Positions 1 to 64,000 of a stretch of DNA of 64,000 bases are shown in pieces; positions within the stretch are counted from its first letter, which is position 1; every line of letters begins with the position of its first letter. The notes beneath the pieces were generated by a model. The model saw only the letters and a list, made by a program, of their open reading frames with translations. It was not told where the DNA came from and searched no databases. This DNA is from Halobium salinum. Its GTDB lineage: Archaea > Halobacteriota > Halobacteria > Halobacteriales > Haloferacaceae. Location: positions 1-64,000 of the forward strand of contig NZ_JAODIW010000008.1 of NCBI RefSeq assembly GCF_026586625.1, read 5' to 3'. Both the position numbers and the translations under genes were made by a program.

Positions 1-84
1 GCTGATTTCTGGCATAGAGCACCAAGAAATCACGTCGCCTCACTTTTCACGCTTAACTAAACACGACCGTTCACGCCACCTCAA

Positions 85-120
85 CATTCATATACACGGA
101 CACACACTCCTACCCAGGAG
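85..120 (+). promoter_or_regulatory. Promoter and ribosome binding site of the DUF7500 gene
   Basis: A TATA-like element (TTCATATACA, about 88-97) is followed by AGGAG at 116-120, ten bases before the ATG at 130. The spacing fits transcription from about 115-120, so the transcript may barely include the AGGAG. Inferred from position and motif only. Confidence 0.4.
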
Positions 121-129
121 ACCCACGAG

Positions 130-933
130 ATGGCACAGGACCCGCCGGACGATTCTGACACCGAAGGCGACGACTCGGCGTCGATGGAGCCGTTCGAGAC
201 CGACTCGCTCGCGGACCCGGAGGGCCGGGTGCTCGACCCGTCGGAACTCGACTTCTCCGAACGCGACGAAGTGTCGGACCTCGGCGAGGGTCGGTTCATC
301 GTCTCGGCGGGGTCCGACGGCGGACCTGGTGACGTGTCCGACCCGGCTGGGGCCGTGCCGTCACCGTCCGAGTCGAGCCCTCGGACGCCGGCGCCGACCG
401 AACAGGGCGCCGTCGGCGCCGACGGGGCCGACGAAGCCAGCAACGCCGGGAACGGTTCCCGAGACGCCGTAGAGGACACCGACGAGGCGAACGCCGCACC
501 GCCCCCCGACTCCGCTTCGGAGGGCGACCGTAGTCGGCGCCCGAACTCGCGCGAGCCCGTCGAGTCCGAGCCCGTCGACGGCGAGGCGGTCTCGGAGTGG
601 CTCACCGAGTCGATGACCGACAACGGGTTCGACTACGGCTTCGACGCGACGCTGAAACACGACGGGGAGGTGATGCGTCACCGCATGGACTCCACGGAGG
701 CTGAGGCGACCTTCGAGACGCTCCTGCTCTGGTACGCGCGCCAGGTCGACGACGACCGCCCGGTCGAGGAGACGCTCGGTCGGTTGCTCGCCGACTCGGA
801 GGTGCCGGTGACGTTCCCGCCGGACGCGTTGGTCACGATGCTCTGTCACCACGGACTCTCGCGCGACGACACGATAGACGACCTTCTGGGGGCAGTCAAG
901 CGGGACGGCGGGCTCCAGCTCTCGACCCGATAG
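130..933 (+). CDS. DUF7500 family (HTR-like) acidic protein
   Basis: A 267-residue acidic soluble protein with no signal peptide or membrane segment. The N-terminal part carries a short motif (LDPSELDFSERDEV then GRFIVS, residues about 35-58) that I recall from haloarchaeal proteins annotated DUF7500 or HTR-like. A disordered Asp/Glu/Pro/Ser linker follows to about residue 155, and then a compact helical C-terminal domain of about 110 residues. It lies 102 bp upstream of cheY in the same direction as the motility genes, so a role near taxis signalling is plausible, but none is established. The ATG at 130 is chosen because it follows a TATA-like element and AGGAG. The family name rests on memory of the motif; the function is unknown. 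Confidence 0.65.
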   Translation: MAQDPPDDSDTEGDDSASMEPFETDSLADPEGRVLDPSELDFSERDEVSDLGEGRFIVSAGSDGGPGDVSDPAGAVPSPSESSPRTPAPTEQGAVGADGADEASNAGNGSRDAVEDTDEANAAPPPDSASEGDRSRRPNSREPVESEPVDGEAVSEWLTESMTDNGFDYGFDATLKHDGEVMRHRMDSTEAEATFETLLLWYARQVDDDRPVEETLGRLLADSEVPVTFPPDALVTMLCHHGLSRDDTIDDLLGAVKRDGGLQLSTR

Positions 934-1035
934 CTCCCGACTCCGGCGGTGTTGCACTCGTAGTCGAGAATCAGTACCGATAATTTCGACGGTGGGGTTA
1001 TATCCCGCCTCCCGTAACCCGACGACAGAGTAGCA

Positions 1036-1398
1036 ATGGCTGTACGAGTGATGATAGCGGACGATTCGGAGTTCATGCGGAGCCTGCTGCGTGAAATCCT
1101 CGAGGGGGAGTACGAGGTTGTCGGCGAAGCCGAGAACGGGGTCGAAGCGGTCGACCTCTACGGGGAGAAGAACCCGGACCTCGTGATGATGGACATCGTG
1201 ATGCCCATTCGCAACGGTATCGAGGCGACGACGGAGATTACCGACGGCGACCCGGGCGCGAAGGTCATCATGTGCACCAGCGTGGGGCAGGAAGAGAAGA
1301 TGAAGGAGGCCATCAAGGCCGGTGCCCAGGGGTACATCACGAAGCCGTTCCAGAAGCCGAACGTCCTGGAGGCGATCGACGACGTGGTCCCGGCCTGA
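1036..1398 (+). CDS. cheY: Chemotaxis response regulator CheY
   Basis: A 120-residue single receiver domain, the usual length for CheY, with no output domain. The phosphorylation site is complete: the acidic pair D9/D10, the phosphoacceptor D53 in MMDIVMP, T81 in MCTS and K103 in TKPF. CheA phosphorylates CheY; in haloarchaea CheY-P then acts on the archaellum motor through CheF and the ArlCDE proteins. The gene is followed after 3 bp by cheC and 3 bp later by cheD, an arrangement that puts the CheY phosphatase and the receptor deamidase in the same transcript. The ATG at 1036 gives the standard N-terminus. The family call is near certain. Confidence 0.97.
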   Translation: MAVRVMIADDSEFMRSLLREILEGEYEVVGEAENGVEAVDLYGEKNPDLVMMDIVMPIRNGIEATTEITDGDPGAKVIMCTSVGQEEKMKEAIKAGAQGYITKPFQKPNVLEAIDDVVPA

Positions 1399-1401
1399 GC
1401 G

Positions 1402-2616
1402 ATGCTGGTCGACATCCACTCGCTGGGCGTGTTCAGTCGACTCGCGAAGCAGGGGTCGAAGCAGGCGGCAGGGTCGCTCTCGCGGATGACCGGCGTCGAC
1501 GTCCACGTCGACGTGACCAACATCTCGTTGCTCTCGCGGCGGGACCTTTCCGACGCGTTCGGGGACGAGGAATACGTCGGCGTCGAAATCGGGTTCGTGG
1601 GGGGACTCCAGGGCGAGACCGTGCTGGCGTTCGAGCGCGACTCCTCCGCACGGTTACTCGAACTCCTGATGCCGGGGCACGGGGGCGCCACCGACCCGGC
1701 CATGGCCCGGAGCGGTGTGAAAGAGGTGGGGAACATCATGACCAGCGGGTTCATCGACGGGTGGGCGAACCACCTCGGGGTGAGCATCGACATCACCCCA
1801 CCGACGTACATCGAGCGCTCCGGGAGCGAACTGCTCGACGTGCAAGCGTCCGAGGCGGACGACCAGGTGTTCCTCTTCGAGAGCCGTCTCACCACCCCCG
1901 AGCGCGACCTGGACTTTCACATCTACATGAGCCCGGAGTACTCGGCACTCACCGAGTTGATGGCGGCCCACCGACGCGACGACGACGCCATCCCCGTCGA
2001 CAAGCTCTCAGTGTTCAACGAGATGATGAAACGCGGCGCCGAGGGGGCCGCCACCCACGTCACGTCGATGACGGGTATCGAGACGACCGTCGACGTGAGC
2101 CGACTGAGTTTCGTCCCCATCGCGGACGCCCCCGACTACCTCGACGACGGGAGTCACGCGGGCGTCGTCTTCGGCATCGAGGGGCTCCCGAGCGGGTATC
2201 TCCTCATTCTCTTCGACGAACCCTCGGCGGTGAACGTCGCGGAGGCGCTCCTCCCGATGGAGACCGAGGAGTCGGGGTTGGGTGAGCTGGAACGGAGCGC
2301 CATCAAGGAGTTGGGAAACATCATGACCAGCGGGTTCATCGACGGCTGGGCGAACGTCCTCGGCACCTCGATAGACCACACGCCGCCCCAGTTCGTCCAC
2401 GACATGGGGTCGGCCATCATGAGCCCGGTCATCGCGCGCCTCGGACAGCGACAGAACTACGCGTTCATGATAGATTCGACCATCGAGACCGCCGAGAACC
2501 GGTTCAGCTGTGACATCTACGCGCTCCCCGACGAGCGGGAGCTCGTCCGCGCGCTCGAGGCGCTCGGGCCGGAGTCGGGGACGCGGGTGGGAACCGACGC
2601 CGACGAAGTGGTCTGA
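1402..2616 (+). CDS. cheC: CheC-type CheY-P phosphatase, tandem double-length form
   Basis: A 404-residue cytoplasmic protein, about twice the length of a classical CheC (about 205). Two near-identical phosphatase motifs, KEVGNIMTSGFIDGWAN (E108, N111) and KELGNIMTSGFIDGWAN (E303, N306), carry the Glu-x-x-Asn pair that attacks CheY-P in CheC/CheX proteins. Each is preceded by a corresponding half-site in which these residues are lost (K16/S19 and K210/A213). The protein therefore looks like a tandem duplication of a two-site CheC in which only one site per copy survived. It lies between cheY and cheD, so it should dephosphorylate CheY-P and interact with CheD during adaptation. The ATG at 1402 lies 3 bp after the cheY stop. 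Confidence 0.93.
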   Translation: MLVDIHSLGVFSRLAKQGSKQAAGSLSRMTGVDVHVDVTNISLLSRRDLSDAFGDEEYVGVEIGFVGGLQGETVLAFERDSSARLLELLMPGHGGATDPAMARSGVKEVGNIMTSGFIDGWANHLGVSIDITPPTYIERSGSELLDVQASEADDQVFLFESRLTTPERDLDFHIYMSPEYSALTELMAAHRRDDDAIPVDKLSVFNEMMKRGAEGAATHVTSMTGIETTVDVSRLSFVPIADAPDYLDDGSHAGVVFGIEGLPSGYLLILFDEPSAVNVAEALLPMETEESGLGELERSAIKELGNIMTSGFIDGWANVLGTSIDHTPPQFVHDMGSAIMSPVIARLGQRQNYAFMIDSTIETAENRFSCDIYALPDERELVRALEALGPESGTRVGTDADEVV

Positions 2617-2619
2617 CCC

Positions 2620-3123
2620 GTGAGCGAGTCGGCTCCGGGGGCCGAACCGCGTCTCGTCAGGGTCGGCGTGGCCGAGTACGAGGTCGCGACCGGCGACGTC
2701 GTCCTCTCGACCAGCGGCTTGGGCTCCTGTCTGGGCATCGCTCTCCACGACCGGTCGGCAGGCGTCGGGGGACTGCTCCACGCCATGCTTCCCGCCGCTG
2801 CCGAGGGGAGAGAGGCGCACACGCCGGCGAAGTACGTCGACACCGGCGTCGCCGACCTCCTCTCGACGATGGTGGCGACGGGAGCGGAGCCCGGTCGGCT
2901 CCGGGCGAAACTCGTCGGAGGGAGTCGGATGCTCGACTTTTCCGACGAGGCGGGTCGAATCGGAGACCGCAACGCCGAGGCCGCCGAGGCGGCGCTGAGT
3001 GAGACCGACGTGGCCGTCGTCGCGCGCGACGTCGGCGGGAGTCACGGTCGGTCGGTCCGCCTCGACGTCTCCAGCGGCGACCTCCACGTCAGGACGGTCA
3101 CCGACGGCGAGTCCGTCATCTGA
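2620..3123 (+). CDS. cheD: Chemoreceptor glutamine deamidase CheD
   Basis: A 167-residue CheD, normal length. The catalytic cysteine lies in GLGSCLGIAL (C37), the histidine in GGLLHAMLP (H54), and a conserved threonine in KYVDTGV (T75). The KLVGGS motif follows. CheD deamidates Gln to Glu on transducers and binds CheC, whose gene ends 3 bp upstream. In Halobacterium salinarum CheD is also reported to bind CheF. Translation starts at GTG (2620). The protein is cytoplasmic and acidic. The family call is secure; substrate transducers are not known from this sequence, though two are encoded at 35005 and 37766. Confidence 0.96.
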   Translation: MSESAPGAEPRLVRVGVAEYEVATGDVVLSTSGLGSCLGIALHDRSAGVGGLLHAMLPAAAEGREAHTPAKYVDTGVADLLSTMVATGAEPGRLRAKLVGGSRMLDFSDEAGRIGDRNAEAAEAALSETDVAVVARDVGGSHGRSVRLDVSSGDLHVRTVTDGESVI

Positions 3124-3208
3124 GACGGCGGGACCGTTCGTCCCCCTTCGTCGACGATTCGTTTCCTCCCGTCGACGGGTCGCGACGCCCGCCGGCGTGG
3201 GCGAAACG

Positions 3209-3295
3209 TTCTTATCAGCTCGGTAGAACGACCTGGCGAAGTATCAGGAGTGATAGTGGGATGAGTGGGTTAAAGACGGATGACACGGTGGGTGA
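3209..3295 (+). promoter_or_regulatory. Probable promoter and Shine-Dalgarno of the arl operon
   Basis: The 178-bp gap between cheD and arlCE contains TTCTTATCAG at 3209-3218, a TATA-like element, and GGTGA at 3291-3295, complementary to the haloarchaeal 16S 3' end, 6 bp before the ATG at 3302. This suggests the arl genes can be transcribed separately from cheYCD. Inference from sequence only. Confidence 0.35.
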
Positions 3296-3301
3296 GGTAG
3301 A

Positions 3302-4936
3302 ATGAGTTTCGCGACTCCGCACCACGCAGCGGCTTGGGTCGCCGTCACGGCCGGCGGAGCGCTCGTCAACGCGGACCCGACGTCGCTCGCCACAGTCGGC
3401 GAGGTCGGACCGTTGAGCGTCGTCCTACTCTCCTCGGGGCTGTTCGGGAGTGCAATCCTCGACCGTCTCCGCGGCGGAGACGACGAGGAGACGGTGGACG
3501 ACGGCGACGACGACGCGCTCATGTCCGACGACGGGTTGGGCGGCGAGATGGGCGGCGAGATGGATGGCCTCGACGACATGGACGACTGGGGGGGCGACGA
3601 CGACCCCTTCGGCGGCATGGGCGGCGACGAGGAGGGTGACACCGACGAACTCGAACACCGGCTCGACGAACTCGAAGGCGAGGTCGGGAGTCTCTCCTCG
3701 ACGGTCGGAACCGTTCGGAGCGAGAACGAGGAGATCGCCGGGCAGGTCGAGGAGGTCACCGAGAACGTCCGGAAGCTCCTCGACATCTACGAGATGGTGA
3801 CGCGCGGCATCAACCCGTTCGTCGACGACGTGGCCGCGGGCGGGAACGTGGCTGGTGGCCCCGGCGGTGCCGACGGGATGGACGGCTCCTTCGGCCTGTT
3901 CGGCGGCGAGGAGGCGGAGGAGGAGTCCGACGACGACGAACTCGACGAGGACATCGCGAACGCCGACGCCGAGGGGTTCTTCGACGAGGAGCTGGCGGAG
4001 GACGAGGCGGAGGACGAGGACGCCCTCGACGGGTTCTACGAGGAGGAAGACGGAGACGAAGCGGACGACGCGGAGCCCGCCGCCGACCTCGGCGGGATGG
4101 ACGACCTGGAGGACTCAGACGAGATGACGACAGACGATACCGACGGTGGCGGGAAATCGTTCGCGGAACTGAAAGCGGAGTACGACTCCGGCGACGCCGA
4201 GTGGGCCGGGGAGGGCGAGCCCGAGCCGACCGAGGCGGCCGTCGACGACGACCAGACGGAGCCCGCCCCCGAACCGGAGGCCGCGCTCGACGGCCCCGAA
4301 CTCGCCGCCGACGACAGCGCCACCGCACTCGACTTCGGCGACCGCGACGACGTCGGGAGCGACCCGGACGACACCCTCGGGGCCGGGCTCGACGACGACC
4401 CGGTGACGGACACGGAGACGGTCTCGTCCCCCGACGCCGAGGGCGACCGCTCGGAGGTCGACGACGCCGAGACCGCCGACGCGACTGCGCCCGACGGCAC
4501 GCCTCACGAGGGGGTCGACGACGACTGGACCGTCTCCGAGAACGCCGACGACTCCGGGTTCCAGTTCGTCGAAGAGCCGGAGCCGGGTCGACCGTACCTC
4601 CGCGCGCTGCCGAGCGCCTACGCGGGCGACCTCGTCGTGATGGAGTGGCTCGAGTACCTCGTGTCCGAGTCGAGCCCCACCGACGCCGCGCGCGCCATCC
4701 GGTACTACGAGAACGTCGAGTGGATCAGCGAAGGCGTCAAAGAGGACCTGCTCGACTTCCTCGTCGGCTTCGGCGAAATCGACGAAGGGGAGGCGCTGGT
4801 TCCGGGCACCGCCGAGCTGTCGCGCAGTCACCACACCCGGAGCCTCTCCTACATCAACCGACTCGACGATGCCGACGCCGAGTCGCTGATCGTCGACCGC
4901 TGGGACCGGCTCTCGGGGGACCCGGATGGGCTTTAG
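3302..4936 (+). CDS. arlCE: Archaellum cytoplasmic-ring fusion protein ArlCE (FlaCE)
   Basis: A 544-residue fusion seen in haloarchaea in place of separate ArlC and ArlE. Residues about 115-178 are a coiled coil of the ArlC type ending NPFVDD. Residues about 429-530 form the ArlD/E C-terminal domain (RPYLRALPSAYAGDLVVMEW and onward). A roughly 230-residue Asp/Glu-rich linker joins them. ArlC/D/E form the adaptor at the base of the archaellum that receives the CheY-P/CheF signal. The first 60 residues are unusually hydrophobic (HHAAAWVAVTAGGALV, then LSVVLLSSGLFGSAI) and could include a membrane helix; a later start would remove them. GGTGA lies 6 bp before the ATG at 3302. The stop overlaps arlF by 11 bp. 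Confidence 0.9.
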   Translation: MSFATPHHAAAWVAVTAGGALVNADPTSLATVGEVGPLSVVLLSSGLFGSAILDRLRGGDDEETVDDGDDDALMSDDGLGGEMGGEMDGLDDMDDWGGDDDPFGGMGGDEEGDTDELEHRLDELEGEVGSLSSTVGTVRSENEEIAGQVEEVTENVRKLLDIYEMVTRGINPFVDDVAAGGNVAGGPGGADGMDGSFGLFGGEEAEEESDDDELDEDIANADAEGFFDEELAEDEAEDEDALDGFYEEEDGDEADDAEPAADLGGMDDLEDSDEMTTDDTDGGGKSFAELKAEYDSGDAEWAGEGEPEPTEAAVDDDQTEPAPEPEAALDGPELAADDSATALDFGDRDDVGSDPDDTLGAGLDDDPVTDTETVSSPDAEGDRSEVDDAETADATAPDGTPHEGVDDDWTVSENADDSGFQFVEEPEPGRPYLRALPSAYAGDLVVMEWLEYLVSESSPTDAARAIRYYENVEWISEGVKEDLLDFLVGFGEIDEGEALVPGTAELSRSHHTRSLSYINRLDDADAESLIVDRWDRLSGDPDGL

Positions 4937-5366
4937 CGTCTCGGGGTCCACCGCAATCATCTTCGTCGGTATGTTCATCGCCCTCGGAGTCCTGCAGCCG
5001 GCGGTGTCGAACGGGTTCGAGCGAGTGGAGGACGCCCGGTCGGCCGACGCGGACCGACTGCTCGACGAGCGGAACACGGACATCGACGCGACGGAGCTGA
5101 TTCACGACACGGCGGCCGACGAGGTCACGCTCGTGGTGACCAACACGGGGACGACCACGCTGAACGTGGACGACGTGGACGTCATCTACAACGGCAGCTA
5201 CGAGTCGTCAGTACAGACGACGGTCGCGGGAAACTCGACTACCGGCGTCTGGCTCCCGGGTGAAACCCTCAGAGCGACGGTGAGCGTTCCGGACGCGAAC
5301 CAGACGGGCGCGCGGGCCGTAGTGGTCACCGAACACGGCGTCAGCGACGCCGAGGTGGTGTCGTAA
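4926..5366 (+). CDS. arlF: Archaellum stator protein ArlF (FlaF)
   Basis: A 146-residue protein with one N-terminal membrane helix (about residues 8-26, starting VSGSTAIIFVGMFIALG) and a beta-rich extracytoplasmic domain, the layout of ArlF, which binds the S-layer and anchors the motor. The extracellular part contains VTNTGTTTLNVDDVDV, typical of the archaellin-like beta sandwich. The ATG at 4926 lies inside the end of arlCE (11-bp overlap), and the stop shares one base with the ATG of arlG, so translation is probably coupled. The call is strong from both domain layout and position in the arl operon. Confidence 0.92.
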   Translation: MGFSVSGSTAIIFVGMFIALGVLQPAVSNGFERVEDARSADADRLLDERNTDIDATELIHDTAADEVTLVVTNTGTTTLNVDDVDVIYNGSYESSVQTTVAGNSTTGVWLPGETLRATVSVPDANQTGARAVVVTEHGVSDAEVVS

Positions 5367-5809
5367 TGGCGAGCGTCTCGGTCTCCCATCTCATCCTCTT
5401 CATCGCGAGCCTCATCGTCGCCGGCAGCGTCGCCGGCACACTTATGACGGGGGTCGACCGTCTTGGAAGTGCCATAGAAGACGAAAGTCTCGATGTCAGT
5501 AAACAAGTGCGGACCGACATCGAGGTAATCAGCGACTCGGGGAGTGCGGTCTACGATACGAACAACGAGGGGAACATTACCTTGTACGTGAAAAACACCG
5601 GTTCTCGAAACTTACCGCCCGACGGAACTGGGCTCGACGTGCTCGTCGACGGGCAGTACGCGACAGACACTTCGCTGACGCTGTTGGACGGCGACTGGGA
5701 CACCGGCGACGTCGTAGAACTCCAGATCTCGACGACGCTGTCCCCCGGCGACCACCGGGTGAAGCTAATCATGGGTGGCGACGAGGAGGTGTTTCACTTC
5801 CGCACATGA
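5366..5809 (+). CDS. arlG: Archaellum stator protein ArlG (FlaG)
   Basis: A 147-residue partner of ArlF with the same plan: an N-terminal membrane helix (SHLILFIASLIVAGSVAGTL, about residues 6-25) and an extracytoplasmic beta-sandwich domain (KNTGSRNLPPDGTGLDVLVD). ArlG forms filaments capped by ArlF in the pseudoperiplasm and is part of the archaellum stator. The start ATG overlaps the last base of the arlF stop, and the end overlaps arlH by 4 bp (ATGA). The base composition around 5480-5620 is somewhat less GC-rich than the neighbouring genes, but the reading frame is intact. Confidence 0.92.
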   Translation: MASVSVSHLILFIASLIVAGSVAGTLMTGVDRLGSAIEDESLDVSKQVRTDIEVISDSGSAVYDTNNEGNITLYVKNTGSRNLPPDGTGLDVLVDGQYATDTSLTLLDGDWDTGDVVELQISTTLSPGDHRVKLIMGGDEEVFHFRT

Positions 5810-6564
5810 GTAGTCGACACAATCTCCTCTCGCTCGGCCTCGACGACCACGACCGGCTGAACAAGGAGCTCGGCGGGGGCATCCCGCGCGGGAGCATCGT
5901 CCTCATGGAGGGTGATTACGGCGCCGGCAAGAGCGCCATCTCCCAGCGGCTCGCGTACGGTCTCACCCAGGAGGACGCACGGGTCACGTACCTCTCGACA
6001 GAACTCACGGTCCGGGGGTTCATCGACCAGATGTACTCTCTCTCGTACGACATGACCCGGGCGCTGCTGGACGAGGAGCTCCTCTTCCTGCACGCGGACC
6101 TCGACGCGGGCGGGAGCAAGTTCGGCGGCGGGGGGAACGACGACCGCAAGGAACTCCTGCGCCGGCTGATGGAGGCCGAGGTGATGTGGCAGTCGGACGT
6201 CATCATCATCGACACGTTCGACGCCATCCTCCGCAACGACCCGACGTTCGAGTCGCTGGTCCGGAACAACGAGGAGCGACAGGCGGCGCTGGAGATCATC
6301 TCCTTCTTCCGCAACGTCATCTCGCGGGGGAAGGTCGTCGTCCTCACGGTCGACCCCTCCGCCGTCGACGACGAGGCAATCGGCTCGTTCCGTTCCATCG
6401 CCGACGTGTTCTTCGAACTGCAGATGGTCGAGGTCGGGAGCGACGTCAGACGGCAGATCTCCGTGAAGCGGTTCGCGGGGATGGGTGAACAGGTCGGTGA
6501 CATCGTCGGGTTCTCCGTGCGGTCGGGGACGGGCATCGTCATCGAATCGCGGAGCGTGGCCTGA
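5806..6564 (+). CDS. arlH: Archaellum motor KaiC-like ATP-binding protein ArlH (FlaH)
   Basis: A 252-residue RecA/KaiC-fold protein. The Walker A motif is GDYGAGKS (residues 36-43) and the Walker B strand is DVIIIDTFD (residues 131-139, D136). ArlH forms a ring in the cytoplasmic motor below ArlJ, binds ATP, and regulates assembly with the ATPase ArlI. The family usually lacks strong hydrolysis, and activity cannot be judged here. It overlaps arlG by 4 bp and is followed by a 39-bp gap holding a 13-codon reading frame before arlI. The family call is secure. Confidence 0.95.
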   Translation: MSSRHNLLSLGLDDHDRLNKELGGGIPRGSIVLMEGDYGAGKSAISQRLAYGLTQEDARVTYLSTELTVRGFIDQMYSLSYDMTRALLDEELLFLHADLDAGGSKFGGGGNDDRKELLRRLMEAEVMWQSDVIIIDTFDAILRNDPTFESLVRNNEERQAALEIISFFRNVISRGKVVVLTVDPSAVDDEAIGSFRSIADVFFELQMVEVGSDVRRQISVKRFAGMGEQVGDIVGFSVRSGTGIVIESRSVA

Positions 6565-6565
6565 G

Positions 6566-6607
6566 ATGGCGACGCGGGCGACTGGCCGAGGGGTGAGCGA
6601 CGCGTGA
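6566..6607 (+). CDS. Possible 13-codon mini-cistron bridging arlH and arlI
   Basis: An ATG one base after the arlH stop opens a 13-codon frame (MATRATGRGVSDA) whose TGA overlaps the GTG start of arlI as GTGA. The gap would otherwise be the first non-overlapping junction in the operon. The peptide itself is probably unimportant; the reading frame could carry ribosomes to the arlI start. This could be chance in high-GC DNA. Confidence 0.25.
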   Translation: MATRATGRGVSDA

Positions 6608-8280
6608 CGGAGCACGGGACGGCCAAACCGTCCGCCGACCTCAAGCGGCTGGCCGGGAAGCGCCCGCACCTCAGGGACCACCTGATGAAGTTCAAGCAGA
6701 TTACGGGCGAGTTCCCCCGCCTCATCGAGGAGGCCGACGGGGAGTTCGAATCCCACCGCCCCAACGTGCTCTACCCCGTCGGCGGTCCCATCTTCTGTCA
6801 CATCTACGGCGACATGGGACAGGACACGAAGTACTACACCGTCGAGCCGACGCTCTCGGAGGAGGAGGGCGGCGTCCTCCAGCAGGTCAAACGGAAGCTC
6901 CTGTCGAAGAGCGGCCACAGCCAGTCCCCCGAGAACGAGGCGGAGTACGACGACCTCATCGAGCAACTGCTCGAAGATTCGACGGTCGTCCGAGACGGGG
7001 CACCGTCGGGGCTGGCCGACCGAGCGCGGCAGGTCCTCGACTTCGGGAAGATTCAGGTGACCAGCGAGACCTACGAGAACATCCGCTACCGCCTGAACCG
7101 GGACATCATCGGCTTCGGGCCGCTCGAACCGGTGATGCGCGACCCGGCGAACGAGGACATCCACGTCATCGGCCCCCACGAGTGTCACGTCGACCACAGC
7201 GTCTACGGGATGCTGGAGACGACGGTCGACTTCGGCGACCCGCAGCAGTTCGACGGGTGGCTCCGAAACATGGGCGAGCGGATGGGCGACCCCGTCTCCG
7301 ACTCCGACCCCATCGTCGACTCGACGCTGCCGGACGGCTCGCGTATCAACATCATCTACTCCGACGACGTCTCCATCAAGGGCTCGTCGCTCACTATCCG
7401 TCAGGGCGAGGACACGCCGCTCTCCATCAACCAGATCACGAACTGGGGGACGCTCTCGCCCGAGCTCGCGGCGTACCTCTGGATATGCCTGGAGAACGAA
7501 CAGACGGTGTTCGTCGTCGGGGAGACGGCGTCCGGGAAGACGACGACGCTGAACGCCATCCTCTCGTACATCCCCGGCGACTCGAAGATATACACCGCGG
7601 AGGACACCGCCGAGGTGCTCCCCCCACACAACACCTGGCAACAGCTGCTCACCCGGGAGGGGAAAGGCGAGAACTCGACCAGCGTCGACATGTTCGACCT
7701 CGTCGCCGCCGCCCTCCGTTCCCGTCCCGACTACATCATCGTGGGTGAGGTGCGTGGGGCGGAGGGACGGATGGCGTTCCAGGCCGCACAGACCGGCCAC
7801 CCCGTGATGCTCACGTTCCACGCGAGCGACATCGTCTCGATGATTCAGCGGTTCACCTCCGACCCCATCAACGTCCCCGAGACGTTCATGGACAACGCCG
7901 ACGTGGCGCTGTTCCAGAACCGCGTCAAGCAGGGAGACAAGGTGCTGCGGCGGGTCACGTCGGTCCAGGAGATCGAGGGGTACTCGAAGGAGATGGACGG
8001 GGTCGTCACCCGCGAGGTGTTCTCGTGGGACCCCGTCGAAGACGAGATCGTCTTCCAGGGGATGAACAACTCCTACGTGCTCGAGGAACAGATCGCGACC
8101 CTGCTCGGTTACGCGGACACCCGGAAGATATACGACGACCTCCAGTTCCGGGCGGACATGACCGAGCGGATGATTCAGGAGAACATCCTCGGATACCACG
8201 AAGTGAACAAGACCATCAGGGACTTCCAGCGTGACGGCGTGGAAGGGCTCCCCTTCAACATGCATCGCTCGAGGCGGTGA
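6604..8280 (+). CDS. arlI: Archaellum assembly and rotation ATPase ArlI (FlaI)
   Basis: A 558-residue type II/IV secretion superfamily ATPase. After an N-terminal domain the core carries Walker A GETASGKT (residues 306-313), the Asp box region, and Walker B with DYIIVGEV (E382), followed by the His box TGHPVMLTFHA. ArlI powers both archaellin export/assembly and filament rotation with ArlJ and ArlH. Translation starts at GTG (6604), overlapping the stop of a 13-codon frame. Length and motif order match haloarchaeal ArlI. A type IV pilus ATPase (PilB) is the alternative family member, but the arl context decides. Confidence 0.96.
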   Translation: MTEHGTAKPSADLKRLAGKRPHLRDHLMKFKQITGEFPRLIEEADGEFESHRPNVLYPVGGPIFCHIYGDMGQDTKYYTVEPTLSEEEGGVLQQVKRKLLSKSGHSQSPENEAEYDDLIEQLLEDSTVVRDGAPSGLADRARQVLDFGKIQVTSETYENIRYRLNRDIIGFGPLEPVMRDPANEDIHVIGPHECHVDHSVYGMLETTVDFGDPQQFDGWLRNMGERMGDPVSDSDPIVDSTLPDGSRINIIYSDDVSIKGSSLTIRQGEDTPLSINQITNWGTLSPELAAYLWICLENEQTVFVVGETASGKTTTLNAILSYIPGDSKIYTAEDTAEVLPPHNTWQQLLTREGKGENSTSVDMFDLVAAALRSRPDYIIVGEVRGAEGRMAFQAAQTGHPVMLTFHASDIVSMIQRFTSDPINVPETFMDNADVALFQNRVKQGDKVLRRVTSVQEIEGYSKEMDGVVTREVFSWDPVEDEIVFQGMNNSYVLEEQIATLLGYADTRKIYDDLQFRADMTERMIQENILGYHEVNKTIRDFQRDGVEGLPFNMHRSRR

Positions 8281-8282
8281 CC

Positions 8283-8396
8283 ATGCGACGCGAGGGTGGG
8301 CCAGGAGCCGACAGGAGCACACCGGAGAGCGGGTACCACGCGCCGGGGCCGGACCGCCTCGACCGCCACGGTGCAGGGACAGGGGGACGTGACTGA
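8283..8396 (+). CDS. Possible 37-codon mini-cistron between arlI and arlJ
   Basis: An ATG two bases after the arlI stop opens a 37-codon frame, rich in Gly, Arg, Asp and Pro, that ends two bases before the GTG of arlJ. No domain is recognised. It fills almost exactly the only sizable gap inside the arl operon, like the smaller frame before arlI. It may serve translational coupling or be a chance frame. Confidence 0.25.
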   Translation: MRREGGPGADRSTPESGYHAPGPDRLDRHGAGTGGRD

Positions 8397-8398
8397 CC

Positions 8399-10153
8399 GT
8401 GGGGACGAGCCAGTCCTCCGGGTTTCTCGGCGGGTCGCTCGCGTTCGCCGAGACCGTCCTCGAGTCGTTCGACAAGATAGACATCTCGAAGCGGCGGTAC
8501 GTCGGGGCCATCCTCCTCCCCTCGTTCGTCTTCTTCCTCCTCACCGCGGCGGTGGCCGTCGTCGCCGAGAGCCTCCCGACGTTCGTTCGGCTCCCGATTC
8601 CGATGCTCGGGCTCCTGTTGCTCTCGGCGGCCGTCTTCTACCCGAAGGTGTACGTGAGCGGCCGGCGGACGGCTATCGAGCGCCAGATCCACCTCGCGAT
8701 GACGCACATGACCGTGCTGTCGACGACGAACATCGACCGGATGGAAGTCTTCCGCGAGCTCGCGGGTGTGGAGGAGTACGGCGTCCTCGCGGAGGAGATC
8801 GGTCACGTCGTCCACCTCGTCGACACCTGGAACCAGAGCCTCGACGACGCCTGTCGACGCCGTGCGAAGGAGGTGCCGAGCGACGTGCTGTCGGACTTCT
8901 TCGACCGGCTCGGTTACACGCTCGGGGCGGGTCAGGAGCTCTCCGACTTCCTGCTGTCCGAGCAGGGGGTCGTCATCCAGCGCTACCAGACCATCTACGA
9001 GGGCGCCCTCGGCAACCTGGAGGTCATGAAGGACCTCTACATGTCGATGATTCTCTCGATGACGTTCGCGCTCGTGTTCGCGACGGTGCTCCCCATCCTG
9101 ACCGGCACCGACCCGACGACGACCGTCTCGGCGGTCATCACGATGTTCGGGTTCGTCCAGGTGGGGTTCTACCTCGTCATCCGGACGATGGCGCCGTACG
9201 ACCCGGTGTGGTACCACCCCGAGGAGGGGGAGGAAGAGAGCGCCCACACCGAGACGAAGCTGACGCTCGTCGTCGTCGCCAGCGTCGCCCTCGTGTTCGT
9301 CCTGCTCGCGATTACGGCGGGCGGCATCTTCGGGGTGACGCCGGTCGGCCTCCCCGACCTCCTCTTCTTCCTCGACGAGGTACCGCTCCCGCTGTACATC
9401 GCGGTTCCGGTCACGCCGCTCGTGGTGCCGGGCATCGTCTTCCGGGCCGAGGAGGGGATGATCAGCGAGCGTGACGAGGAGTTCCCGAACTTCATTAGGG
9501 CGCTCGGTGCGACCGAGAGCGCGAAGCAGGCGACGACCGGCTCCGTCCTTGAGAGCCTCCGAAAGAAGGACTTCGGCGCGTTGACCCCCGACATCGAACG
9601 GCTCTACCGCCGGCTGGGCATGCGCATCGAGGCCGGCCGGTCGTGGGAACTGTTCGCCATCGACACCCGGTCGTACCTCATCCAGAAGTTCTCCGAGATG
9701 TACGTCGTCGGGCGGGCGATGGGCGGCGACCCGAAACAGCTCGGCGAGCTCATCAGCCAGAACATGAACACGGTGAACCAACTGCGCGAGCAGCGTCGAC
9801 AGGCGGCGGTCACCCTCATCGGCCTCCTGTACGGCATCACGGCCGCCTCCGCGTTCGCCTTCTTCATCGGCCTGCAGGTCGTCGCCATCCTCGCCGAACT
9901 CTCTTCAGAGCTCACCGTCGACCAGTTCGACTTCGGGAACCTCATCTACGCGGGGGTGTACGACATTCCGACCATCGAGTACCTCCTCCTGCTCATCATC
10001 CTGTTCAACGCCGTGCTCTCCTCGCTGATGATTCGGACCATCGACGGGGGGAACAAGTTCAACGCCTACATCCACTTCGTCGGGCTGACCTGGCTCGGCT
10101 GTCTGACCGCCATCGCGACGAAGGAGCTCGTCACGGCCATCCTCATGATTTGA
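8399..10153 (+). CDS. arlJ: Archaellum membrane platform protein ArlJ (FlaJ)
   Basis: A 584-residue polytopic membrane protein with two type II secretion F domains separated by membrane helices. Hydrophobic segments include YVGAILLPSFVFFLLTAAVA near residue 40, a pair around residues 220-265, and clusters near 285-350 and 480-580. The cytoplasmic loops are helical and charged. ArlJ is the core membrane platform on which ArlI and ArlH dock. An in-frame stop at 8390-8392 rules out a much earlier start, so GTG at 8399 is chosen; it lies just after the end of the 37-codon frame. No archaellin gene follows; cheF comes after a 94-bp gap. Confidence 0.94.
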   Translation: MGTSQSSGFLGGSLAFAETVLESFDKIDISKRRYVGAILLPSFVFFLLTAAVAVVAESLPTFVRLPIPMLGLLLLSAAVFYPKVYVSGRRTAIERQIHLAMTHMTVLSTTNIDRMEVFRELAGVEEYGVLAEEIGHVVHLVDTWNQSLDDACRRRAKEVPSDVLSDFFDRLGYTLGAGQELSDFLLSEQGVVIQRYQTIYEGALGNLEVMKDLYMSMILSMTFALVFATVLPILTGTDPTTTVSAVITMFGFVQVGFYLVIRTMAPYDPVWYHPEEGEEESAHTETKLTLVVVASVALVFVLLAITAGGIFGVTPVGLPDLLFFLDEVPLPLYIAVPVTPLVVPGIVFRAEEGMISERDEEFPNFIRALGATESAKQATTGSVLESLRKKDFGALTPDIERLYRRLGMRIEAGRSWELFAIDTRSYLIQKFSEMYVVGRAMGGDPKQLGELISQNMNTVNQLREQRRQAAVTLIGLLYGITAASAFAFFIGLQVVAILAELSSELTVDQFDFGNLIYAGVYDIPTIEYLLLLIILFNAVLSSLMIRTIDGGNKFNAYIHFVGLTWLGCLTAIATKELVTAILMI

Positions 10154-10247
10154 GGCGGGGTGGTGTGTCACCGTCCGCGGCGGCACTTTCCGACGATGAA
10201 AACAGTCAAGACCCGTGACTCGTATCCCCCGAACAGCAACGGGTAGC

Positions 10248-11117
10248 ATGACTGAATCAATCGTCGCGGATTTCGTCGGTCGCTTCCAGACGCCCGAGCA
10301 CGCGGGCGCGGAGCCGGTCACCGGTCGAATTCTGCTGAGTCGCAAACGGCTGGTGCTCGCCGCGGACGCGGGGAAGACGACGGTTCCCCTCTCGAGCGTG
10401 TTCGACGTATCGGTCGGGTTCGTTCCGGCGGAGATGGAGGAGTTCTTCGACGACACCGTCACGGTCGCCTACACCGAGAAAGGGGCGGGCAACCGGACGG
10501 TCGTCATCGAAGGGAAGGGGACGAACGTCGACAAGTTCGCCTCGGTGCTGTTCAAGACACTGCTCAGCGGCACGAAGACCTACTACCGCCATCCGGCCAA
10601 GGTCGGCGGGCGCGTCACCGACGCCCCCGTCAGAAAGGGGAAGCTGAAACTCGAACCCCGTCGGCTCGCCTTCGTCGGCTCCGAGCCGCTCTCCATCGAC
10701 CTCACCACCGTGACGAACATCGGGCGCACCCACCGGGAGTTCGGCGGCAGCTCCCGGGAGGTGCTCGCCGTGAGCCACATGGACGGCGGGTCCGCCATCA
10801 CGACCGACCTCGCGGTGAGCTCGCGCCGGAAGACGAACGTCCTCGGCCGGTACGTCCGGCTGGAGTACGCCTCGTTCGTCGAGGAGATCGCCGACCTCGA
10901 GCAGACCGAGGAGGAACTGGAGGCGCTCGTCGCGGTGTACTCGGCCGGCGGCGCCGTCGACCTCGGCTCCCTGCTCGACGCCGAGCCAGCGCAGGTGACG
11001 ATGGTGCTCAACTCGCTTCGCGAGGACGACCTCGTCGTCGACCGCGAGGAGGCGACCGAGCTCACCCCCAAGGGCCGGGTCGTCGTCACGCGCCACCTCG
11101 AAGACGTGAACTTCTGA
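10248..11117 (+). CDS. cheF: Archaeal chemotaxis adaptor CheF
   Basis: A 289-residue soluble protein matching the archaeal CheF (DUF439) family: N-terminus TESIVADFVGRFQ, a beta-rich body, and a C-terminal winged-helix-like part (EEELEALVAVYSAGG, then LREDDLVVDREEATELTPKG). In Halobacterium CheF is reported to bind CheY, CheD, CheC2 and the ArlCDE proteins and to be needed for motor switching. An ATG lies 33 bp further upstream in frame at 10215, but the one at 10248 gives the conserved start. Its place directly after arlJ and in the same block as cheY/C/D supports the role. Confidence 0.93.
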   Translation: MTESIVADFVGRFQTPEHAGAEPVTGRILLSRKRLVLAADAGKTTVPLSSVFDVSVGFVPAEMEEFFDDTVTVAYTEKGAGNRTVVIEGKGTNVDKFASVLFKTLLSGTKTYYRHPAKVGGRVTDAPVRKGKLKLEPRRLAFVGSEPLSIDLTTVTNIGRTHREFGGSSREVLAVSHMDGGSAITTDLAVSSRRKTNVLGRYVRLEYASFVEEIADLEQTEEELEALVAVYSAGGAVDLGSLLDAEPAQVTMVLNSLREDDLVVDREEATELTPKGRVVVTRHLEDVNF

Positions 11118-11138
11118 CTCCCCTGCCGTGACCACGCC

Positions 11139-11975
11139 TCAGTCTCGGTTCCAAGCGGCGTCGTCCCGGTCGATGACCCGCGTTCGGTCGTCGACGCCGT
11201 CGAGCGCGTCGAGCGCCGCCTCGCCGAGTTCCACGTCGGTCGCGCGGTAGTTCTCCGCCACGTGGTCGCCCGTCCCCTTCGGGATGGGGACCACCCCGCG
11301 TGCCATCGCCCACGCGAGACAGACCTGTGCGGGGGTGGCGTCCACCTCCGCCGCGACGCGCTCGACGACCGGGTGGTCGAGAGTTCGTCCGCGGCCGAGC
11401 GGCGAGTAGCCGACGAGGGTGTGACCGTGGCGCTCGGCGTACTCGCGGAGTTCGCGCTGGGGGAAGAGCGGGTGACACTCGACCTGGTGGGCGACGACCG
11501 GGGCATCCAGGACGTGGCGGGCTTCGTCGAGCAGGTCCGGCGTGAAGTTGCTCACGCCGACGTTCCGGGTCAGGCCGCGGTCGCGTAGCTCGTCGAACGC
11601 CGGCAGCGTCTCCTCGGGGTCGTACGCCTCGGTCGGCCAGTGGACGTACAGGAGGTCGACGGCGTCGACGCCGAGGCAGTCGAGACTGGCTTCCGTCGTC
11701 GCCAGCACGTCCTCGCGGCCGAGGTTCGACGGATGCACCTTCGTCGCGAGGACGACCTCCTCCCGGTCGACCCCGCTCTCGCGGAGGCCCCGGCCGACCG
11801 CGGCTTCGTTGCCGTACATCTGTGCGGTGTCGACGTGGCGGTAGCCGCAGTCGAGGGCCGACCTGACCGCGGCCGCGCAGTCTTCGCCCTCGGCTCGGCT
11901 GGTTCCGAGGCCCATCGCGGGGAGTCGGAAGTCGTGGCGGGAGGTCACGACCGACACGACGGGCCGGAGCGACAT
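11139..11975 (-). CDS. Aldo/keto reductase
   Basis: A 278-residue cytoplasmic NAD(P)H-dependent oxidoreductase of the AKR superfamily. The catalytic tetrad is complete: D49 and Y54 in RHVDTAQMYGNE, K79 in VLATKVHPSN, and H112 in LLYVHWPTEA. The later SNF motif and the IPKGT nucleotide-binding segment are also present. It resembles 2,5-diketo-D-gluconate reductase-like members, but the substrate is unknown. The ATG at 11975 is chosen because the long upstream extension of the open frame is compositionally odd and antisense to rnp3. It converges with cheF (21-bp gap) and diverges from rnp3. Confidence 0.92.
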   Translation of the reverse strand: MSLRPVVSVVTSRHDFRLPAMGLGTSRAEGEDCAAAVRSALDCGYRHVDTAQMYGNEAAVGRGLRESGVDREEVVLATKVHPSNLGREDVLATTEASLDCLGVDAVDLLYVHWPTEAYDPEETLPAFDELRDRGLTRNVGVSNFTPDLLDEARHVLDAPVVAHQVECHPLFPQRELREYAERHGHTLVGYSPLGRGRTLDHPVVERVAAEVDATPAQVCLAWAMARGVVPIPKGTGDHVAENYRATDVELGEAALDALDGVDDRTRVIDRDDAAWNRD

Positions 11976-12098
11976 AGTCCCGGGCGCATCGGCGCGGGCC
12001 GCCGCCTCGTCGCCGACGCCGGACCGTCTCCGTCGCCGGTCTCCCCGTCCCCGCTCCCGACCGAAACCGACAAACGACGCCGACGAGCAGAGTCGGGC

Positions 12099-12884
12099 AT
12101 GTACGAGGCGGTGCACCCGTACCCGGACGGCCGGAGCACGCCGGCGCGCTACGCCCGCGAGGCCGCGAGGGGCGGTTTCGAGGGCGTCGTGGTCCGGGGT
12201 CGGAGCGCCGTCGACGAGGGTTGTGGGGCCGGACGGGCGGACGGCGGCGACGGCGGCGGCGGCGACGGCGACAACGGTGACACGCCGGCCGGTCCCTTCG
12301 GCGCCGTCGCCGACCGCTACGGGCTCGACGTGGTCGACGCCGTCGAGGTGAGCGGCGACGACCGCTCGTCGGTCAGCGGGGCCATCGGGAACTACCGCCC
12401 GAAGACGACCCTCCTGTTGGTTCGCGGCGGTGACGACGACGTGAACCGCCTCGCCGTCGAGCAGGTGCAGGTGGACGTGCTCACCCGCCCGATGCGCGGC
12501 GACGGCGGGTTCAACCACGTGCTCGCGAAGGCCGCCCGCGACAACGGCGTCCGCGTGGAGTTCGACCTCTCGTCCGTCCTGCGCCGGGACGGCGGCCACC
12601 GCGTCCAGGCCCTTCAGGACCTCCGTCTCCTCCGGAAGCTCGTGACGAAGTTCGACGTGCCCTACGTCGTCAGCGCGAACCCGCGCTCGCATCTCCAGCT
12701 CAGGGCGCCCCGCGAACTGGCCGCCCTCGGCGAAGTCGTCGGCTTCGAGGCGGCGGAGATTCGGGAGGGGCTCGCCGAGTGGGGCCGACTCGCCGCCCGG
12801 AACAGGGAGCGGTCGTCCGATTCGTTCATTGCGCCCGGCGTGCAACGCGGCAGGTATGAAGAAGACCATCGAGGAACACGCTGA
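12099..12884 (+). CDS. rnp3: Ribonuclease P protein component 3 (Rpp30 homologue)
   Basis: A 261-residue TIM-barrel protein of the RPP30/Rnp3 family, the protein partner of Rnp2 (Pop5) in archaeal RNase P, which removes tRNA 5' leaders. It starts MYEAVHPYPDG and contains the strand KTTLLLVRGGDDDVNRLAVE, then VDVLTRPMRG and the conserved VEFDLSSVL and VSANPRSHLQLRAPRE segments. A glycine/aspartate-rich insertion (about residues 45-65) is probably a halophilic loop. The end overlaps the next gene by 29 bp. The ATG at 12099 replaces a longer open frame upstream that is antisense to the reductase. Rnp2 is encoded 950 bp downstream. Confidence 0.95.
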   Translation: MYEAVHPYPDGRSTPARYAREAARGGFEGVVVRGRSAVDEGCGAGRADGGDGGGGDGDNGDTPAGPFGAVADRYGLDVVDAVEVSGDDRSSVSGAIGNYRPKTTLLLVRGGDDDVNRLAVEQVQVDVLTRPMRGDGGFNHVLAKAARDNGVRVEFDLSSVLRRDGGHRVQALQDLRLLRKLVTKFDVPYVVSANPRSHLQLRAPRELAALGEVVGFEAAEIREGLAEWGRLAARNRERSSDSFIAPGVQRGRYEEDHRGTR

Positions 12885-13506
12885 CCGCTTCTCGGACATC
12901 GCCGCCGACTACGACGACGACCAGTCGAGCGAGGAGTACCGCGCCTGCGTGAGTCTCGTCGTCGAGCACGCCGCCCCCGGCCCCGACGACGTGGTGCTCG
13001 ACCTCGGCACCGGCACGGGCGCCATCGCGCTCGCGCTCGGCCCCGAGGCGAAGCGGGTCGTCGGTCGCGACATCAGCGAGGGGATGCTGGAGCAGGCCCG
13101 GACGAAGGCCGCCGAAGCCGGCATCGAGAACGTCGAGTTCGGCTACGGGGAGTTCCGCGCTCCCGACTACGACGGCGAGGTCGACGTGGTGGTGTCGAAC
13201 TTCGCGATGCATCACCTCTCCGACGCGGAGAAGCGCGAGGCCATCGAGGTCGTCGCCGCGACCGGTGCCCGCCGGTTCGTCCTCGGCGACGTGATGTTCT
13301 TCGGCGAACCGGACCCCGAGGAGCCGTTCTACAGCCCCGAGGTCGACGACCCCGCGACGGTCGGGACGCTCGCCGACGCGCTCACCGACGCCGGGTTCGC
13401 GCTCACGGCCGTCGAGTCCGTCCACGACCAGGTCGGCGTCCTCGTCGCCGAGCGCGCCGCGGGCGAGGGGACGGAGGAGGCAGTCGTCGAGGACATCGAG
13501 GAGTGA
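12856..13506 (+). CDS. Class I SAM-dependent methyltransferase
   Basis: A 216-residue Rossmann-fold methyltransferase. The SAM-binding motif I is VVLDLGTGTGAIALALG (about residues 43-59), followed by GRDISEGMLEQA and the motif IV strand VDVVVSNFAMHHL. It starts within rnp3 (29-bp overlap), so it is probably translated from the same message and coupled. A methyltransferase at this spot between the two RNase P genes is a recurring arrangement in haloarchaea as I know it, which suggests a link to RNA processing, but the substrate is not known. The earlier ATG at 12829 would add nine residues with no family support. Confidence 0.88.
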   Translation: MKKTIEEHADRFSDIAADYDDDQSSEEYRACVSLVVEHAAPGPDDVVLDLGTGTGAIALALGPEAKRVVGRDISEGMLEQARTKAAEAGIENVEFGYGEFRAPDYDGEVDVVVSNFAMHHLSDAEKREAIEVVAATGARRFVLGDVMFFGEPDPEEPFYSPEVDDPATVGTLADALTDAGFALTAVESVHDQVGVLVAERAAGEGTEEAVVEDIEE

Positions 13507-13640
13507 GCGTGCAGGGGACGACACACCGAACCAGCAGAGGGGCGACGGTCGGCCCGACAACCGCCGGAACGGCGATAGGTCCGACACCCACCACGGGCGG
13601 GGCTCCGGAAGGGGCCGACGGCTCCGGGAAGCACGACGTT

Positions 13641-13661
13641 CACGAGAGCACTGCTCTCGTG
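13641..13661. repeat. Perfect 9-bp hairpin, first of a tandem pair
   Basis: CACGAGAGC and GCTCTCGTG are separated by ACT. It lies 135 bp after the methyltransferase gene and 7 bp before a second, different hairpin. It could be a transcription terminator, a processing signal or part of a dispersed repeat. There is no T-run after it on either strand, so a simple intrinsic terminator is less likely. Confidence 0.6.
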
Positions 13662-13668
13662 CAGCCCA

Positions 13669-13693
13669 CAAGAAGTGCCGCCGGCACTTCTTG
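13669..13693. repeat. Perfect 11-bp hairpin, second of a tandem pair
   Basis: CAAGAAGTGCC and GGCACTTCTTG flank the loop GCC. The arm contrasts with the surrounding GC-rich sequence and forms a strong stem-loop. With the hairpin at 13641 it gives a double stem-loop between two genes that both concern RNase P. A mobile or dispersed palindromic repeat is the likeliest explanation. Confidence 0.6.
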
Positions 13694-13834
13694 GGACGAC
13701 GCAAGCACCGCAGCCGCGAGCGAAGCGAGCGGCGAGGAGCGCAGAGCGTCGCGCGACCGGAGCCGTCGGGGGCTTCCGAGGGTCGTCTCCGAGGGTGAGC
13801 CGTCGACACCGACAACAACGCCGTACACCGAGAG

Positions 13835-14314
13835 ATGAAACACCTACCCAAACACCTCACCGAACGCTGGCGCTACCTCGCCGTCGAGATAACTACCTGG
13901 CCGGACGCCTCCATCTCCCGGGGCGCCTTCCAGCGCGAACTCTGGTTCGCGGCCCAGAACCTCGTCGGGGACGTGGGGAGCGCCGACGCCGACCTCACCG
14001 TCTTCGACTTCGAGGGCGGGGCAGGGGAGTACGAGACGGTCGTGCGCGCCCGCCGCGGGGAGGTCGGGCCGGCGCGGGCGGCGCTGGCCTGCATCGACGC
14101 CGTCGGCGGCGACCCCGTGGGGGTTCGTGTCCGGGGCGTCTCCGGGACGGTACGGGCCTGTGAGGAAAGGTATTTAGGACGCGCGGCCGGAGCCACAGGA
14201 CAGAGACACGTCGCGTTCGACGGCGCCGACCGGCCCGCGCACGTGCGGGACGACAGCCTCGACGTCTCCCTCCCGGACGGGTACGTCGGCGCGGCGGAAC
14301 TCGATTTCGAGTGA
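13835..14314 (+). CDS. rnp2: Ribonuclease P protein component 2 (Pop5 homologue)
   Basis: A 159-residue Pop5/Rnp2 protein. The conserved N-terminus MKHLPKHLTERWRYLAVEI and the segments RELWFAAQNLVGDVGSADADL and CEERYLG mark the family. Rnp2 forms a heterotetramer with Rnp3 that supports cleavage by the RNase P RNA. The C-terminal 40 residues extend past the core. The gene is followed after 6 bp by psmA, so the two are likely cotranscribed. Inside rnp2 the phrase GGTATTTAGGAC (about 14169-14180) could be an extra promoter for psmA. The start ATG at 13835 follows the palindromic-repeat gap. Confidence 0.95.
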   Translation: MKHLPKHLTERWRYLAVEITTWPDASISRGAFQRELWFAAQNLVGDVGSADADLTVFDFEGGAGEYETVVRARRGEVGPARAALACIDAVGGDPVGVRVRGVSGTVRACEERYLGRAAGATGQRHVAFDGADRPAHVRDDSLDVSLPDGYVGAAELDFE

Positions 14315-14320
14315 TACCAT

Positions 14321-15097
14321 ATGCAGGGACAAGCCCAACAGCAGGCGTACGACCGCGGCATCACCATCTTCTCCCCCGACGGCCGACTCTACCAGGTCGA
14401 GTACGCGCGTGAGGCTGTCAAGCGGGGCACCGCGAGCATCGGTGTTCGGGCCGAGGACGGGGTCGTGCTCGCGGCCGACAAGCGCTCGCGCTCGCGCCTG
14501 ATGGAGGCCTCCAGCGTCGAGAAGATTCACAAGGCCGACGACCACGTCGGCATCGCCTCCGCGGGCCACGTCGCCGACGCCCGCCAGCTCATCGACTTCG
14601 CCCGCCAGCGCGCGCAGGTGAACCGCCTGCGCTACGGCGAGCCCATCGGTATCGAGGCGCTCACCAAGGAGGTCACCGACCACATCCAGCAGTACACCCA
14701 AATCGGCGGCGCCCGCCCGTTCGGCGTCGCGCTCCTGCTCGGCGGCATCGAGGAGGGTGAACCGCGCCTCTTCGAGACCGACCCGTCCGGCACGCCCTAC
14801 GAGTGGAAGGCGGTCTCCATCGGCGCCAACCGCGGCGAGGTCCGCGACCTCCTCGAGGAGAAGTACTCCGAGGAGATGAGCCTCGACGACGCCGTCGACC
14901 TCGCACTGGAGGCCCTCGGCGAAGTGAACGAGGAGGGGCTCACCCCCGAGGGAATCGGCGTCGCCACGGTCAGCGTCGACGACGAGCAGTTCCACGAACT
15001 CTCGGACGAGGAACTGGAGAGCCACCTGACCGACAAGGACCTCCTCGCCGACGAGGACGAGGCGGGCGACGACGAGTCGGCCGCGGACGACGAGTAG
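14321..15097 (+). CDS. psmA: 20S proteasome alpha subunit
   Basis: A 258-residue proteasome alpha-type subunit. The alpha signature YDRGITIFSPDGRLYQVEYA (residues 10-29) begins the N-terminal gate helix region, followed by AVKRGTASIG and the conserved RPFGVALLLGG. Alpha rings cap the catalytic beta rings and bind the PAN or Cdc48 ATPases through pockets between subunits. There is no catalytic N-terminal threonine, as expected for an alpha subunit. The acidic tail is typical of halophiles. It lies 6 bp after rnp2, an arrangement known in archaea where RNase P, exosome and proteasome genes cluster. No beta subunit is in the window. Confidence 0.97.
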   Translation: MQGQAQQQAYDRGITIFSPDGRLYQVEYAREAVKRGTASIGVRAEDGVVLAADKRSRSRLMEASSVEKIHKADDHVGIASAGHVADARQLIDFARQRAQVNRLRYGEPIGIEALTKEVTDHIQQYTQIGGARPFGVALLLGGIEEGEPRLFETDPSGTPYEWKAVSIGANRGEVRDLLEEKYSEEMSLDDAVDLALEALGEVNEEGLTPEGIGVATVSVDDEQFHELSDEELESHLTDKDLLADEDEAGDDESAADDE

Positions 15098-15326
15098 CGA
15101 CCGACGCTCCGGTCCCCCGCTTCGACGGCGTCTCGCCCGCACCGTCTCCGCTCCTCCGCACCTCCGTTCGTCTCGTCGCTCGACTCGACGACGAGCGCCT
15201 TTCGGGCGTGAGCCGCGGCTCCGCCACACCGTAGCCGTGGCTCGATACGACGACGGACGCGAGAAACGCTGCAGCGCTCGGCGGCGTTCGCAGAACGGGG
15301 TCGGTCTCCGGGGGTCGCGGGCGGGC

Positions 15327-15674
15327 TCAGTACTCCTCGTACGCGAGGTTCATCAGCCACTGGGAGAAGGCGTCGCTGTTGGCGTTGACCTCCTCCTCGC
15401 CGATGAACGGGGAGAGCATGTCGCCGGCCATCAGCAGTGCGAAGTCGAGGTCCTTCGCGGTCGGGCTGAGGTAGTAGGTGTTGTGTCCGTCGTACACCGC
15501 CTCCTCGCGGTCGACGAGCCCGAGGTCGTACAGCTTCTCGGCGATTCGACTCCCCTTGCGCGAGGAGACGTCCAGCTCCTTCCAGAAGTCGCTCTGGTGG
15601 ATACCGCCCGATTCGCGGACCAGTTCGAGACCGGCACGCTCGTCCTCGGAGAGTTCAGACTCGGCCGCGCTCAT
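15327..15674 (-). CDS. Winged-helix transcriptional regulator (MarR/ArsR-like)
   Basis: A 115-residue protein with one winged helix-turn-helix: ERAGLELVRESGGIHQSDFW, then KELDVSSRKGSRIAEKLYDL as the recognition helix region (about residues 28-52), and a wing (VDREEAVYDGHNTYYL). The C-terminal 45 residues are helical with a hydrophobic stretch (FALLMAGDMLSPFIG), possibly for dimerization. Haloarchaeal homologues are annotated as helix-turn-helix regulators of unknown target. It converges with psmA and stands alone; 87 bp separate it from the NRDE gene upstream on the same strand. No ligand-binding residues can be named. Confidence 0.8.
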   Translation of the reverse strand: MSAAESELSEDERAGLELVRESGGIHQSDFWKELDVSSRKGSRIAEKLYDLGLVDREEAVYDGHNTYYLSPTAKDLDFALLMAGDMLSPFIGEEEVNANSDAFSQWLMNLAYEEY

Positions 15675-15761
15675 GTACGAACCACCGCCCGCGCCCCGCT
15701 TAAACTTGGCTCTCTCCCGGTGCTGGTGAGGACGCGCCGGAGGGCCACCGCCGTCGCCGTC

Positions 15762-16505
15762 TCAGACCGGGTCCTCGACGGGGTCGAAGTCGGTGGTGCA
15801 CGGCGGTCCCGGGGCGAACTCGTAGCGTCTCGACCCGTCCCGGCCGAGCCGAATCAGACACGACGAGACGGTGCCGTACCCGACCCCGTGCACACAGACG
15901 CCGTACTCGTGGTCGCCGAGCACGTCGGCGGCGCGGTCCAGCCAGTCGTCCGCGGTCTCGCCGGCACGGGGGTCCAGCGCTTCCCGCACGGTTCGGGCGT
16001 TCTCGGCCTGTTGACGGCCAGCCTCGGGTCGCCGGTCGGGGACGAAGAAGGAGTCGTCGGTGCCGACGTTGACGACGACGTGGACGCCGGGGGCGTACTC
16101 CCGGACGTGGAGGTGGCCGTCCCACTCCAGTAGGGTCGCGCTCTCCGCGTCGGCGACGACGAGGTTGAACCCGTCGTACTCGTGGTCGGCGACGGCGTCT
16201 TCGACCATCCGAACCGCGGCGTCGGCGCTCCCCTGTCGGAGGGCGTCGCGGACGAGGAGCCCGCGGGAGCGCTCGGCGGCCAGTCCGCCGACCCAGCGGT
16301 TCGTGACGCCGACGAACAGGCCGTGCTCGTTGTAGCCGACCCAGGTGCCGCCGGCCTGCGCGTCGGCGGGGGCGACGACGGCGGTCCCGTCGAAGTCGCG
16401 CGCCCGGGGCGGTTCGGAGGGTCTGTCGAGCGCCTCGTCACGGTTGGCGGCGACGACGACCGGCGCGTCCTCGAAGACCTGCCACGCGAGGGTGAGGGTA
16501 CACAC
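15762..16505 (-). CDS. NRDE / TANGO2-family protein
   Basis: A 247-residue protein of the NRDE (Transport and Golgi organization 2) family. It contains the hallmark motif NRDEALDRPSEPP (about residues 20-32), then GGTWVGYNEHGLFVGVTNR and DGFNLVVAD. The GTG start at 16505 puts a cysteine at position 2; in this Ntn-hydrolase-like fold the N-terminal Cys is thought to be the nucleophile after Met removal, which supports the start. Its cellular role is not settled; related proteins are linked to lipid or heme handling in eukaryotes. It stands alone between a regulator and a lipoprotein gene. Confidence 0.85.
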   Translation of the reverse strand: MCTLTLAWQVFEDAPVVVAANRDEALDRPSEPPRARDFDGTAVVAPADAQAGGTWVGYNEHGLFVGVTNRWVGGLAAERSRGLLVRDALRQGSADAAVRMVEDAVADHEYDGFNLVVADAESATLLEWDGHLHVREYAPGVHVVVNVGTDDSFFVPDRRPEAGRQQAENARTVREALDPRAGETADDWLDRAADVLGDHEYGVCVHGVGYGTVSSCLIRLGRDGSRRYEFAPGPPCTTDFDPVEDPV

Positions 16506-16540
16506 GGAACGGGGTACGGATGGGAGGTGCTTAGCTTTCC

Positions 16541-17011
16541 TCACCCTTCCGCGAAGCAGTTGAACTCGAGGACGAGGTGGTCGACGGGCGAGGCCGGCCG
16601 CCCGCTCATCGACGTCAGCGTCAGTCGGTCGTGGATGGGCCGCTGTCCCAACCGGAGCCAGTACTCCCGGCGGTCCTCGACGACGGGCACCTCGTGGTCG
16701 CCGTCCACGTCGACCCACCCGACGGCCTCCTCGTCGAGCGCCGACTCCGAGAGGGTGAACCGCAGGACCGCGTCCTCGTCGTCCAGCATGACGGTCGCTC
16801 CCTCGAGGAGCCCGCCGTCGCCACGGCGAGTGATATCGGTCCGGCAGGCGGCGTTCGACTGCGACTCCGACCCGGTCCCCGAGTCGGCGCTCGACCCGAA
16901 CGGGCCGGAGCAGCCGGCGAGCGCTGCCGTGCCGGCGGCCGAGAGCGACGCGAGGAGGCGGCGACGGGAGGGCGAGTCGGTGTCTTCGTCTGCGTCGGAA
17001 GCGGAGGGCAT
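16541..17011 (-). CDS. Small Tat-type lipoprotein of unknown function
   Basis: A 156-residue exported protein. It has a twin-arginine signal (SRRRLLASLSAAGTAALAGC, residues 16-35) ending in a lipobox, so the cysteine of LAGC should be lipidated and the protein held on the outer face of the membrane. The ATG at 17011 is preferred to one 15 residues earlier because it gives a normal acidic n-region before the Tat motif. The mature part is about 120 residues, Asp/Glu-rich, with a possible immunoglobulin-like beta fold and one further pair of cysteines (AACRTD and FNCFAEG). No family is recognised. Confidence 0.75.
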   Translation of the reverse strand: MPSASDADEDTDSPSRRRLLASLSAAGTAALAGCSGPFGSSADSGTGSESQSNAACRTDITRRGDGGLLEGATVMLDDEDAVLRFTLSESALDEEAVGWVDVDGDHEVPVVEDRREYWLRLGQRPIHDRLTLTSMSGRPASPVDHLVLEFNCFAEG

Positions 17012-17052
17012 CTGCGTCGGATGCCGGCTCCCACGACAAGTAGCCTTTCGTC

Positions 17053-18069
17053 TCACTCCGTCGCCGGGAACAGCGCCGCCACGTCCGGTTCCGCCTCGAC
17101 CAGCGCGTACCGGTGGCCGCCGCTCTCGGCTCCCCCTTCGTCACACTCGACGACGCCCGCCGACGCGAGGTGGTCGAGGTGCGCGAACGCCTCCCCCGGC
17201 CCGTGGAGGATGTGGATGTCCGAGAGGTCGCCGAACAGGTGGGCACTGACGGTCCACGCGTCACAGGGGCCGTGTTCGTCGAGGACGGAGACCACGCGCT
17301 CGGTGCGCTCGCGGTGGTGAGCGAGAATCTCCCGGGCGCGACCCGCCGGGTCGTCGATGGGGTCGCGGTGGCCCGGCCACGCGCGGGCCCAGTCGCGTTC
17401 GACGACCTCGACGAGGCTCTCGGCGTAGGTCGCGAGCGGGTCCTCGACGCGCACGTCCGCGCCGCCGACGTTGGGCGTGTACTTCGGGAGGATGGCGTCG
17501 CCGACGAAGGCGTGTCGGCCGGGGGCGTCCGAGTCCAACGTCTCCCCGGCGGTCTCGAAGGCCGACAGGCCGGCGGCGTGGCCGGGGAGGTGGACGACTT
17601 CGAACGACCGTTCGCCGAGGTCGAGGACGTCGCCGCCGTCGAACGGCGTCACCTCGCAGGGCGTCCCCCGGATGTCCTCGTGGGTGTCGAAGAAGTCGAG
17701 GAGCTCCTCGCGTGGCCCGTGCGGGAGCCCCCACTCGTCGAGTCGGCGGCGGGTGCGCGCGGCCTCGTCGGCGACCGCCGCTTCGTCGCCGGCGACGAGC
17801 GGCGCGTCCGCGGCGTGGGCTCGGACGGTGGCGCCGCTCTCGGCCTGAATCTCGCCGGCGAGGCCGGTGTGGTCGTAGTGCCAGTGCGTGACCAACACCT
17901 CGTCGACGTCCTCGACCGCGAGCCCGGCCTCGGCGAGCCCCGCTCGCAGGGCGTCGCGGCCGGCGTCGGTGGCGATGCCGGCGTCGACGAGGACGGTCGG
18001 CTCGCCGGGGAGGAGATACACGTCGTTGCGCCCCTCGAACGCGCGGTTCGCGAGCTGAATTCGCTTCAC
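17053..18069 (-). CDS. Metallo-beta-lactamase-fold hydrolase with C-terminal winged helix
   Basis: A 338-residue MBL-fold enzyme. The metal site motif is THWHYDH (H62, H64, D66, H67), followed by a third His in VHLPGHAAG, a bridging Asp in AFVGDAI and a late His in AWPGHRDP. Residues about 250-325 form a winged-helix-like domain (AHHRERTERVVSVLDEHG and onward) as in LACTB2-like hydrolases. Substrate unknown; thioesters or lactones are possible. It is encoded on the same strand as gvpO and gvpA, 121 bp beyond gvpO, but nothing ties it to gas vesicles. The ATG at 18069 gives the normal family N-terminus. Confidence 0.88.
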   Translation of the reverse strand: MKRIQLANRAFEGRNDVYLLPGEPTVLVDAGIATDAGRDALRAGLAEAGLAVEDVDEVLVTHWHYDHTGLAGEIQAESGATVRAHAADAPLVAGDEAAVADEAARTRRRLDEWGLPHGPREELLDFFDTHEDIRGTPCEVTPFDGGDVLDLGERSFEVVHLPGHAAGLSAFETAGETLDSDAPGRHAFVGDAILPKYTPNVGGADVRVEDPLATYAESLVEVVERDWARAWPGHRDPIDDPAGRAREILAHHRERTERVVSVLDEHGPCDAWTVSAHLFGDLSDIHILHGPGEAFAHLDHLASAGVVECDEGGAESGGHRYALVEAEPDVAALFPATE

Positions 18070-18190
18070 GGCGGAGGGAGGTGGCGGGGGGAGAAAGGCG
18101 TTGGTGTCGACGTCGACGAGACAGCCGATGGCGACACCGTCTCCGGACCCAGGGCCGAGGACGGAACCGTCCCCGGAACCGTCCCGCCGG

Positions 18191-18844
18191 CTACACTTCG
18201 TCGACGTCCGAGTCGGCGCGCCGGTAGCGCCCGACGCGGCGGTAACCGGTCACCCGGGCGGACTCGTCGAGGTCGAGTTCGTACCGCCCGAGGATGTCCT
18301 GCGTGTCGGGTACGGAGTGGCGCTCGACCACCTCGACGACGGTGATCCACCCCTCGCCGTCGCTGGTCACCTGGATGACCCCGTCGAGGTCGTGGCCGAT
18401 GAGTTCGGCGGCGGTCGCGCGTGCCGCGTCCCGCACTTCGACGATGCTCGCGACGGCGTCGCTCCCGTCGCCGTCGTCGCTGCCGGCGTTCGAGCCGCCG
18501 GCGTCGTCGGCCGTAGTACCCGAATCGGCGTCGGCCCCGTCTTCGTGGGTCTCGTCTTCGTCGTCTTCGCCCGCGTCGTCTTCGTCGCCACCGGCATCGC
18601 CGTCGTCTCCGTCCTCCTCGGCGCCGTCGCTGTCGTCACCGTCCGGGTGGTCGCCTTCGGTCGCCTCCTTCACGGCGGACAGCACCTGCGAGGCGTGGGA
18701 GGCGCCGATACCCTCCACGTCGAAGAGGGCCGAGCGCTCGACCCCTCGGAGGTCGCCGAGGGTCTCGTAGCCGCCCTTCCGGAGCTTCTCCGCCGTGGAT
18801 TGGTCGATGCCGTCTACGTCGCCGACGTCGGTGTCGTCGTCCAT
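18191..18844 (-). CDS. gvpO: Gas vesicle protein GvpO with N-terminal helix-hairpin-helix domain
   Basis: A 217-residue protein, much longer than the GvpO of Halobacterium (about 120). Residues about 130-212 are the GvpO domain (AELIGHDLDGVIQVTSDGEG, then WITVVEVVERHSVPDTQDIL and GYRRVGRYRR). Residues about 8-62 are a helix-hairpin-helix domain (VDGIDQSTAEKLRKGGYETL, then VEGIGASHASQVL). The two are joined by a roughly 65-residue Asp/Glu/Gly linker. GvpO is reported as essential for gas vesicle formation, but its exact job is unclear. The gene follows gvpA by 33 bp and is probably cotranscribed. The fused HhH domain could bind DNA or protein and is the odd part. Confidence 0.88.
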   Translation of the reverse strand: MDDDTDVGDVDGIDQSTAEKLRKGGYETLGDLRGVERSALFDVEGIGASHASQVLSAVKEATEGDHPDGDDSDGAEEDGDDGDAGGDEDDAGEDDEDETHEDGADADSGTTADDAGGSNAGSDDGDGSDAVASIVEVRDAARATAAELIGHDLDGVIQVTSDGEGWITVVEVVERHSVPDTQDILGRYELDLDESARVTGYRRVGRYRRADSDVDEV

Positions 18845-18877
18845 CTCGTGTCTCCCTGTCCTCGCTCAGGTGGGGAG

Positions 18878-19186
18878 TTACTCCGAGGCGATGCCCATCT
18901 GGGCACGCTCGACGTCCTGACTGTGCTCGCGGGCGGCGGTCGTCTCGATCTCCAGGTCGCTGAGTTCGTCCATGTCTCCGGTCTGGGAGGCTTGCTCTAT
19001 CTTCGATATTTCGGAGGCGTAGGTGAGGAACGTGTCGACGGAGGCGACGACGACCCGAGCCTCGACGGTGAGAATCTCGATGCCCACGACGGAGACGCGG
19101 GCCCAGACGTCGATGACGACGCCCTTGTCGAGGATGCGGTCGAGGACCTCCGCGAGACTGGCACTGCCGGGGGTTTGTGTTGCCAT
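18878..19186 (-). CDS. gvpA: Major gas vesicle structural protein GvpA
   Basis: A 102-residue GvpA, the hydrophobic protein that forms the ribs of the vesicle wall. The core is the classic pattern [20 protein letters not shown], then [20 protein letters not shown] and [12 protein letters not shown] (residues 10-65). The usual haloarchaeal GvpA is about 76 residues; here a roughly 35-residue acidic tail rich in Glu and Asp follows. The tail would lie on the outer face where GvpC normally binds, and no gvpC is present. The gene is divergent from gvpF and precedes gvpO. A TATA-like element 20-30 bp upstream of the ATG suggests a leaderless or short-leader message. Confidence 0.93.
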
Positions 19187-19315
19187 GCGGACAACGACTC
19201 TCTCCCCACTAATAGTCGCTGTGGCTGTATCTACCGAGACCCCCGGTTACGTCCGCCAGTTTTCGTCTCCGTGGCCACAACGGTTAGGCGGCCGCGACGA
19301 GTAGACGGTCGCATT
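19187..19315. promoter_or_regulatory. Divergent promoter region between gvpA and gvpF
   Basis: A 129-bp spacer between divergent gas vesicle operons. On the minus strand GACTATTAGT (19208-19217) lies about 22-31 bases before the gvpA ATG, fitting a TATA element with leaderless transcription. On the plus strand only a weak GGTTAGGC (about 19281-19288) precedes gvpF. In Halobacterium the equivalent region is controlled by GvpE and GvpD; neither is encoded here, and no clear GvpE box was seen. Confidence 0.45.
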
Positions 19316-19942
19316 ATGAGTGGGAACCACCTCTACGTCTACGGCGTCGTCGAGGCCGAGGACCTCGAACTCGACGTCGAGGGCGTCGAGGGCGCGTCAC
19401 CGGTTCGGACGGTCGACCACCGGACCCTCTCGGCCGTCGTCACCGACATCGACGACATGGAGCCCGAACGCACCGACGAGAACGCCCAGGCGCACGACCG
19501 GGTGCTCCGGGCCGTCCTCGACCACGAGGGCGGGCGGACGGTGGTGCCGATGCAGTTCGGGATGACGTTCAAGGGCGCCCGGGAGCTGAAGAACGTCCTC
19601 CGGAGCGGTCGCCGGGCGTTCACCAAGGCGCTCCGGGACGTGGACGGCGGCGTCGAGCGCGGTGTGAAGCTCGTCGCCGACGAGGGGGTCGACCTCGACC
19701 CCGAGCGCGTCGAGGCGGAGGTCGCCGAGTGGCTCGACGGCCTCGCCGTCGAGTCGGTCGCGAACGACCGCTACAGCGACCGACTCGTGCTCAACCGGTC
19801 GTACCTCGTCCTCCGGGAGGAGACCGAGGCGTTCGAGACGGCCGTCGACGACCTCGAAGACGTCTACGACGGCGTCACGGTGAAACAGAGCGGCCCGTTC
19901 GCGCCGTACAGCTTCGTCGACATCCGAATCGGGGCCCAGTGA
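19316..19942 (+). CDS. gvpF: Gas vesicle protein GvpF
   Basis: A 208-residue GvpF/GvpL-family protein. The start HLYVYGVVEAEDLEL and the ends VVPMQFGMTFKG and SGPFAPYSFVDIRIG are diagnostic. GvpF is a minor component that binds GvpA and is thought to act in early assembly together with G, J, K, L and M. The ATG at 19316 opens the plus-strand gvp operon; the long open frame upstream is antisense to gvpO/gvpA and is ignored. The stop shares a base with the ATG of gvpG. The second family member, GvpL, is encoded at 22840. Confidence 0.94.
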   Translation: MSGNHLYVYGVVEAEDLELDVEGVEGASPVRTVDHRTLSAVVTDIDDMEPERTDENAQAHDRVLRAVLDHEGGRTVVPMQFGMTFKGARELKNVLRSGRRAFTKALRDVDGGVERGVKLVADEGVDLDPERVEAEVAEWLDGLAVESVANDRYSDRLVLNRSYLVLREETEAFETAVDDLEDVYDGVTVKQSGPFAPYSFVDIRIGAQ

Positions 19943-20193
19943 TGATTCTCGTCGACGACCTCCTCGTCCGGCCGTTCTTCTCGATTCTGAACATCCTCCA
20001 CTCGATGGCCATCGAGGAGATGTACGACGTGCGGGCCATCTCGAACGAGCTGAAGGAGAACCAACTGCTGTACGAACTCGGCGACCGCGACACCGAGGAG
20101 TACGAGCGCCGCAAGGCCGAACTGGAGGCCGAACTCGAGGTCGCCGAGGCCGCCCACGAACAGCTCAGCGGTCGGGTGGAGGTGCGCCGATGA
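19942..20193 (+). CDS. gvpG: Gas vesicle protein GvpG
   Basis: An 83-residue GvpG, normal length. The N-terminus MILVDDLLVRPFFSILNILH is hydrophobic and amphipathic; the rest is a strongly charged helix (YERRKAELEAELEVAEAAHE) likely to form a coiled coil. GvpG is an assembly factor required for vesicle formation. It starts inside the gvpF stop (TGATG arrangement) and overlaps gvpH by 4 bp, so translation is coupled. Confidence 0.93.
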   Translation: MILVDDLLVRPFFSILNILHSMAIEEMYDVRAISNELKENQLLYELGDRDTEEYERRKAELEAELEVAEAAHEQLSGRVEVRR

Positions 20194-20831
20194 CGCCCGG
20201 TCGGGGGCGGGATAACGACGCGAACGGCCCCGGCGGCGACGACCGCGACGACGGTCGGGAGGACGAACCGCGGGGGTTGTTCGGTGCGCTCCGGCGACTC
20301 GCCGACACGTTGGTCGACCTCGACGCCGGCGCTCGTACCGGGACCGGTTCCGGCGGTCCCGGCACTCCCGGTAGCCGGGGGCGACCGGAGGGCCCGAACC
20401 GGGTCGTCGGCGGCGACGACACCGGCCGGTTCGAGTACCGATTCGGCGTGTCGACGCTCGACGACCTGCTGGCCGCGAGCGAGGCGGAGGAGGCGGAGGA
20501 GGCGGACGGGGCGAGCCGTTACGGTCGAATCGACCCGCCGACGAGCGTCCACGAGGGGCCGGAGGGGGTCGTCGTCCACGTCGACCTGCCGGAGGTCGAG
20601 GGCGACACGGTCGCCGCCGGCGTCGACGGCGGGACGCTCTACGTCGGCGTCGGTTCGGAGGTGCTGACGCGCGTCCAACTCCCTCGTGAGGGCCTGGAGG
20701 TCCAGCACGGCACGTACAACAACGGCGTCCTCGAGTTCTTCCTCCGCGACGGCGGAAGCGAGGACGGCGAGCGCGACGACGAGGACGCGGGCGACGGTGC
20801 GAGCGGCGAACGGGAGACAGGAGACGCATGA
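20190..20831 (+). CDS. gvpH: Gas vesicle protein GvpH, Hsp20-like
   Basis: A 213-residue GvpH. An acidic disordered N-terminal half is followed by a short alpha-crystallin/Hsp20-type domain (about residues 115-190: TSVHEGPEGVVVHVDLPEVE, then DGGTLYVGVG and NGVLEFFLRDGG). In Halobacterium GvpH is not essential and interacts with GvpI; a chaperone role toward the hydrophobic Gvp proteins is proposed. The order FGH followed by an I-position gene matches other haloarchaeal clusters. Both ends overlap the neighbours by 4 bp. Confidence 0.87.
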   Translation: MTPGRGRDNDANGPGGDDRDDGREDEPRGLFGALRRLADTLVDLDAGARTGTGSGGPGTPGSRGRPEGPNRVVGGDDTGRFEYRFGVSTLDDLLAASEAEEAEEADGASRYGRIDPPTSVHEGPEGVVVHVDLPEVEGDTVAAGVDGGTLYVGVGSEVLTRVQLPREGLEVQHGTYNNGVLEFFLRDGGSEDGERDDEDAGDGASGERETGDA

Positions 20832-21943
20832 CCGACGAAGACACCACAGAGTCCACGGAAGAACCGAACGACCCCGAGTCGAACCGGGACGAAGGTGAGG
20901 ACGGGAACGGGGCCGAAAGCGAGAACGGGGCCGAGCACGCGCCCGACACCGACGAGGCACCGGATGCCGACGAAGTCGTCGAGGACGCGGCCGAGGTGGC
21001 CGAAGACGCCGCCGACGCCGCGGTCGCGGAGGCGGCCGAGGCCGCGAAGGGAGCCGCGGAAGTCACCGAGGCGGTCCCGGTCGGGCGAATCCAAGAGCTC
21101 GCGGAGACCGCCGAGGAGCGCCTCGACGCGTTCGTCGAGGCGGAGAAGCAGGGGGAGGCCGACAAGGGGCTCCTGGAGGAGCTCTGGGACGTCGCCGAGG
21201 AGGCGGAGGCGCTGCTCGCGACGGTCGAGGAGTCCGCCGTCCACGAGGTCGTCGACGAGGACGCCGGGATGGAGGAGTTCGGGGAGTACGTCGAGGCCAA
21301 CAAGGAGATGGCTGGCCTCCCCAGCACCGTCGACGAGGCCGAACACGAGGTTGCCGTCGCGTACCGCGAACTGCTCGACCTCGTGGAGCTGAGCGAGGTG
21401 TGGGACGCGGTCGACATCCGCGAGTTCCTGCGCAACAAGCGCGACCTCGACGAGGAGTTGGACGACGTGACCGACTACTTCGGGGGCGACGGCTGGGTGG
21501 GAGACGACGACGGCGGCTGGGTAGGTGACGACGACGAAGGGGTCTTCGAGACCGACGACGACACGCGGGTCGACCCGCAACTCGACCCGGACCTGGGCGA
21601 ACTCGGCGGGAGCGAGGGCCAGCAGGCGGCCATTCAGGCGAAGGTGAACGACGCCGTCGAGGAGTTCAGGGGGAGCATCCTCGACGCCCACGAACGCCTG
21701 AAGGAGGTAGTCGAGAAGAACCGCGAGCGCACCCGACAGGCCGGCCAGCCGGACTCGCGCAACCCGACGGCGGTGTCGACGATGCCGCCGAGCGCGAGCC
21801 GGACCGACCTCAAGGGCGGCACCCGCCACTCGACGGTGCCCTCGGAGACGCTGCACTCCTCGGCACCGAACCACGGACGCATCTACGGGAGCCGGTTCGA
21901 CCGCGCCCGGAAACGCCGGGACGAGGAGGACGACGATGAGTAA
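20828..21943 (+). CDS. Gas vesicle cluster protein in the gvpI position
   Basis: A 371-residue protein between gvpH and gvpJ, where other haloarchaea encode the small basic GvpI. It has an acidic N-terminal region (1-85, Ala/Glu-rich), a helical middle part (about 85-230), a doubled GWVGDDD motif (about 220-236), and a basic Ser/Arg-rich tail (310-371, with STMPPSASRTDLKGG and then RIYGSRFDRARKRR). The basic tail may be the GvpI equivalent; the first 300 residues are extra. No enzyme motif is seen. It overlaps gvpH by 4 bp and gvpJ by 8 bp, so it belongs to the operon. The GvpI relation is inference from position and tail charge; a new assembly or shell protein is possible. Confidence 0.6.
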   Translation: MTDEDTTESTEEPNDPESNRDEGEDGNGAESENGAEHAPDTDEAPDADEVVEDAAEVAEDAADAAVAEAAEAAKGAAEVTEAVPVGRIQELAETAEERLDAFVEAEKQGEADKGLLEELWDVAEEAEALLATVEESAVHEVVDEDAGMEEFGEYVEANKEMAGLPSTVDEAEHEVAVAYRELLDLVELSEVWDAVDIREFLRNKRDLDEELDDVTDYFGGDGWVGDDDGGWVGDDDEGVFETDDDTRVDPQLDPDLGELGGSEGQQAAIQAKVNDAVEEFRGSILDAHERLKEVVEKNRERTRQAGQPDSRNPTAVSTMPPSASRTDLKGGTRHSTVPSETLHSSAPNHGRIYGSRFDRARKRRDEEDDDE

Positions 21944-22532
21944 CCCCGGCCCAACCCGACAGCAGGACAGCCTGAAAGACGTCGTCGAGATGCTGCTCGA
22001 CAAGGGCGTCGTCATCAACGCCGACATCGCCGTCTCGGTCGGCGAAACGGAACTCATCGGCATCCGGCTCCGGGCCGCCCTCGCCTCCTTCGAGACCGCC
22101 GCGAAGTACGGACTGGAGTTCCCGAGCGGCACCGACATGCAGCGCGTCCAGGAGGCGTCGGGCGCCGACGGGGTGATTCGCGGGACGGCCGACGCCGCGA
22201 ACGAGGTGGTCGGCGGGACGGCCGACGGGGAAGACGGAGACGCGGGCGACCGGGGCGAGAGACGGCTTCGCGGCCGCCCCACGGAGCCGGGACTCGCCTC
22301 GCGAATCGCCGTCGAGGACCCGAGCACCGACCCGGCCGAGGGGGCCGTCGAGGAGTCGGGTGAGGAAGATAGCGAGTCGACCGAGGTCGAAGCGACCGTC
22401 GAAACCAGCAGCGGCGAGGGCGAGTCGAGCGACGACGCTGTCGACGCCGCGAACGAGGGGACCGACGACACCGACGGTGACGACGGCACCGAGACGAGAG
22501 ACGACGACGGCGAGGGGGACGAGCCGACGTGA
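21936..22532 (+). CDS. gvpJ: Gas vesicle protein GvpJ with long acidic tail
   Basis: A 198-residue GvpA-like minor shell protein. Residues 10-75 carry the GvpA/J/M core (LKDVVEMLLDKGVVINADIA, then VSVGETELIGIRLRAALAS and TAAKYGLEFPSGTDM). GvpJ of Halobacterium is about 114 residues; here a roughly 115-residue extension of Glu, Asp, Ser and Thr follows with no recognisable domain. GvpJ is required for vesicle formation and probably sits at the conical tips or in the nucleating complex. It overlaps its upstream neighbour by 8 bp and gvpK by 4 bp. Confidence 0.92.
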   Translation: MSNPGPTRQQDSLKDVVEMLLDKGVVINADIAVSVGETELIGIRLRAALASFETAAKYGLEFPSGTDMQRVQEASGADGVIRGTADAANEVVGGTADGEDGDAGDRGERRLRGRPTEPGLASRIAVEDPSTDPAEGAVEESGEEDSESTEVEATVETSSGEGESSDDAVDAANEGTDDTDGDDGTETRDDDGEGDEPT

Positions 22533-22843
22533 CGACCATCGACATCGACGGTGACGACGCGGCCGACGGCCTGCTGACGCTCGTCCTCGCGGTGGTCGAC
22601 CTCCTCGTCGACGCCCTCGAACGCGAGGCGTTACGCCGGATGGAGTCCGGTCGACTCGAGGACGACGAAATCGAGCGCCTCGGCACCCAGCTCGCGAATC
22701 TCGAAGCCGAAATCGAGGGGCTGAAAGCCGAGCGAGGTATCGAAGACGAGGTGGCGCGCCTCCGCTCCGACCTCGACGGCCTGGTGAGCGATACGATGCG
22801 GGCCGCCGGCGGCGAGGCCGTCTTCGAGGAGGTGACGCGATGA
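22529..22843 (+). CDS. gvpK: Gas vesicle protein GvpK
   Basis: A 104-residue GvpK, the normal haloarchaeal length. The hydrophobic N-terminal helix (GLLTLVLAVVDLLVDALERE) is followed by RRMESGRLEDDEIERLGTQL and a charged coiled coil. GvpK is one of the eight genes needed for gas vesicles in Halobacterium. Translation starts at GTG within the gvpJ stop (GTGA) and ends with a 4-bp overlap with gvpL. Confidence 0.92.
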   Translation: MTTIDIDGDDAADGLLTLVLAVVDLLVDALEREALRRMESGRLEDDEIERLGTQLANLEAEIEGLKAERGIEDEVARLRSDLDGLVSDTMRAAGGEAVFEEVTR

Positions 22844-23799
22844 GCGAGCGCGGCGGGACCACGGCCGCGGGCGCCGGCGCCGACGCCGACTTCGAGGAGG
22901 GTCGATACGTCTTCTGTGTCGTCGCCGTCGACGACCCCGACGACGTCGTCTTCTCGACAGCGGGTATCGAGGAGGGCGAGACCGAACTCGTCGTCGCGGA
23001 CGGGGAAGACACCGACACGGTCGCGGCCGTCGTCCAGCCGGTGACTGGGCCGTTCGACTCCTCGGTACCGGCGGAGATACAGCGGTGGCTCCTCGACCAC
23101 CAGCGTGTCGTCGACGAGGCCGGCGAGCGCTTCGGGACGCCGCTTCCGTTCCGCTTCGATACCGTCGTCCGAGGTGACGACGACGCGGTCCGAGCGTGGC
23201 TCAGCGAGGAGCGACCGCGACTCGTCGAGGCGCTCGACCGCTTCGACGGTCGCTGGGAGTACCGCGTCGAGGTCGTCTACGACCGGGAGGACGCCCGCGA
23301 AGAGGTCGCCGCGGCGGACGACGAACTCGCCGAGCTACAAGCGGAAATCGACGCCGCGGACGAGGGGACGGCGTTCCTCCTCGAGAAGAAGTACGAGCGG
23401 CGACTGGAGTCGCTGCTCGGGGAGCGCGAGGCCGAGCGCGCGGCCGGCCTCGCGGCACGGCTCGAACCGCTCGTCGACGGGTTCGGCGACCTCGGCGACC
23501 GCCCTTCGCTCGGGCTCGACGTCGGCGACGCGGACGACGAGTCGGAGACGCTCGCGCGCTTCGCACTCCTCGCAGACGACGATGGGACCGAGGCCGTCGG
23601 CGACGAGCTCGACGCGGTCGCCGCCGACCCCGGCGTCGAGGTCCGATTCACCGGCCCGTGGCCGCCGTACAGCTTCGCGCCGTCCTTCGGCGAGGTCGGC
23701 GACCGCGGCGAGGGGCGCGGAGACGGTGACGGCGGCTCCGCTCCCGGAGCCGACTCCGGGGCCGAAGCCGACGGTCCGGACTCCGACCCGACGCCATGA
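22840..23799 (+). CDS. gvpL: Gas vesicle protein GvpL
   Basis: A 319-residue GvpF/L-family protein. Core motifs are RYVFCVVAVDDPDD near the start, FGTPLPFRFDTVV, the long coiled coil VAAADDELAELQAEIDAA, and the closing FTGPWPPYSFAPSF. GvpL is reported to bind many other Gvp proteins and may act as the assembly hub. Compared with GvpF at 19316 it has a longer middle helix and a glycine/aspartate-rich tail of about 35 residues. Overlaps of 4 bp on both sides keep it in the operon. Confidence 0.93.
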   Translation: MSERGGTTAAGAGADADFEEGRYVFCVVAVDDPDDVVFSTAGIEEGETELVVADGEDTDTVAAVVQPVTGPFDSSVPAEIQRWLLDHQRVVDEAGERFGTPLPFRFDTVVRGDDDAVRAWLSEERPRLVEALDRFDGRWEYRVEVVYDREDAREEVAAADDELAELQAEIDAADEGTAFLLEKKYERRLESLLGEREAERAAGLAARLEPLVDGFGDLGDRPSLGLDVGDADDESETLARFALLADDDGTEAVGDELDAVAADPGVEVRFTGPWPPYSFAPSFGEVGDRGEGRGDGDGGSAPGADSGAEADGPDSDPTP

Positions 23800-24095
23800 G
23801 ACCGACGCGCGAGCAGGAGGACGCGCTCGTCGACCTCGTCGACGTCATCCTAGAGGAGGGCGTCGTCCTCCAGGCGGACGTGATTATCAGCGTCGCGGAG
23901 GTGCCCCTCGTCGGGCTGAAGCTCCGCGCGGCGCTGGCCGGGATGGCGACGATGACCGAGTACGGCCTGTTCGAGGAGTGGGACGAACGAATCCGTGGGG
24001 AGGCCTCGAACGACCGACGGGAGGCGACGCTCGGCCACGAGCGCTCGCCCGGCGTCGGCCACCGCCCGACGCCGCGAACGGGCAACGACGGGTAG
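23796..24095 (+). CDS. gvpM: Gas vesicle protein GvpM
   Basis: A 99-residue GvpA-like minor shell protein. The core ALVDLVDVILEEGVVLQADV, then IISVAEVPLVGLKLRAALAG and MTEYGLFEEWD, is the GvpM pattern. GvpM is required for vesicle formation. It ends the plus-strand gvp operon; no further gvp gene follows, and 245 bp separate it from the J-domain gene. In Halobacterium gvpM likewise ends the DEFGHIJKLM transcript. Confidence 0.93.
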   Translation: MRPTREQEDALVDLVDVILEEGVVLQADVIISVAEVPLVGLKLRAALAGMATMTEYGLFEEWDERIRGEASNDRREATLGHERSPGVGHRPTPRTGNDG

Positions 24096-24340
24096 CCGGC
24101 CACGAGCCTCCGAAACCCCCGTCGTCGGGTTCTGTTCGAACCGCGTGCAGACGGTCTGCTGGCGAACAGGCGGCACGTTCCGTCGCGGCGAGTCGGCGTG
24201 CCACACGTCCGCCGAGACCGACTCGCCTCCGGCGTCAGGTCACGTGGCGTCTGGTCCCGCCACCCGGGATAAACGTTCGTTGATAGAGTACCGTCCGGAA
24301 AGTTGAAATTACCCACTCACGTACGACTCGCGAGAGCCGG

Positions 24341-25462
24341 ATGCACGAGGATTTCTACGAACTGCTCGGAGTCGAATCCGAGGCGACGCGGGACGAGCTC
24401 AAGCGGGCCTACCGGGAGGCCGCCCGCGAGTACCATCCGGACGTCAACGACGACGACCGAGCGGGCGCGCAGTTCAAAGCCGTCCGCCGCGCCTACGACG
24501 TCCTGCGGGACGAGGACGAACGCGCCGATTACGACGAGATGGGCCACGAGACGTACGTGAGAAAACGTCTCGGGGGGCTCCCGTCGACCTCGCCGAAACG
24601 GTCGGGTGGGAGCGACGGGGGTCGGTCGGGCACCGCATCACGGTCCACCTCCCGGTCGTCCCGCGACTCCCGCGACGGCGCGCGGGGTGCGACAGCGGGC
24701 TCGGCGTCGGACACGTCGAGCACGTCGAGCGCGTCCGCAGGCTCGTCGAATTCCTCGGCCTCGAACTCGTCGACGAGGTCGGAGACGGACGGTCGTTCCC
24801 ACCCCAGTCGGGAGGAGCGAGCCCGGCATCGTGCCCGGCGGAGCACGACGGCGGGCCGGGCCGGCGGGAGCGAGCGGGTCGGCCGGTCGTCGGATACGGC
24901 TCGGGGGGGATCGACGCGGCGTGCGTACGAACACCGGACCGACCAGGTGGAAGAAGCGACCACAGCGACCCCCGACCGGACCGCGGCGCTCCGGGTACGC
25001 TGGCTCGCGGTGCTGGCCGGAACGCTGGCCTATCTGGCCGGCGTCGCTCGCTACGTACTGTCGAGCGCCGACGCGCTGGCCGCGTACGTACGGGGTGTCG
25101 CCACCACACCGGCGGTCGCCTCGCTGACGGCCGACGCCGGCCTAACGGGTTCCGTGGCGTTCGTCCGTGAAGCGGTCGCCACCCCCTCCGCCGACCTGCT
25201 GTTCCCGGTCGGCGTCGTCGCGTTGCCCCTGGTTCTCGCGCTCACGGTCGCCCAGTACGGCCGCGGGAAGGCGTGGCTCTACGTGGTCGCCGCACTCGCC
25301 CCGGTGGCGCTCCCGGCCGCCGCGGGAGCGCCGACGGCGACGACCCTGTCGGCGGTCGTCCTGCTCGCGCTCCCCGTCGTCGCCGCGGGCGTCTTCCTGG
25401 GCGACGTCGGACGGTACCTCCTCGCCGCAGGTCGCACGGACGGGGCCACCGACCGCCGGTAA
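24341..25462 (+). CDS. J-domain membrane protein (DnaJ-like)
   Basis: A 373-residue protein with an N-terminal J domain (residues 3-66: DFYELLGVESEATRDELKRA and the HPD tripeptide in REYHPDVN). It lacks the zinc-finger and substrate-binding domains of DnaJ. A Ser/Arg/Gly-rich linker (about 80-215) follows, then about four membrane helices (for example VRWLAVLAGTLAYLAGVARY, LLFPVGVVALPLVLALTVAQ and LYVVAALAPVALPAAAGA). It could recruit Hsp70 (DnaK) to the membrane. It lies downstream of the gvp operon but is common in haloarchaea without gas vesicles, so I do not link it to them. Confidence 0.85.
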   Translation: MHEDFYELLGVESEATRDELKRAYREAAREYHPDVNDDDRAGAQFKAVRRAYDVLRDEDERADYDEMGHETYVRKRLGGLPSTSPKRSGGSDGGRSGTASRSTSRSSRDSRDGARGATAGSASDTSSTSSASAGSSNSSASNSSTRSETDGRSHPSREERARHRARRSTTAGRAGGSERVGRSSDTARGGSTRRAYEHRTDQVEEATTATPDRTAALRVRWLAVLAGTLAYLAGVARYVLSSADALAAYVRGVATTPAVASLTADAGLTGSVAFVREAVATPSADLLFPVGVVALPLVLALTVAQYGRGKAWLYVVAALAPVALPAAAGAPTATTLSAVVLLALPVVAAGVFLGDVGRYLLAAGRTDGATDRR

Positions 25463-25500
25463 CCGGCCCGTTTTTGTCAGTCGCGGAGCACGGTTCGGAT

Positions 25501-26172
25501 ATGACTCTCCCCCCGAACCGGGTCTGGCGGCTCAGGCTCCGCGGCGTCAACGCCTACCTCGTCGACGCCGACGTGCTCACGCTCGTCGACGCCGGGACAC
25601 CGTGGGACGCGAAGCGAATTCGCTCGCGGCTCGAGGACGTGGGGTTCGAGGCGAGCGACATCGAGCGCGTCCTGCTGACGCACTTCGACCTCGACCACGT
25701 CGGGGCGCTCGCGGACCTCGGGCCCGACCTCGACGCGACGGTCCACGTCGCCGACCCGGACGGCCAGTTTCTCACCGGCACCGCCCAGCCGCCGATGACG
25801 AACCACAAAGGGGCGCTCCAGCGGCTGCTCGGGGCGTTCCTCACCCGCCCCGACCTCCCCGTCGAGGTCGTCGAGGACGGCGACGAGGTCGGTCCGTTCG
25901 AGGCCGTGCGGACCCCGGGACACACCCCCGGCCACACGAGCTTCCTCCACGAGGGGTTCGACGTGGCGTTCGCCGGCGACGTCGTCCGCGAGATAGACGG
26001 CGAGCTGAAACCCACCTCCTGGGTGATGTGTTACGACGCCGGCCAGAACAGACGGAGCGTCGGTCGACTCGCCGACCGCGCGCTCCGACTCGACGTGGTC
26101 GCTCCCGGCCACGGGAACCCGCTTCGCGGCGAGGCGGGCGACAGTCTCCGTCGACTGGCGGACCGGCTCTGA
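25501..26172 (+). CDS. Metallo-beta-lactamase-fold hydrolase
   Basis: A 223-residue MBL-fold protein. The metal motif reads THFDLDHVG (H61, D63, D65, H66), so the second His of the usual HxHxDH is Asp. GHTPGHTSFLH supplies another His, VAFAGDVVREIDG the bridging Asp, and VVAPGHGNP the last His. Haloarchaeal enzymes of this subgroup resemble glyoxalase II-like hydrolases; the substrate is unknown. The ATG at 25501 is chosen over an earlier frame opening inside the J-domain gene. It lies 38 bp after that gene and 99 bp before the acyl-CoA synthetase. Confidence 0.87.
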   Translation: MTLPPNRVWRLRLRGVNAYLVDADVLTLVDAGTPWDAKRIRSRLEDVGFEASDIERVLLTHFDLDHVGALADLGPDLDATVHVADPDGQFLTGTAQPPMTNHKGALQRLLGAFLTRPDLPVEVVEDGDEVGPFEAVRTPGHTPGHTSFLHEGFDVAFAGDVVREIDGELKPTSWVMCYDAGQNRRSVGRLADRALRLDVVAPGHGNPLRGEAGDSLRRLADRL

Positions 26173-26271
26173 CTCCCACCGCGTCGAGCGCCCCGGTCCG
26201 GGCCCGGTACGGCTCCCCCGGCCCCCACCCGCGGCATACAGTTTTCACACTTCGGTCCATCACGGTCGACG

Positions 26272-27957
26272 ATGTCCGACCACAACCTCGGCGACTACGA
26301 GGAGCGGTACGCGTCGTTCGACTGGAGTGAAATCTACGGCGAGGCCGACTGGGACGCTCCGGAGCGGTTGAACATCGCCCACGAGGTCTGTGACCGGCAC
26401 GCCGACGCCGACCCCGACCGGGTCGCCCTCCGGTACGTCGGCGTCGACGACGACGGTGGGGTCGGCGGGAGCGAGGAACTGACGTTCGGCGAACTCCGCG
26501 ACCGCTCGAATCGGTTCGCGAACGTCCTCGAATCTCTCGGCGTCGACCGCGGCGAGCGCGTGTTCTCCTACATGCCGCGGGTCCCCGAGCACTACGTCGC
26601 GCTCGTCGGAACCCTGAAGCGAGGTGCCGTCTGGGGGAGCGTCAACGAGCGCTTCGGCCCCGACGGTATCGCCTACCGGCTCGACGACTGCGACGCCAAA
26701 CTCGTCGTCACGACCGCCGACAACGAGGAGACTGTCGAACGCGCGCTCGACGACGCGCCGAGCGTCGAGACGGTGGTCGTCCTCGGCGCCGACGAGGCCG
26801 AGGGCGACGAGCGACACGACGACGTGGACTTCGAACGCGCGATGGGCGAGGCCAGCACCGAGTACGACGCCGCCGACACCGAAGGTGAGGACGACGCCCT
26901 GCTGTACTACACCAGCGGTACCACCGGGCTCGCGAAGGGGGTGCTCCACAAGCACCGCTGGGTCGCCGGCGTGGCCGCCACCCAGCGCTTCGCGGTCGAC
27001 CTTCGAGACGACGACCTGTACTGGTCGACGGCCGATTTGGGGTGGCTCACCGGCCCCATCAACACCCTCGGCGCGTGGTTCTGGGGGACGACGCTGTTCA
27101 CCTACGAGGGGGAGTTCGACCCCGAGTCGTGGGCGGAGCTACTCGACTCCTACCCGATTTCGGTGCTGTTCAGCGTCCCCACGGCGTACAGAATGCTCCG
27201 GACGAACGAGGAGCTACTCGACGACGTGGACCTCGACCTCCGCCACGCCCTCTCCATCGGCGAACCCCTGAGCGCCGGCGTGGTCGACTGGGCCGAGGAG
27301 ACCCTCGGCGTCACCGTCCACGACACCTACGGCCAGACGGAGACGGGGAACATGGTCATCAACAACTACCCGACGATGGAGGTTCGACCGGGGAGCATGG
27401 GCCGTCCGCTCCCGGGCGTGACGAGCGACATCGTCGACCCCGAGACGGGCGAACCCCTGGGACCCGGGGAGACCGGCGAAATCGCCCACCGCGGCGACTT
27501 CCCCTGTTTCTTCGCCGAGTACTGGGAGAAGCCCGAGCAGACCGCCGACTGCTTCGAGAACGACTGGTATCTCTCCGGCGACCTGGCCCACAAGGACGAG
27601 GACGGCTACTTCTGGTTCGAGGGCCGCGCCGACGACGTCATCCTCTCGTCGGGCTACCGCATCGGCCCCTTCGAGGTCGAGTCCTCGCTCGGCGAACACC
27701 CCGCCGTCGCCGAGGCCGCGGTCGTCCCCAAACCCCACCCCGAGCGCGGCAACATCGTGAAGGCCTACGTCGTGCTCACGGACGACGCCGAGGCGAGTGA
27801 CGAGCTGGCCGAGGAGATGAAAGAACACGTCAAGCAGGAACTCTCGGCACACGAGTACCCCCGCGAGGTCGAGTTCGTCGACGACCTGCCGAAGACGGTG
27901 ACCGGGAAGATTCGCCGCACGGAACTCAGAGACCGTACCGACGACCCGACCGAGTAG
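26272..27957 (+). CDS. AMP-forming acyl-CoA synthetase
   Basis: A 561-residue ANL-superfamily enzyme that adenylates a carboxylic acid and transfers it to CoA. Motifs in order: YYTSGTTGLAKGVLHKH (ATP loop), DTYGQTETGN, YLSGDLAHKDEDGYFWFEGR (adenylate Asp and hinge), GYRIGPFEVES, and the C-terminal catalytic lysine in PKTVTGKIRRTEL. The pattern fits acetyl-CoA or medium-chain (ACSM-type) synthetases; chain length cannot be decided. The ATG at 26272 gives a normal N-terminus. It is monocistronic. A 9-bp hairpin 46 bp after its stop may end the transcript. Confidence 0.92.
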   Translation: MSDHNLGDYEERYASFDWSEIYGEADWDAPERLNIAHEVCDRHADADPDRVALRYVGVDDDGGVGGSEELTFGELRDRSNRFANVLESLGVDRGERVFSYMPRVPEHYVALVGTLKRGAVWGSVNERFGPDGIAYRLDDCDAKLVVTTADNEETVERALDDAPSVETVVVLGADEAEGDERHDDVDFERAMGEASTEYDAADTEGEDDALLYYTSGTTGLAKGVLHKHRWVAGVAATQRFAVDLRDDDLYWSTADLGWLTGPINTLGAWFWGTTLFTYEGEFDPESWAELLDSYPISVLFSVPTAYRMLRTNEELLDDVDLDLRHALSIGEPLSAGVVDWAEETLGVTVHDTYGQTETGNMVINNYPTMEVRPGSMGRPLPGVTSDIVDPETGEPLGPGETGEIAHRGDFPCFFAEYWEKPEQTADCFENDWYLSGDLAHKDEDGYFWFEGRADDVILSSGYRIGPFEVESSLGEHPAVAEAAVVPKPHPERGNIVKAYVVLTDDAEASDELAEEMKEHVKQELSAHEYPREVEFVDDLPKTVTGKIRRTELRDRTDDPTE

Positions 27958-28002
27958 TCACAGCAAGACCCGCCGCGAGCCGTCGCTCGGGACCGTAGAA
28001 CG

Positions 28003-28024
28003 GGTCCGCCGAGTGCGGCGGACC
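28003..28024 (+). terminator. Hairpin downstream of the acyl-CoA synthetase
   Basis: GGTCCGCCG and CGGCGGACC pair perfectly around AGTG, 46 bp after the stop codon. No T-run follows, and archaeal termination does not need hairpins, so the terminator role is tentative. Confidence 0.3.
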
Positions 28025-28249
28025 TGACTGACCAAGCCACTGCGGTCTGTGAGCACCAGTCCGCAGTCGTCGACGGTCGCGGCGGAGACCACGAGCGTCA
28101 CTTCCACCTTTGACGGATAGGGTAAAAGGCTCTCGTTTCGCGTCAATATCGGCCACCGGCGCTCGAGGGATTGTAGGGAAGTACATCTAATCGCCGACCA
28201 GTACCAGATTTTTCAACTAGTATCGAAAACCATTACGTTTCGTGTACGT

Positions 28250-28265
28250 GTGTCCGCCCGGACAC
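28250..28265 (-). terminator. Hairpin downstream of the uracil-DNA glycosylase gene
   Basis: GTGTCCG and CGGACAC flank CC, about 60 bp past the stop codon on the minus strand. On that strand it is followed by TGGTTTTCG and, further on, GAAAAAT, giving some T-richness. A possible terminator. Confidence 0.3.
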
Positions 28266-28323
28266 GAACGGACCGACAGTTCTCGGCCGCTCCGTGGTAC
28301 GAAATCACATGACGCGGCGGGGG

Positions 28324-29001
28324 TCACCGAACCATGTACGACTCGTCGCCGGCGAGGAAGCGGCCGAGGTCGACCTCGCGGCGGAAGTCGGTCGACTGGA
28401 GCTCGCGGAGGCCGGCGACGAGGCGGTCGTGGTCGGTCGGCGCTCCCTCGCCGCCGTTCGTCTCCGGGTCGCCGCCGTCTCCGTCGGTCCACTCGGCGGG
28501 CTCCTTGATGGGGACGACGAGGAAGCCCGACCCGCGAATCTCGGTGCCGTGGAGCCGGTCCATGTCGAGGTCGACCTTCCCGAGTTGTGCGGAGTAGTTC
28601 TCCAGGACGTGCGTGGTCGCTCGCAGGCCGACGGGGAGCAGGACGTGGGCGGCGATGGCGCGGAGCTCCGCGTCGAAGAATCGCTCCATGTCGCCGTACT
28701 CCGCGGGGGTGGGGTCGCGGTCGCCGTCGACCTCGCACATGTGGAGGTAGGAGAGGAATGTCCCCTCGGCCTCGGGTTCGACGCCGACCGATTGGAGCAG
28801 GCCGCCCTCGTTCAGCGCCCGCTGGAGGCGGAGCCCGGCGTCGTTGGTGAACGGGACGCCGGTGTCGATGCCGCCGTGGACTCGCGGGTGGTCGCCGACG
28901 ACGTGGAAGTTCGCGTTGGCGTCGCCGTACCCCGGGACGTACCGGTCGCAGGACGGGCGCATCCCGAACGGGTTGCTCGTCCGGTCCGTGACGTTTTGCA
29001 C
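28324..29001 (-). CDS. Uracil-DNA glycosylase superfamily protein
   Basis: A 225-residue protein. The N-terminal half has the UDG-like motif CDRYVPGYGDANANFHVVGD followed by HPRVHGG, comparable to VPGxGD...GExPG in type 4/5 enzymes, and later ENYSAQLGKVDLDMDRLHGTE replaces the usual C-terminal catalytic HPS region. No cysteine cluster for an iron-sulfur centre is obvious beyond two Cys, so it is not a standard type 4 enzyme. It may remove uracil or be an inactive relative. Start is GTG at 29001. The neighbours give no repair context. Confidence 0.7.
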   Translation of the reverse strand: MQNVTDRTSNPFGMRPSCDRYVPGYGDANANFHVVGDHPRVHGGIDTGVPFTNDAGLRLQRALNEGGLLQSVGVEPEAEGTFLSYLHMCEVDGDRDPTPAEYGDMERFFDAELRAIAAHVLLPVGLRATTHVLENYSAQLGKVDLDMDRLHGTEIRGSGFLVVPIKEPAEWTDGDGGDPETNGGEGAPTDHDRLVAGLRELQSTDFRREVDLGRFLAGDESYMVR

Positions 29002-29104
29002 GGGGACGGGTAGGTCGTCCGACGATAAAAGGCGGCTCGGTTTCGGGAGCGGCGAGTGCGAGGCGATACGGCTCCCGTTCCGACTTTCTTTCGACGTAGA
29101 TGTC

Positions 29105-29132
29105 AGTGGGTCAGTTCCTGGAGATAGAGCGT
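29105..29132 (+). repeat. Left copy of an imperfect direct repeat flanking hicBA
   Basis: 28 bp ending in GAGATAGAGCGT. The second copy at 29831-29858 matches at 24 of 28 positions in the same orientation, with TCAG(T/C)TCCT(G/A) before a perfect 12-bp GAGATAGAGCGT. The copies bracket the whole hicB-hicA module at a distance of 726 bp. Confidence 0.55.
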
Positions 29133-29150
29133 CTGTCCGTCAGGCCCGGA

Positions 29151-29173
29151 GAAATCTCCCAAAACGAGATTTC
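29151..29173 (+). promoter_or_regulatory. Inverted repeat upstream of hicB, candidate operator
   Basis: GAAATCTC and GAGATTTC pair perfectly with a 7-bp spacer. The repeat lies about 20 bp before the hicB TATA element. HicB antitoxins often repress their own promoter, so this is a reasonable operator candidate, though the DNA-binding form of this HicB is not evident. Confidence 0.4.
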
Positions 29174-29191
29174 GTCAAGGGGCGATGTGCC

Positions 29192-29201
29192 GAATGCTTA
29201 T
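29192..29201 (+). promoter_or_regulatory. TATA element of the hicBA promoter
   Basis: GCTTATACGG centred about 24 bp before the ATG at 29220, the spacing for a leaderless haloarchaeal transcript. Confidence 0.5.
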
Positions 29202-29219
29202 ACGGCTCATCCGGCAACT

Positions 29220-29498
29220 ATGGGTACGATGGCCAGCTCGACTCGGAATGGCGACGCCAACGATGGTGAAATTCGTCTCTGGCAGGAGGACGGCTGGTGG
29301 ATCGCGAAGGACGTCGATACAGGCGTAACCACGCAGGGAGAGTCCAGAGAAGAAGCGCTGGTCAACCTTGACGACGCCGTCGCTGTCCACTCCGGCGAGA
29401 GCGGCCGCGAGCCAACGGAGGAAGAACTCCGTGCGCTGGGAATCGACCCGGCGAACAACACGACCGGCGACGAAGAACCACCGGACGTGCTGAAGTAG
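29220..29498 (+). CDS. hicB: HicB family antitoxin
   Basis: A 92-residue HicB-type antitoxin. The partial RNase H-like fold is recognisable from IRLWQEDGWWIAKDVDTGVT, then TQGESREEALVNLDDAVAVH. HicB neutralises the HicA mRNA interferase. It starts at 29220, or at 29229 if the second ATG is used, from a TATA element at 29192. The order hicB then hicA, with a 3-bp gap, is common in archaea. No separate DNA-binding domain (ribbon-helix-helix or HTH) is seen after the HicB core; the tail is acidic and disordered. Codon use is less GC-biased than in flanking genes. Confidence 0.85.
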   Translation: MGTMASSTRNGDANDGEIRLWQEDGWWIAKDVDTGVTTQGESREEALVNLDDAVAVHSGESGREPTEEELRALGIDPANNTTGDEEPPDVLK

Positions 29499-29501
29499 TC
29501 G

Positions 29502-29754
29502 ATGAGTCGACGAACGTTCTCCGGGATGGAGGTCGTGAAAGTGCTGGTCAACGCCGGTGGATTCGAGTGGCGACGGACGACCGGCGACCACGCGCAACTT
29601 TACTACGAACACCCAACCAACGAGGAGGACCGTCGACGGGTGGACGGTCCCGCTACACGACGAACTCCGTACAGGGACGCTTCGGAGCGTTGCTGAGAGT
29701 GCTGGAGCAAACGACTTCGATGCGTTCTGCAAGTGGGTCGACAAAAACGCGTAA
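29502..29754 (+). pseudogene. hicA: HicA toxin gene with a +1 frameshift
   Basis: The first frame encodes an N-terminal HicA part (SGMEVVKVLVNAGGFEWRRT, then GDHAQLYYEHPTNEEDRRRV) and the second frame supplies the expected C-terminus (TVPLHDELRTGTLRSVAESA and onward, ending VDKNA). Joined, they give a normal HicA of about 83 residues with the catalytic His in GDHAQLYY. The frame breaks at 29641-29643, where GGGTGGACGGTC replaces the expected GGGTGACGGTC, one extra G. The toxin is therefore probably truncated after its catalytic His and loses the C-terminal strand and helix, unless this is a sequencing error. An active toxin gene being inactivated while its antitoxin is kept is a common end state. 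Confidence 0.8.
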
Positions 29755-29830
29755 ACACGAGGCACAGGTGTACGAGTTAGGTCTCGTTGAGTTCGGTTGG
29801 AACAAACATGTTTCTTCCACCGACGCTCGG

Positions 29831-29858
29831 AGTGATTCAGCTCCTAGAGATAGAGCGT
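29831..29858 (+). repeat. Right copy of an imperfect direct repeat flanking hicBA
   Basis: Matches 29105-29132 at 24 of 28 positions, including GAGATAGAGCGT. It lies 77 bp after the hicA end. Together the copies look like the ends of a small inserted module or of an old duplication. Confidence 0.55.
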
Positions 29859-29898
29859 GAGTCTAGAAGGACTCAGCTAACAACAAACCATTCCAGAG

Positions 29899-30357
29899 TT
29901 AGCTTGTCAATCTATCTCGCAAGGTGAATCGGTAGCTGATAGTAAGGACGAGAAACACCAGAGCGAGGACTGCAAACCAGACTGAACTCTCGACTACTGA
30001 GACGGCTCCAGATACTACGATACCACCAGGAAGTAGCTTCAGAACGTCTTCTTCCAGAATTGGCACCAAGAATCCGCAGAGTCCGATGAACAACCACGGG
30101 AGCATCCGAACATACTCGCCGTCCAAAAATGGACCAAGAGACAGGGCCAACCCTCCAAATCCGGCACCTATTCCACCCACCACAATCAGACTCCGCTGAT
30201 ACCACTCTGGTCGGTTCTTCGGAAGAATCGCTACTGAGACAAATAGCATGCTAAGCGACACGTAAAACAGGACGTTGTTGGGGGATAGCTGCGTGAGGGC
30301 GTACAGGAAGCCAATTCCAGAAGCGACCCCCTCCAGCCGTACTCGTCCTCGAACCAC
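29899..30357 (-). CDS. Hypothetical multi-pass membrane protein
   Basis: A protein of up to 152 residues with about four hydrophobic helices (for example VLFYVSLSMLFVSVAIL, SLIVVGGIGAGFGGLALSLG, WLFIGLCGFLVPI and WFAVLALVFLVLTISY). It is basic near the ends and far less GC-rich and acidic than the neighbours, suggesting foreign origin. No family is recognised. The start is uncertain: GTG at 30357 is the longest choice, but the TATA-like TCTATAAAT (30371-30380) would place transcription start near or inside the first codons. It sits beside the hicBA module and may be part of the same acquired island. Confidence 0.55.
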   Translation of the reverse strand: MVRGRVRLEGVASGIGFLYALTQLSPNNVLFYVSLSMLFVSVAILPKNRPEWYQRSLIVVGGIGAGFGGLALSLGPFLDGEYVRMLPWLFIGLCGFLVPILEEDVLKLLPGGIVVSGAVSVVESSVWFAVLALVFLVLTISYRFTLRDRLTS

Positions 30358-30604
30358 ACAACATAATGTAATTTATAGATACAAATCAGTTCTGCTAGTA
30401 GTGAACGAAGCATCTCATTGGGTCGCGGCTCTAATAGAGTAGACACGCGGCACCCCTTTAGAATCTGATGCATCCGAGCCAGGGGCGAAAGAAACATCGA
30501 AGCCGTCGGCCCGCCGAAACGACAACGGCGTACTCCGACACGGTGGTGAGCGACTGCCTACCCTCATGACAACCTTCACGCCCCGGGGCGACGGAGGGTT
30601 GGCC

Positions 30605-31753
30605 ATGCCCGAAACCCCCTTCGAGCGTCGCACCCGCGCCGCACAGGACCGTCTCCGCGACGGCGCCGGCGACGCGCTCGTCCTCTTCCCGAGTCGAAAC
30701 CTGCTCTACACCGCCGGCTTCGACGAGGAGCCGGCCGAGCGCCACCTCCTGCTGTTCGTCCCGGCGGAGGGCGACCCGGTCTTCCTCGTCCCCGAGTTGT
30801 ACGGCGAGCAGGTGCGCGAGGAGTCGTGGGTCGGGGACGTGCGGACGTGGGCCGACGACGAGGACCCGGTGGCGGCGCTCCGGAGCGTCGTCGACGACCT
30901 CGGACTCTCGGGTTCGGACGGTGCCGCCGGCGACGTCGCCGACGGCGACGTTCCCCACGTCCTCGTCGACGACACGATGTGGGCGCGGTTCACCTTCGAC
31001 CTCCGCGAGGCCCTCCCGGACGCGACGTTCGGCCTCGCAAGCGAGGTACTCGCTCCACTGCGTCGGAGAAAAGACGAGGCCGAACTCGACGCGCTCCGTC
31101 GGGCGGGGGCGGTCGCCGACCGGGTCGTCACGGAGGTGCGGGCGCTCGGCGCCGACGCGGTGGGGATGACGGAGCGCGAACTCGCCGCCGACATCGAGCG
31201 TCGACTCCGTGAGGCGGGCGGCGAGGGGATACCCTTCGGCCCCATCGTCGGCTCCGGGCCGAACGGCGCGAAGCCGCACCACGCCTACGACGACCGGGAA
31301 ATCGAGTCCGGTGACCCGGTCGTGCTCGACTTCGGTACCTACGTCGACGGCTACCCGAGCGACCAGACCCGAACCGTCGTCTTCGACGGCGAGCCGAGCG
31401 AGCGGTTCCGCGAGGTCCACGAGGTCGTCCGGGCGGCACAGGCCGCCGCCGTCGACGCCGTGGAACCGGGCGTGACAACGGGAGCGGTCGACGCGGCCGC
31501 CCGCGACGTCATCGAGGAGGCCGGGTACGGCGAGCGGTTCGTCCACCGCACGGGCCACGGTGTCGGCCTCGACGTCCACGAGGAGCCGTACGTCGTCGCC
31601 GGCGGCGAGGTCGAACTCGAACCGGGGATGGTGTTCAGCGTCGAACCCGGCGTCTACCTCCCGGGCGAGTTCGGCGTGCGGGTCGAGGACCTCGTCGTCG
31701 TCACCCGGGAAGGCTGTGAACAGCTGAACGACTCGGACCGCGGTTGGGCGTGA
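30605..31753 (+). CDS. M24 family metallopeptidase (Xaa-Pro peptidase-like)
   Basis: A 382-residue creatinase/prolidase family enzyme. An N-terminal domain (about 1-165) precedes the pita-bread catalytic domain, where all five metal ligands are present: D242 (VVLDFG), D253 (PSDQTRT), H318 (HRTGHGVGLD), E347 (FSVEPGVYLPG) and E361 (RVEDLVV). It should release N-terminal residues before proline or split X-Pro dipeptides with a two-metal centre. The ATG at 30605 (MPETPFERRTRAAQ) is preferred to an upstream ATG at 30566 because it begins the conserved region. The two genes beyond it are convergent. Confidence 0.92.
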   Translation: MPETPFERRTRAAQDRLRDGAGDALVLFPSRNLLYTAGFDEEPAERHLLLFVPAEGDPVFLVPELYGEQVREESWVGDVRTWADDEDPVAALRSVVDDLGLSGSDGAAGDVADGDVPHVLVDDTMWARFTFDLREALPDATFGLASEVLAPLRRRKDEAELDALRRAGAVADRVVTEVRALGADAVGMTERELAADIERRLREAGGEGIPFGPIVGSGPNGAKPHHAYDDREIESGDPVVLDFGTYVDGYPSDQTRTVVFDGEPSERFREVHEVVRAAQAAAVDAVEPGVTTGAVDAAARDVIEEAGYGERFVHRTGHGVGLDVHEEPYVVAGGEVELEPGMVFSVEPGVYLPGEFGVRVEDLVVVTREGCEQLNDSDRGWA

Positions 31754-31774
31754 ACCGGCCGCGGAGACGGGTCG

Positions 31775-32806
31775 CTACCGAGGGTTCGGCGTTCGGGGGT
31801 CTCCGCCCGGTGCCGAGGGTTCGTCCCCCGCCTCGGCGCCGTTCGCCGCGCCTGCGCCGCTCGCGTCGGCGTCGTCCGTCACGTCGCCGCCGTCTGCCGC
31901 GTCGACGTCGTCCGTCGGGCCGGCATCGCCTGCCGCGTCGGTGTCGTCCGTCAGGCCGTCCCCGTCGAGGGACTCTCGACCCACGTCGGCGACGATGTCG
32001 GCGGCGGTGTCGACGTTGCCTTCGACCGGCTCGGCCGTCTCGGACGTCCTCGCGGCCGATTGGACCGCCGCCGGCTCCTCGACGGTGGACCTGGCGTTCA
32101 CGACCGCCGGCCCGTTCGCCCGTTCGGGGCTCCCTCCGAGGTGCGCTCTGATTTCGTCGGCGTACGGCGTCGAGTCGTACACGTCGCCGACGGTGATGGT
32201 GAGGTCCCCCGTCGCTCCCGCGCGGACGTACACCCGGCCGAGGCCGAACAGGGCGTCCCACATCGACTGGCGCTCCTCGACCGCCCGGACCTTCTCGAGG
32301 GGCACCTCGTTTCGGACCAGCGAGAGGAACCGGTACTCCTCCATCACCCGCTGGTCGGTCAGGAGGTACGTGGTGAGCGTGTTTCGCCAGTAGCGGTGGA
32401 GTCCGGTCGAGAACAGGTACAGCCCGACCGCGAGGGGGACGCCGGCGACGAGGTACGGCTGTGTCGTGGCGTAGAGGAGGTAGAACCCGACGCCGAGGAG
32501 CGGCAGGGACAGCGTCGCCTGCGCGAGCGCGTTGCGCTGTGCGGGGTCGCGCGTGTCGACGATGGACTCGCCCGGGCGCAGGGTCGGCGCGGCCGGCGCC
32601 GCCACGTACTGCACGTAGAGGCCCAACCCGACGACGAAGACCCCGAAGAGGGCGAGGACGGCGCCCGCGGCGGGCGGGGCCGTCGCCCCTCGCGGGAGCA
32701 GCGGGAACTGCGACTGGAGGGCGAACAGGTACGCCCCGACCGCGAGCAGCGGTCCACCGAGGGCGGCGCTCCACAGCGCCGGTCGTCCTCGCGTCATCTC
32801 AGTCAC
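31775..32806 (-). CDS. PH (YdbS/DUF304-type) domain membrane protein
   Basis: A 343-residue protein with four hydrophobic segments (about residues 10-30, 45-68, 95-112 and 117-135), then a bacterial-type PH domain (about 140-225: YLLTDQRVMEEYRFLSLVRN, then EVPLEKVRAVEERQSMWDAL and the strand GDLTITVGDVYDS). A roughly 115-residue acidic disordered tail follows. The PH domain would sit in the cytoplasm at the membrane. Its start overlaps the end of the CARDB gene by 8 bp, so the two are cotranscribed and probably act together at the cell surface. Function unknown. Confidence 0.82.
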   Translation of the reverse strand: MTEMTRGRPALWSAALGGPLLAVGAYLFALQSQFPLLPRGATAPPAAGAVLALFGVFVVGLGLYVQYVAAPAAPTLRPGESIVDTRDPAQRNALAQATLSLPLLGVGFYLLYATTQPYLVAGVPLAVGLYLFSTGLHRYWRNTLTTYLLTDQRVMEEYRFLSLVRNEVPLEKVRAVEERQSMWDALFGLGRVYVRAGATGDLTITVGDVYDSTPYADEIRAHLGGSPERANGPAVVNARSTVEEPAAVQSAARTSETAEPVEGNVDTAADIVADVGRESLDGDGLTDDTDAAGDAGPTDDVDAADGGDVTDDADASGAGAANGAEAGDEPSAPGGDPRTPNPR

Positions 32807-34373
32807 CCCTCGTCAGCTGGTGGACGATGCCGAACACGGACGCGAACGTCCCGAGGACGGTCAGCGTCGTCTCGTCCAGGGGGGTGCCGCCACACTTCGT
32901 GAGGAGTCCCCGCGAGCAGGTGTCCGGGTCGTCGGCTCCGACGGCACCACCGTCCGCGTCGGCAGCGTCGGCCGAGTCACCGGCGTCTGGCGTCGGCGAG
33001 AACGTCGCCGCCGGCGTCGGCGTGGTGGCGGTCGCGGTAGGTGCGTGGACGGTCACCGGCCGAGTCCGGACGGCGTCGTCGCCGACCCAGACGCCGTGGC
33101 TCGTGTCCTGTGCGGAGAGGGGTACCGCGGCCCGCTCGACGTCCGCGTAGCTCACACGGAAGCGCACCGTGCGGCGCTCGCCGCTCGGGACGCGCGCCCA
33201 CTCGGTGGCGACGACCGAGTCGTCGAGGCGGTACGAGAGCTGGCCCTCGAAGTCGGTCGCGGCCACGTTTCGCAGCGTCACGTTCACCGTCACCGTGTCG
33301 CCCTCGCGGACGTCGTCGGTCGCCTCGAACCCTTCCACGGCGAGCGTCTCGGCGTCGGCGCTGGGGCCGCGGACGACGCGGACGGAGCCACCCCGACGGT
33401 CGCCGCCCGTCGTCCCGACCGCGTGGTAGTAGGTCGTCTCGTCGCGCACGTCACCGACGACCGCCTCGATTTCGTCGACGCCGACCTCGAAGGCGACCTG
33501 TCGCTGCTCGCCGGGTGCGACGGTGACGGCGCGCTCCGCGACGACCTGTGAATCGAAGCGATACGTCACTTGCCGGGTAATCGTCGACGCTCCGGGGTTC
33601 CCGACCGTCGCGAGGACGACGAACGGCTCGTCGCGGGAGATGTCGGTCGGGGCGTCCAGTCCGTCGACGGTGAAGTCCACGTCGGGGGTGACCCGGAGCC
33701 GGCGGGCGACGCCCGCACCGGACCCGTTTCTGACGCCGTGGACGTACGTCCGCACCTCGAGACCGTCGTCGCCGACGGCGTCGGCCAGCTCCGCGGTCGT
33801 CGCCCGGAACCGGACGTCGGTCGACTCGCCGGCGGCGAGCGTGAGGGTCGTCGAGTCCACGGTCGCGCCGCCGAACGAGTAGTTCACCCGCTCGGTGCCG
33901 CCGTCGCCCGCGTTGGTCACCGTCGCGGTGACGGTGACGGCGTCGCCGACACGGAGGTCCCGGGGCGCAGAGAGGTTCGAGACGACGAACGAGGGGTCAC
34001 CCGTCGACGCCGGCGTGCGGGTCGGTGTGAGGGTGGGAGACGCCGTGGCCGTCGTCGGAGTCGGTGTCGACCTCGGCGTCGCGGTGGTCGTCTCGTTCGA
34101 GCGGGGCGTCGTGGTCGCGTTCGGGTGGTCGGTTCCGGGTTCCGACGCGTCGTCTTCGGCGTCCGTGTTCGGTCGGTGCGTGGTCGTCCCGCTCGTGCCG
34201 TTCGTATCCGTCGCGGCTCTGTCGAGTCGGAGCGTCCGGTCGCCGTCCGCGCTCCCGGTCGCGTCGGCGCTCGTGGCGGCCGTCACGGGGACGGACAGCG
34301 GCGCACCGACGACGGCGAGGAGAGCGAGGGCGAGGAGGGTGGTTCTCGCTGGCGGAGCCCGTTCTGGTAACAC
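32799..34373 (-). CDS. Secreted CARDB-repeat surface protein
   Basis: A 524-residue exported protein. A Sec-type signal peptide (residues about 10-33: TTLLALALLAVVGAPLSVPV) is followed by a Thr/Pro/Ser-rich, probably glycosylated stretch (40-125) and then three CARDB-type beta-sandwich repeats (about 128-215, 228-325 and 343-430), seen by recurring LRVGDAVTVTATVTNAGDGG, VLATVGNPGAS and VREGDTVTVNVTLRNVA patterns. A second Thr/Pro-rich linker leads to a C-terminal hydrophobic helix (LTVLGTFASVFGIVHQL) that may anchor it. Start is GTG at 34373 with a TATA element about 30 bp upstream. CARDB domains usually mediate adhesion or protein contacts. It overlaps the PH-domain gene. Confidence 0.8.
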   Translation of the reverse strand: MLPERAPPARTTLLALALLAVVGAPLSVPVTAATSADATGSADGDRTLRLDRAATDTNGTSGTTTHRPNTDAEDDASEPGTDHPNATTTPRSNETTTATPRSTPTPTTATASPTLTPTRTPASTGDPSFVVSNLSAPRDLRVGDAVTVTATVTNAGDGGTERVNYSFGGATVDSTTLTLAAGESTDVRFRATTAELADAVGDDGLEVRTYVHGVRNGSGAGVARRLRVTPDVDFTVDGLDAPTDISRDEPFVVLATVGNPGASTITRQVTYRFDSQVVAERAVTVAPGEQRQVAFEVGVDEIEAVVGDVRDETTYYHAVGTTGGDRRGGSVRVVRGPSADAETLAVEGFEATDDVREGDTVTVNVTLRNVAATDFEGQLSYRLDDSVVATEWARVPSGERRTVRFRVSYADVERAAVPLSAQDTSHGVWVGDDAVRTRPVTVHAPTATATTPTPAATFSPTPDAGDSADAADADGGAVGADDPDTCSRGLLTKCGGTPLDETTLTVLGTFASVFGIVHQLTRGD

Positions 34374-34397
34374 GAGAAGAGTGTATCCAGAACATTA

Positions 34398-34407
34398 CGT
34401 ATAAGAT
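34398..34407 (-). promoter_or_regulatory. TATA element of the CARDB-PH operon
   Basis: On the minus strand ATCTTATACG lies 25-34 bases before the GTG start, fitting a leaderless promoter. The 170-bp region up to 34543 is markedly AT-richer than its surroundings. Confidence 0.5.
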
Positions 34408-34543
34408 TACCGTTGTTTATGGTATCAATTATGAAAATCAGGGGTGCTCGGCCGGTTCTGCGGTGCCTCGAAGAATATAACAGCGGAAACCACATTCCAT
34501 TATTCTGCCTTTTCAATCGGCGGCGTCCGACGCGCCGCGGAGG

Positions 34544-34960
34544 TTACTCGGTCGCCGGTTCGTCGAGCGGTCCCGCGGCGTACAGCCGCTTCGAGAGCGC
34601 CGTGAGTCCGACGAGGAAGGTGAACCCGACCAGCGTACTGGCGCCTCGCTCCTGGTAGTCGGGTTCGTCGGCCTGGTCGGAGGGTTCACCGCCGCCGACG
34701 AACGGAAGCTTCGACCACACCGTGCTAGCGAGATTTCGGCCCGCCGCGGTGCCCCGGAAGAGGAATCCACCGAGGGTGCCGACACCGAGCAGGAGGGCCC
34801 CGACGAGGAGTCGCCGGACGAGTGACCCGCCCTCCTCGTCCCCACCGTCGTCGGCGCGGTCCGCGGGTCGCTCGACCGTGACGTGCTCGTCGGCCGCCTC
34901 GGTTCTACCGTCGGCATCGGGGGCCACGTCGAACCGGAACAGCGTAATCTTCCGTCCCAT
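34544..34960 (-). CDS. Hypothetical two-helix membrane protein
   Basis: A 138-residue protein starting KITLFRFDVAPDADG, with an acidic N-terminal region and two predicted membrane helices (VRRLLVGALLLGVGTLGGFL, about residues 47-68, and STLVGFTFLVGLTALS, about 107-123). No family is recognised; similar small membrane proteins are scattered in haloarchaea. It lies between the CARDB operon and the transducer gene, on the same strand as both, 44 bp beyond the transducer stop. It could be cotranscribed with the transducer. Confidence 0.65.
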   Translation of the reverse strand: MGRKITLFRFDVAPDADGRTEAADEHVTVERPADRADDGGDEEGGSLVRRLLVGALLLGVGTLGGFLFRGTAAGRNLASTVWSKLPFVGGGEPSDQADEPDYQERGASTLVGFTFLVGLTALSKRLYAAGPLDEPATE

Positions 34961-35004
34961 GCAGGGGGGACGACGGCGGGGGACTTGGCAGTAGGGGCTC
35001 CGGT

Positions 35005-36975
35005 TCAGTTCCGCCGGTCGGTCCCGCCGTCGGTCGACGCCGGACCCGGCGGGTTGACGACGTTCTCGACGGCAGAGTCGCCCGAACCGGTCGAAATCGA
35101 CCGACCGGCGGCCGTGACGTCCGTGGCGCCCGCGGCGCCGTCGACCTCGAAGCGTTCGAGTAGCGAGTGGAGTCGGTCCGCGCGGTCGGACAGCGACTGG
35201 ACGCTCTCCGCCACCTCGTTTACCGACGCAGTCTGCTCCTCGGCGGCCGCGCTCACGTTCGACGCCTCGGCGGTGGTCTGTTCGCTGACGCTCGCGACCT
35301 CTTCTACCATCCCGACGACCTCCTCGGTCGAACTCGCCTGGTCGGCGGTCGCATCGTCTATCTCCTGAACCCCCTGGTTGGTCTCCTCGAACCCCTCGAC
35401 CACGTCGTCGAGCGCCTCCAACGCCGATTCGACGGTGTCGACGCCCTCGGTGACGCTCTCGCCGGTCGCCTGCATGTCGTCGACGGCCTCCTCGGTGGAG
35501 GCGACTATCCCGTCGATGATGCCCTCGATATCGTCGGTGGCGCGACCCGCCTCCGTCGCGAGCCCCTTGATTTCGTCGGCGACGACCGCGAACCCTTCGC
35601 CGGCTTCACCCGCACGGGCGGCCTCGATGGAGGCGTTCAGCGCGAGCAGGTTCGTCTGTTCGGCGATGCCGTCGATGAGCTCGACGATGTCGCCGATGCG
35701 CTTCATCTCCTCGTCCAGCGACTCGACCTCCTCGACGGTCTGAACGGTGCGTCGTTCGACCGCGTTCATGTCCTCGATGGCTTCCCGTGCGTGCTGCTGT
35801 GCGTCCTCGCCGCGTGCGGCCGCCGCCTCGGCGGCGGTCGCGACCTGGTTGGCGGCGGCGGCGACCTCCTCGACGCTCGCCGACAGCGACCCCGTCTCGT
35901 CTGCCACCGCCAGCAGGTCCTCGTTCTGACGCTCGGCGCCGACGACGATCTCCTGGGTCGACTCGCTGACCTGCTCGCTCGCCTCTCGGACCTCGGTGGC
36001 GCTCGTGGCCGCCCGCTCGCTCTCGTCGGCGACGACGTCGGCGAACGTCTGAATGTCGACGACGGTCCCCTCGATGTCGTCCATCATCGCGTTGAACGTC
36101 GTCGCGATCTCGCGCATCGACTCGTTGTCGGACTCCGTCCCCATCCGCTGGGTGAGGTCGCCGTCCGCACAGCGGGCCATGACGGTGCCGTACTCGGTGG
36201 CCTTCCGTTCGAGCGTCTCCGCCATCTCCTCGACGGCCTCGCGCTGGCGTTCGGCCTCGGCCTTCGCCTCCTCGACCTCCTGAATCTGCTCGGTCCGTTC
36301 TTCGACCTGTTCGAGGCGGGCTTCGGACTCCTCCCGGGAGCGCTCGATAGAGTACCAGTTCGTCATCAGCGCCGCCGAGAGGGCGAGGATGAACGCCGCG
36401 TGGATGCCCGCCCACGCGAACGGGTACTCGATGGCCGCGGGGTGGTTGTACACGTTCGCCGGGTTGATGAGGCTGAAGACGACGTGCCCCGTGGCGACGT
36501 ATCCGAGTCCGATGAGGAAGGGGAGCCAGTCCTCGTACAGCGCGACCACGGCCATGACGACGAAGAAGTGAAAGTGCGCCTCGATGTACCCGCCGGAGAA
36601 CTGCACCATCAGGGTCGAAGTCGTCATCAGCCCGAACGAGCCGATGGCCGTCCGCGCGCGCCGACCGAAGCGCGACCAGTTCGCCAGCAGCGCGATGGCG
36701 ACGACGATTCCCACCTGCCCGAGGACGAGCGGGGTCGGAATCGAGGGGAGGGTGGCGCCCGTAACCGCCGACTCGGTCCCCTCGTAGAGGCCGAGTACGA
36801 GCAGGAAGGGAACGTGTGCGAGCAGCGAGACAATGACCCCCTTGTGCCGTGCCGCCCATCGTTCCTCGGGAATCGTCGTTCCGTCGGGCACGTACCTGAC
36901 CAGTTCGTCGAACTGTCGCCGCCACCGACCGACCGCCGAAGGGCCACCTCGCGACCCCGCCGTGGTTCCAGCCAT
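35005..36975 (-). CDS. Methyl-accepting chemotaxis transducer with 6-TM sensor
   Basis: A 656-residue transducer. Residues 46-207 form about six membrane helices with a conserved [19 protein letters not shown] motif (132-150), found in transducers and other signalling proteins with multi-helix membrane sensors. There is no large extracellular domain, so the signal is probably sensed in or near the membrane. A linker coiled coil (208-245) leads to a HAMP domain (around [20 protein letters not shown]) and a signalling domain with the hairpin tip [20 protein letters not shown]. The tail ends with [11 protein letters not shown]. It should signal through CheA/CheW. Its signalling domain is very close to that of the next transducer. 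Confidence 0.93.
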
Positions 36976-37355
36976 GGGACGTGGCCTCCGGCCACGGTAA
37001 ATAACGTTCGTGTCAAACTACACGTTCTGATAACGGAGCGCGAATTTTTCCGGTTTCCGGCCCGAATTCATCAGCGACACCCGGTCTGTCCGTCGTCCGG
37101 CCCCTCGACGACCGGCCCGCGGAGCCGGTCGCGTACGCCGTACAGCGCGCTCCCGGTGCCGGCGACGTCGAGCACACCGTGACTGCTCGAGTCAGCGACG
37201 GCCACCGTGTTCGTCTCGGTTGCCCCCGAATCCGCCGCCCAGCCCGCACCGTCGTCGGTGCGGTCGACAAAACCCCACCCCGCAGGCACCGGTGTGTTCG
37301 CGTTCGTGCCGGACGTGGAACAGACGACGGGCCGTGAGCGGCAGCCGTCGGTTCG
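36976..37355. other. Gap between cheW and the 6-TM transducer gene
   Basis: This 380-bp region holds the transducer promoter near 37000. A 72-codon frame on the minus strand (37071-37289) shows no domain and is judged doubtful. A high proportion of GC-rich, non-repetitive sequence remains unexplained. Confidence 0.4.
36980..37008 (-). promoter_or_regulatory. Promoter with hairpin upstream of the 6-TM transducer
   Basis: On the minus strand CGTTATTTACC (36998-37008) lies 23-33 bp before the ATG, a likely TATA element. Between it and the start, CGTGGCC and GGCCACG flank TCC (36980-36996), a perfect 7-bp inverted repeat that could be an operator. Confidence 0.4.
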
Positions 37356-37769
37356 CTACGCCACGCCGACGAGGGACGGGTCCGTCCAGAGGACGTAGTC
37401 GTCCTCGTGCCGGACGAGCCCCTTGATGGTGCGCTCGTTCGGGCGTTCCTCGACGTCCGCTCGCTCCGTGCGGAACACCGTGTGGACCTCGTCGACGAGC
37501 CAGCCGACCCGGTCGCCGCCCTCCCCATCGTCGAGGATGACGACGTGCTGGCCCCCGGAACCGGTCGTCCCGAGTGCGGCTTTCAGGTCGACGACGGTAG
37601 TCGTCCGCCCACGGAGGTCCAGCACGCCCAGTTCGGCGGGCGACGACCCGGGGACCGCCGTCACCGCGTCGAGGTTCGCTCGGACGATCTCCGTCACGTG
37701 CTCGATTCCGACACAGTAGCGGTTGTCACCGAGGCTGAACGCCAGCACCTCGAACTGCTCCCCGGTCAT
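37356..37769 (-). CDS. cheW: Chemotaxis coupling protein CheW
   Basis: A 137-residue CheW. The SH3-like core is clear: [20 protein letters not shown], then [20 protein letters not shown] and [12 protein letters not shown]. CheW links transducers to the kinase CheA. Its ATG overlaps the stop of the upstream transducer (ATGA), so it is coupled to that gene and probably serves it preferentially. The C-terminus ([20 protein letters not shown]) is complete. The 380-bp stretch between its stop and the 6-TM transducer start holds no gene with a recognisable domain. Confidence 0.95.
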
Positions 37770-40213
37770 CGGTCGGGGCCACTCCCGTCCGTCGGCCCGT
37801 CGAAGTCGAACCCGCCGTCGGTCGACGCCGGGCCGGTCGGGTTGATGACGCCGTCGACCGCCGAGCGGGTCGACACCCGTTCGGAGTCGGATTCGAGGCC
37901 GGCGTCGGGGTCGGCAGCGCGCTCGGAGCCGACGTCGGGGTCGGCAACGGTCCCACGGGAACCGGCGTCGTCGACCTCGAACGCGTCGAGCAGGCCCTGA
38001 AGTCGCTCGGCGCGGCCCGAGAGCGACTGGACGCTCGTCGTCACTTCGTTCAGCGAGGCGGTCTGTTCCTCGGACGCCGCCGAGACGTTCGACGCCTCGG
38101 CGGTGGTCTGCTCGCTGACGCTCGCGACCTCCTCGACCATCCCGACGACCTCCTCGGTCGAACTCGCCTGGTCGTCGGTCGCGTCGTTTATCTCCTGGAT
38201 TCCCTGGTTGGTCTCCTCGAACCCCTCGACCACGTCGTCGAGCGCCTCCAGCGCCGATTCGACGGTGTCGACGCCCTCGGTGACGCTCTCGCCGGTCGCC
38301 TGCATCCCGTCGACGGCCCCCTCCGTGGAGGCGACTATCTCGTCGATGAGTTCCTCGATGTCGGCGGTGGCGCGGCCGGCCTCCTCCGCGAGCTGTTTGA
38401 TTTCGTCGGCGACGACCGCGAAGCCTTCGCCGGCCTCGCCCGCGCGGGCCGCCTCGATGGAGGCGTTCAGCGCGAGCAGGTTCGTCTGTTCGGCGATGTC
38501 GGTTATCATCTCGACGATGTCGCCGATCTGTTTCATCTCCTCGTCCAGCGACTCGACCTCCGCGACCGTTCGCTCGGTGCGGGACTCGACTTCGCTCATC
38601 TCGGCGATGGCCTCCTCGGCGTGAGCCTGCGCGTCCTCGCCGCGGTCGGCCGCCGCCTCGGCCGAGCCGGCGACCTGGTTGGCGGCGGCGGCGACCTCCT
38701 CGACGCTCGCCGACAGCGAACTCATCTCGTCTGCGGTCTCCGCGAGCGACTCGCTCTGGCGCTCGGCACCGGTGGCGATCTCCTGGGTCGACTCGCTGAC
38801 CTGTCCGCTCGCGTTCTGGACCTCCTCGACGCTCGCGGTCGCCTCCTGACTCTCGGCGGCGACCTCGTCGGCGAACGCCCGAACGGTGACCATCGTCTCC
38901 TCGAAGTCGTCCATCATCCCGTTGAACGCCTCGGCGATGTCGCGCATCGCCTCGTTGTCCGTGCTCGCGTCCATCCGCTCGGTGAGGTCGCCGTCGGCAC
39001 ACCGCTGCATCACCGCTCCGTACTGGTCGGCGCGCCGCTCGAGCGTCTCGGCCATCTCTTGAACCTCCTCGCGTTGCCGCTCGGCTTCCTCGGCGGCCTC
39101 GTCGGCCTCGCCGATACGCCGCTTGAGCGAGTCGCGCATGCTCGCAAACCGTCGGTAGAGGGCGCCGATTTCGTCCTCGCGGTCGCTCTCGACGTCGACC
39201 TCCAGGTTCCCCCGTTCGAGTTCGGTCGCCTTCGCCTCGACGTCACGAATCGACCGCACCGTCGTCCGACCGAACGTGATTCCGAGAACCGCCAGCCCGC
39301 CGATGGCGACGGCGAGGAGCACCAGGAGGTTCGCCCCGACGCCCGAGGAGAGCGCGTACGCGGCCCCCTTCGGCGCGTGGACCACGACGCCCCAGTCGGT
39401 CCCGGCGACGGGCGCGAACGCCATCAGGTAGGGCTCGTCCAGCAGCCCCTCCGTCGGCTCCATCGACATGATGCCGGACTCGCCCTCCCCGGCCATCTGC
39501 ACCGCCGGCGCGTCAGCGCCGAGGACGTACTGTCCCGCCGAGTTCTCGTCGGTGCTGTCCATCATGACCTCGCCGTCGCCGCTGTCGACGACCTTCACGA
39601 ACCCGCCCGCGACGGTCGTGCCGACGTGGTTCGATATCGTGCCGGTGTCGACGCTGACCACGACCAGCCGGTTCTCGACGCCGGAGACGGGCGAGGCCCA
39701 CGAGATGGTCGACGCGCCGGTCCGCTCGTCGACGAACACGTCCGACCGGAACACGTCGTTGGCGGAGTCGAACGAGCGCTTGTCGGCCGCCCACGCCGCG
39801 TTGGGCGCGTAGTTTCCGACGCGCTCCTCGTTCGTGCTCGTGACGATTCGGTTGGTGCCGGCGTCTACGTAGTGGACCGCGGTGACGTCCTCGGGGAGCG
39901 CCCCCATCTCACCGACGAGGAACGACCTGATTTGGGTCGGCTCGTTGCTCTTCATCACGCCGTACTCGGAGAGCATCCGAGCGGTCTGTCGCCGCTGGTC
40001 GACCCACACGCCCACCTCGTTGGCCTGTGCCTCGGCCGACGCGGTCAGCTCTTCGTTCACCTGTTGTTTCAGCTTCGAGTCGGTCTCGGCGTAGGTGTAC
40101 GCACCGGCCGTCCCGACGAGCAGTCCGACGACGAAAATCCCCAGAAATATCTTGTACGCCAGATTTCGGCGCACTCGAGAGGGAATCACGCTGTTCAGCC
40201 AGTCTCGGCTCAT
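37766..40213 (-). CDS. Methyl-accepting chemotaxis transducer with Cache-type sensor
   Basis: An 815-residue transducer of classical layout. TM1 is at about 20-40, an extracytoplasmic double-Cache-like sensor spans about 42-288 (segments [20 protein letters not shown] and [20 protein letters not shown]), TM2 is at about 290-314, then two HAMP-like segments ([20 protein letters not shown] and [20 protein letters not shown]) and the signalling domain with tip [20 protein letters not shown]. The tail, like that of the 6-TM transducer, ends [11 protein letters not shown] plus an acidic peptide. Cache sensors usually bind small molecules such as amino acids or organic acids; the ligand is unknown. 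It overlaps cheW by 4 bp. An inverted repeat covers its TATA region. Confidence 0.94.
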
Positions 40214-40233
40214 CGATAGTGGCTGGTATATCA

Positions 40234-40249
40234 GATAGTATAAACTATC
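40234..40249 (-). promoter_or_regulatory. Inverted repeat over the TATA box of the Cache transducer
   Basis: GATAGT and ACTATC are separated by 4 bp, centred about 28 bp before the ATG at 40213, so the repeat covers the probable TATA element (minus strand TTTATAC). A third GATAGT lies at 40215-40220, next to the start codon. A repressor bound here would block TBP/TFB. Confidence 0.45.
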
Positions 40250-40370
40250 GGCCCTCAGTATCGGCTATGATAACGAACCGAGACTCCAGAGACGAACGGC
40301 CGGACCTCCGCAGACCGTCGATGAGTTCCCGACCGGCGACGGGACCGGCGGAGGCGACTGGCCGACCGAC

Positions 40371-41450
40371 CTACTCGTCCGACTCGGTCGCTCCCCCGAC
40401 CAGCGCGTCCACGTCCGCGTGGTCGTGGAGCAGGTCGCGCATCCGCTCGACCGTCGCCTCGTCGCGGGTGCGCCCGCTCCGAATCACGTCCTCCGCGCGG
40501 TCGACGACCGAGAGCGTGTCCTGGTTGACGACGAGCACGGGAACGCCGCGTTCCTCCGCTTTCCCGAGCACGGCGCTCGGGGGCCGGTGGCCGCCGGTGA
40601 GGATGAGACACTTCACGCCCGGCGCTTCGAGCGCGGCGGTGTGAATCTCGGCGCGGTCGCCGCCGGTGATGACCGCGGCGTCCTTCGTCCGGCGGAAGTA
40701 CCGCAGGGCGGCGTCCCCGCCCATCGCGCCGACGAGGAACCGCTCGACGAACGCGTCGGTGTCGCCGTCGGTGGCGAGCTCCGCCCCGAGTTCGTCGGCG
40801 AGGTCGGCGACGGTGACGCCCGCGAGCTCCTGCACCCGCGGGAGGACGCCGAGCACGTCGACGCCGCGCCCCTCGAGGAACGGGACGACCTCGGTCTCCA
40901 GTTGGTCGTACGCGCTGTCGCCGACACGGTTGAACACGACGCCCGCGAGCCGGTCCCCGAAGTCGTCCGCCGCGGCGAGCACGTCGTCCAAGTCGCTCGG
41001 TTTGGTGTAATCGGCGACCAGCACGACCGAGGCGTCGAGCAGGTCGGCGACCTCGGGGTCGGTGAGGTCGATGACGCCGCCGGTGGTGTACTCGCCCGCC
41101 CCTTCGACGAACATCCGGTCGGCGCCGTCGGCGAGCCCGTCGAACTGCTCGCGGACGACCTCCGCGAGCTCCTCGGGGTCCTCCTGCCCGCGCACCGCGC
41201 CCTCGACGAACGTCGGCGAGTAGACGATGGGCTCCATCTGGTGCATCTCGGCGTCGAGGCCGAGCAGTTCGCGGGCGAGCATCGGGTCCTCGTCGAGCGT
41301 CTTACCGACGTTCGACTGCAGGCGGGTCCCCTTCGGTTTCATGTAGCTCACGTCGTTGCCGCGCTCCTTCGCGAGGAGCGCGAGCGCGAGCGTGATGGCG
41401 GTCTTGCCGGTGCTGTCCTGCGTCGAGCTGACGAGTAGGGTGTCGGTCAT
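40371..41450 (-). CDS. Phosphotransacetylase-family / BioD-like DRTGG protein
   Basis: A 359-residue protein. The N-terminal half is a P-loop domain like dethiobiotin synthetase (Walker A STQDSTGKT, residues 9-17; MFVEGAGEYTTGG as a second conserved loop); the C-terminal half is a DRTGG domain (LRYFRRTKDAAVITGGDRAE). This matches the N-terminal regulatory half of long Pta enzymes without the phosphotransacetylase catalytic domain. Its ATG overlaps the stop of the acetate:CoA ligase gene by 4 bp, so it is coupled to acetyl-CoA metabolism and may regulate it. Enzymatic activity is unknown. Confidence 0.85.
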   Translation of the reverse strand: MTDTLLVSSTQDSTGKTAITLALALLAKERGNDVSYMKPKGTRLQSNVGKTLDEDPMLARELLGLDAEMHQMEPIVYSPTFVEGAVRGQEDPEELAEVVREQFDGLADGADRMFVEGAGEYTTGGVIDLTDPEVADLLDASVVLVADYTKPSDLDDVLAAADDFGDRLAGVVFNRVGDSAYDQLETEVVPFLEGRGVDVLGVLPRVQELAGVTVADLADELGAELATDGDTDAFVERFLVGAMGGDAALRYFRRTKDAAVITGGDRAEIHTAALEAPGVKCLILTGGHRPPSAVLGKAEERGVPVLVVNQDTLSVVDRAEDVIRSGRTRDEATVERMRDLLHDHADVDALVGGATESDE

Positions 41451-43657
41451 CGGGTGTCTCCTTCGGGTGCTTCGAGTTCCTCGGGCGTCTCGGGCTCCGG
41501 TTCCGCGGGCTCTTCGTCCGCCTCGGGGTGGGCGAGCGCGTCCGGGTCCACGGTCAGTCGCACGTCGACGGCGGCGACGCCGCGGTCGTCCTCCGTCTCG
41601 CCGTCCCCACCGTCCGTCGGCAGCGCGACGAGCGGGTTGATGTCCAGTTCGACGATGGCGGGGAAGTCGTCCACCAGTTGCGAGAGCCGTTGAATCGTCT
41701 CGACGACCCCGTCGACGTCGACCGGGTCGCGGCCACGGGCGCCACGGAGGAGCGGCGCCGACTTCACTTCGCGGGTCATCTCCCGCGCCTCGGACTCGGC
41801 GACGGGGGCGACGCGGAAGGTGGTGTCCTCCATCACCTCGACGAAGATGCCGCCCAGCCCGAACATCAGGAGCGGGCCGAACTGCGGGTCGCGGTTCATC
41901 CCGACGATGGTCTCCACCCCGTCCTCTAAGTCGACCATCTCCTGGACCTGCACGCCGATGATGTCGGCGTCGGGCTGGTAGTTGCGGGCGCGGGTGACGA
42001 GGTCCTCGTAGGCGTCGTAGGCGTCCTCGTTGGCGACGCCGACCTTGACGCCGCCGATGTCGGACTTGTGGAGGATGTCCGGCGAGACGATTTTCATCAC
42101 CACGTCGCCGTCGATGTCCTGGGCGACCGCGACCGCGTCGCTCGCGTCGTCGACGATGTCGCCCTGCGGCGTCGGGATGCCGTAGGCGTCGAGCAGGCCC
42201 ATCGCCTCGACGCCGAGGCGGTTGTCGCCCCGTTCCTCGACCCGGGAGAGGACTTCGAACGCGCGCTCGCGGTCCACGTCGAACTCGGTCGGCGCGTCGT
42301 ACTCGCGCTCCGAGATGCGCTTGTACCGCAGGAGGGCGTCGAGGCTCTCGACCGCGCGGGCCGGGTCGAAGTAGTTCGGGACGCCGGCCTCCGAGAGCAC
42401 GTCGGCGGCGGGGGCGACGCTGTCGCCGCCCATGAAGCAGGCCGCGACGGGCTTGTCGTGTTTCTCGCGCAGTTCGACGGTGGCCTCCGCGAGTTCCTCG
42501 TAGTCGAGCACGGCGGTCGGCGCCGAGAGCACGATGGCCGAGCCGACGTTCTCGTCGCCCAGCGCGGTGTCGAGTGCGGACTCGAAGCGGTCGATGTCGG
42601 CGTCGCCGACGATGTCGACCGGGTTGTAGATGTTCCCCTCCTCGGGGAGGTTCTCGCCGAACGTCTCCAGCGTCTCGTCCTCGAAGGAGGCCATCCGGAG
42701 TTCGGACTCGCCGACGGCGTCGGTCGTCATGACGCCGGGGCCGCCGGCGTTGGTGACGACCGCGACCGTGTCCGAATCGGGGAGGGGTTGGCCGGCGAGC
42801 ATCTGCGAGGCGTCGAACAGTTCCTGGACGCCCTCGGCCCGCAGGACGCCGGCCTGGTCGAGACCGGCTTCGTACGCCTGCTCGGAGCCGGCGATGGTGC
42901 CGGTGTGTGAGGAGGCGGCCTGCGCCCCGGCCTCGGTCCGGCCGGACTTGACGAGCACGATGGGCGTGTCCTGTGTCACTTCACGGGCCGTGTCGATGAA
43001 CTCGCGGCCGTGTTCGATGCCTTCGAGGTAGCCGATGACCACGTCGGTGTCGGGGTCGTCGCCCCACTCGTCGACGAAGTCCGCCTCGTCGAGGACGGCC
43101 TTGTTGCCGAGCGAGACGACGTCCTTGAACCCGATGCCCTCGTCGTTGGCCCAGTCGAGGACGGCGGTGATGAACGCGCCCGACTGCGACATGAAGGAGA
43201 TGTTCCCCGGCAGGGCGTTGTCGGGGCCGAAGGTGGCGTTCATCATCTTCGTCGTCGACATCACGCCGAGGCTGTTGGGGCCGACGAGGTTCAGGTCGTA
43301 GCGTTCGGCGACCTCCGTCAACTCGCGCTCGCGGGCGGCGCCCTCGCCGCCGGTCTCGCCGAAGCCGGCGGTGATGACGACGACGTTCTCGACGCCGGCC
43401 TCGCCGCACCCCTCGACGGCGTCGACCGCGATTCCCGGCGGGACGACGACGATAGCCACGTCGGCGTCCGCCTCCCCGACCGAGTCCACGCAGTCGAGGC
43501 CGAGCACCTCGTCGTAGTTCGGGTTGACGGGGACGACGGTGCCGTCGAAGTCGGCGAGGAGGTTGTCGGTGATGGCCCGACCGATGGACCCCTCGCGTGC
43601 CGTCGCGCCGATGACCGCGACGCGGTCCGGCGCGAACAGTTCGGATAACGTTCCCAT
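41447..43657 (-). CDS. acd: ADP-forming acetate:CoA ligase, fused alpha-beta subunits
   Basis: A 736-residue enzyme that converts acetyl-CoA, ADP and phosphate to acetate, ATP and CoA, the main acetate-forming, energy-saving step in archaea. The alpha part has the CoA-binding Rossmann start VAVIGATAREGSIGRAI, FMSQSGAF and the phosphohistidine in ASSHTGTIAGSEQAYEAG (around residue 250). The beta part is an ATP-grasp domain starting GIPTPQGDIVDDAS, with a second His in ILHKSDIGGVKVGV. An acidic tail ends it. Haloarchaeal enzymes have this alpha-beta fusion. The ATG at 43657 (MGTLSELFAPDRV) is chosen over a longer frame; TTAAGC about 30 bp upstream may be its TATA element. Confidence 0.93.
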   Translation of the reverse strand: MGTLSELFAPDRVAVIGATAREGSIGRAITDNLLADFDGTVVPVNPNYDEVLGLDCVDSVGEADADVAIVVVPPGIAVDAVEGCGEAGVENVVVITAGFGETGGEGAARERELTEVAERYDLNLVGPNSLGVMSTTKMMNATFGPDNALPGNISFMSQSGAFITAVLDWANDEGIGFKDVVSLGNKAVLDEADFVDEWGDDPDTDVVIGYLEGIEHGREFIDTAREVTQDTPIVLVKSGRTEAGAQAASSHTGTIAGSEQAYEAGLDQAGVLRAEGVQELFDASQMLAGQPLPDSDTVAVVTNAGGPGVMTTDAVGESELRMASFEDETLETFGENLPEEGNIYNPVDIVGDADIDRFESALDTALGDENVGSAIVLSAPTAVLDYEELAEATVELREKHDKPVAACFMGGDSVAPAADVLSEAGVPNYFDPARAVESLDALLRYKRISEREYDAPTEFDVDRERAFEVLSRVEERGDNRLGVEAMGLLDAYGIPTPQGDIVDDASDAVAVAQDIDGDVVMKIVSPDILHKSDIGGVKVGVANEDAYDAYEDLVTRARNYQPDADIIGVQVQEMVDLEDGVETIVGMNRDPQFGPLLMFGLGGIFVEVMEDTTFRVAPVAESEAREMTREVKSAPLLRGARGRDPVDVDGVVETIQRLSQLVDDFPAIVELDINPLVALPTDGGDGETEDDRGVAAVDVRLTVDPDALAHPEADEEPAEPEPETPEELEAPEGDTR

Positions 43658-43893
43658 CGTCCCGGCGTTGGGTCCGAAATCGCTTAACTCCCGGTGTGGA
43701 GGCGATGGCGCGGGAGTCGGTGTCGTGGCTCGCGGCCGGTAAATCGTGAGGGTTCCGACGGTCGCGGCAACCCTCGAAGCACAAGCATAATCGCTGGGGC
43801 CGATACCGGTCGAGCCGGCCGCAATCGACAGTACCGGGTCGTCTCGCCCCCAGCCGACCGTTCTTTCCCCTCCCGTCCCTCCTCCCGACCACG

Positions 43894-44655
43894 ATGAACG
43901 CAACCGTCGGCGACCTCGAAGGCAAAGCGGCAATCGTCACCGGCGCCTCCTCGGGTATCGGCGAGGCCACCGCGGAGATGCTCGCGGAGGCGGGCGCGAG
44001 CGTCGCGCTCGCCGCCCGACGCGAGGACGAACTCGAACAGCTCGCGGACCGCATCGAGGAGAACGGCGGCGAGGCGCTCGTCGTCCCCACCGACGTGACC
44101 GACGGCGACCAGGTCGACGCGCTGGTCGACGAGACCGTCGAGACGTTCGGGAGCCTCGATATCCTCGTCAACAACGCGGGCGTGATGCTGCTCGAACGCC
44201 TCGACGAGGCCGACACCGACAACCTCCGACAGATGGTCGAGGTGAACCTCCTCGGACTGATGGACGCGACCCACAGCGCGCTCCCCTACATGCAGAAGCA
44301 GGGCGAGGGCCACATCGTCAACATCTCCTCCGTCGCGGGGCGGAAGGCGATGGCCGGCGGTAGCGGCTACAACGCGACGAAGTTCGGCGTCAACGGGTTC
44401 ACCGAGGCCCTTCGACAGGAGGTCTCCGGCGAGGACTTCATCCGGACGACGCTCATCGAACCCGGCTACGTCGACACCGAACTCGCAGAGCACATCCCCG
44501 ACGACGAGGCACAGGAGCAGACGAAGGAGGCCCTGGAGCAGATGGACGCGCTCGAAGCCGAGGACATCGCCCGCACCATCGCGTTCGCCGTCGGTCAGCC
44601 CGCCCACGTCGACGTGAACGAGATTCTCGTGCGGCCGACCGAGCAGGAACTCTGA
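43894..44655 (+). CDS. Short-chain dehydrogenase/reductase
   Basis: A 253-residue classical SDR. The nucleotide-binding motif is VTGASSGIGEA (TGxxxGIG), NNAG lies in DILVNNAGVML, the catalytic Ser in VNISSVAG, and the YxxxK pair in SGYNATKFGVNGF. Asn-Ser-Tyr-Lys are all present, so it should be an active NAD(P)-dependent oxidoreductase. The RR in LAARRED after the first strand suggests NADPH preference. Substrate unknown; it resembles the YdfG/serine dehydrogenase-like group. It is divergent from acd (236-bp gap) and followed by a flavoprotein gene 81 bp later. Confidence 0.92.
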   Translation: MNATVGDLEGKAAIVTGASSGIGEATAEMLAEAGASVALAARREDELEQLADRIEENGGEALVVPTDVTDGDQVDALVDETVETFGSLDILVNNAGVMLLERLDEADTDNLRQMVEVNLLGLMDATHSALPYMQKQGEGHIVNISSVAGRKAMAGGSGYNATKFGVNGFTEALRQEVSGEDFIRTTLIEPGYVDTELAEHIPDDEAQEQTKEALEQMDALEAEDIARTIAFAVGQPAHVDVNEILVRPTEQEL

Positions 44656-44736
44656 GGCCGCCCGTCGGCGACGCCGACGAACCGCGGAGCCGACTCCGTT
44701 TTCCGAGCCGAGGCCGGATTTGCACCCGAACGACCA

Positions 44737-46014
44737 GTGACACCTCCACCGTCTCCCGACACCGACTCCGGGACCGACACCGACTCCGGGACCGACACCG
44801 GTTCGGGTACCGGGACCGATAGCGACGCAAACGCCGACCCCCGGACCGACCCGACCCCCGACGACGGCCTGTCGGTCGTCGTCTCCGGCGGGTCGATGGG
44901 CGGGCTGTTCACGGGGCTCGCGCTTCTCTCCGCCGGCCACGACGTGGACGTGTACGAACGTGCCGAGGGCGGACTCCGGAGTCGCGGCGCCGGTATCGTC
45001 GCCCAGCCGGAGATTCTCGACTTCGTCGCCTCCCACGGTATCGGGCGGCCGGCCGACCTGACGACCACCACGTCCCGCCGGCAGTACCTCGCACGGGACG
45101 GGACGGTCGAACGGGAACGCCCCGAGCGCATGACGTTCACCGGTTGGGACGCCCTGTACCGACGGCTCCGCGGGGCGCTCCCGGACGAACGCTACCACGC
45201 CGGACGGCGCACCGTCGGCGTCGAGGGTTCGGTCGGAGACGGTGACGGGGGCAGAGACGACCTCTCGGACGCCGCGGCGCTGCGCTTCGAGGACGGGTCG
45301 AGCGCCGAGGGCGACCTCGCGGTCGTCGCGGAGGGAGGTCGGTCCGCGACCCGCGAGGCGCTCCTGCCGAACGTCGACCCGGAGCCCGCCGGTTACGTCG
45401 CCTGGCGTGGCGTGATATCCGAGGACGCCGTCCCGACGCGCGTTCGCGACGCCTTCACCGACACGTTCGTCTTCTACGAGGGGGACGGGGAGCTCGTCCT
45501 CGGCTACCGCATCCCGGGGCCCGACGGGGGAACGGAGCCTGGCGGGGGCCGGCTCAACTGGGTGTGGTACGACGACGTCGGTGACGCGGCCGACCGCCGG
45601 CGGCTCATGACCGACGCCGACGGGGAGCGAAACGAGTTCTCGGTATCGCCGGGGAGGCTCCGGGACGGCGTCCGGGAGGACCTGCTCGCGGCGGCCACGA
45701 GCCGGCTCCCGGACACCTTCACCGACCTCGTCGCGGCGACCGACGACGCGTTCGTCCAGACCGTGTACGACCTGTCGGTGCCGCGGATGCGCTTCGGCCG
45801 CGTCTGTCTCCTCGGCGACGCGGCGTTCGTCGCGCGGCCGCACACCGCCGCCGGTACCGCGAAGGCGGCCGCCGACGGGACCCGGCTCGCCCGCGCCCTC
45901 GACGGCGCTTGCGGCGTCGACGACGCGCTCGCCGACTGGGCGGGAGCGCGCCTCGACGCCGGACGTCGCCTCGTCGCCGAGGGCGTGCGGATGGGCGACG
46001 GGTACATGGAGTGA
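44737..46014 (+). CDS. FAD-dependent monooxygenase
   Basis: A 425-residue flavoprotein of the PHBH-type aromatic hydroxylase family. The FAD motif is SGGSMGGLFTGLALLSAGHD (about residues 50-69), followed by an Arg in YERAEGGLRSRGAGI, and the second FAD-binding motif is CLLGDAAFVARPHTAAGTAK near residue 365. Related enzymes include 2,6-dihydroxypyridine and salicylate hydroxylases, so an aromatic substrate is likely. The first 45 residues are a low-complexity Asp/Ser/Thr/Gly repeat encoded by a GC-rich near-repeat of an 18-bp unit; the GTG at 44737 is uncertain and the true start may lie later. Confidence 0.85.
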   Translation: MTPPPSPDTDSGTDTDSGTDTGSGTGTDSDANADPRTDPTPDDGLSVVVSGGSMGGLFTGLALLSAGHDVDVYERAEGGLRSRGAGIVAQPEILDFVASHGIGRPADLTTTTSRRQYLARDGTVERERPERMTFTGWDALYRRLRGALPDERYHAGRRTVGVEGSVGDGDGGRDDLSDAAALRFEDGSSAEGDLAVVAEGGRSATREALLPNVDPEPAGYVAWRGVISEDAVPTRVRDAFTDTFVFYEGDGELVLGYRIPGPDGGTEPGGGRLNWVWYDDVGDAADRRRLMTDADGERNEFSVSPGRLRDGVREDLLAAATSRLPDTFTDLVAATDDAFVQTVYDLSVPRMRFGRVCLLGDAAFVARPHTAAGTAKAAADGTRLARALDGACGVDDALADWAGARLDAGRRLVAEGVRMGDGYME

Positions 46015-46176
46015 GCTGACGAGGCGTGCCGGGGGCCGACGAGCCGACCGAACCAGTGACGCGCCGGCCGAACCGAATCGGGGAGAAGGGGGGCCCAAAG
46101 CGGCAGAACCGTCTGTAGTGCCTTCCGGACCGACGACCGCCGGCATCGACCCCTCCGCTCGTCTGCTCGACCCGAC

Positions 46177-46959
46177 TCAGTTCACGTGCGCGCCGCCGTC
46201 GACCCACACCGTCTCGCCGGTGACGTAGGAGGCGAGGTCGCTCGCGAGGTAGAGGTACGCCCCCGGCAGTTCGTCGGGGGTTCCGGCCCGAAGCGGGAGC
46301 GACGGCTCCTCGTCGTCGGGCTCCATCTCCCCCGCGCGCTCGGACCAGCCCTCGGTAATCTCGGTCGCGACGGGGCCGGGGGCGACCGCGTTCACCCGGA
46401 TTCCCTCGGGGGCGAGTTCGAGCGCCGCCGACCGGGTTATCATCTCCACCGCCCCTTTGCTCGCGGCGTAGTGTGAGTGGGTCCACTCGGCGACCCGCGA
46501 GGTCGTCGAGGCGGTGTTGACGACGACGCCCGGTTCCTGCCGGTCGAGCATGTCGCGGGCGGCGGCCTGCGTCCCGAAGTACACCCCGCGGGCGTTGACG
46601 CCGAGCACCCGGTCGAACTCCTCGGGTTCGACGTCGAGAAAGCGCAGGTTGCGGTGGACGCCGGCGTTGTTCACCATGACGCTCACGCCGCCGTAGTCGC
46701 GGGCGGCCTCGACGACGGCCTCGACGGCGCTCGGCTCGGACACGTCGGTCTCGACGAACTCGGCCTCGCCGCCGTACTCGCGAATCAGTTCGTGGGTCGG
46801 CGTCGACTCGCCGTCGACTTTCGGCTCCTCGCGCACGTCGGCGACGAGGACGGTCGCGCCGGCCTCGCCGAACGCGCGAGCGACGGCCCGGCCGATACCG
46901 CTCGACCCGCCGGTGACGATGGCGACCTCGTCCGCGAAGTCGGGAGTGAGCGTTCGCAT
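46177..46959 (-). CDS. Short-chain dehydrogenase, glucose 1-dehydrogenase-like
   Basis: A 260-residue classical SDR. It carries VTGGSSGIGRAVARAFGEAG, NNAG in VMVNNAGVHR, Ser in VVNTASTTSR, and the YxxxK motif in SHYAASKGAVEM. DVREEP after the first strand suggests NAD preference. The C-terminal pattern YLASDLASYVTGETVWVDGG is typical of glucose 1-dehydrogenase and 3-oxoacyl-ACP reductase-like SDRs. It is a close paralogue of the SDR at 55882. It converges with the flavoprotein gene. Substrate unknown. Confidence 0.92.
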   Translation of the reverse strand: MRTLTPDFADEVAIVTGGSSGIGRAVARAFGEAGATVLVADVREEPKVDGESTPTHELIREYGGEAEFVETDVSEPSAVEAVVEAARDYGGVSVMVNNAGVHRNLRFLDVEPEEFDRVLGVNARGVYFGTQAAARDMLDRQEPGVVVNTASTTSRVAEWTHSHYAASKGAVEMITRSAALELAPEGIRVNAVAPGPVATEITEGWSERAGEMEPDDEEPSLPLRAGTPDELPGAYLYLASDLASYVTGETVWVDGGAHVN

Positions 46960-47033
46960 GGTCGTCGTTCGGGCCGACGTGGCCTCAACGTTCGTGTGGC
47001 CGTGAAGCGTGCCGGATTCTCGACGAGCGCGCC

Positions 47034-47327
47034 TTATATCAGGTCGTTCGGGTCGTGTTCCGCCCGCATCCGCCGAGCCTCCGCGGCGTAGCGCTCCCGT
47101 TCATCGGTGTCCTCGACCGCGCCGAGGCTGTCCTCGTCGGCGTCGACGGCGGCGGTGGTGTCCCGCCGGTCCCCGAAGCTCGTCAGCGCCCGCTCCTTGC
47201 GGAGGTAGCGCGAGCCGTCCGGCGTGGCGTAGACGAGGATGACGATGTTCTGTTCGTCGTCGGAGTAGGTGCGCTCGACGAGCCAGACCCGCTTCGTCTC
47301 GGTCTGCCGGTTCGTGGTCGTGTTCAT
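47034..47327 (-). CDS. Small conserved protein related to the 253-residue protein upstream
   Basis: A 97-residue acidic soluble protein. Its strand-rich centre (NIVILVYATPDGSRYLRKER) resembles a segment of the 253-residue protein at 48731 (TVLVALFGDDGKKYLRQYAL): both read as hydrophobic strand, DG, basic residue, YLR, then a variable helix. It lies 49 bp downstream of the 10-TM exporter gene on the same strand and may be in its transcript. I do not recognise a named family. A small regulatory or binding module is plausible but unproven. Confidence 0.65.
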   Translation of the reverse strand: MNTTTNRQTETKRVWLVERTYSDDEQNIVILVYATPDGSRYLRKERALTSFGDRRDTTAAVDADEDSLGAVEDTDERERYAAEARRMRAEHDPNDLI

Positions 47328-47376
47328 GTCGTATGGTCGGGTTGGCGAAGAGTTAGCGGTTCTGTGAAGTGTGATA

Positions 47377-48609
47377 TCAGCCCAGCACGCCGAAGCCGAA
47401 CATCGGGCCGAACAGCAGATGCATGCCGACGCCGACGACGAGCGCCGGCACCGTCGTGTAGATGGACGCGATGACCGCGGCCTTCTTGTCGATGGCGATG
47501 AGCGGGAACAGCGCGTCGCCGTCCTGGCTGATTGCGTTCGCGGTGAGCGCCGAGAACGGGATGGCCCCCTCGGCGTAGGCCGTGGCGAGCACGATCTGCG
47601 GGCCGCAACCGGGGATGAGTCCGAGCGCCGCGCCGGCGACGGGCGCGAGGACGCCGACCGCGGCGGCGACCGCGGCGAGGTCGAGCCCGCTGAACAGCAT
47701 GGTGTACTCGTACAGCAGGTACGCCGTGATGACCCAGACGGTGACGAAGGAGGTCTCCATCCCGGCGTGGGTCAGGGTCTCGCGGACGTTCGCGAACGTG
47801 TCTCGGGCCTGCCCGACGTGCCCGTGCCCGACGTACCGCCGGCCGACGAAGTACAGGTAGAACGACAGCGCGGTGCCGGTGATGCCGAAGACGGTGAAGA
47901 CGCCGGCGTAGTCGAGACCGAGTGCGAGCGGCACGTCCGGGGCGCCGCGCAGGAGATAGAGGGTCCCGGCGACGAGCGCGACCGCGGCGGCGACCCACCA
48001 GAGGGCGAGCGCGCCGAGCGAGAGCCGTCTCATCAGGGGGTTGTTCCGGGTCGGTGCGTCGACCTCACAGCCGGCCTCGTCCTCGTAGTGGTGGACCTGA
48101 CTGCCGACGCCGGCGGCGGCGAAGTGTTCACGTCGCCCCGCGCCGGCGACGGGGACGCCGCCGTCCGTGACGGAAGGCCGGAGGCTGGCGACCGCGCGGT
48201 CGATGCGGTCGACGCCGAGGCCGAACGTGTCGACGGCGTAGCCGAACACGACCGCCGAGACGAACGCGATGCCGTAGGCGTACAGCGCCGCCTCGGGGGC
48301 GAGCGCGAGGATGACGAACGCCGAGTCGCCGGCGGTGGCGATGAGCGTCGCGACGACCGTCCCGAACGACACCGAACCGCGCACGTACAGCGGCATCATG
48401 ACGATGGCGCCGCCACAGCCGGGCGTGAGGCCCATCAGGGCGCCGACCAGCGGGCCGGCGCGGCGGTTCTCTTCGAGGCGGCGGATGAGCCTCCCGTCGG
48501 TCTTGTACTGGACGTAACTGAACAGCAGGACCGTGACCGCGACGAACGCGCTGACCTGGACGAACCCGTCGCGGACGGAGGCGAGAAAGATATCGAGTAG
48601 TTCTGACAT
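47377..48609 (-). CDS. Putative 10-TM heavy-metal (manganese) exporter
   Basis: A 410-residue polytopic membrane protein of the ArsP_2/putative manganese transporter type. It consists of two related halves, each with a signature loop: LTPGCGGAIVMMPLY (about residues 60-74) and LIPGCGPQIVLATAY (about 330-344). The cytosolic loop between (about 150-195) contains His, Asp and Cys residues. The two-fold PGCG repeat is the family hallmark; members are linked to Mn, arsenite-like or other heavy metal export, and the substrate is not proven. A palindrome (TTTAGA-N4-TCTAAA) overlaps the likely TATA box, suggesting control by a metal-dependent repressor. Confidence 0.82.
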   Translation of the reverse strand: MSELLDIFLASVRDGFVQVSAFVAVTVLLFSYVQYKTDGRLIRRLEENRRAGPLVGALMGLTPGCGGAIVMMPLYVRGSVSFGTVVATLIATAGDSAFVILALAPEAALYAYGIAFVSAVVFGYAVDTFGLGVDRIDRAVASLRPSVTDGGVPVAGAGRREHFAAAGVGSQVHHYEDEAGCEVDAPTRNNPLMRRLSLGALALWWVAAAVALVAGTLYLLRGAPDVPLALGLDYAGVFTVFGITGTALSFYLYFVGRRYVGHGHVGQARDTFANVRETLTHAGMETSFVTVWVITAYLLYEYTMLFSGLDLAAVAAAVGVLAPVAGAALGLIPGCGPQIVLATAYAEGAIPFSALTANAISQDGDALFPLIAIDKKAAVIASIYTTVPALVVGVGMHLLFGPMFGFGVLG

Positions 48610-48622
48610 AGCGGGGTTCCGG

Positions 48623-48638
48623 TTTAGACGTATCTAAA
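48623..48638 (-). promoter_or_regulatory. Candidate metalloregulator operator of the 10-TM exporter
   Basis: TTTAGACGTATCTAAA, an interrupted palindrome with 6-bp arms and a 4-bp centre. On the minus strand it overlaps TATTTAGA, a TATA-like element about 22-34 bp before the ATG at 48609, so the message would be leaderless and the operator would block the basal machinery. The shape resembles DtxR/SirR-family sites, but no regulator gene is nearby. Confidence 0.45.
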
Positions 48639-48730
48639 TATCAGTTTCGTCGGAGAGAACTTATACGTTCGTATGTGAACGAGTGAATGTCGGTCGAGTT
48701 ATAGGTCCGGCGACCAGCGGGCGAGGCCGT

Positions 48731-49492
48731 TCAGGTGGATCGCGTCTCGTCGCGGTCGGTATCAGGGGTCGGTAGGGTGTCCGCCGTCGACCCGTCGCCG
48801 TCGGCGACGACGTACCCGTGGCAGGCGAGCGCCCGTTCGACGACCGAGGAAAGGCGTTCTCTGGGGGTTCCGCTCAGTTCGAGCAGCGCCTGGTCCTCAC
48901 GGACGAGACGGATCGGGGTTCGTTCGCCCACCGCATCCTCCTTCCCCTCCTTCACCCGGCCATCTTCGCTCTTGACGCCCTCGCGCTCCTCGGACTCCAC
49001 GAGCGCGTACTGCCGGAGATACTTCTTCCCGTCGTCGCCGAAGAGGGCGACGAGCACGGTCGAGGGGCTCCCACTCGTGTCCCCGGTGTCGTCGACGTCG
49101 GGGTCGTAGTCGCCGCTCTCGACGACGGTGACGCGCTCGAAGTCCGAGAGGTCGGTGCTGAGTCTACCCCGGACGAGCTGCTCTTCGACCCACGAACGCT
49201 CCCACTCCTCGCGCTCGTCGGTGTTCTGTGTTCGGCCGACCACCCGGTCAGGGGTGACCTCGACGACCTCCCACTTTCGGACGTGTGCGGACTCCATCTC
49301 GGGGCGGCTCCGGCCCCGAACGTCCCCCTCCATCAGGAGGTCGCCGCGGCGGACGCGGAAGTATCGGGGGCTCGGGAGGGCGAAGTCCACGTAAATCTCG
49401 TCGGGCGTCAGGCCGACGCCCGCACGGGCGCCCTGATAGTGGCGCGTCTCTAGAGTCGTCGTCTCGGTTTTGCGGTCGATGTGTGTACTCAT
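48731..49492 (-). CDS. Conserved haloarchaeal protein of unknown function
   Basis: A 253-residue acidic soluble protein. An N-terminal beta-rich part contains YVDFALPSPRYFRVRRGDLL and EVVEVTPDRVVGRTQNTDER, and the middle has TVLVALFGDDGKKYLRQYAL, similar to the 97-residue protein at 47034. The C-terminus has a helical ending (SSVVERALACHGYVV) and a disordered tail. No catalytic motif is evident. It precedes the 10-TM exporter by 121 bp in the same direction. The ATG at 49492 sits in a short palindrome (CTCATAC-N6-GTATGAG, 49488-49507). I cannot assign a family. Confidence 0.65.
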   Translation of the reverse strand: MSTHIDRKTETTTLETRHYQGARAGVGLTPDEIYVDFALPSPRYFRVRRGDLLMEGDVRGRSRPEMESAHVRKWEVVEVTPDRVVGRTQNTDEREEWERSWVEEQLVRGRLSTDLSDFERVTVVESGDYDPDVDDTGDTSGSPSTVLVALFGDDGKKYLRQYALVESEEREGVKSEDGRVKEGKEDAVGERTPIRLVREDQALLELSGTPRERLSSVVERALACHGYVVADGDGSTADTLPTPDTDRDETRST

Positions 49493-49645
49493 ACGCCGCA
49501 GTATGAGGCGTCCTGAGGGGATAAGCGCAGAGTCGCCCCTGGCGGAACGAAACCGTCGGCTGGCGCGGTTTCGGCCGCGCGGCTCGGGTCGTTCGAGTCG
49601 TCTGTGTCACCTGCACCGTCCGCGCGTCCGTGTCACCTGTGTCGC

Positions 49646-50248
49646 CTACATCGCCTGCGCGTCCGTGTCCTCCCGGGTCGGAGAACTGGTCGCTCGATGG
49701 CGACGGTCAGCGGCGGATTCGCGAGCGCCCCCCCTCGACGGCGGCGTCTCGTACACTCGTCCACGTCGCTCGCGGGACGTGAGCCACGTTCCGAGCGTGA
49801 GCCCGTAAACGGCGTGACCGGCGTGGAAGACGAGCGCGTGGTCCGGCTCCAGCCCGCGCCGCAGGAGTCGCGGGAAGAGCACCCGCGTGCCGAATATGGA
49901 GAGCAGGAGGCCGTACGCCACGCCGAGGGTGACCCCGGTCGGGTCGCGCCCGAGCGGCGACCGACGCGTCGCCCACTCCAGAATCGGTCCGAAGAGGGCG
50001 CCGGCGACGGTTCCGTAGAGGAGGTGGAGCACGAACCCCTGAGCCGGGTACTGTTCGGCCTCGCCACCGCCGACGTAGCGCGCCCAGAACTCGGCCGTCG
50101 GCGGCAGGGCGCGGAAGACGGGGGCGCGATAGACTGTCATCACGACGGTCGCCACCAGCCCCCCAACCGCCCCGTCGACCGCCGCGTGGCGTGTGAGGGG
50201 GTCGGTTCGGTCGGTGACGACGGTTCGGAGTCGGGTCAGTGCGTTCAC
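49646..50248 (-). CDS. Hypothetical membrane protein (DUF6789-like)
   Basis: A 200-residue protein with about four membrane helices (for example AAVDGAVGGLVATVVMTVYR, LHLLYGTVAGALFGPIL, TGVTLGVAYGLLLSIFGTRV and AGHAVYGLTLGTWL) and histidines near the last two (FHAGHAVYG). It resembles small haloarchaeal membrane proteins annotated DUF6789 or DUF1440-like; this family name is recalled rather than tested. A basic Arg-rich tail (about 165-200) ends the protein. It stands alone. Function unknown. Confidence 0.7.
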   Translation of the reverse strand: MNALTRLRTVVTDRTDPLTRHAAVDGAVGGLVATVVMTVYRAPVFRALPPTAEFWARYVGGGEAEQYPAQGFVLHLLYGTVAGALFGPILEWATRRSPLGRDPTGVTLGVAYGLLLSIFGTRVLFPRLLRRGLEPDHALVFHAGHAVYGLTLGTWLTSRERRGRVYETPPSRGGARESAADRRHRATSSPTREDTDAQAM

Positions 50249-50368
50249 GGTCCGGAGTCAACGCTCGCCGAGCGGGTAGCCTTGTCGTGGCCGATTAGTC
50301 GATGAGCAGACATGAACCCGAACACGGCCGGCTGAGCCAGCCTCAGCCACGAACGCCACGACTCGGCC

Positions 50369-50845
50369 TCAGGCGGTCACGTCGGCGACGGTCGCCTCGG
50401 CCAGTTCGCGCAGGCGCTCCGGGTCGACCTCGAACACCGTCGTCGGGGTCCCGGCGGCCGCCCACACGGTGTCGTAGTCGAGCAACGCGGGGTCCATGAG
50501 CGTCGGATTCTCCGCGGTGTGACAGATGGGCGGAACCCCACCGATGGCCCACCCCGTCACTTCGCGGACGGTGTCGGCGTCGGCCATCGCGACCGCGTCG
50601 GGGTCGACGCCGAAGTGGTCGGCCAGTCGGGACTCGTCGACGCGGTTCGCGCCGCTGGTGAGCGCGACGACCGGTTCGCCGTCGACGACGAAGACGAGAC
50701 TGCTCACGATGGCGCCGACGGGACAGCCGATGGCCGCCGCGGCGTCCGCGGCCGTCTTCGTCCCCTCCGGGAACTCCTGGACCGTCGGGTCGAGGTCGTA
50801 TCGTTCGGTCGCCTCCGTGACGAACTCCTCCGCGCGAGCGTGCAT
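50369..50845 (-). CDS. YbaK/EbsC-type aminoacyl-tRNA deacylase
   Basis: A 158-residue protein of the YbaK/ProX editing superfamily. Typical segments are KTAADAAAAIGCPVGAIVSS, then LVFVVDGEPVVALTSGANRV and GWAIGGVPPICH. The family hydrolyses mischarged aminoacyl-tRNAs (for example Cys- or Ala-tRNA-Pro) as a free-standing editing factor. The conserved Lys in EGTKTAADAA is consistent with activity. It is monocistronic and of usual length. Specificity cannot be told. Confidence 0.9.
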   Translation of the reverse strand: MHARAEEFVTEATERYDLDPTVQEFPEGTKTAADAAAAIGCPVGAIVSSLVFVVDGEPVVALTSGANRVDESRLADHFGVDPDAVAMADADTVREVTGWAIGGVPPICHTAENPTLMDPALLDYDTVWAAAGTPTTVFEVDPERLRELAEATVADVTA

Positions 50846-50917
50846 GACGTGGTCGCGAGATTCCTCGGCGACAGCATAAGGTTTCTCGAACGGGGGCCGG
50901 GACGGAATCGACCCGCG

Positions 50918-51118
50918 CTACAGGAGGAGGGAGACGACGAACAGGACGAGGAAGATGATAACGAGGATTCTCGCGATTCCCATCGAGACGCCTGCGATTC
51001 CACGGAATCCGGCGACGCCGGCGAGAATCGCCAGGACGAGGAACACGACGGCGTACCAGAGGAAGCCGCCGCCGGACTGCAGCGGAACGGCCGCGAGAGC
51101 GAGCGCTGTCGCCGTCAT
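50918..51118 (-). CDS. Small DUF1328-type membrane protein
   Basis: A 66-residue protein with two membrane helices, [20 protein letters not shown] and [20 protein letters not shown], separated by a short glycine-rich turn. This is the DUF1328 (YtjA) pattern found across prokaryotes; function is unknown, often stress-linked. The ATG at 51118 is preferred to an earlier frame start that adds 21 basic residues not seen in the family. Confidence 0.85.
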
Positions 51119-51352
51119 CGTCGTACCTTCGGGTCCTCGCTCACTCCGCCCGATTCGATGCCGTGTTCTCCGTGTGGGCAACAGCAGTTGTGACGCATAC
51201 GTCCCGATGGTCGGGTACCTCCACCTTCGTTCTGCTTCCCCTACACCCGATTATGAAGTTGATAGTGCGTGGCGTGTAGCCACCGACGACACCCTACGAT
51301 GGCCTACGGTGGCGCTCCCTCGACGGAAAAAACTGGGTTCGGACCCGGTCGC

Positions 51353-51586
51353 TCAGTTCGGGTGCGGCCGGAGCCACACCGGTGTCTCGGTGCTCGCGCG
51401 CGCTTTCGTCAGGTCGTGGCGCTCGGCCAACTCGTCGAGGAGCCGAACGGCGCGCCGGCGCTCGATGTCGAGTTCCTCGGCGACCATCAGGGCCGTCTTG
51501 GGTTGGTAGACGGAGAACGTCGACAGGACGTCCTCTTCGGTCAGTTTCTCCCCCGTCGTCGCCCGCTGTTCGAGTCTCGCTGGCAT
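51353..51586 (-). CDS. Small winged-helix DNA-binding protein
   Basis: A 77-residue protein. After a basic N-terminus (MPARLEQRATTGEKLTEED) it has a helix-turn-helix: VLSTFSVYQPKTALMVAEEL, DIERRRAVRLLDELAERHDL, then a short wing (TKARASTETPVWLRP). It resembles haloarchaeal small winged-helix regulators that act as single-domain repressors or activators. The ATG at 51586 is preferred over an upstream one. The target is unknown; it stands alone between unrelated genes. Confidence 0.75.
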   Translation of the reverse strand: MPARLEQRATTGEKLTEEDVLSTFSVYQPKTALMVAEELDIERRRAVRLLDELAERHDLTKARASTETPVWLRPHPN

Positions 51587-51713
51587 TGCTCCTCCCTGCC
51601 CGTGAGGTATGCTACCGGTAACCAAAAACTTGTCTGACCCCTGAAAAACAGGTTCGGTTGGTGGAAATTCTCACCCGAATTCGAGTTGCGAACGGGTCGG
51701 TTGGTCGGCGCGG

Positions 51714-51998
51714 TCAGTGGCTGTGACCCGTCGCCTCGGCGAAGGAGACGCCGAAGCGCTCCTCGAACAGCTCCTGGGCGGCCTCGTCCATCTGCTCGAG
51801 GTCCGGGGGCACCTCGCCCTCGGAGTGGTGGACGATGGCGTGCGCGCGCTGGACGAACGCCATCAGCGTCACGTCGCCGACGACGGCCGTCGGCTCCTCA
51901 CCCTGCTCCGCCAGTACGTCGACCAGTCCGGCCGGCAGTTCGACCTCGTCGCTGTCGCCGTCCGGCCCTTCTATCGTGTAGGTCTCGGTGTCTACCAT
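51714..51998 (-). CDS. DUF7545-type small conserved protein
   Basis: A 94-residue acidic protein, very similar in pattern to haloarchaeal proteins annotated DUF7545: it starts MVDTETYTIEGPDGDSDEVE, continues LPAGLVDVLAEQGEEPTAVV, and ends GVSFAEATGHSH. A helical middle (VTLMAFVQRAHAIVHHSEGE) precedes a predicted amphipathic C-terminal helix. Function is unknown; it is widespread among Halobacteria. The ATG at 51998 is preferred to an earlier one that would add 36 basic residues. Confidence 0.82.
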   Translation of the reverse strand: MVDTETYTIEGPDGDSDEVELPAGLVDVLAEQGEEPTAVVGDVTLMAFVQRAHAIVHHSEGEVPPDLEQMDEAAQELFEERFGVSFAEATGHSH

Positions 51999-52165
51999 AC
52001 CGCGCACTGAGCGTCCGATACTTAAGGGTCTGTGGGAATCGAGCGGCCCGACTCCCGATAATACCATCCTCTGGAGACAGAGGGCGCTCCGTTTCCTCTC
52101 GCTCAACGTCGCATCAGAGGCATCTAGCAGTGACAGTTATTATTCATTCGTACCATTGGTCTCCA

Positions 52166-53125
52166 ATGTCCCTCGTTAGTGTACTCATCCCGACGTACAA
52201 CAGAGCTGGATACATCGGCGGGGCCATCGAAACGGCGTTACGCCAAACTTATCGGGATATCGAAGTCGTTGTCGTCTGCGATGGATCCGCAGACGGAACC
52301 GGGAGAGTCATCGAAGACTACACTAACGATGACCGAGTTCGGGTACGATACAACGACGAGAATCGGGGCATCTCATACAGTTTCAACCGGGCAGCCGAGG
52401 TGGCTGACGGGGAGTACTACTGTATTCTTGGGGACGACGACCGATGGCATCCGGAGAAAGTGCAACGCCAGGTCGAGCGTTTGAGCGAGTTAGACGAAGA
52501 GTTCGGGATGCTCTACACGGGCGGCGTCGTCACGGACGAGGACGGACGGGTCATCGTCCGCCACCGTCCGAAAAAGCGAGGAGACGTCTATCCGGAGGTG
52601 CTCGCCGCGTTCGATTTTGAACCACATTCGAGTCATATGATAAAACAGCGCTTCTACGAGGCGGTTGGCGGGTTCGATGTGTCGCTCCCTCGTGGTGTCG
52701 ACTGGGATATGACCATCCGACTCGCGAAACGGTGTAAAATCGACTACCTACCAGAGGTGCTCGTGCGCCGTATTAGCCACTCCTCGAACGTCTCCGAGGA
52801 TCCGAAGCAACAGCTCTACGGTAGTCTCGTCTGGCAGAAGTACCGCGACGAAATCGTGCAGCATCCGAACGTCGCCCGTAAGTTCGTCGCCGGTTGGCTT
52901 CGGGAGAAAGCACGCTACGACCTGCAGGAGAACCGAGCGTGGGCGGCGAGCGTCTGCGCCGCGGCTACGGCATTTGGATGCGACCGCTCGCTTGTCAGCG
53001 CCGTGTATCTCGGCGCCGCCCTCACAGGGCCGACTGGTTTTGACGCAACGGCCGCGGTGAGGCGCGAACTCGTGGACACTCGTTCGAGGCGTCTGAATAG
53101 GAATCACAGTTGGACGGAGTGGTGA
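52166..53125 (+). CDS. GT2 family glycosyltransferase
   Basis: A 319-residue family 2 glycosyltransferase. It has the GT-A start SLVSVLIPTYNRAGYIGGAI, VVVVCDGSADGT, the metal-binding ILGDDDRWHPEK (DxD-type), and later GGFDVSLPRGVDWDMTIRLA. It should transfer a sugar from a nucleotide-sugar to a surface glycan, for example in S-layer or archaellin N-glycosylation, but no partner genes are near. Lower GC and less acidic codon bias than the surroundings suggest acquisition. The ATG at 52166 lies about 26 bp after the TATA-like TTATTATT, typical of a leaderless message. Confidence 0.88.
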   Translation: MSLVSVLIPTYNRAGYIGGAIETALRQTYRDIEVVVVCDGSADGTGRVIEDYTNDDRVRVRYNDENRGISYSFNRAAEVADGEYYCILGDDDRWHPEKVQRQVERLSELDEEFGMLYTGGVVTDEDGRVIVRHRPKKRGDVYPEVLAAFDFEPHSSHMIKQRFYEAVGGFDVSLPRGVDWDMTIRLAKRCKIDYLPEVLVRRISHSSNVSEDPKQQLYGSLVWQKYRDEIVQHPNVARKFVAGWLREKARYDLQENRAWAASVCAAATAFGCDRSLVSAVYLGAALTGPTGFDATAAVRRELVDTRSRRLNRNHSWTEW

Positions 53126-53840
53126 CGTACATCCCGATGGTTCGAGCAGTCGGATTTCGAATCTGATGACGATCACGCGTGACCAACGCAGTCCGGCGAA
53201 CGTCCGTCTATGGCGTCCTGGATAGACGTACGTCTAGGCCGAAACGAGGCTAGCTGATTTTGGCACATTGAGTGTCCCTCCAATCGGTGTTCGTGGCATA
53301 GACTGGAACTGGAGCGCCACGAGGCTTTCTAGAGCCGAACTGACTCGACCTCTAAACTCGAAGCGCGAATTCGGACATATGTTAGAGAACTAGTTGCTGC
53401 TCGGAAATTGACCTCTGTTCCGTCTCGCAGTAATCGCAGTATTCGTCCTCTATGTAGACTCCGCTCACCTCCGTCCGCAGCTGGGGCACTTTCGGAGTGA
53501 GTCGCCTTCACCCTCCATCGGGTTCCCAGTCGAATCAGAACCAGTACGTCTCCGAGGCCCACATATCAGTATTTTCACTACCGGTGGGCGCCCCTTCGAC
53601 GCAGGCACCGAATGTGGACCGAGAGAGCCGACGTGAACGTCACCTTCCTGAGTTGTGTATTCTAGTGCCCACCCTCATCAGGATCTGCAATCAAGAGTAC
53701 GGGAATGTACCGTAGTACTATCGTGAGGGCTCGGGTGACAACTCGAAGGCAACGATTTCCGGCGAGGGAAGTCGAGCGACACGCGATACGAGCCCGTCAG
53801 CGCGCACCCACAGAGAACAGTCTCCATCGCCCCAACCCGT
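53126..53840. other. 715-bp non-coding region after the glycosyltransferase
   Basis: No frame here has haloarchaeal codon bias. The base composition is mixed and less GC-rich than the average. A perfect 14-bp palindrome, TAGACGTACGTCTA, lies at 53223-53236. Candidate frames at 53329-53562 (-) and 53497-53715 (+) show no domain. It may hold remnants of a decayed gene or insertion, but no transposase motif or terminal repeat was seen. Confidence 0.55.
53223..53236. repeat. Perfect 14-bp palindrome
   Basis: TAGACGTACGTCTA, alone in a non-coding region, about 100 bp after the glycosyltransferase. It could be a protein-binding site. Its GACGTA core also occurs in the exporter operator at 48623, but the two sites differ in form. 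Confidence 0.3.
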
Positions 53841-55016
53841 CTACTTCTCGATGATGCTCTCTTCGATCTCCTCGCCGAAGTGCCGGGCCTCGGCGCCGTA
53901 GTACAGCAGCACCTTGTCGCCCGGTTCGAGGTCGGTGACGGCCTTTCGCCCCTCGCTGGTGGGCACTTTGATGGTCTCCGCGTTCTGGAGGAGGGTCTCG
54001 ACGCGGTCCTCGCCCTCCTCGGTCTCGACGCGGGCCTCGACGCGGAACATCGGGCGCTTCTCTATCTTGACGCGGCCGACGATGGCTTCTCTCGTCTTGC
54101 CGTCGCCGTCGACGATCTGCACCTCGTCGCCGGACTGGAGTTCGGCGAGGTACTTCGTCCCGCCGCCGGGGGTTCGAACGTAAGCGTGGACGGCGCCGGC
54201 GTTGACGCGGAACGGTCGGGAGGCGACGTACGGCGACTCGGCGGTCTCGCCGTGGACGAAGAAGAGTCCGCGGGACATGGAGCCGACGAGCATCCCCTCG
54301 TCGTGGTCGAGCAGGCTCCCGGTGTCGACGCAGACGCGGTCGGCCATCCCGGTGCGCTCGACGGTCGTCACTTCGGCCCAGACCAGGTCGAGCTGTTCGC
54401 GCTCGCTCGCGTCGCGCACCGCGACGGTCTCGCGAATCTCGTCGGGGTTGTCCGAGTCGAGAAGCACGGCGTCGGCGCCCTGTTCGAGCGTCTCGAAGGC
54501 GGTTTTGGCCTCCTCCGCGCTCGTGACGCCCGCGACGAGCGTCGTCTCCTCGCCGATGCGCGCGATGAGGTTCTCGAGGGGGATGATCTGCCAGTTCTCG
54601 CCGACGACGACTGTGAACTCGGCCTCGCGGGCAGCGGCCTCCGCGAACGCCTCGTAGTCCTCGTCGAAGACCCGAACGAAGGCCCCCTGTGCGCGGTTGT
54701 CACTCCGGCGAAGCGTCGAGAGGTCCGCCGAACCCGAGAAGTCGGAGGGGAGGTCGACCGTCCCGTCGCCCTCGCCGTCCTTCCCGACGACGTAGGCGTC
54801 CGGCTCCGCGCGGTCCGTCTCGGCCTCGTCGACCATGTCGGCGTCCGAGCGGAACGCCGCGACCTTCACGTCGCCCAGCTCACGGACGCGGGCCACGTCG
54901 GCCTCGTCGACGAGCACCCAGTCCACGCCGGCCTCCAACCCGGCGGTGATGCGTCGCTTTCGCACGTTCCAGTCGCCGACCTCGTCGTCGGCCTTCAACC
55001 AGACGCTCCGTGTCAT
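53841..55016 (-). CDS. aroB-II: 3-dehydroquinate synthase II
   Basis: A 391-residue type II 3-dehydroquinate synthase of archaea. It converts 2-amino-3,7-dideoxy-D-threo-hept-6-ulosonate to 3-dehydroquinate with NAD, replacing the usual DAHP-based AroB route. The start MTRSVWLKADDEVGDWNVRK, FTVVVGENWQIIPLENLIAR and HDEGMLVGSMSRGLFFVHGE are characteristic. The ATG at 55016 is preferred over a longer upstream frame. The partner enzyme that makes its substrate is encoded at 58504, about 3.5 kb away on the same strand, with non-aromatic genes between. It seems monocistronic. Confidence 0.95.
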   Translation of the reverse strand: MTRSVWLKADDEVGDWNVRKRRITAGLEAGVDWVLVDEADVARVRELGDVKVAAFRSDADMVDEAETDRAEPDAYVVGKDGEGDGTVDLPSDFSGSADLSTLRRSDNRAQGAFVRVFDEDYEAFAEAAAREAEFTVVVGENWQIIPLENLIARIGEETTLVAGVTSAEEAKTAFETLEQGADAVLLDSDNPDEIRETVAVRDASEREQLDLVWAEVTTVERTGMADRVCVDTGSLLDHDEGMLVGSMSRGLFFVHGETAESPYVASRPFRVNAGAVHAYVRTPGGGTKYLAELQSGDEVQIVDGDGKTREAIVGRVKIEKRPMFRVEARVETEEGEDRVETLLQNAETIKVPTSEGRKAVTDLEPGDKVLLYYGAEARHFGEEIEESIIEK

Positions 55017-55112
55017 TAGGTGGGCCTCACGGTGACGCGGTATCAAAATGGCGGATGGAGCAGGGTCGGACGACGACTCGAGTTGGGCCCGACACCCGTC
55101 GGCCGAAATTGT

Positions 55113-55128
55113 AAATAATATATTATTT
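55113..55128 (+). promoter_or_regulatory. AT-only perfect palindrome upstream of the RDD gene
   Basis: AAATAATATATTATTT, a perfect 16-bp palindrome and the most AT-rich spot in this region, about 70 bp before the RDD ATG. It includes a TATA box; a start 22-27 bp downstream would fall at about 55142-55147, where an ATG opens a 21-codon frame. Confidence 0.45.
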
Positions 55129-55191
55129 CTACTCGGAGTACATGTCAGAATCCGATACATTGATGTCGGGGAGTTGCCATTGTCCGCAGGC

Positions 55192-55752
55192 ATGGCAACA
55201 GCAGTAGAAGCCGAAAGACGGACGGATTCGCCGACCTCGGTGGGCACACCCACCCGGGAAGACACCGACATCATCGGGAAGCGCGTGGGCGCGGAGCTCA
55301 TCGACAACGTCCTGATGTTCGTCCTCTACGTCGCCGTGATGGTCCCGTTCGTTGGCGCGAGCGCCCTTCTCGGCGGAGCGGGAGGCGACACGGCCGCTGC
55401 GGCCGCGATGGGCGGTGCACTCGTCGGCACGCTCCTCGCCTCGCTCTCGCTGTACCTGTACAACGTCGGTCTGGAGGGGTGGTGGGACGGGCAGACCGTC
55501 GGCAAGCGCCTCCTCGGCATCACAGTCGTTCAGGAGGACGGAAGCGACGTGACGCCCGGCAAGGCGGCCATCCGCGCGGCCCCGCTCCTGGCGATGGCCC
55601 CGTTCGGGATGCTCGGCGTTATCGGCGGCATCCTCTCGATGCCGGTGTTCGGCTGCTTCCTCGTCGTCGGTATCGTCTCCATCGCGGTCAGCGACAAGCG
55701 CCAGCGCCTTGCCGACCGCGTCGCCGGGACCGTCGTCGTCGAAGCGCACTGA
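55192..55752 (+). CDS. RDD family membrane protein
   Basis: A 186-residue RDD-domain protein. After an acidic N-terminus it has GKRVGAELIDNVLMFVLYVA (RDD motif varied to RVGAELID), a second membrane stretch GGALVGTLLASLSLYLYNVG, the conserved loop WWDGQTVGKRLLGITVV, and a closing helix pair. RDD proteins are small membrane proteins of unclear transport or stress roles. The ATG at 55192 is chosen because the residues before it in the long frame are encoded by promoter DNA. An AT-only palindrome lies upstream. Confidence 0.83.
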   Translation: MATAVEAERRTDSPTSVGTPTREDTDIIGKRVGAELIDNVLMFVLYVAVMVPFVGASALLGGAGGDTAAAAAMGGALVGTLLASLSLYLYNVGLEGWWDGQTVGKRLLGITVVQEDGSDVTPGKAAIRAAPLLAMAPFGMLGVIGGILSMPVFGCFLVVGIVSIAVSDKRQRLADRVAGTVVVEAH

Positions 55753-55881
55753 GACCCGGACGCGAGACGCGTCGGTTTTCACCGGATTCACGCCCCGAAA
55801 GCGGCGGCCACGGTCGCTCGAGCCGACCCCCGAGCAGCGGGGCCCGTCGCCACGGGAGGAGTGGCCGCGACCGTCGCCGAC

Positions 55882-56670
55882 CTAATACACCTGCCAGCCG
55901 CCGTCGACGTGCAACAGCTCGCCCGTCACGTACGAGGCGGCGTCGCTGGCGAGGTAGAGGTAGGCGCCGGCGCAGTCCTCGGGCGTCCCCGCCCGACCGA
56001 GCGGAATCGGCTTCGCGAGGCCGCCCTCGGCTCCCTTCTCGGTCGCCTCCGCGGTCCACCCCTCCACGAACTCGGTGGCGATTTGGCCCGGCGCGACGGC
56101 GTTCACCCGAACTCCGTGTTCGGCGAGTTCGAGCGCCGCGCCGCGCGTAATCATCCGGACCGCACCTTTCGTCGCGTCGTACTGCACCTGCCCGGCCTGC
56201 GCGAGGTTCGAGGAGATGGACGCCGTGTTGACGACGACGCCCTCGTGGTCGCGGTCGACGAACTCCCGCGCCGCGACCTTCGTGCCGAAGTAGACGCTCC
56301 CGACGTTCACCGACAGGATACGTTCGAGTTCGTCGCGCTCGACGTCGAACATGCGCTTCGGGAGCTGCATCGCCGCGTTGTTCACCATCACGTCCAACCC
56401 CCCGTAGTCGCGGGCGGCCTCGACCACCGCGGCCAGTTGGTCCGGGTCCGAGGCGTCGGTCTCGACGTACTCGGCCGTCCCGCCCGCCTCTCGGACGGCC
56501 TCGTGGGTCGGCGTCGACTCGCCCTCGTCTTTCGGCTCCTCGCGAAGGTCGGCGTTGATGACGGTCGCACCCGCCTCGCCGAACGCGCGGGCGACGGCCC
56601 GGCCGATGCCGCTCGACGCACCCGTGACGACGACGGTTCGGTCCGTGAAATCCGTGGGGCTTGTCGGCAT
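55882..56670 (-). CDS. Short-chain dehydrogenase, paralogue of 46177
   Basis: A 262-residue classical SDR with VTGASSGIGRAVARAFGEAG, NNAAM in DVMVNNAAMQ, Ser in VVNTASISSN, and the YxxxK in VQYDATKGAVRM. NADLREEP suggests NAD. Its close paralogue is at 46177 (shared REEPK...GESTPTHE insert and many identical blocks). The substrate is unknown; glucose 1-dehydrogenase or 3-oxoacyl reductase activity is possible. The ATG at 56670 (MPTSPTDFTDRTV) is preferred to one nine residues earlier. It diverges from the ZIP transporter gene. Confidence 0.9.
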   Translation of the reverse strand: MPTSPTDFTDRTVVVTGASSGIGRAVARAFGEAGATVINADLREEPKDEGESTPTHEAVREAGGTAEYVETDASDPDQLAAVVEAARDYGGLDVMVNNAAMQLPKRMFDVERDELERILSVNVGSVYFGTKVAAREFVDRDHEGVVVNTASISSNLAQAGQVQYDATKGAVRMITRGAALELAEHGVRVNAVAPGQIATEFVEGWTAEATEKGAEGGLAKPIPLGRAGTPEDCAGAYLYLASDAASYVTGELLHVDGGWQVY

Positions 56671-56732
56671 AGGCCACGAGTCGACCGGGAGGGACAAAAC
56701 GACTCGGTCGGTCTACGGCCCATCGAGTTTAG

Positions 56733-56753
56733 GCGAACCGAAAATTAGTTCGC
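56733..56753 (+). promoter_or_regulatory. Inverted repeat upstream of the ZIP transporter
   Basis: GCGAAC and GTTCGC, 9 bp apart, just before the ZIP gene and inside the divergent spacer. The AT-rich centre AAAATTAG could be part of the promoter. A metal-responsive repressor site is possible. Confidence 0.35.
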
Positions 56754-56756
56754 TAT

Positions 56757-57773
56757 TTGAAAAGATACTTCGCGTTCGGTGTGCTAGCCACACTCGTCAT
56801 GGGGGTGCTCGAGAACCTCGTCTTCGTCTTCGTCGCCGGGCTTCTCACGGCGTTCGCGACGGGGCTCGGAGCGGTGCCGTTCTTCTTCGTCGACGAGTTC
56901 AGCGACCGCTGGCGCGTCGCGCTGTGGGGACTCGCCGGCGGCATCATGGTCTCCGCCTCCGTGTTCGGCCTCGTCACCGAGGGGCTGGCGGCGGCGACCG
57001 GACGCTGGCAGCTCGCGGTCGGGCTTCTCGCCGGCGTGGTGCTCGTCGTCGTCGCCGACGCCGTGCTCGACCACGTCGACATCGGCGGAGATGGCCACGA
57101 CCACGACGACAGCCACCACCACGGAGCCGGAGACGACGACGACCACGACCACTCCGACGACCAGGCTCACGAGGTGACTCGGCCTTCACCGGACGGCGGT
57201 CGCGGTCACACCGACGGTCACACTCACGCCGACGGCCACGGCCACGACCACCACGTCGACCCGCAGGCCATCGTCGAGGGCGACCTCAAGAAGCTCGTGC
57301 TCATCCTCGGCGTGCTCACCGTCCACAGCTTCCCCGAAGGCGTCGCCGTCGGCGTCTCCTTCGCCGAACTCGGCTTCGAAGGTGGCATCCCCGTCCTCGG
57401 ACTCACCGTCCCGGTACTCGCGGTGTTCATGACTGTCGCCATCTCCATCCACAACGTCCCGGAAGGGCTCGCCATCTCCATCCCGCTCCAGGAGCTGGGG
57501 GTGAGCCGCTGGCGGATGGTCGGCGCGGCGGTGTTCTCCAGTCTCCCCCAGCCCATCGGCGCCGTCATCGCCTTCTACTTCGTCCGCATCGCCCGGGAGT
57601 TCCTCCCTATCGGCTTCGGGTTCGCCGCGGGGGCGATGATATTTCTCGTCCTCACCGAGTTCATCCCCGAGGCGCTCTCGGTCGGTCGAGAGTTGCCCGG
57701 GAGGGGGTACCGCGAACTCGCCGTCGGGCTGACGGTCGGCGTGCTCGGGATGGTGCCGCTGGCGTTCGTCTGA
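56757..57773 (+). CDS. ZIP family metal transporter
   Basis: A 338-residue ZIP (SLC39-like) transporter with about eight membrane helices. A His/Asp-rich cytoplasmic loop (residues about 112-168, many His in HDHDDSHHH and HTDGHTHADGHGHDHH) should bind Zn. The helix IV/V metal site is present as HSFPEGVAVGVS (H190, E194) and HNVPEGLAIS (H232, E236). Zn2+ is the likeliest substrate, with Fe2+ or Mn2+ also possible. The start is uncertain: TTG at 56757 keeps the longest reading frame, while GTG at 56781 or ATG at 56799 would shorten the first helix. Confidence 0.88.
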   Translation: MKRYFAFGVLATLVMGVLENLVFVFVAGLLTAFATGLGAVPFFFVDEFSDRWRVALWGLAGGIMVSASVFGLVTEGLAAATGRWQLAVGLLAGVVLVVVADAVLDHVDIGGDGHDHDDSHHHGAGDDDDHDHSDDQAHEVTRPSPDGGRGHTDGHTHADGHGHDHHVDPQAIVEGDLKKLVLILGVLTVHSFPEGVAVGVSFAELGFEGGIPVLGLTVPVLAVFMTVAISIHNVPEGLAISIPLQELGVSRWRMVGAAVFSSLPQPIGAVIAFYFVRIAREFLPIGFGFAAGAMIFLVLTEFIPEALSVGRELPGRGYRELAVGLTVGVLGMVPLAFV

Positions 57774-57779
57774 ACCGCC

Positions 57780-57947
57780 TCAGAACAGTCGCGCGACCAC
57801 AGCGTCGAGTGCGAGCGTCCCGCCCCACGCCAGGAGGCCGACCGCGAGAACCGACCCGACGAGGACGACCACTCCCGGCGGGGCCGTCGCCGGTGCACCG
57901 CCGTGGAGCAGGGTCGGAGCCGTCGACCCGACGACCGGGACCGTCAC
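57780..57947 (-). CDS. Small one-helix membrane protein coupled to the DUF2243 gene
   Basis: A 55-residue protein starting GTG at 57947 within the stop of the upstream gene (GTGA overlap). It has a short hydrophilic N-terminus (TVPVVGSTAPTLLHGGAPAT) and one membrane helix (VVVLVGSVLAVGLLAWGGTL). No family is recognised. The overlap and its place downstream of a DUF2243 gene suggest a cotranscribed partner of that membrane protein. Confidence 0.6.
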   Translation of the reverse strand: MTVPVVGSTAPTLLHGGAPATAPPGVVVLVGSVLAVGLLAWGGTLALDAVVARLF

Positions 57948-58405
57948 GTCCGCGACACCTCCGCGTTCCGGTAGACGAGGACACCCGCCGCGGCGAGCAG
58001 CAGGCTCACGACGAACCAGTGAGGGTCGTAGGCCCCGTCCATCCCGACCGCGTGGTGGAGACCCAGCAGCCAGTGGTTGACGACGACGTCGAACACGTCG
58101 AAGGTGCCGAGGCCGAACAGCGCCGCCCCGGCGAGCGCCCGCGCCGGGAGCGGGTCGACCGCCCGACGCTCCGCGCGCCAGACGACCCCCGCGCCGGCGA
58201 GTGCGACGACGAGCATCGCCACGGAGAACAGGCCGTCGGCGACGAGGTTCGTCCGGAGTCCCGACAGCGTCGCCGGGGACACGACGTTCGAGACGAGGTG
58301 GTGCCACTGGAAGACGAGATGGAGTACGAGCACGTCGACGAGCCCGCTGACGCCGAACCCGAAGACGCCGGCGCCGACGAGTCCCCGCCGGGTCTGGTCG
58401 TCCAT
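57944..58405 (-). CDS. DUF2243 family membrane protein
   Basis: A 153-residue membrane protein with four hydrophobic helices and conserved His residues: VFGFGVSGLVDVLVLHLVFQ, WHHLVSNV, DVFDVVVNHWLLGLHHAVGM. This matches DUF2243, often encoded with cytochrome c oxidase-related or metal genes; the paired His residues could bind a metal or heme. It is translationally coupled to a 55-residue membrane protein. The ZIP transporter gene converges on them. Function unknown. Confidence 0.82.
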   Translation of the reverse strand: MDDQTRRGLVGAGVFGFGVSGLVDVLVLHLVFQWHHLVSNVVSPATLSGLRTNLVADGLFSVAMLVVALAGAGVVWRAERRAVDPLPARALAGAALFGLGTFDVFDVVVNHWLLGLHHAVGMDGAYDPHWFVVSLLLAAAGVLVYRNAEVSRT

Positions 58406-58503
58406 ACCGAAGTCGCGCCCGGCGGGTAGGTAGGCGTTGAGGCCGCGAGAAGCGTCACGTCGTGGCGCGTGAGAGACGTACTCGATTCCCCTCCGAACCG
58501 CGC

Positions 58504-59307
58504 TTACTCGCCGCTCAATCCGGCCGTCGACAGCGCCTCCTCGACGGAGCGGTCGTCGTGGACGACGGCGGCGACGGCCCGCGCGATGGCCTCGGGGTCC
58601 TCGTGCTGGAAGATGGAGCGGCCCATCGACACGCCGGCCGCGCCGGCGTCCATCGCGCCGCGGACGTTCGAGACGGTGCGTCGGTCGGTTCCCTTCGCGC
58701 CGCCGGCGATGACGACCGGCAGTCGCGTCGACTCGGTCACGCGCTCGAAGGAGTCGGCGTCGCCGGAGTAGGCCGTCTTGATGACGTCGGCGCCGAGTTC
58801 CTCGCCTAGCCGCGAAGCGTGCGCGAGATACTCGGGGTCGTGTTCGGGGTCGTCACCTTCGAGGTTGACGCCGCGGGCGTACGTCATCGCGAGCACGGGG
58901 ACGCCGTAGCGATGCGCCTCCTCCGTGACTCGCGCGAGGTCCTCGATCTGCTTCCCTTCGTAGTCGCTGCCGACGTTCAGGTGGAGTGAGACGGCGTCGG
59001 CGCCGGCTCGGAGCGCCTCCTCGACGGAGCCCGTGATGCGTTTGTCGTTCGAGTCGGGTCCGACCACCGTAGAGGCGTTCAAGTGGACGATGTACCCCGC
59101 ACCGTTCGTGTTACCGTGGACGCGCGGGGCGATGCCCTTCTGCGTGAGGACGGCGTCCGCCCCGCCGCGCGTGACGGCGTCGATGGTCGATTCGATGTCC
59201 GCGAGTCCCGTGACGGCCCCCAGCGTGATGCCGTGGTCCATCGGGACGATGAGGTAGCGGTCGTCCGTGGAGATTCGTGTCAGTCGTGCCTGAATTCCCG
59301 TGTCCAT
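58504..59307 (-). CDS. 2-amino-3,7-dideoxy-D-threo-hept-6-ulosonate (ADTH) synthase
   Basis: A 267-residue class I aldolase-fold enzyme, the archaeal ADTH synthase that starts the non-DAHP route to 3-dehydroquinate from aspartate semialdehyde and a sugar phosphate derivative. It contains YLIVPMDHGITLGAV, NGAGYIVHLNAST, a catalytic lysine in DVIKTAYSGD, and VVIAGGAKGTDRRTVSNVRG. Deoxyribose-phosphate or fructose-bisphosphate aldolase-like family members are the alternative, but the trp context and partner aroB-II at 53841 support the call. It follows trpA by 32 bp and probably ends the trp operon. The ATG at 59307 gives the conserved start. Confidence 0.92.
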   Translation of the reverse strand: MDTGIQARLTRISTDDRYLIVPMDHGITLGAVTGLADIESTIDAVTRGGADAVLTQKGIAPRVHGNTNGAGYIVHLNASTVVGPDSNDKRITGSVEEALRAGADAVSLHLNVGSDYEGKQIEDLARVTEEAHRYGVPVLAMTYARGVNLEGDDPEHDPEYLAHASRLGEELGADVIKTAYSGDADSFERVTESTRLPVVIAGGAKGTDRRTVSNVRGAMDAGAAGVSMGRSIFQHEDPEAIARAVAAVVHDDRSVEEALSTAGLSGE

Positions 59308-59339
59308 AGTCGAAGTGTGTGAAACTGTGGCAACTCGCC

Positions 59340-60254
59340 TCAAGTGCGTTCCGGATTCGGTACTTCCTGCCCGTCGTCTTCCTCTTCGGTTTCGACTCCC
59401 GCACCCCGCATCGCCCCCGTCTTCAACTCCCGGGCCTTCGCCTCCAGTCGGTCGGCGACGACCTCGGCGTCCTCGCCGTCCGCCGCCCCCTCGGCGACGA
59501 TGTCGACGAGCGCGCTGCCGACGATGATTCCGTCGGCACCGCCACGGACTATTCGCTCCGCCTGCTCGCCGGTCTTGATGCCGAAGCCGACCGCCTTGGG
59601 CACGTCCCACTGCGAGAGGCGACCGAGGCTCTCGTCGGTCTGACCGGACACGTCGTCGCGCGCACCGGTGACGCCGAGGCGGGCCTGCACGTACACGTAC
59701 CCCGAGACCTGCGACATGATGCGTTCGAGACGCTCGCCCTGTGTGGTGGGGGCGACGATGAACACGAGGTCGAGGTCGAACTCGTCGCAGGCCTCACGGA
59801 GGGGGTCCGCCTCCTCCGCGGGGAGGTCGGGGACGACGAACCCGTCGATGCCGACTTCCTTCGCGCGCTCGACGAAGGCCCGAGGTCGGTCGGCTTCCTC
59901 GCTCGCGGCTTCACCGCTCGCCTCCGAGGCGCGCCGCGCCTCGCTACCCCCGTAGCGGTAGATGAGGTTGTAGTACGTCATGCAGACGAGCGGGACGTCG
60001 ACGTCGAGTTCCGCGACGAACTCGAAGAACCGTTCGGGGGTCATCCCGCCCGAGAGCGACCGGACGACCGCTCCCTGAATCGTGGGGCCCTCCGCGATGG
60101 GTTCGGAGAAGGGCAGGCCGAGTTCGATGACGTCGGCGCCGCCGCGGGCCAGCGCCTCGACGTACTGCTTCGAGGACTCGTAGTCCGGGTCGCCGACGGC
60201 GAGGTACGGGACGAACGCGGGGCCGCCCTCGAACGCCTCGGGGATGCGGCTCAT
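59340..60254 (-). CDS. trpA: Tryptophan synthase alpha subunit
   Basis: A 304-residue TrpA that splits indole-3-glycerol phosphate to indole for TrpB. The catalytic site region reads [19 protein letters not shown]44 is the catalytic Glu, but the second acidic residue is Glu (E55) where bacterial enzymes have Asp60. A similar motif, as I recall, is usual in haloarchaea, so the enzyme is likely active. A 20-residue Ala/Glu-rich insertion (about 105-122) interrupts loop 2, and a roughly 35-residue acidic tail follows the core. It overlaps trpB by 4 bp. Confidence 0.95.
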
Positions 60255-61603
60255 TCGTCGCCTCCCCGAGCGTCGGCGTCAGCATCGCCTGCGCCGTGTG
60301 CCCCGCCGAGCCCGCCGCTCAGCACCGAGAGGTCCGGCGCGTTCGACACCTCCCGCTGTTCGGTCTCCTCGAGCACCGTCTCGAGGTCCTTGTCGCCGCG
60401 GCCGGAGACGTTCACGACGACGACCTCGCCGAGCTCCTCCGGGTGTTCGTGGAGGTGGGCGAACGCGTGGGCCGTCTCCAGTGCCGGGATGATTCCCTCC
60501 TCCTGCGAGAGGCGGTGGAACCCTTCGAGCGCCGCGTCGTCGTCGACGTTGACCGCGCGGACGCGTCCCTCGTCGACGAGATGGGCGAGTTCGGGGCCGA
60601 CGCCGGCGTAGTCGAGTCCCGAGGAGACGGAGTGTGACTCCATTATCTGGCCGTCCCGGTCCTGGAGCAGTTTGGTGCGGGCGCCGTGGAGCACCCCTTC
60701 GCTCCCGGTCGACAGCGACGCGGAGTTGGGCGCGACGCCCGCCTCCTCGTCCACGTCGAGCGACGAGCCGCCGGCCTCGACGGCGACGAGGTCGGTCCCC
60801 TCGTCGCCCACGAACTCCGCGAACGCGCCCATCGTGTTCGAGCCGCCGCCGGCGCAGGCGACGACCGAGTCGGGGAGGCGGCCCGCCTTCTCCTGCACCT
60901 GCTCGCGGGCCTCTTCGCTGATGACCGACTGGAAGTCCCGCACCATCGCCGGGAACGGGTGCGGCCCGACGACGGAGCCGATGACGTAGTGGGTGTCCTC
61001 GACGTTCGTCGCCCAGTCGCGCATCGTCTCGCTGATGGCCTCCTTCAGGGTGCCCCGCCCCGTCGTCACCGGGTTCACCTCGGCGCCGTTGATGCGCATC
61101 CGGAAGACGTTCGGGCGCTGGCGTCGGGTGTCGCGCTCGCCCATGTATATCTCACAGGGGAGGTCGAGGTGGGCCGCCGCCATCGCCGTCGCGGTGCCGT
61201 GCTGGCCGGCGCCGGTCTCGGCGACGATGCGCTCTTTCCCCATGTACTTCGCGAGCAACACCTGCCCGAGCGCGTTGTTCAGCTTGTGCGCCCCGCCGTG
61301 GAGCAGGTCTTCGCGCTTGAGATACACCTCGCGGTCGTAGCGCTCGGAGAGCCGGTCGGCGCGCTGGAGCGGCGTCGGTCGCCCGCCGAAGTCCGCCAGT
61401 CGGGACCGGAACTCGTCCATGAACCCGCCCTCGTTCTCGAGGACGTAGCGCTCGTAGGCGTCGGTCAGCTCCTCGATGGCCGGCATCAGCGCCTCGGGGA
61501 CGTACTGGCCGCCGTAGCGGCCGAACTTCCCGTCGGCTCGAGCGCGCGAGTCGGCGTGACCGTCGCCGTCGCGCTCCCCGTCGGGTGTGGTGTCGGAGCT
61601 CAT
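60251..61603 (-). CDS. trpB: Tryptophan synthase beta subunit
   Basis: A 450-residue TrpB, the PLP enzyme that joins indole and serine. The PLP lysine is K107 in [12 protein letters not shown], the catalytic Glu is E129 in AETGAGQHG, and the phosphate loop is [11 protein letters not shown]. The core matches bacterial-type TrpB1, expected to pair with TrpA. An N-terminal acidic extension of about 25 residues and an acidic glycine-rich tail are halophilic additions. Four-base overlaps with trpC upstream and trpA downstream show a tight operon. Confidence 0.97.
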
Positions 61604-62391
61604 GACTTCCCCTCGGGACTCGCACGGGTAAACGTCTCCGTGTTCGACCGCACCGAGCCGTCGGCCATGATGGCGCTCCCGACGAGTAAGCCGTCCGCGC
61701 CCGCGTCCCGCATCCGACGGGCGTCGGCGGCCGTGGTGATACCGCTCTCCGCCACGAGGGTCACGTCGTCGGGAACTCGCTCGCGGTTCGGGCCGACGAC
61801 GGACTCGAAGGTGCCGAGGTCGACCTCGAGCTTTCCCAAGTCCCGATTGTTGACGCCGACGAGCGTCGCACCGGCGTCGAGCGCCCGCTCCAGCTCCCCC
61901 TCGCCGTGGACCTCCACGAGCGCCTGGAAGCCGCGCTCCTCGGCCGCCTCCAGAAGACGGGGGAGGTCGTCGCCGACGAAGCGCGCGATGAGGAGGACGA
62001 CGTCGCTCTCGACGGCGTCGAGTTGGTCCTCGCGCACGAGGAAGTCCTTGCGCAGGACGGGCACGTCGACGGCCGCCCGGATTCGCGAGAGGTTCTCGGT
62101 CGACCCGCCGAAGTGCGCCGGTTCGGTCAGGACAGAGAGCGCCGCCGCGCCGCCTTCGACCATCTCCCGGGCCAGTTCCACGGGGTCGTCCTCGCGGGTG
62201 CCCTCCGTGGTCGGGCTCGTCGGTTTCACCTCGGCGACCACCGGCACGCGCCCGTCGGCCTCGGCCGCCGCGAAGGCCTCGGGGAGCGAGCGGGCGTCCA
62301 CCGCGAGGCGCTCCTCGCCCCCGGGTCGCTCGCGCGCGGCGTCGAGGATGGAGCGCACCGCCGGCGCCATCTCCTCGTCACTAGCGTTCAT
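61600..62391 (-). CDS. trpC: Indole-3-glycerol-phosphate synthase
   Basis: A 263-residue TrpC TIM-barrel enzyme. It contains [16 protein letters not shown] (substrate-binding Lys), the [20 protein letters not shown] segment and the C-terminal [20 protein letters not shown] with the phosphate-binding loop. It opens the trpC-B-A-ADTH synthase operon. The other tryptophan genes (trpD, E, F, G) are not in the window; in haloarchaea they usually form a second operon elsewhere. The ATG at 62391 is normal. Its upstream region contains GTGCAC and an AT-rich AACCTTTTGAAC, a possible TATA area. Confidence 0.95.
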
Positions 62392-62734
62392 CGTTGTGCA
62401 CTAATGGACTGATTTGTTCAAAAGGTTTCCGCTCCATCTTCTTCGGCGTCGGGTGCGCTCGCTCCGCTCACGCACCATTGTCGGAAGATGTGGGCGAAGA
62501 GCCGGCCGCTCCCTTCGGTCGTCGCCGGCGAGCGGTGCTCGCCGGCTTCAAGCGGAACCGACGGTTCTGCCTTAGTCGCGCGGTACTCAGCGGACTGCAG
62601 ACCGCACTCAGTGGGCCACAGACCCCACACAACGGACCGCAGACTGTAGGCAGCAGACCGCAACCCCCACCGAATCCGATTCAGGTTCCTCCGAGTTCTC
62701 AACCTTCAAACCGCCTCGCGCCTTCCCTTCGCCC
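62392..62734. other. 343-bp intergenic region with a degenerate tandem repeat
   Basis: Divergent spacer between trpC and the alkyltransferase-like gene. Near 62400-62440 lie the trpC promoter elements. At 62586-62669 four imperfect 21-bp units follow each other. Frames through this region (62418-62702, -) have no haloarchaeal character and follow the repeat, so I do not call a gene. Confidence 0.55.
62586..62669 (+). repeat. Four imperfect 21-bp tandem repeats
   Basis: Units at 62586-62606, 62607-62627, 62628-62648 and 62649-62669 share a pattern of C/A-C-A-G/A then G-G-A/G-C, C-A-G-A-C-C/T. Similarity between neighbouring units is roughly 60-75 percent by eye, so this is an old, decaying repeat. 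The unit length keeps a plus-strand frame open, but the frame lacks a start near a promoter. Confidence 0.5.
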
Positions 62735-63184
62735 ATGCAGGACACCGGCATCTACGCCCGCGAGTTCGAGGCGCTCGGTCGGACGGTCCAAATCGGCGTC
62801 GCCAGCGGCCGCGTCATCAACGTCGATTTCCCCGAGTCGATTCCCGACGACGCCGAGACGGACCACCCGCTACTCGACAGAGTCGCCGACTACCTCGACG
62901 GCGCCCCCGACCACTTCGACGACGTGCCCCTCGCGCTCACGATGGCGACCGACCAGCGGGAGGTGCTCGAGGCAGTGCGAAACGTCCCCTACGGCGAGAC
63001 CATCACGGTCTCCCGGCTGACCACGCTCGCCGGCCTCGACGCCGACGACGAGGACGACCGCCTGCTCGTGGAGCGCGCCCTGCGTGCGAACCCGGCCCCC
63101 CTGTTCGTCCCGGACCACCGAATCGACGGGCCGGGCGCGGCCCCGCCGGCGGTCGCCGAGGCGCTCCGGCGGCTGGAAGCCTGA
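62735..63184 (+). CDS. Cysteine-less alkyltransferase-like (MGMT/ATL) protein
   Basis: A 149-residue protein with the MGMT DNA-binding domain: VPYGETITVSRLT (helix-turn-helix loop, about residues 84-96), the N of RALRANPAP, and the active-site motif position as VPDHRIDGPG (126-134), where PCHR is expected. D127 replaces the alkyl-accepting Cys, so it cannot repair by methyl transfer. It thus belongs with alkyltransferase-like proteins, which bind O6-alkylguanine and flag it for nucleotide excision repair. The N-terminal domain is short. The ATG at 62735 is clear. Asp at this place is unusual; Trp or Ala is commoner in ATLs. Confidence 0.8.
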   Translation: MQDTGIYAREFEALGRTVQIGVASGRVINVDFPESIPDDAETDHPLLDRVADYLDGAPDHFDDVPLALTMATDQREVLEAVRNVPYGETITVSRLTTLAGLDADDEDDRLLVERALRANPAPLFVPDHRIDGPGAAPPAVAEALRRLEA

Positions 63185-63615
63185 CGGTACGCCCACAGAC
63201 CGCGCTCACGCGACCGTAGCGGGTTGTCTCACCTCCCTACCCTCCCTACGCACGCGCCTCGGCCGGAGTGTGTAGCGAACTGCGCTACTGAGGAGGCCCG
63301 CCGCGAGACCGGAACCTCGGCACACGAGAGGGGTAGACCGATGGGTCGGTCGGCAGCCACCACAGTCCGACAGCGAGTGGGCCGAACGCCGAGTCGACCC
63401 CCGAGCCACCGCCACGCTTTTCAGTTCGACCGAAGTACGACGTGTCAACTCGGGTCGAACCATGACCGTCTCGATTCGCTTCTGACCGGCGACCGCCGCT
63501 ACGGATACCCCTTCGGCAGGCCCACCGAGCGACCGCGTCGCCACCGGTTCGTACCGACTCACGCCGACCCGCGACGCCGGTCCGTGTCGCACCAACACAC
63601 CAGTACACCAGCGAG
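63185..63615. other. 431-bp gap upstream of the M3 peptidase gene
   Basis: No supported gene. The composition is near average GC with many CGA/TCG words, and frames on both strands look like shadows with basic, Arg/Ser-rich translations. No hairpin or strong TATA box stands out except weak AT phrases. It should contain the promoter of the downstream peptidase gene. Confidence 0.5.
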
Positions 63616-64000
63616 ATGTCACACCCCAACCGCGAGGATATCGACGACCGCTACACGTTCGACCTGACCCGACTGTTCGACTCCCCCGAGGCGTGGGAGC
63701 GTGAGTACGACGCGCTCGCGGAGGCGACGGCGGCCCTCCGAGAGCGGGTCGAGTCGAGCGACGACCGTGCCGACACCCCCGAAGTCGCCGACTCCGGCGA
63801 GGCGCTACTCGACGCCCTCGAATCCGTCGAGTGCCTCGTCCGTCGTCGGAGCCGCCTCGAACTGTACGCCCGACTCCGAGTAGACCTCGACACCGAGGAC
63901 GGCGACAGACGCACCGACCGCAAGCGGGCGGCGACCCTGGCGAGCGACGTACGCGAGGTCGTGAACGCCGCCCGGCGCGAGGTCGCCCGCGTCGACCCGG
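63616..64000 (+). CDS. pepF: M3 family oligoendopeptidase, N-terminal part
   Basis: The first 128 codons are inside the window; the gene runs past its end. The start SHPNREDIDDRYTFDLTRLF, then DSPEAWEREYDAL, matches the N-terminal domain of M3B oligoendopeptidase F, a cytoplasmic zinc metallopeptidase that degrades short peptides. The catalytic HExxH domain would lie beyond position 64000. The ATG at 63616 opens the frame, and the sequence is helical and acidic as expected. A related thimet-type M3 peptidase is the alternative, but the FDL and W patterns fit PepF. Confidence 0.78.
   Translation, partial: MSHPNREDIDDRYTFDLTRLFDSPEAWEREYDALAEATAALRERVESSDDRADTPEVADSGEALLDALESVECLVRRRSRLELYARLRVDLDTEDGDRRTDRKRAATLASDVREVVNAARREVARVDP

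Follow-up and report, generated by a model that had tools for sequence, protein, structure and literature searches.

The gvp cluster of Halobium salinum

The window, a stretch of 64,000 nucleotides from the genome of the haloarchaeon Halobium salinum, contains a gas-vesicle (gvp) cluster in which a gvpO-gvpA pair is divergent from gvpF-gvpM. Its genes and features are as follows.

18191..18844, (-): gvpO, an HhH-linker-GvpO fusion of 217 aa (ORF and Pfam)
18206..18460, (-): GvpO core, residues 129-213 (PF05800, invariant columns, AlphaFold2)
18461..18652, (-): acidic linker, residues 65-128 (composition and AlphaFold2 disorder prediction)
18659..18823, (-): helix-hairpin-helix (HhH) domain, residues 8-62 (HHH_5, AlphaFold2, alignment)
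18878..19186, (-): gvpA (NF046092, 132 bits; PF00741)
19187..19315, no strand: divergent gvpA/gvpF intergenic region, whose only inverted repeat is weak and has widely spaced arms
19316..19942, (+): gvpF (PF06386)
19942..20193, (+): gvpG (tblastn against syntenic clusters)
20190..20831, (+): gvpH (PF05455)
20828..21943, (+): gvpI, 371 aa (position and similarity; no Pfam match)
21936..22532, (+): gvpJ (NF046090, 139.7 bits)
22529..22843, (+): gvpK (PF05121)
22840..23799, (+): gvpL (NF045778, 311 bits)
23796..24095, (+): gvpM (NF046091, 128 bits)

The gvpA gene lies on the strand of gvpO, 33 bp upstream of it, and the gene order of the window has neither gvpC nor gvpN between the two. The Halobium salinum genome holds a single GvpO copy and no GvpN over cut-off, and one halobacterial GvpC query found no match in it. 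The genes examined around the cluster include no recognisable gvpD or gvpE. The region between gvpA and gvpF (19187-19315) has no compact palindrome or recognisable operator; all that it contains is an imperfect pair of 9-nt arms separated by 48 nt. The GvpO of H. salinarum (PF05800, 13.2 kDa) belongs to the same core family, shares the invariant residues and has the same neighbours, gvpA and gvpFGHIJKLM. However, it has no N-terminal domain and is part of gvpACNO, whereas the cluster in the window lacks gvpC and gvpN.

Architecture of the GvpO fusion

The initial annotation described the reading frame at 18191-18844 as a GvpO fused to an HhH domain, and its coordinates, strand and length are correct. 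Both domains score over their Pfam cut-offs: GvpO (PF05800) at residues 129-213 with 96.8 bits (cut-off 25), and HHH_5 (PF14520) at residues 8-59, inside the proposed interval of 8-62, with 29.6 bits (cut-off 27). The HHH_5 match of the window copy clears its cut-off by 2.6 bits only; a chance match is ruled out by the higher scores of its homologues (48-63 bits). The linker, originally estimated at roughly 65 residues, comprises 64 (65-128), of which 47% are D or E, with a net charge of -30. The GvpO core consists of one helix and four strands in the AlphaFold2 model and keeps the ten positions that are invariant in a 54-row alignment of the family (W166, E174, R175, P179, T181, Q182, D183, G186, Y188 and R209).

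AlphaFold2 pLDDT reaches block means of about 87-96 in the HhH domain, falls to about 50 in the linker and is mostly 93-97 in the GvpO core. We interpret this profile as two folded units joined by a disordered tether, as the two independent units of the initial annotation imply; the pTM of 0.45 gives no confidence to their relative orientation. The ATG at residue 1 is the first start codon of the ORF, with in-frame stops just upstream. Other in-frame ATG, GTG or TTG codons fall inside the HhH domain, at residues 43, 54 and 58, and the next is at residue 137, within GvpO. The HhH domain is therefore not removable without truncating GvpO, and the true start does not lie after residue 65. This gap in start codons, together with the conservation of the fusion in relatives, rules out a start-codon artefact, and the ORF is confirmed as a genuine GvpO to which an HhH domain is tethered by a disordered acidic stretch.

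The HhH domain

The predicted helices of the domain (residues 15-23, 29-33, 37-41 and 48-63 in the AlphaFold2 model) agree with an (HhH)2 fold. Foldseek matches of the model include the RAD51 N-terminal domain and the C-terminal repeat domain of NusA, the latter ranking first (probability 1.00) at a weak E of 5.6e-3. The NusA C-terminal repeat domain is protein-binding; it has the HhH-type fold in common with the GvpO module and differs in sitting in a transcription elongation factor. In sequence, the HhH profile has matches in topoisomerase V, Y-family polymerases, eL32 and the C-terminal repeat of NusA as well as in the N-terminal domains of RadA/Rad51. The closest PDB sequence is the N-terminal HhH extension of a haloarchaeal eL32 (chain 1jj2_X, profile E 2e-18), which is likewise followed by an acidic linker, but is carried by a ribosomal protein. 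The eL32 of the Halobium salinum genome itself has a tandem pair of HhH domains, again with acidic linkers (L223, 1399-2334, -).

HhH folds are often DNA-binding, and generally bind without sequence specificity. The hairpins of DNA-binding copies read GhG; in the window copy, hairpin 1 reads GID and hairpin 2 GIG, while hairpin 1 of the five relatives reads GIG or GVG in the alignment. In net charge the domain is no more acidic than its counterpart in bona fide haloarchaeal RadA, and charge was consequently dropped as an argument against DNA binding. Among close relatives dN/dS of the HhH domain is about 0.15-0.3 (Nei-Gojobori); these values, well below 1, indicate purifying selection.

N-terminal modules of haloarchaeal GvpO

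A class-wide draw of 392 genomes yielded GvpO in 161, and 162 GvpO genes, including a few from genomes outside this draw, were surveyed for N-terminal modules. A module is present in 135: a zinc finger in 108 (a total obtained by subtraction), a three-helix domain in 21 and an HhH domain in six, leaving 27 with none. The GvpOs inspected have an acidic linker behind the module. The HhH domain is thus one among several alternative GvpO N-terminal modules, a point absent from the initial annotation, whose known GvpO of about 120 residues is the Halobacterium type; most haloarchaeal GvpOs have an N-terminal module of some kind. The module type varies among related GvpOs in a tree of the GvpO core.

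Zinc fingers were identified by their pattern, and in the two tested Pfam assigned DUF5763. GvpOs with this finger, the form found in most gvpC-lacking haloarchaeal clusters, share with the window protein the succession of small module, acidic linker and GvpO core and the absence of gvpC from the cluster; they differ in the finger itself and in the presence of gvpN in most such genomes (77/105). The three-helix domain is conserved, and had no match in Pfam or in a fold search. The same three-helix ("HTIDEL") module also occurs N-terminally on haloarchaeal ETF-alpha, again with an acidic linker behind it (L237, L233, L234, L235), and in some genomes it stands there in tandem. The occurrence of three-helix modules on ETF-alpha and of HhH domains on eL32 indicates that modules of this sort are not confined to enzymes acting on nucleic acids.

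Distribution and origin of the HhH fusion

The spread of the fusion, one of the checks proposed in the initial annotation, covers five further genomes, so that it makes up 6/162 of the haloarchaeal GvpOs examined. Full-length relatives occur in Halogranum rubrum, Halogranum amylolyticum and Halorubrum sp. Hd13 (HHH_5 48-52 bits), and a more divergent form in the A-N-O clusters of two genomes from a different family (G273, G384; 52-63 bits). Within the family of Halobium, 42 of 171 genomes match the window protein at E <= 1e-15, and the HhH version was recognised in four of these matches, namely the window, the two Halogranum species and Halorubrum Hd13; for family members first found in this search, HhH status was judged from query coverage only.

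The GvpO-core tree places HhH-GvpO in three positions, with the core of the window protein beside the zinc-finger GvpO L033 (96/93). Nevertheless, a single HhH clade is not rejected by the AU test, either for four (p 0.42) or for all six (p 0.16) proteins. In view of this and of the long branches involved, the three positions in the best tree do not fix the number of HhH gains. GvpO and HhH are both known families, and in the literature searched no paper mentions GvpO together with helix-hairpin-helix.

GvpO modules and gvpC

The split between GvpO modules and gvpC is the more interesting part of these observations than the HhH fusion itself. A search with a single GvpC query detected GvpC in 14 genomes with GvpO, all of whose GvpOs are module-less. 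Gene order adds a divergent gvpC beside four further module-less GvpOs (L136, L193, L260, L261); the one-query search alone was accordingly rejected as an incomplete record of gvpC presence. Taken together, none of the 18 GvpOs from gvpC-bearing clusters has a module, as against 135 of the other 144. The nine module-less exceptions comprise L111 with a decayed finger, three second copies that each accompany a GvpO with a module, an orphan gene, three genes from the same genus and one further gene. No module was recognised in four gvpC-lacking clusters, L163, L192, L201 and L218. At L111 (G193) the gvp locus is apparently decaying: a stretch that begins like GvpN passes out of frame into the reading frame of gvpO, and the first cysteine of the GvpO zinc finger is lost.

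In every gvpC-lacking locus examined over about 9 kb or more, the orphan gene excepted, gvpA is followed by gvpN or gvpO after no more than 173 bp, which leaves no room for a hidden gvpC. For loci examined over about 3 kb the absence of gvpC rests on the one-query search, which is known to miss divergent GvpC and was confined to genomes of the draw. In the GvpO-core tree the 18 gvpC-associated GvpOs form one branch (98/61), adjoining the HhH pair of G273 and G384. The anticorrelation between module and gvpC thus amounts to about one evolutionary event and may have its cause in shared ancestry. Clusters lacking gvpC are on record, several of them in species described as Vac- (PMC4390858).

Possible function of the HhH module

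The C-terminus of halobacterial GvpC consists of an acidic stretch followed by a CxxC...HxxxH finger; ROS_MUCR scores over cut-off for the finger of the GvpC of L051. In split-GFP experiments a C-terminal GvpC fragment (residues 329-382), globular and with the zinc-finger motif, binds GvpO, GvpN, GvpF, GvpH, GvpI and GvpL (PMC9372576). GvpO binds GvpA as monomer and multimer, and a bridging role has been suggested for it; its requirement for gas vesicles is known for H. salinarum only (PMC9372576). Like the HhH domain of GvpO, the ROS/MUCR-like finger of GvpC is a small domain beyond an acidic stretch, but it differs in its fold, in its C-terminal position and in its location on a shell protein. 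In two divergent GvpCs (L136, 2084-3334, +; L193, 5755-6777, -) a different small C-terminal domain replaces the finger, so this end of GvpC is exchangeable as well. A SAP/HeH-like reading of this domain, made by eye only, had no Pfam or PDB support and was rejected.

Because the acid-tethered module of GvpC binds Gvps, we favour docking by the HhH domain over DNA tethering or promoter regulation. A tethered module on GvpO where GvpC is missing agrees with this, as do the match of the HhH domain to the protein-binding repeat of NusA and the presence of the three-helix module on ETF-alpha. Of the three functions considered in the initial annotation, binding to another Gvp is hence the best supported, by analogy with GvpC (PMC9372576). 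We tentatively propose, at a little short of an even chance, that the HhH domain is a protein-docking module standing in for the C-terminal module of GvpC in gvpC-lacking clusters; both the docking and the replacement are inferred. On this view the GvpO core would handle the assembly factors as well as GvpA; at the growing shell, the tethered HhH domain would recruit a second partner, which might be one of the other Gvps or a further GvpO. The module on GvpO would then do the job performed in gvpC-bearing systems by the acidic stretch and small module of GvpC, and the DUF5763-type zinc finger, the three-helix domain and the HhH domain would be alternative modules in the same role. This notion of a common function is weakened by the lack of visible homology of the GvpO modules to one another and to the GvpC finger. 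Docking is also opposed by the common DNA binding of HhH folds, by the four gvpC-lacking clusters in which no module was recognised, by the anticorrelation with gvpC amounting to about one event, and by reports that several gvpC-lacking species are Vac- (PMC4390858), so that the expression of these clusters is in question.

Alternatively, the modules might be generic appendages, since haloarchaea readily add small acidic modules, in which case they would aid solubility or be near-neutral and the function would lie in the core alone. The presence of like modules on the unrelated proteins eL32 and ETF-alpha, an HhH domain on the former and the three-helix domain on the latter, and the differences in module type among relatives are in line with this, as is the short module-less GvpO of Halobacterium, which is reported to be essential and so works unaided. 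Purifying selection on the HhH domain and the recognised module on 135 of the 144 GvpOs outside gvpC-bearing clusters argue against it, and we regard it as somewhat unlikely. We give slightly less credit to a nucleoid or nucleic-acid tether, in which the HhH domain would bind DNA without sequence preference and the acidic linker would let GvpO keep growing vesicles or their assembly factors near the nucleoid, much as phasins do for PHA granules. Such a tether is suggested by the profile matches to RadA/Rad51, topoisomerase V and Y-family polymerases besides eL32, and by the resemblance of the GvpC finger to the ROS/MUCR type. It is opposed by hairpin 1 of the window copy, which has GID rather than GhG, by the three-helix module shared with ETF-alpha, a metabolic enzyme, by the nearest HhH being the eL32 extension and no DNA enzyme, and by the GvpC finger being a demonstrated Gvp-docking fragment (PMC9372576). 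Net charge, which is the same as in the HhH of haloarchaeal RadA, leaves the domain compatible with a tether and does not discriminate. A broader proposal, that haloarchaeal gas-vesicle systems need an acid-tethered module, be it the GvpC C-terminus or the GvpO N-terminus, for tethering vesicles to a scaffold such as the nucleoid, appears improbable to us. If true, HhH-GvpO would represent a DNA-binding fold fused directly to an assembly factor and would bear on vesicle positioning or partition.

The least likely of the three functions first suggested is that of a transcription factor which binds the divergent gvpA/gvpF promoter and couples assembly to gvp expression. A divergent promoter region is indeed present, and the failure to recognise gvpD or gvpE among the genes examined nearby also speaks for it. 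Yet the absence of a compact palindrome from the intergenic region and the general lack of sequence specificity in HhH domains make a promoter-specific regulator highly improbable.

The modules and their split from gvpC suggest a testable bridging or docking function at the growing shell for GvpO, which is essential for gas vesicles in Halobacterium. The modules possibly compensate for missing GvpC in gvpC-lacking clusters, the majority of the haloarchaeal sample studied here, and could serve as natural fusion points for vesicle engineering.

Neighbouring genes

The length of GvpI varies considerably: it is 371 aa in the window and about 317-331 aa in G273 and G384, whose clusters also encode an HhH-GvpO, as against 113 aa in the Halobacterium-type cluster. 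A gene for a J-domain protein (PF00226) directly follows gvpM (24341-25462, +), and relatives of it adjoin the gvp clusters of Halogranum rubrum, H. amylolyticum and Halegenticoccus soli (L062, L064, L081). Downstream of gvpO lie a metallo-beta-lactamase-fold hydrolase and a MarR-like small protein (17053-18069 and 15327-15674, -), an order that is kept in Halogranum and Halegenticoccus. In gvpC-bearing clusters, ParA/MinD-type ATPase genes adjoin gvpO and gvpM (L227, 11127-11891, +; L224, 13446-14456, -); these could be plasmid partition genes.
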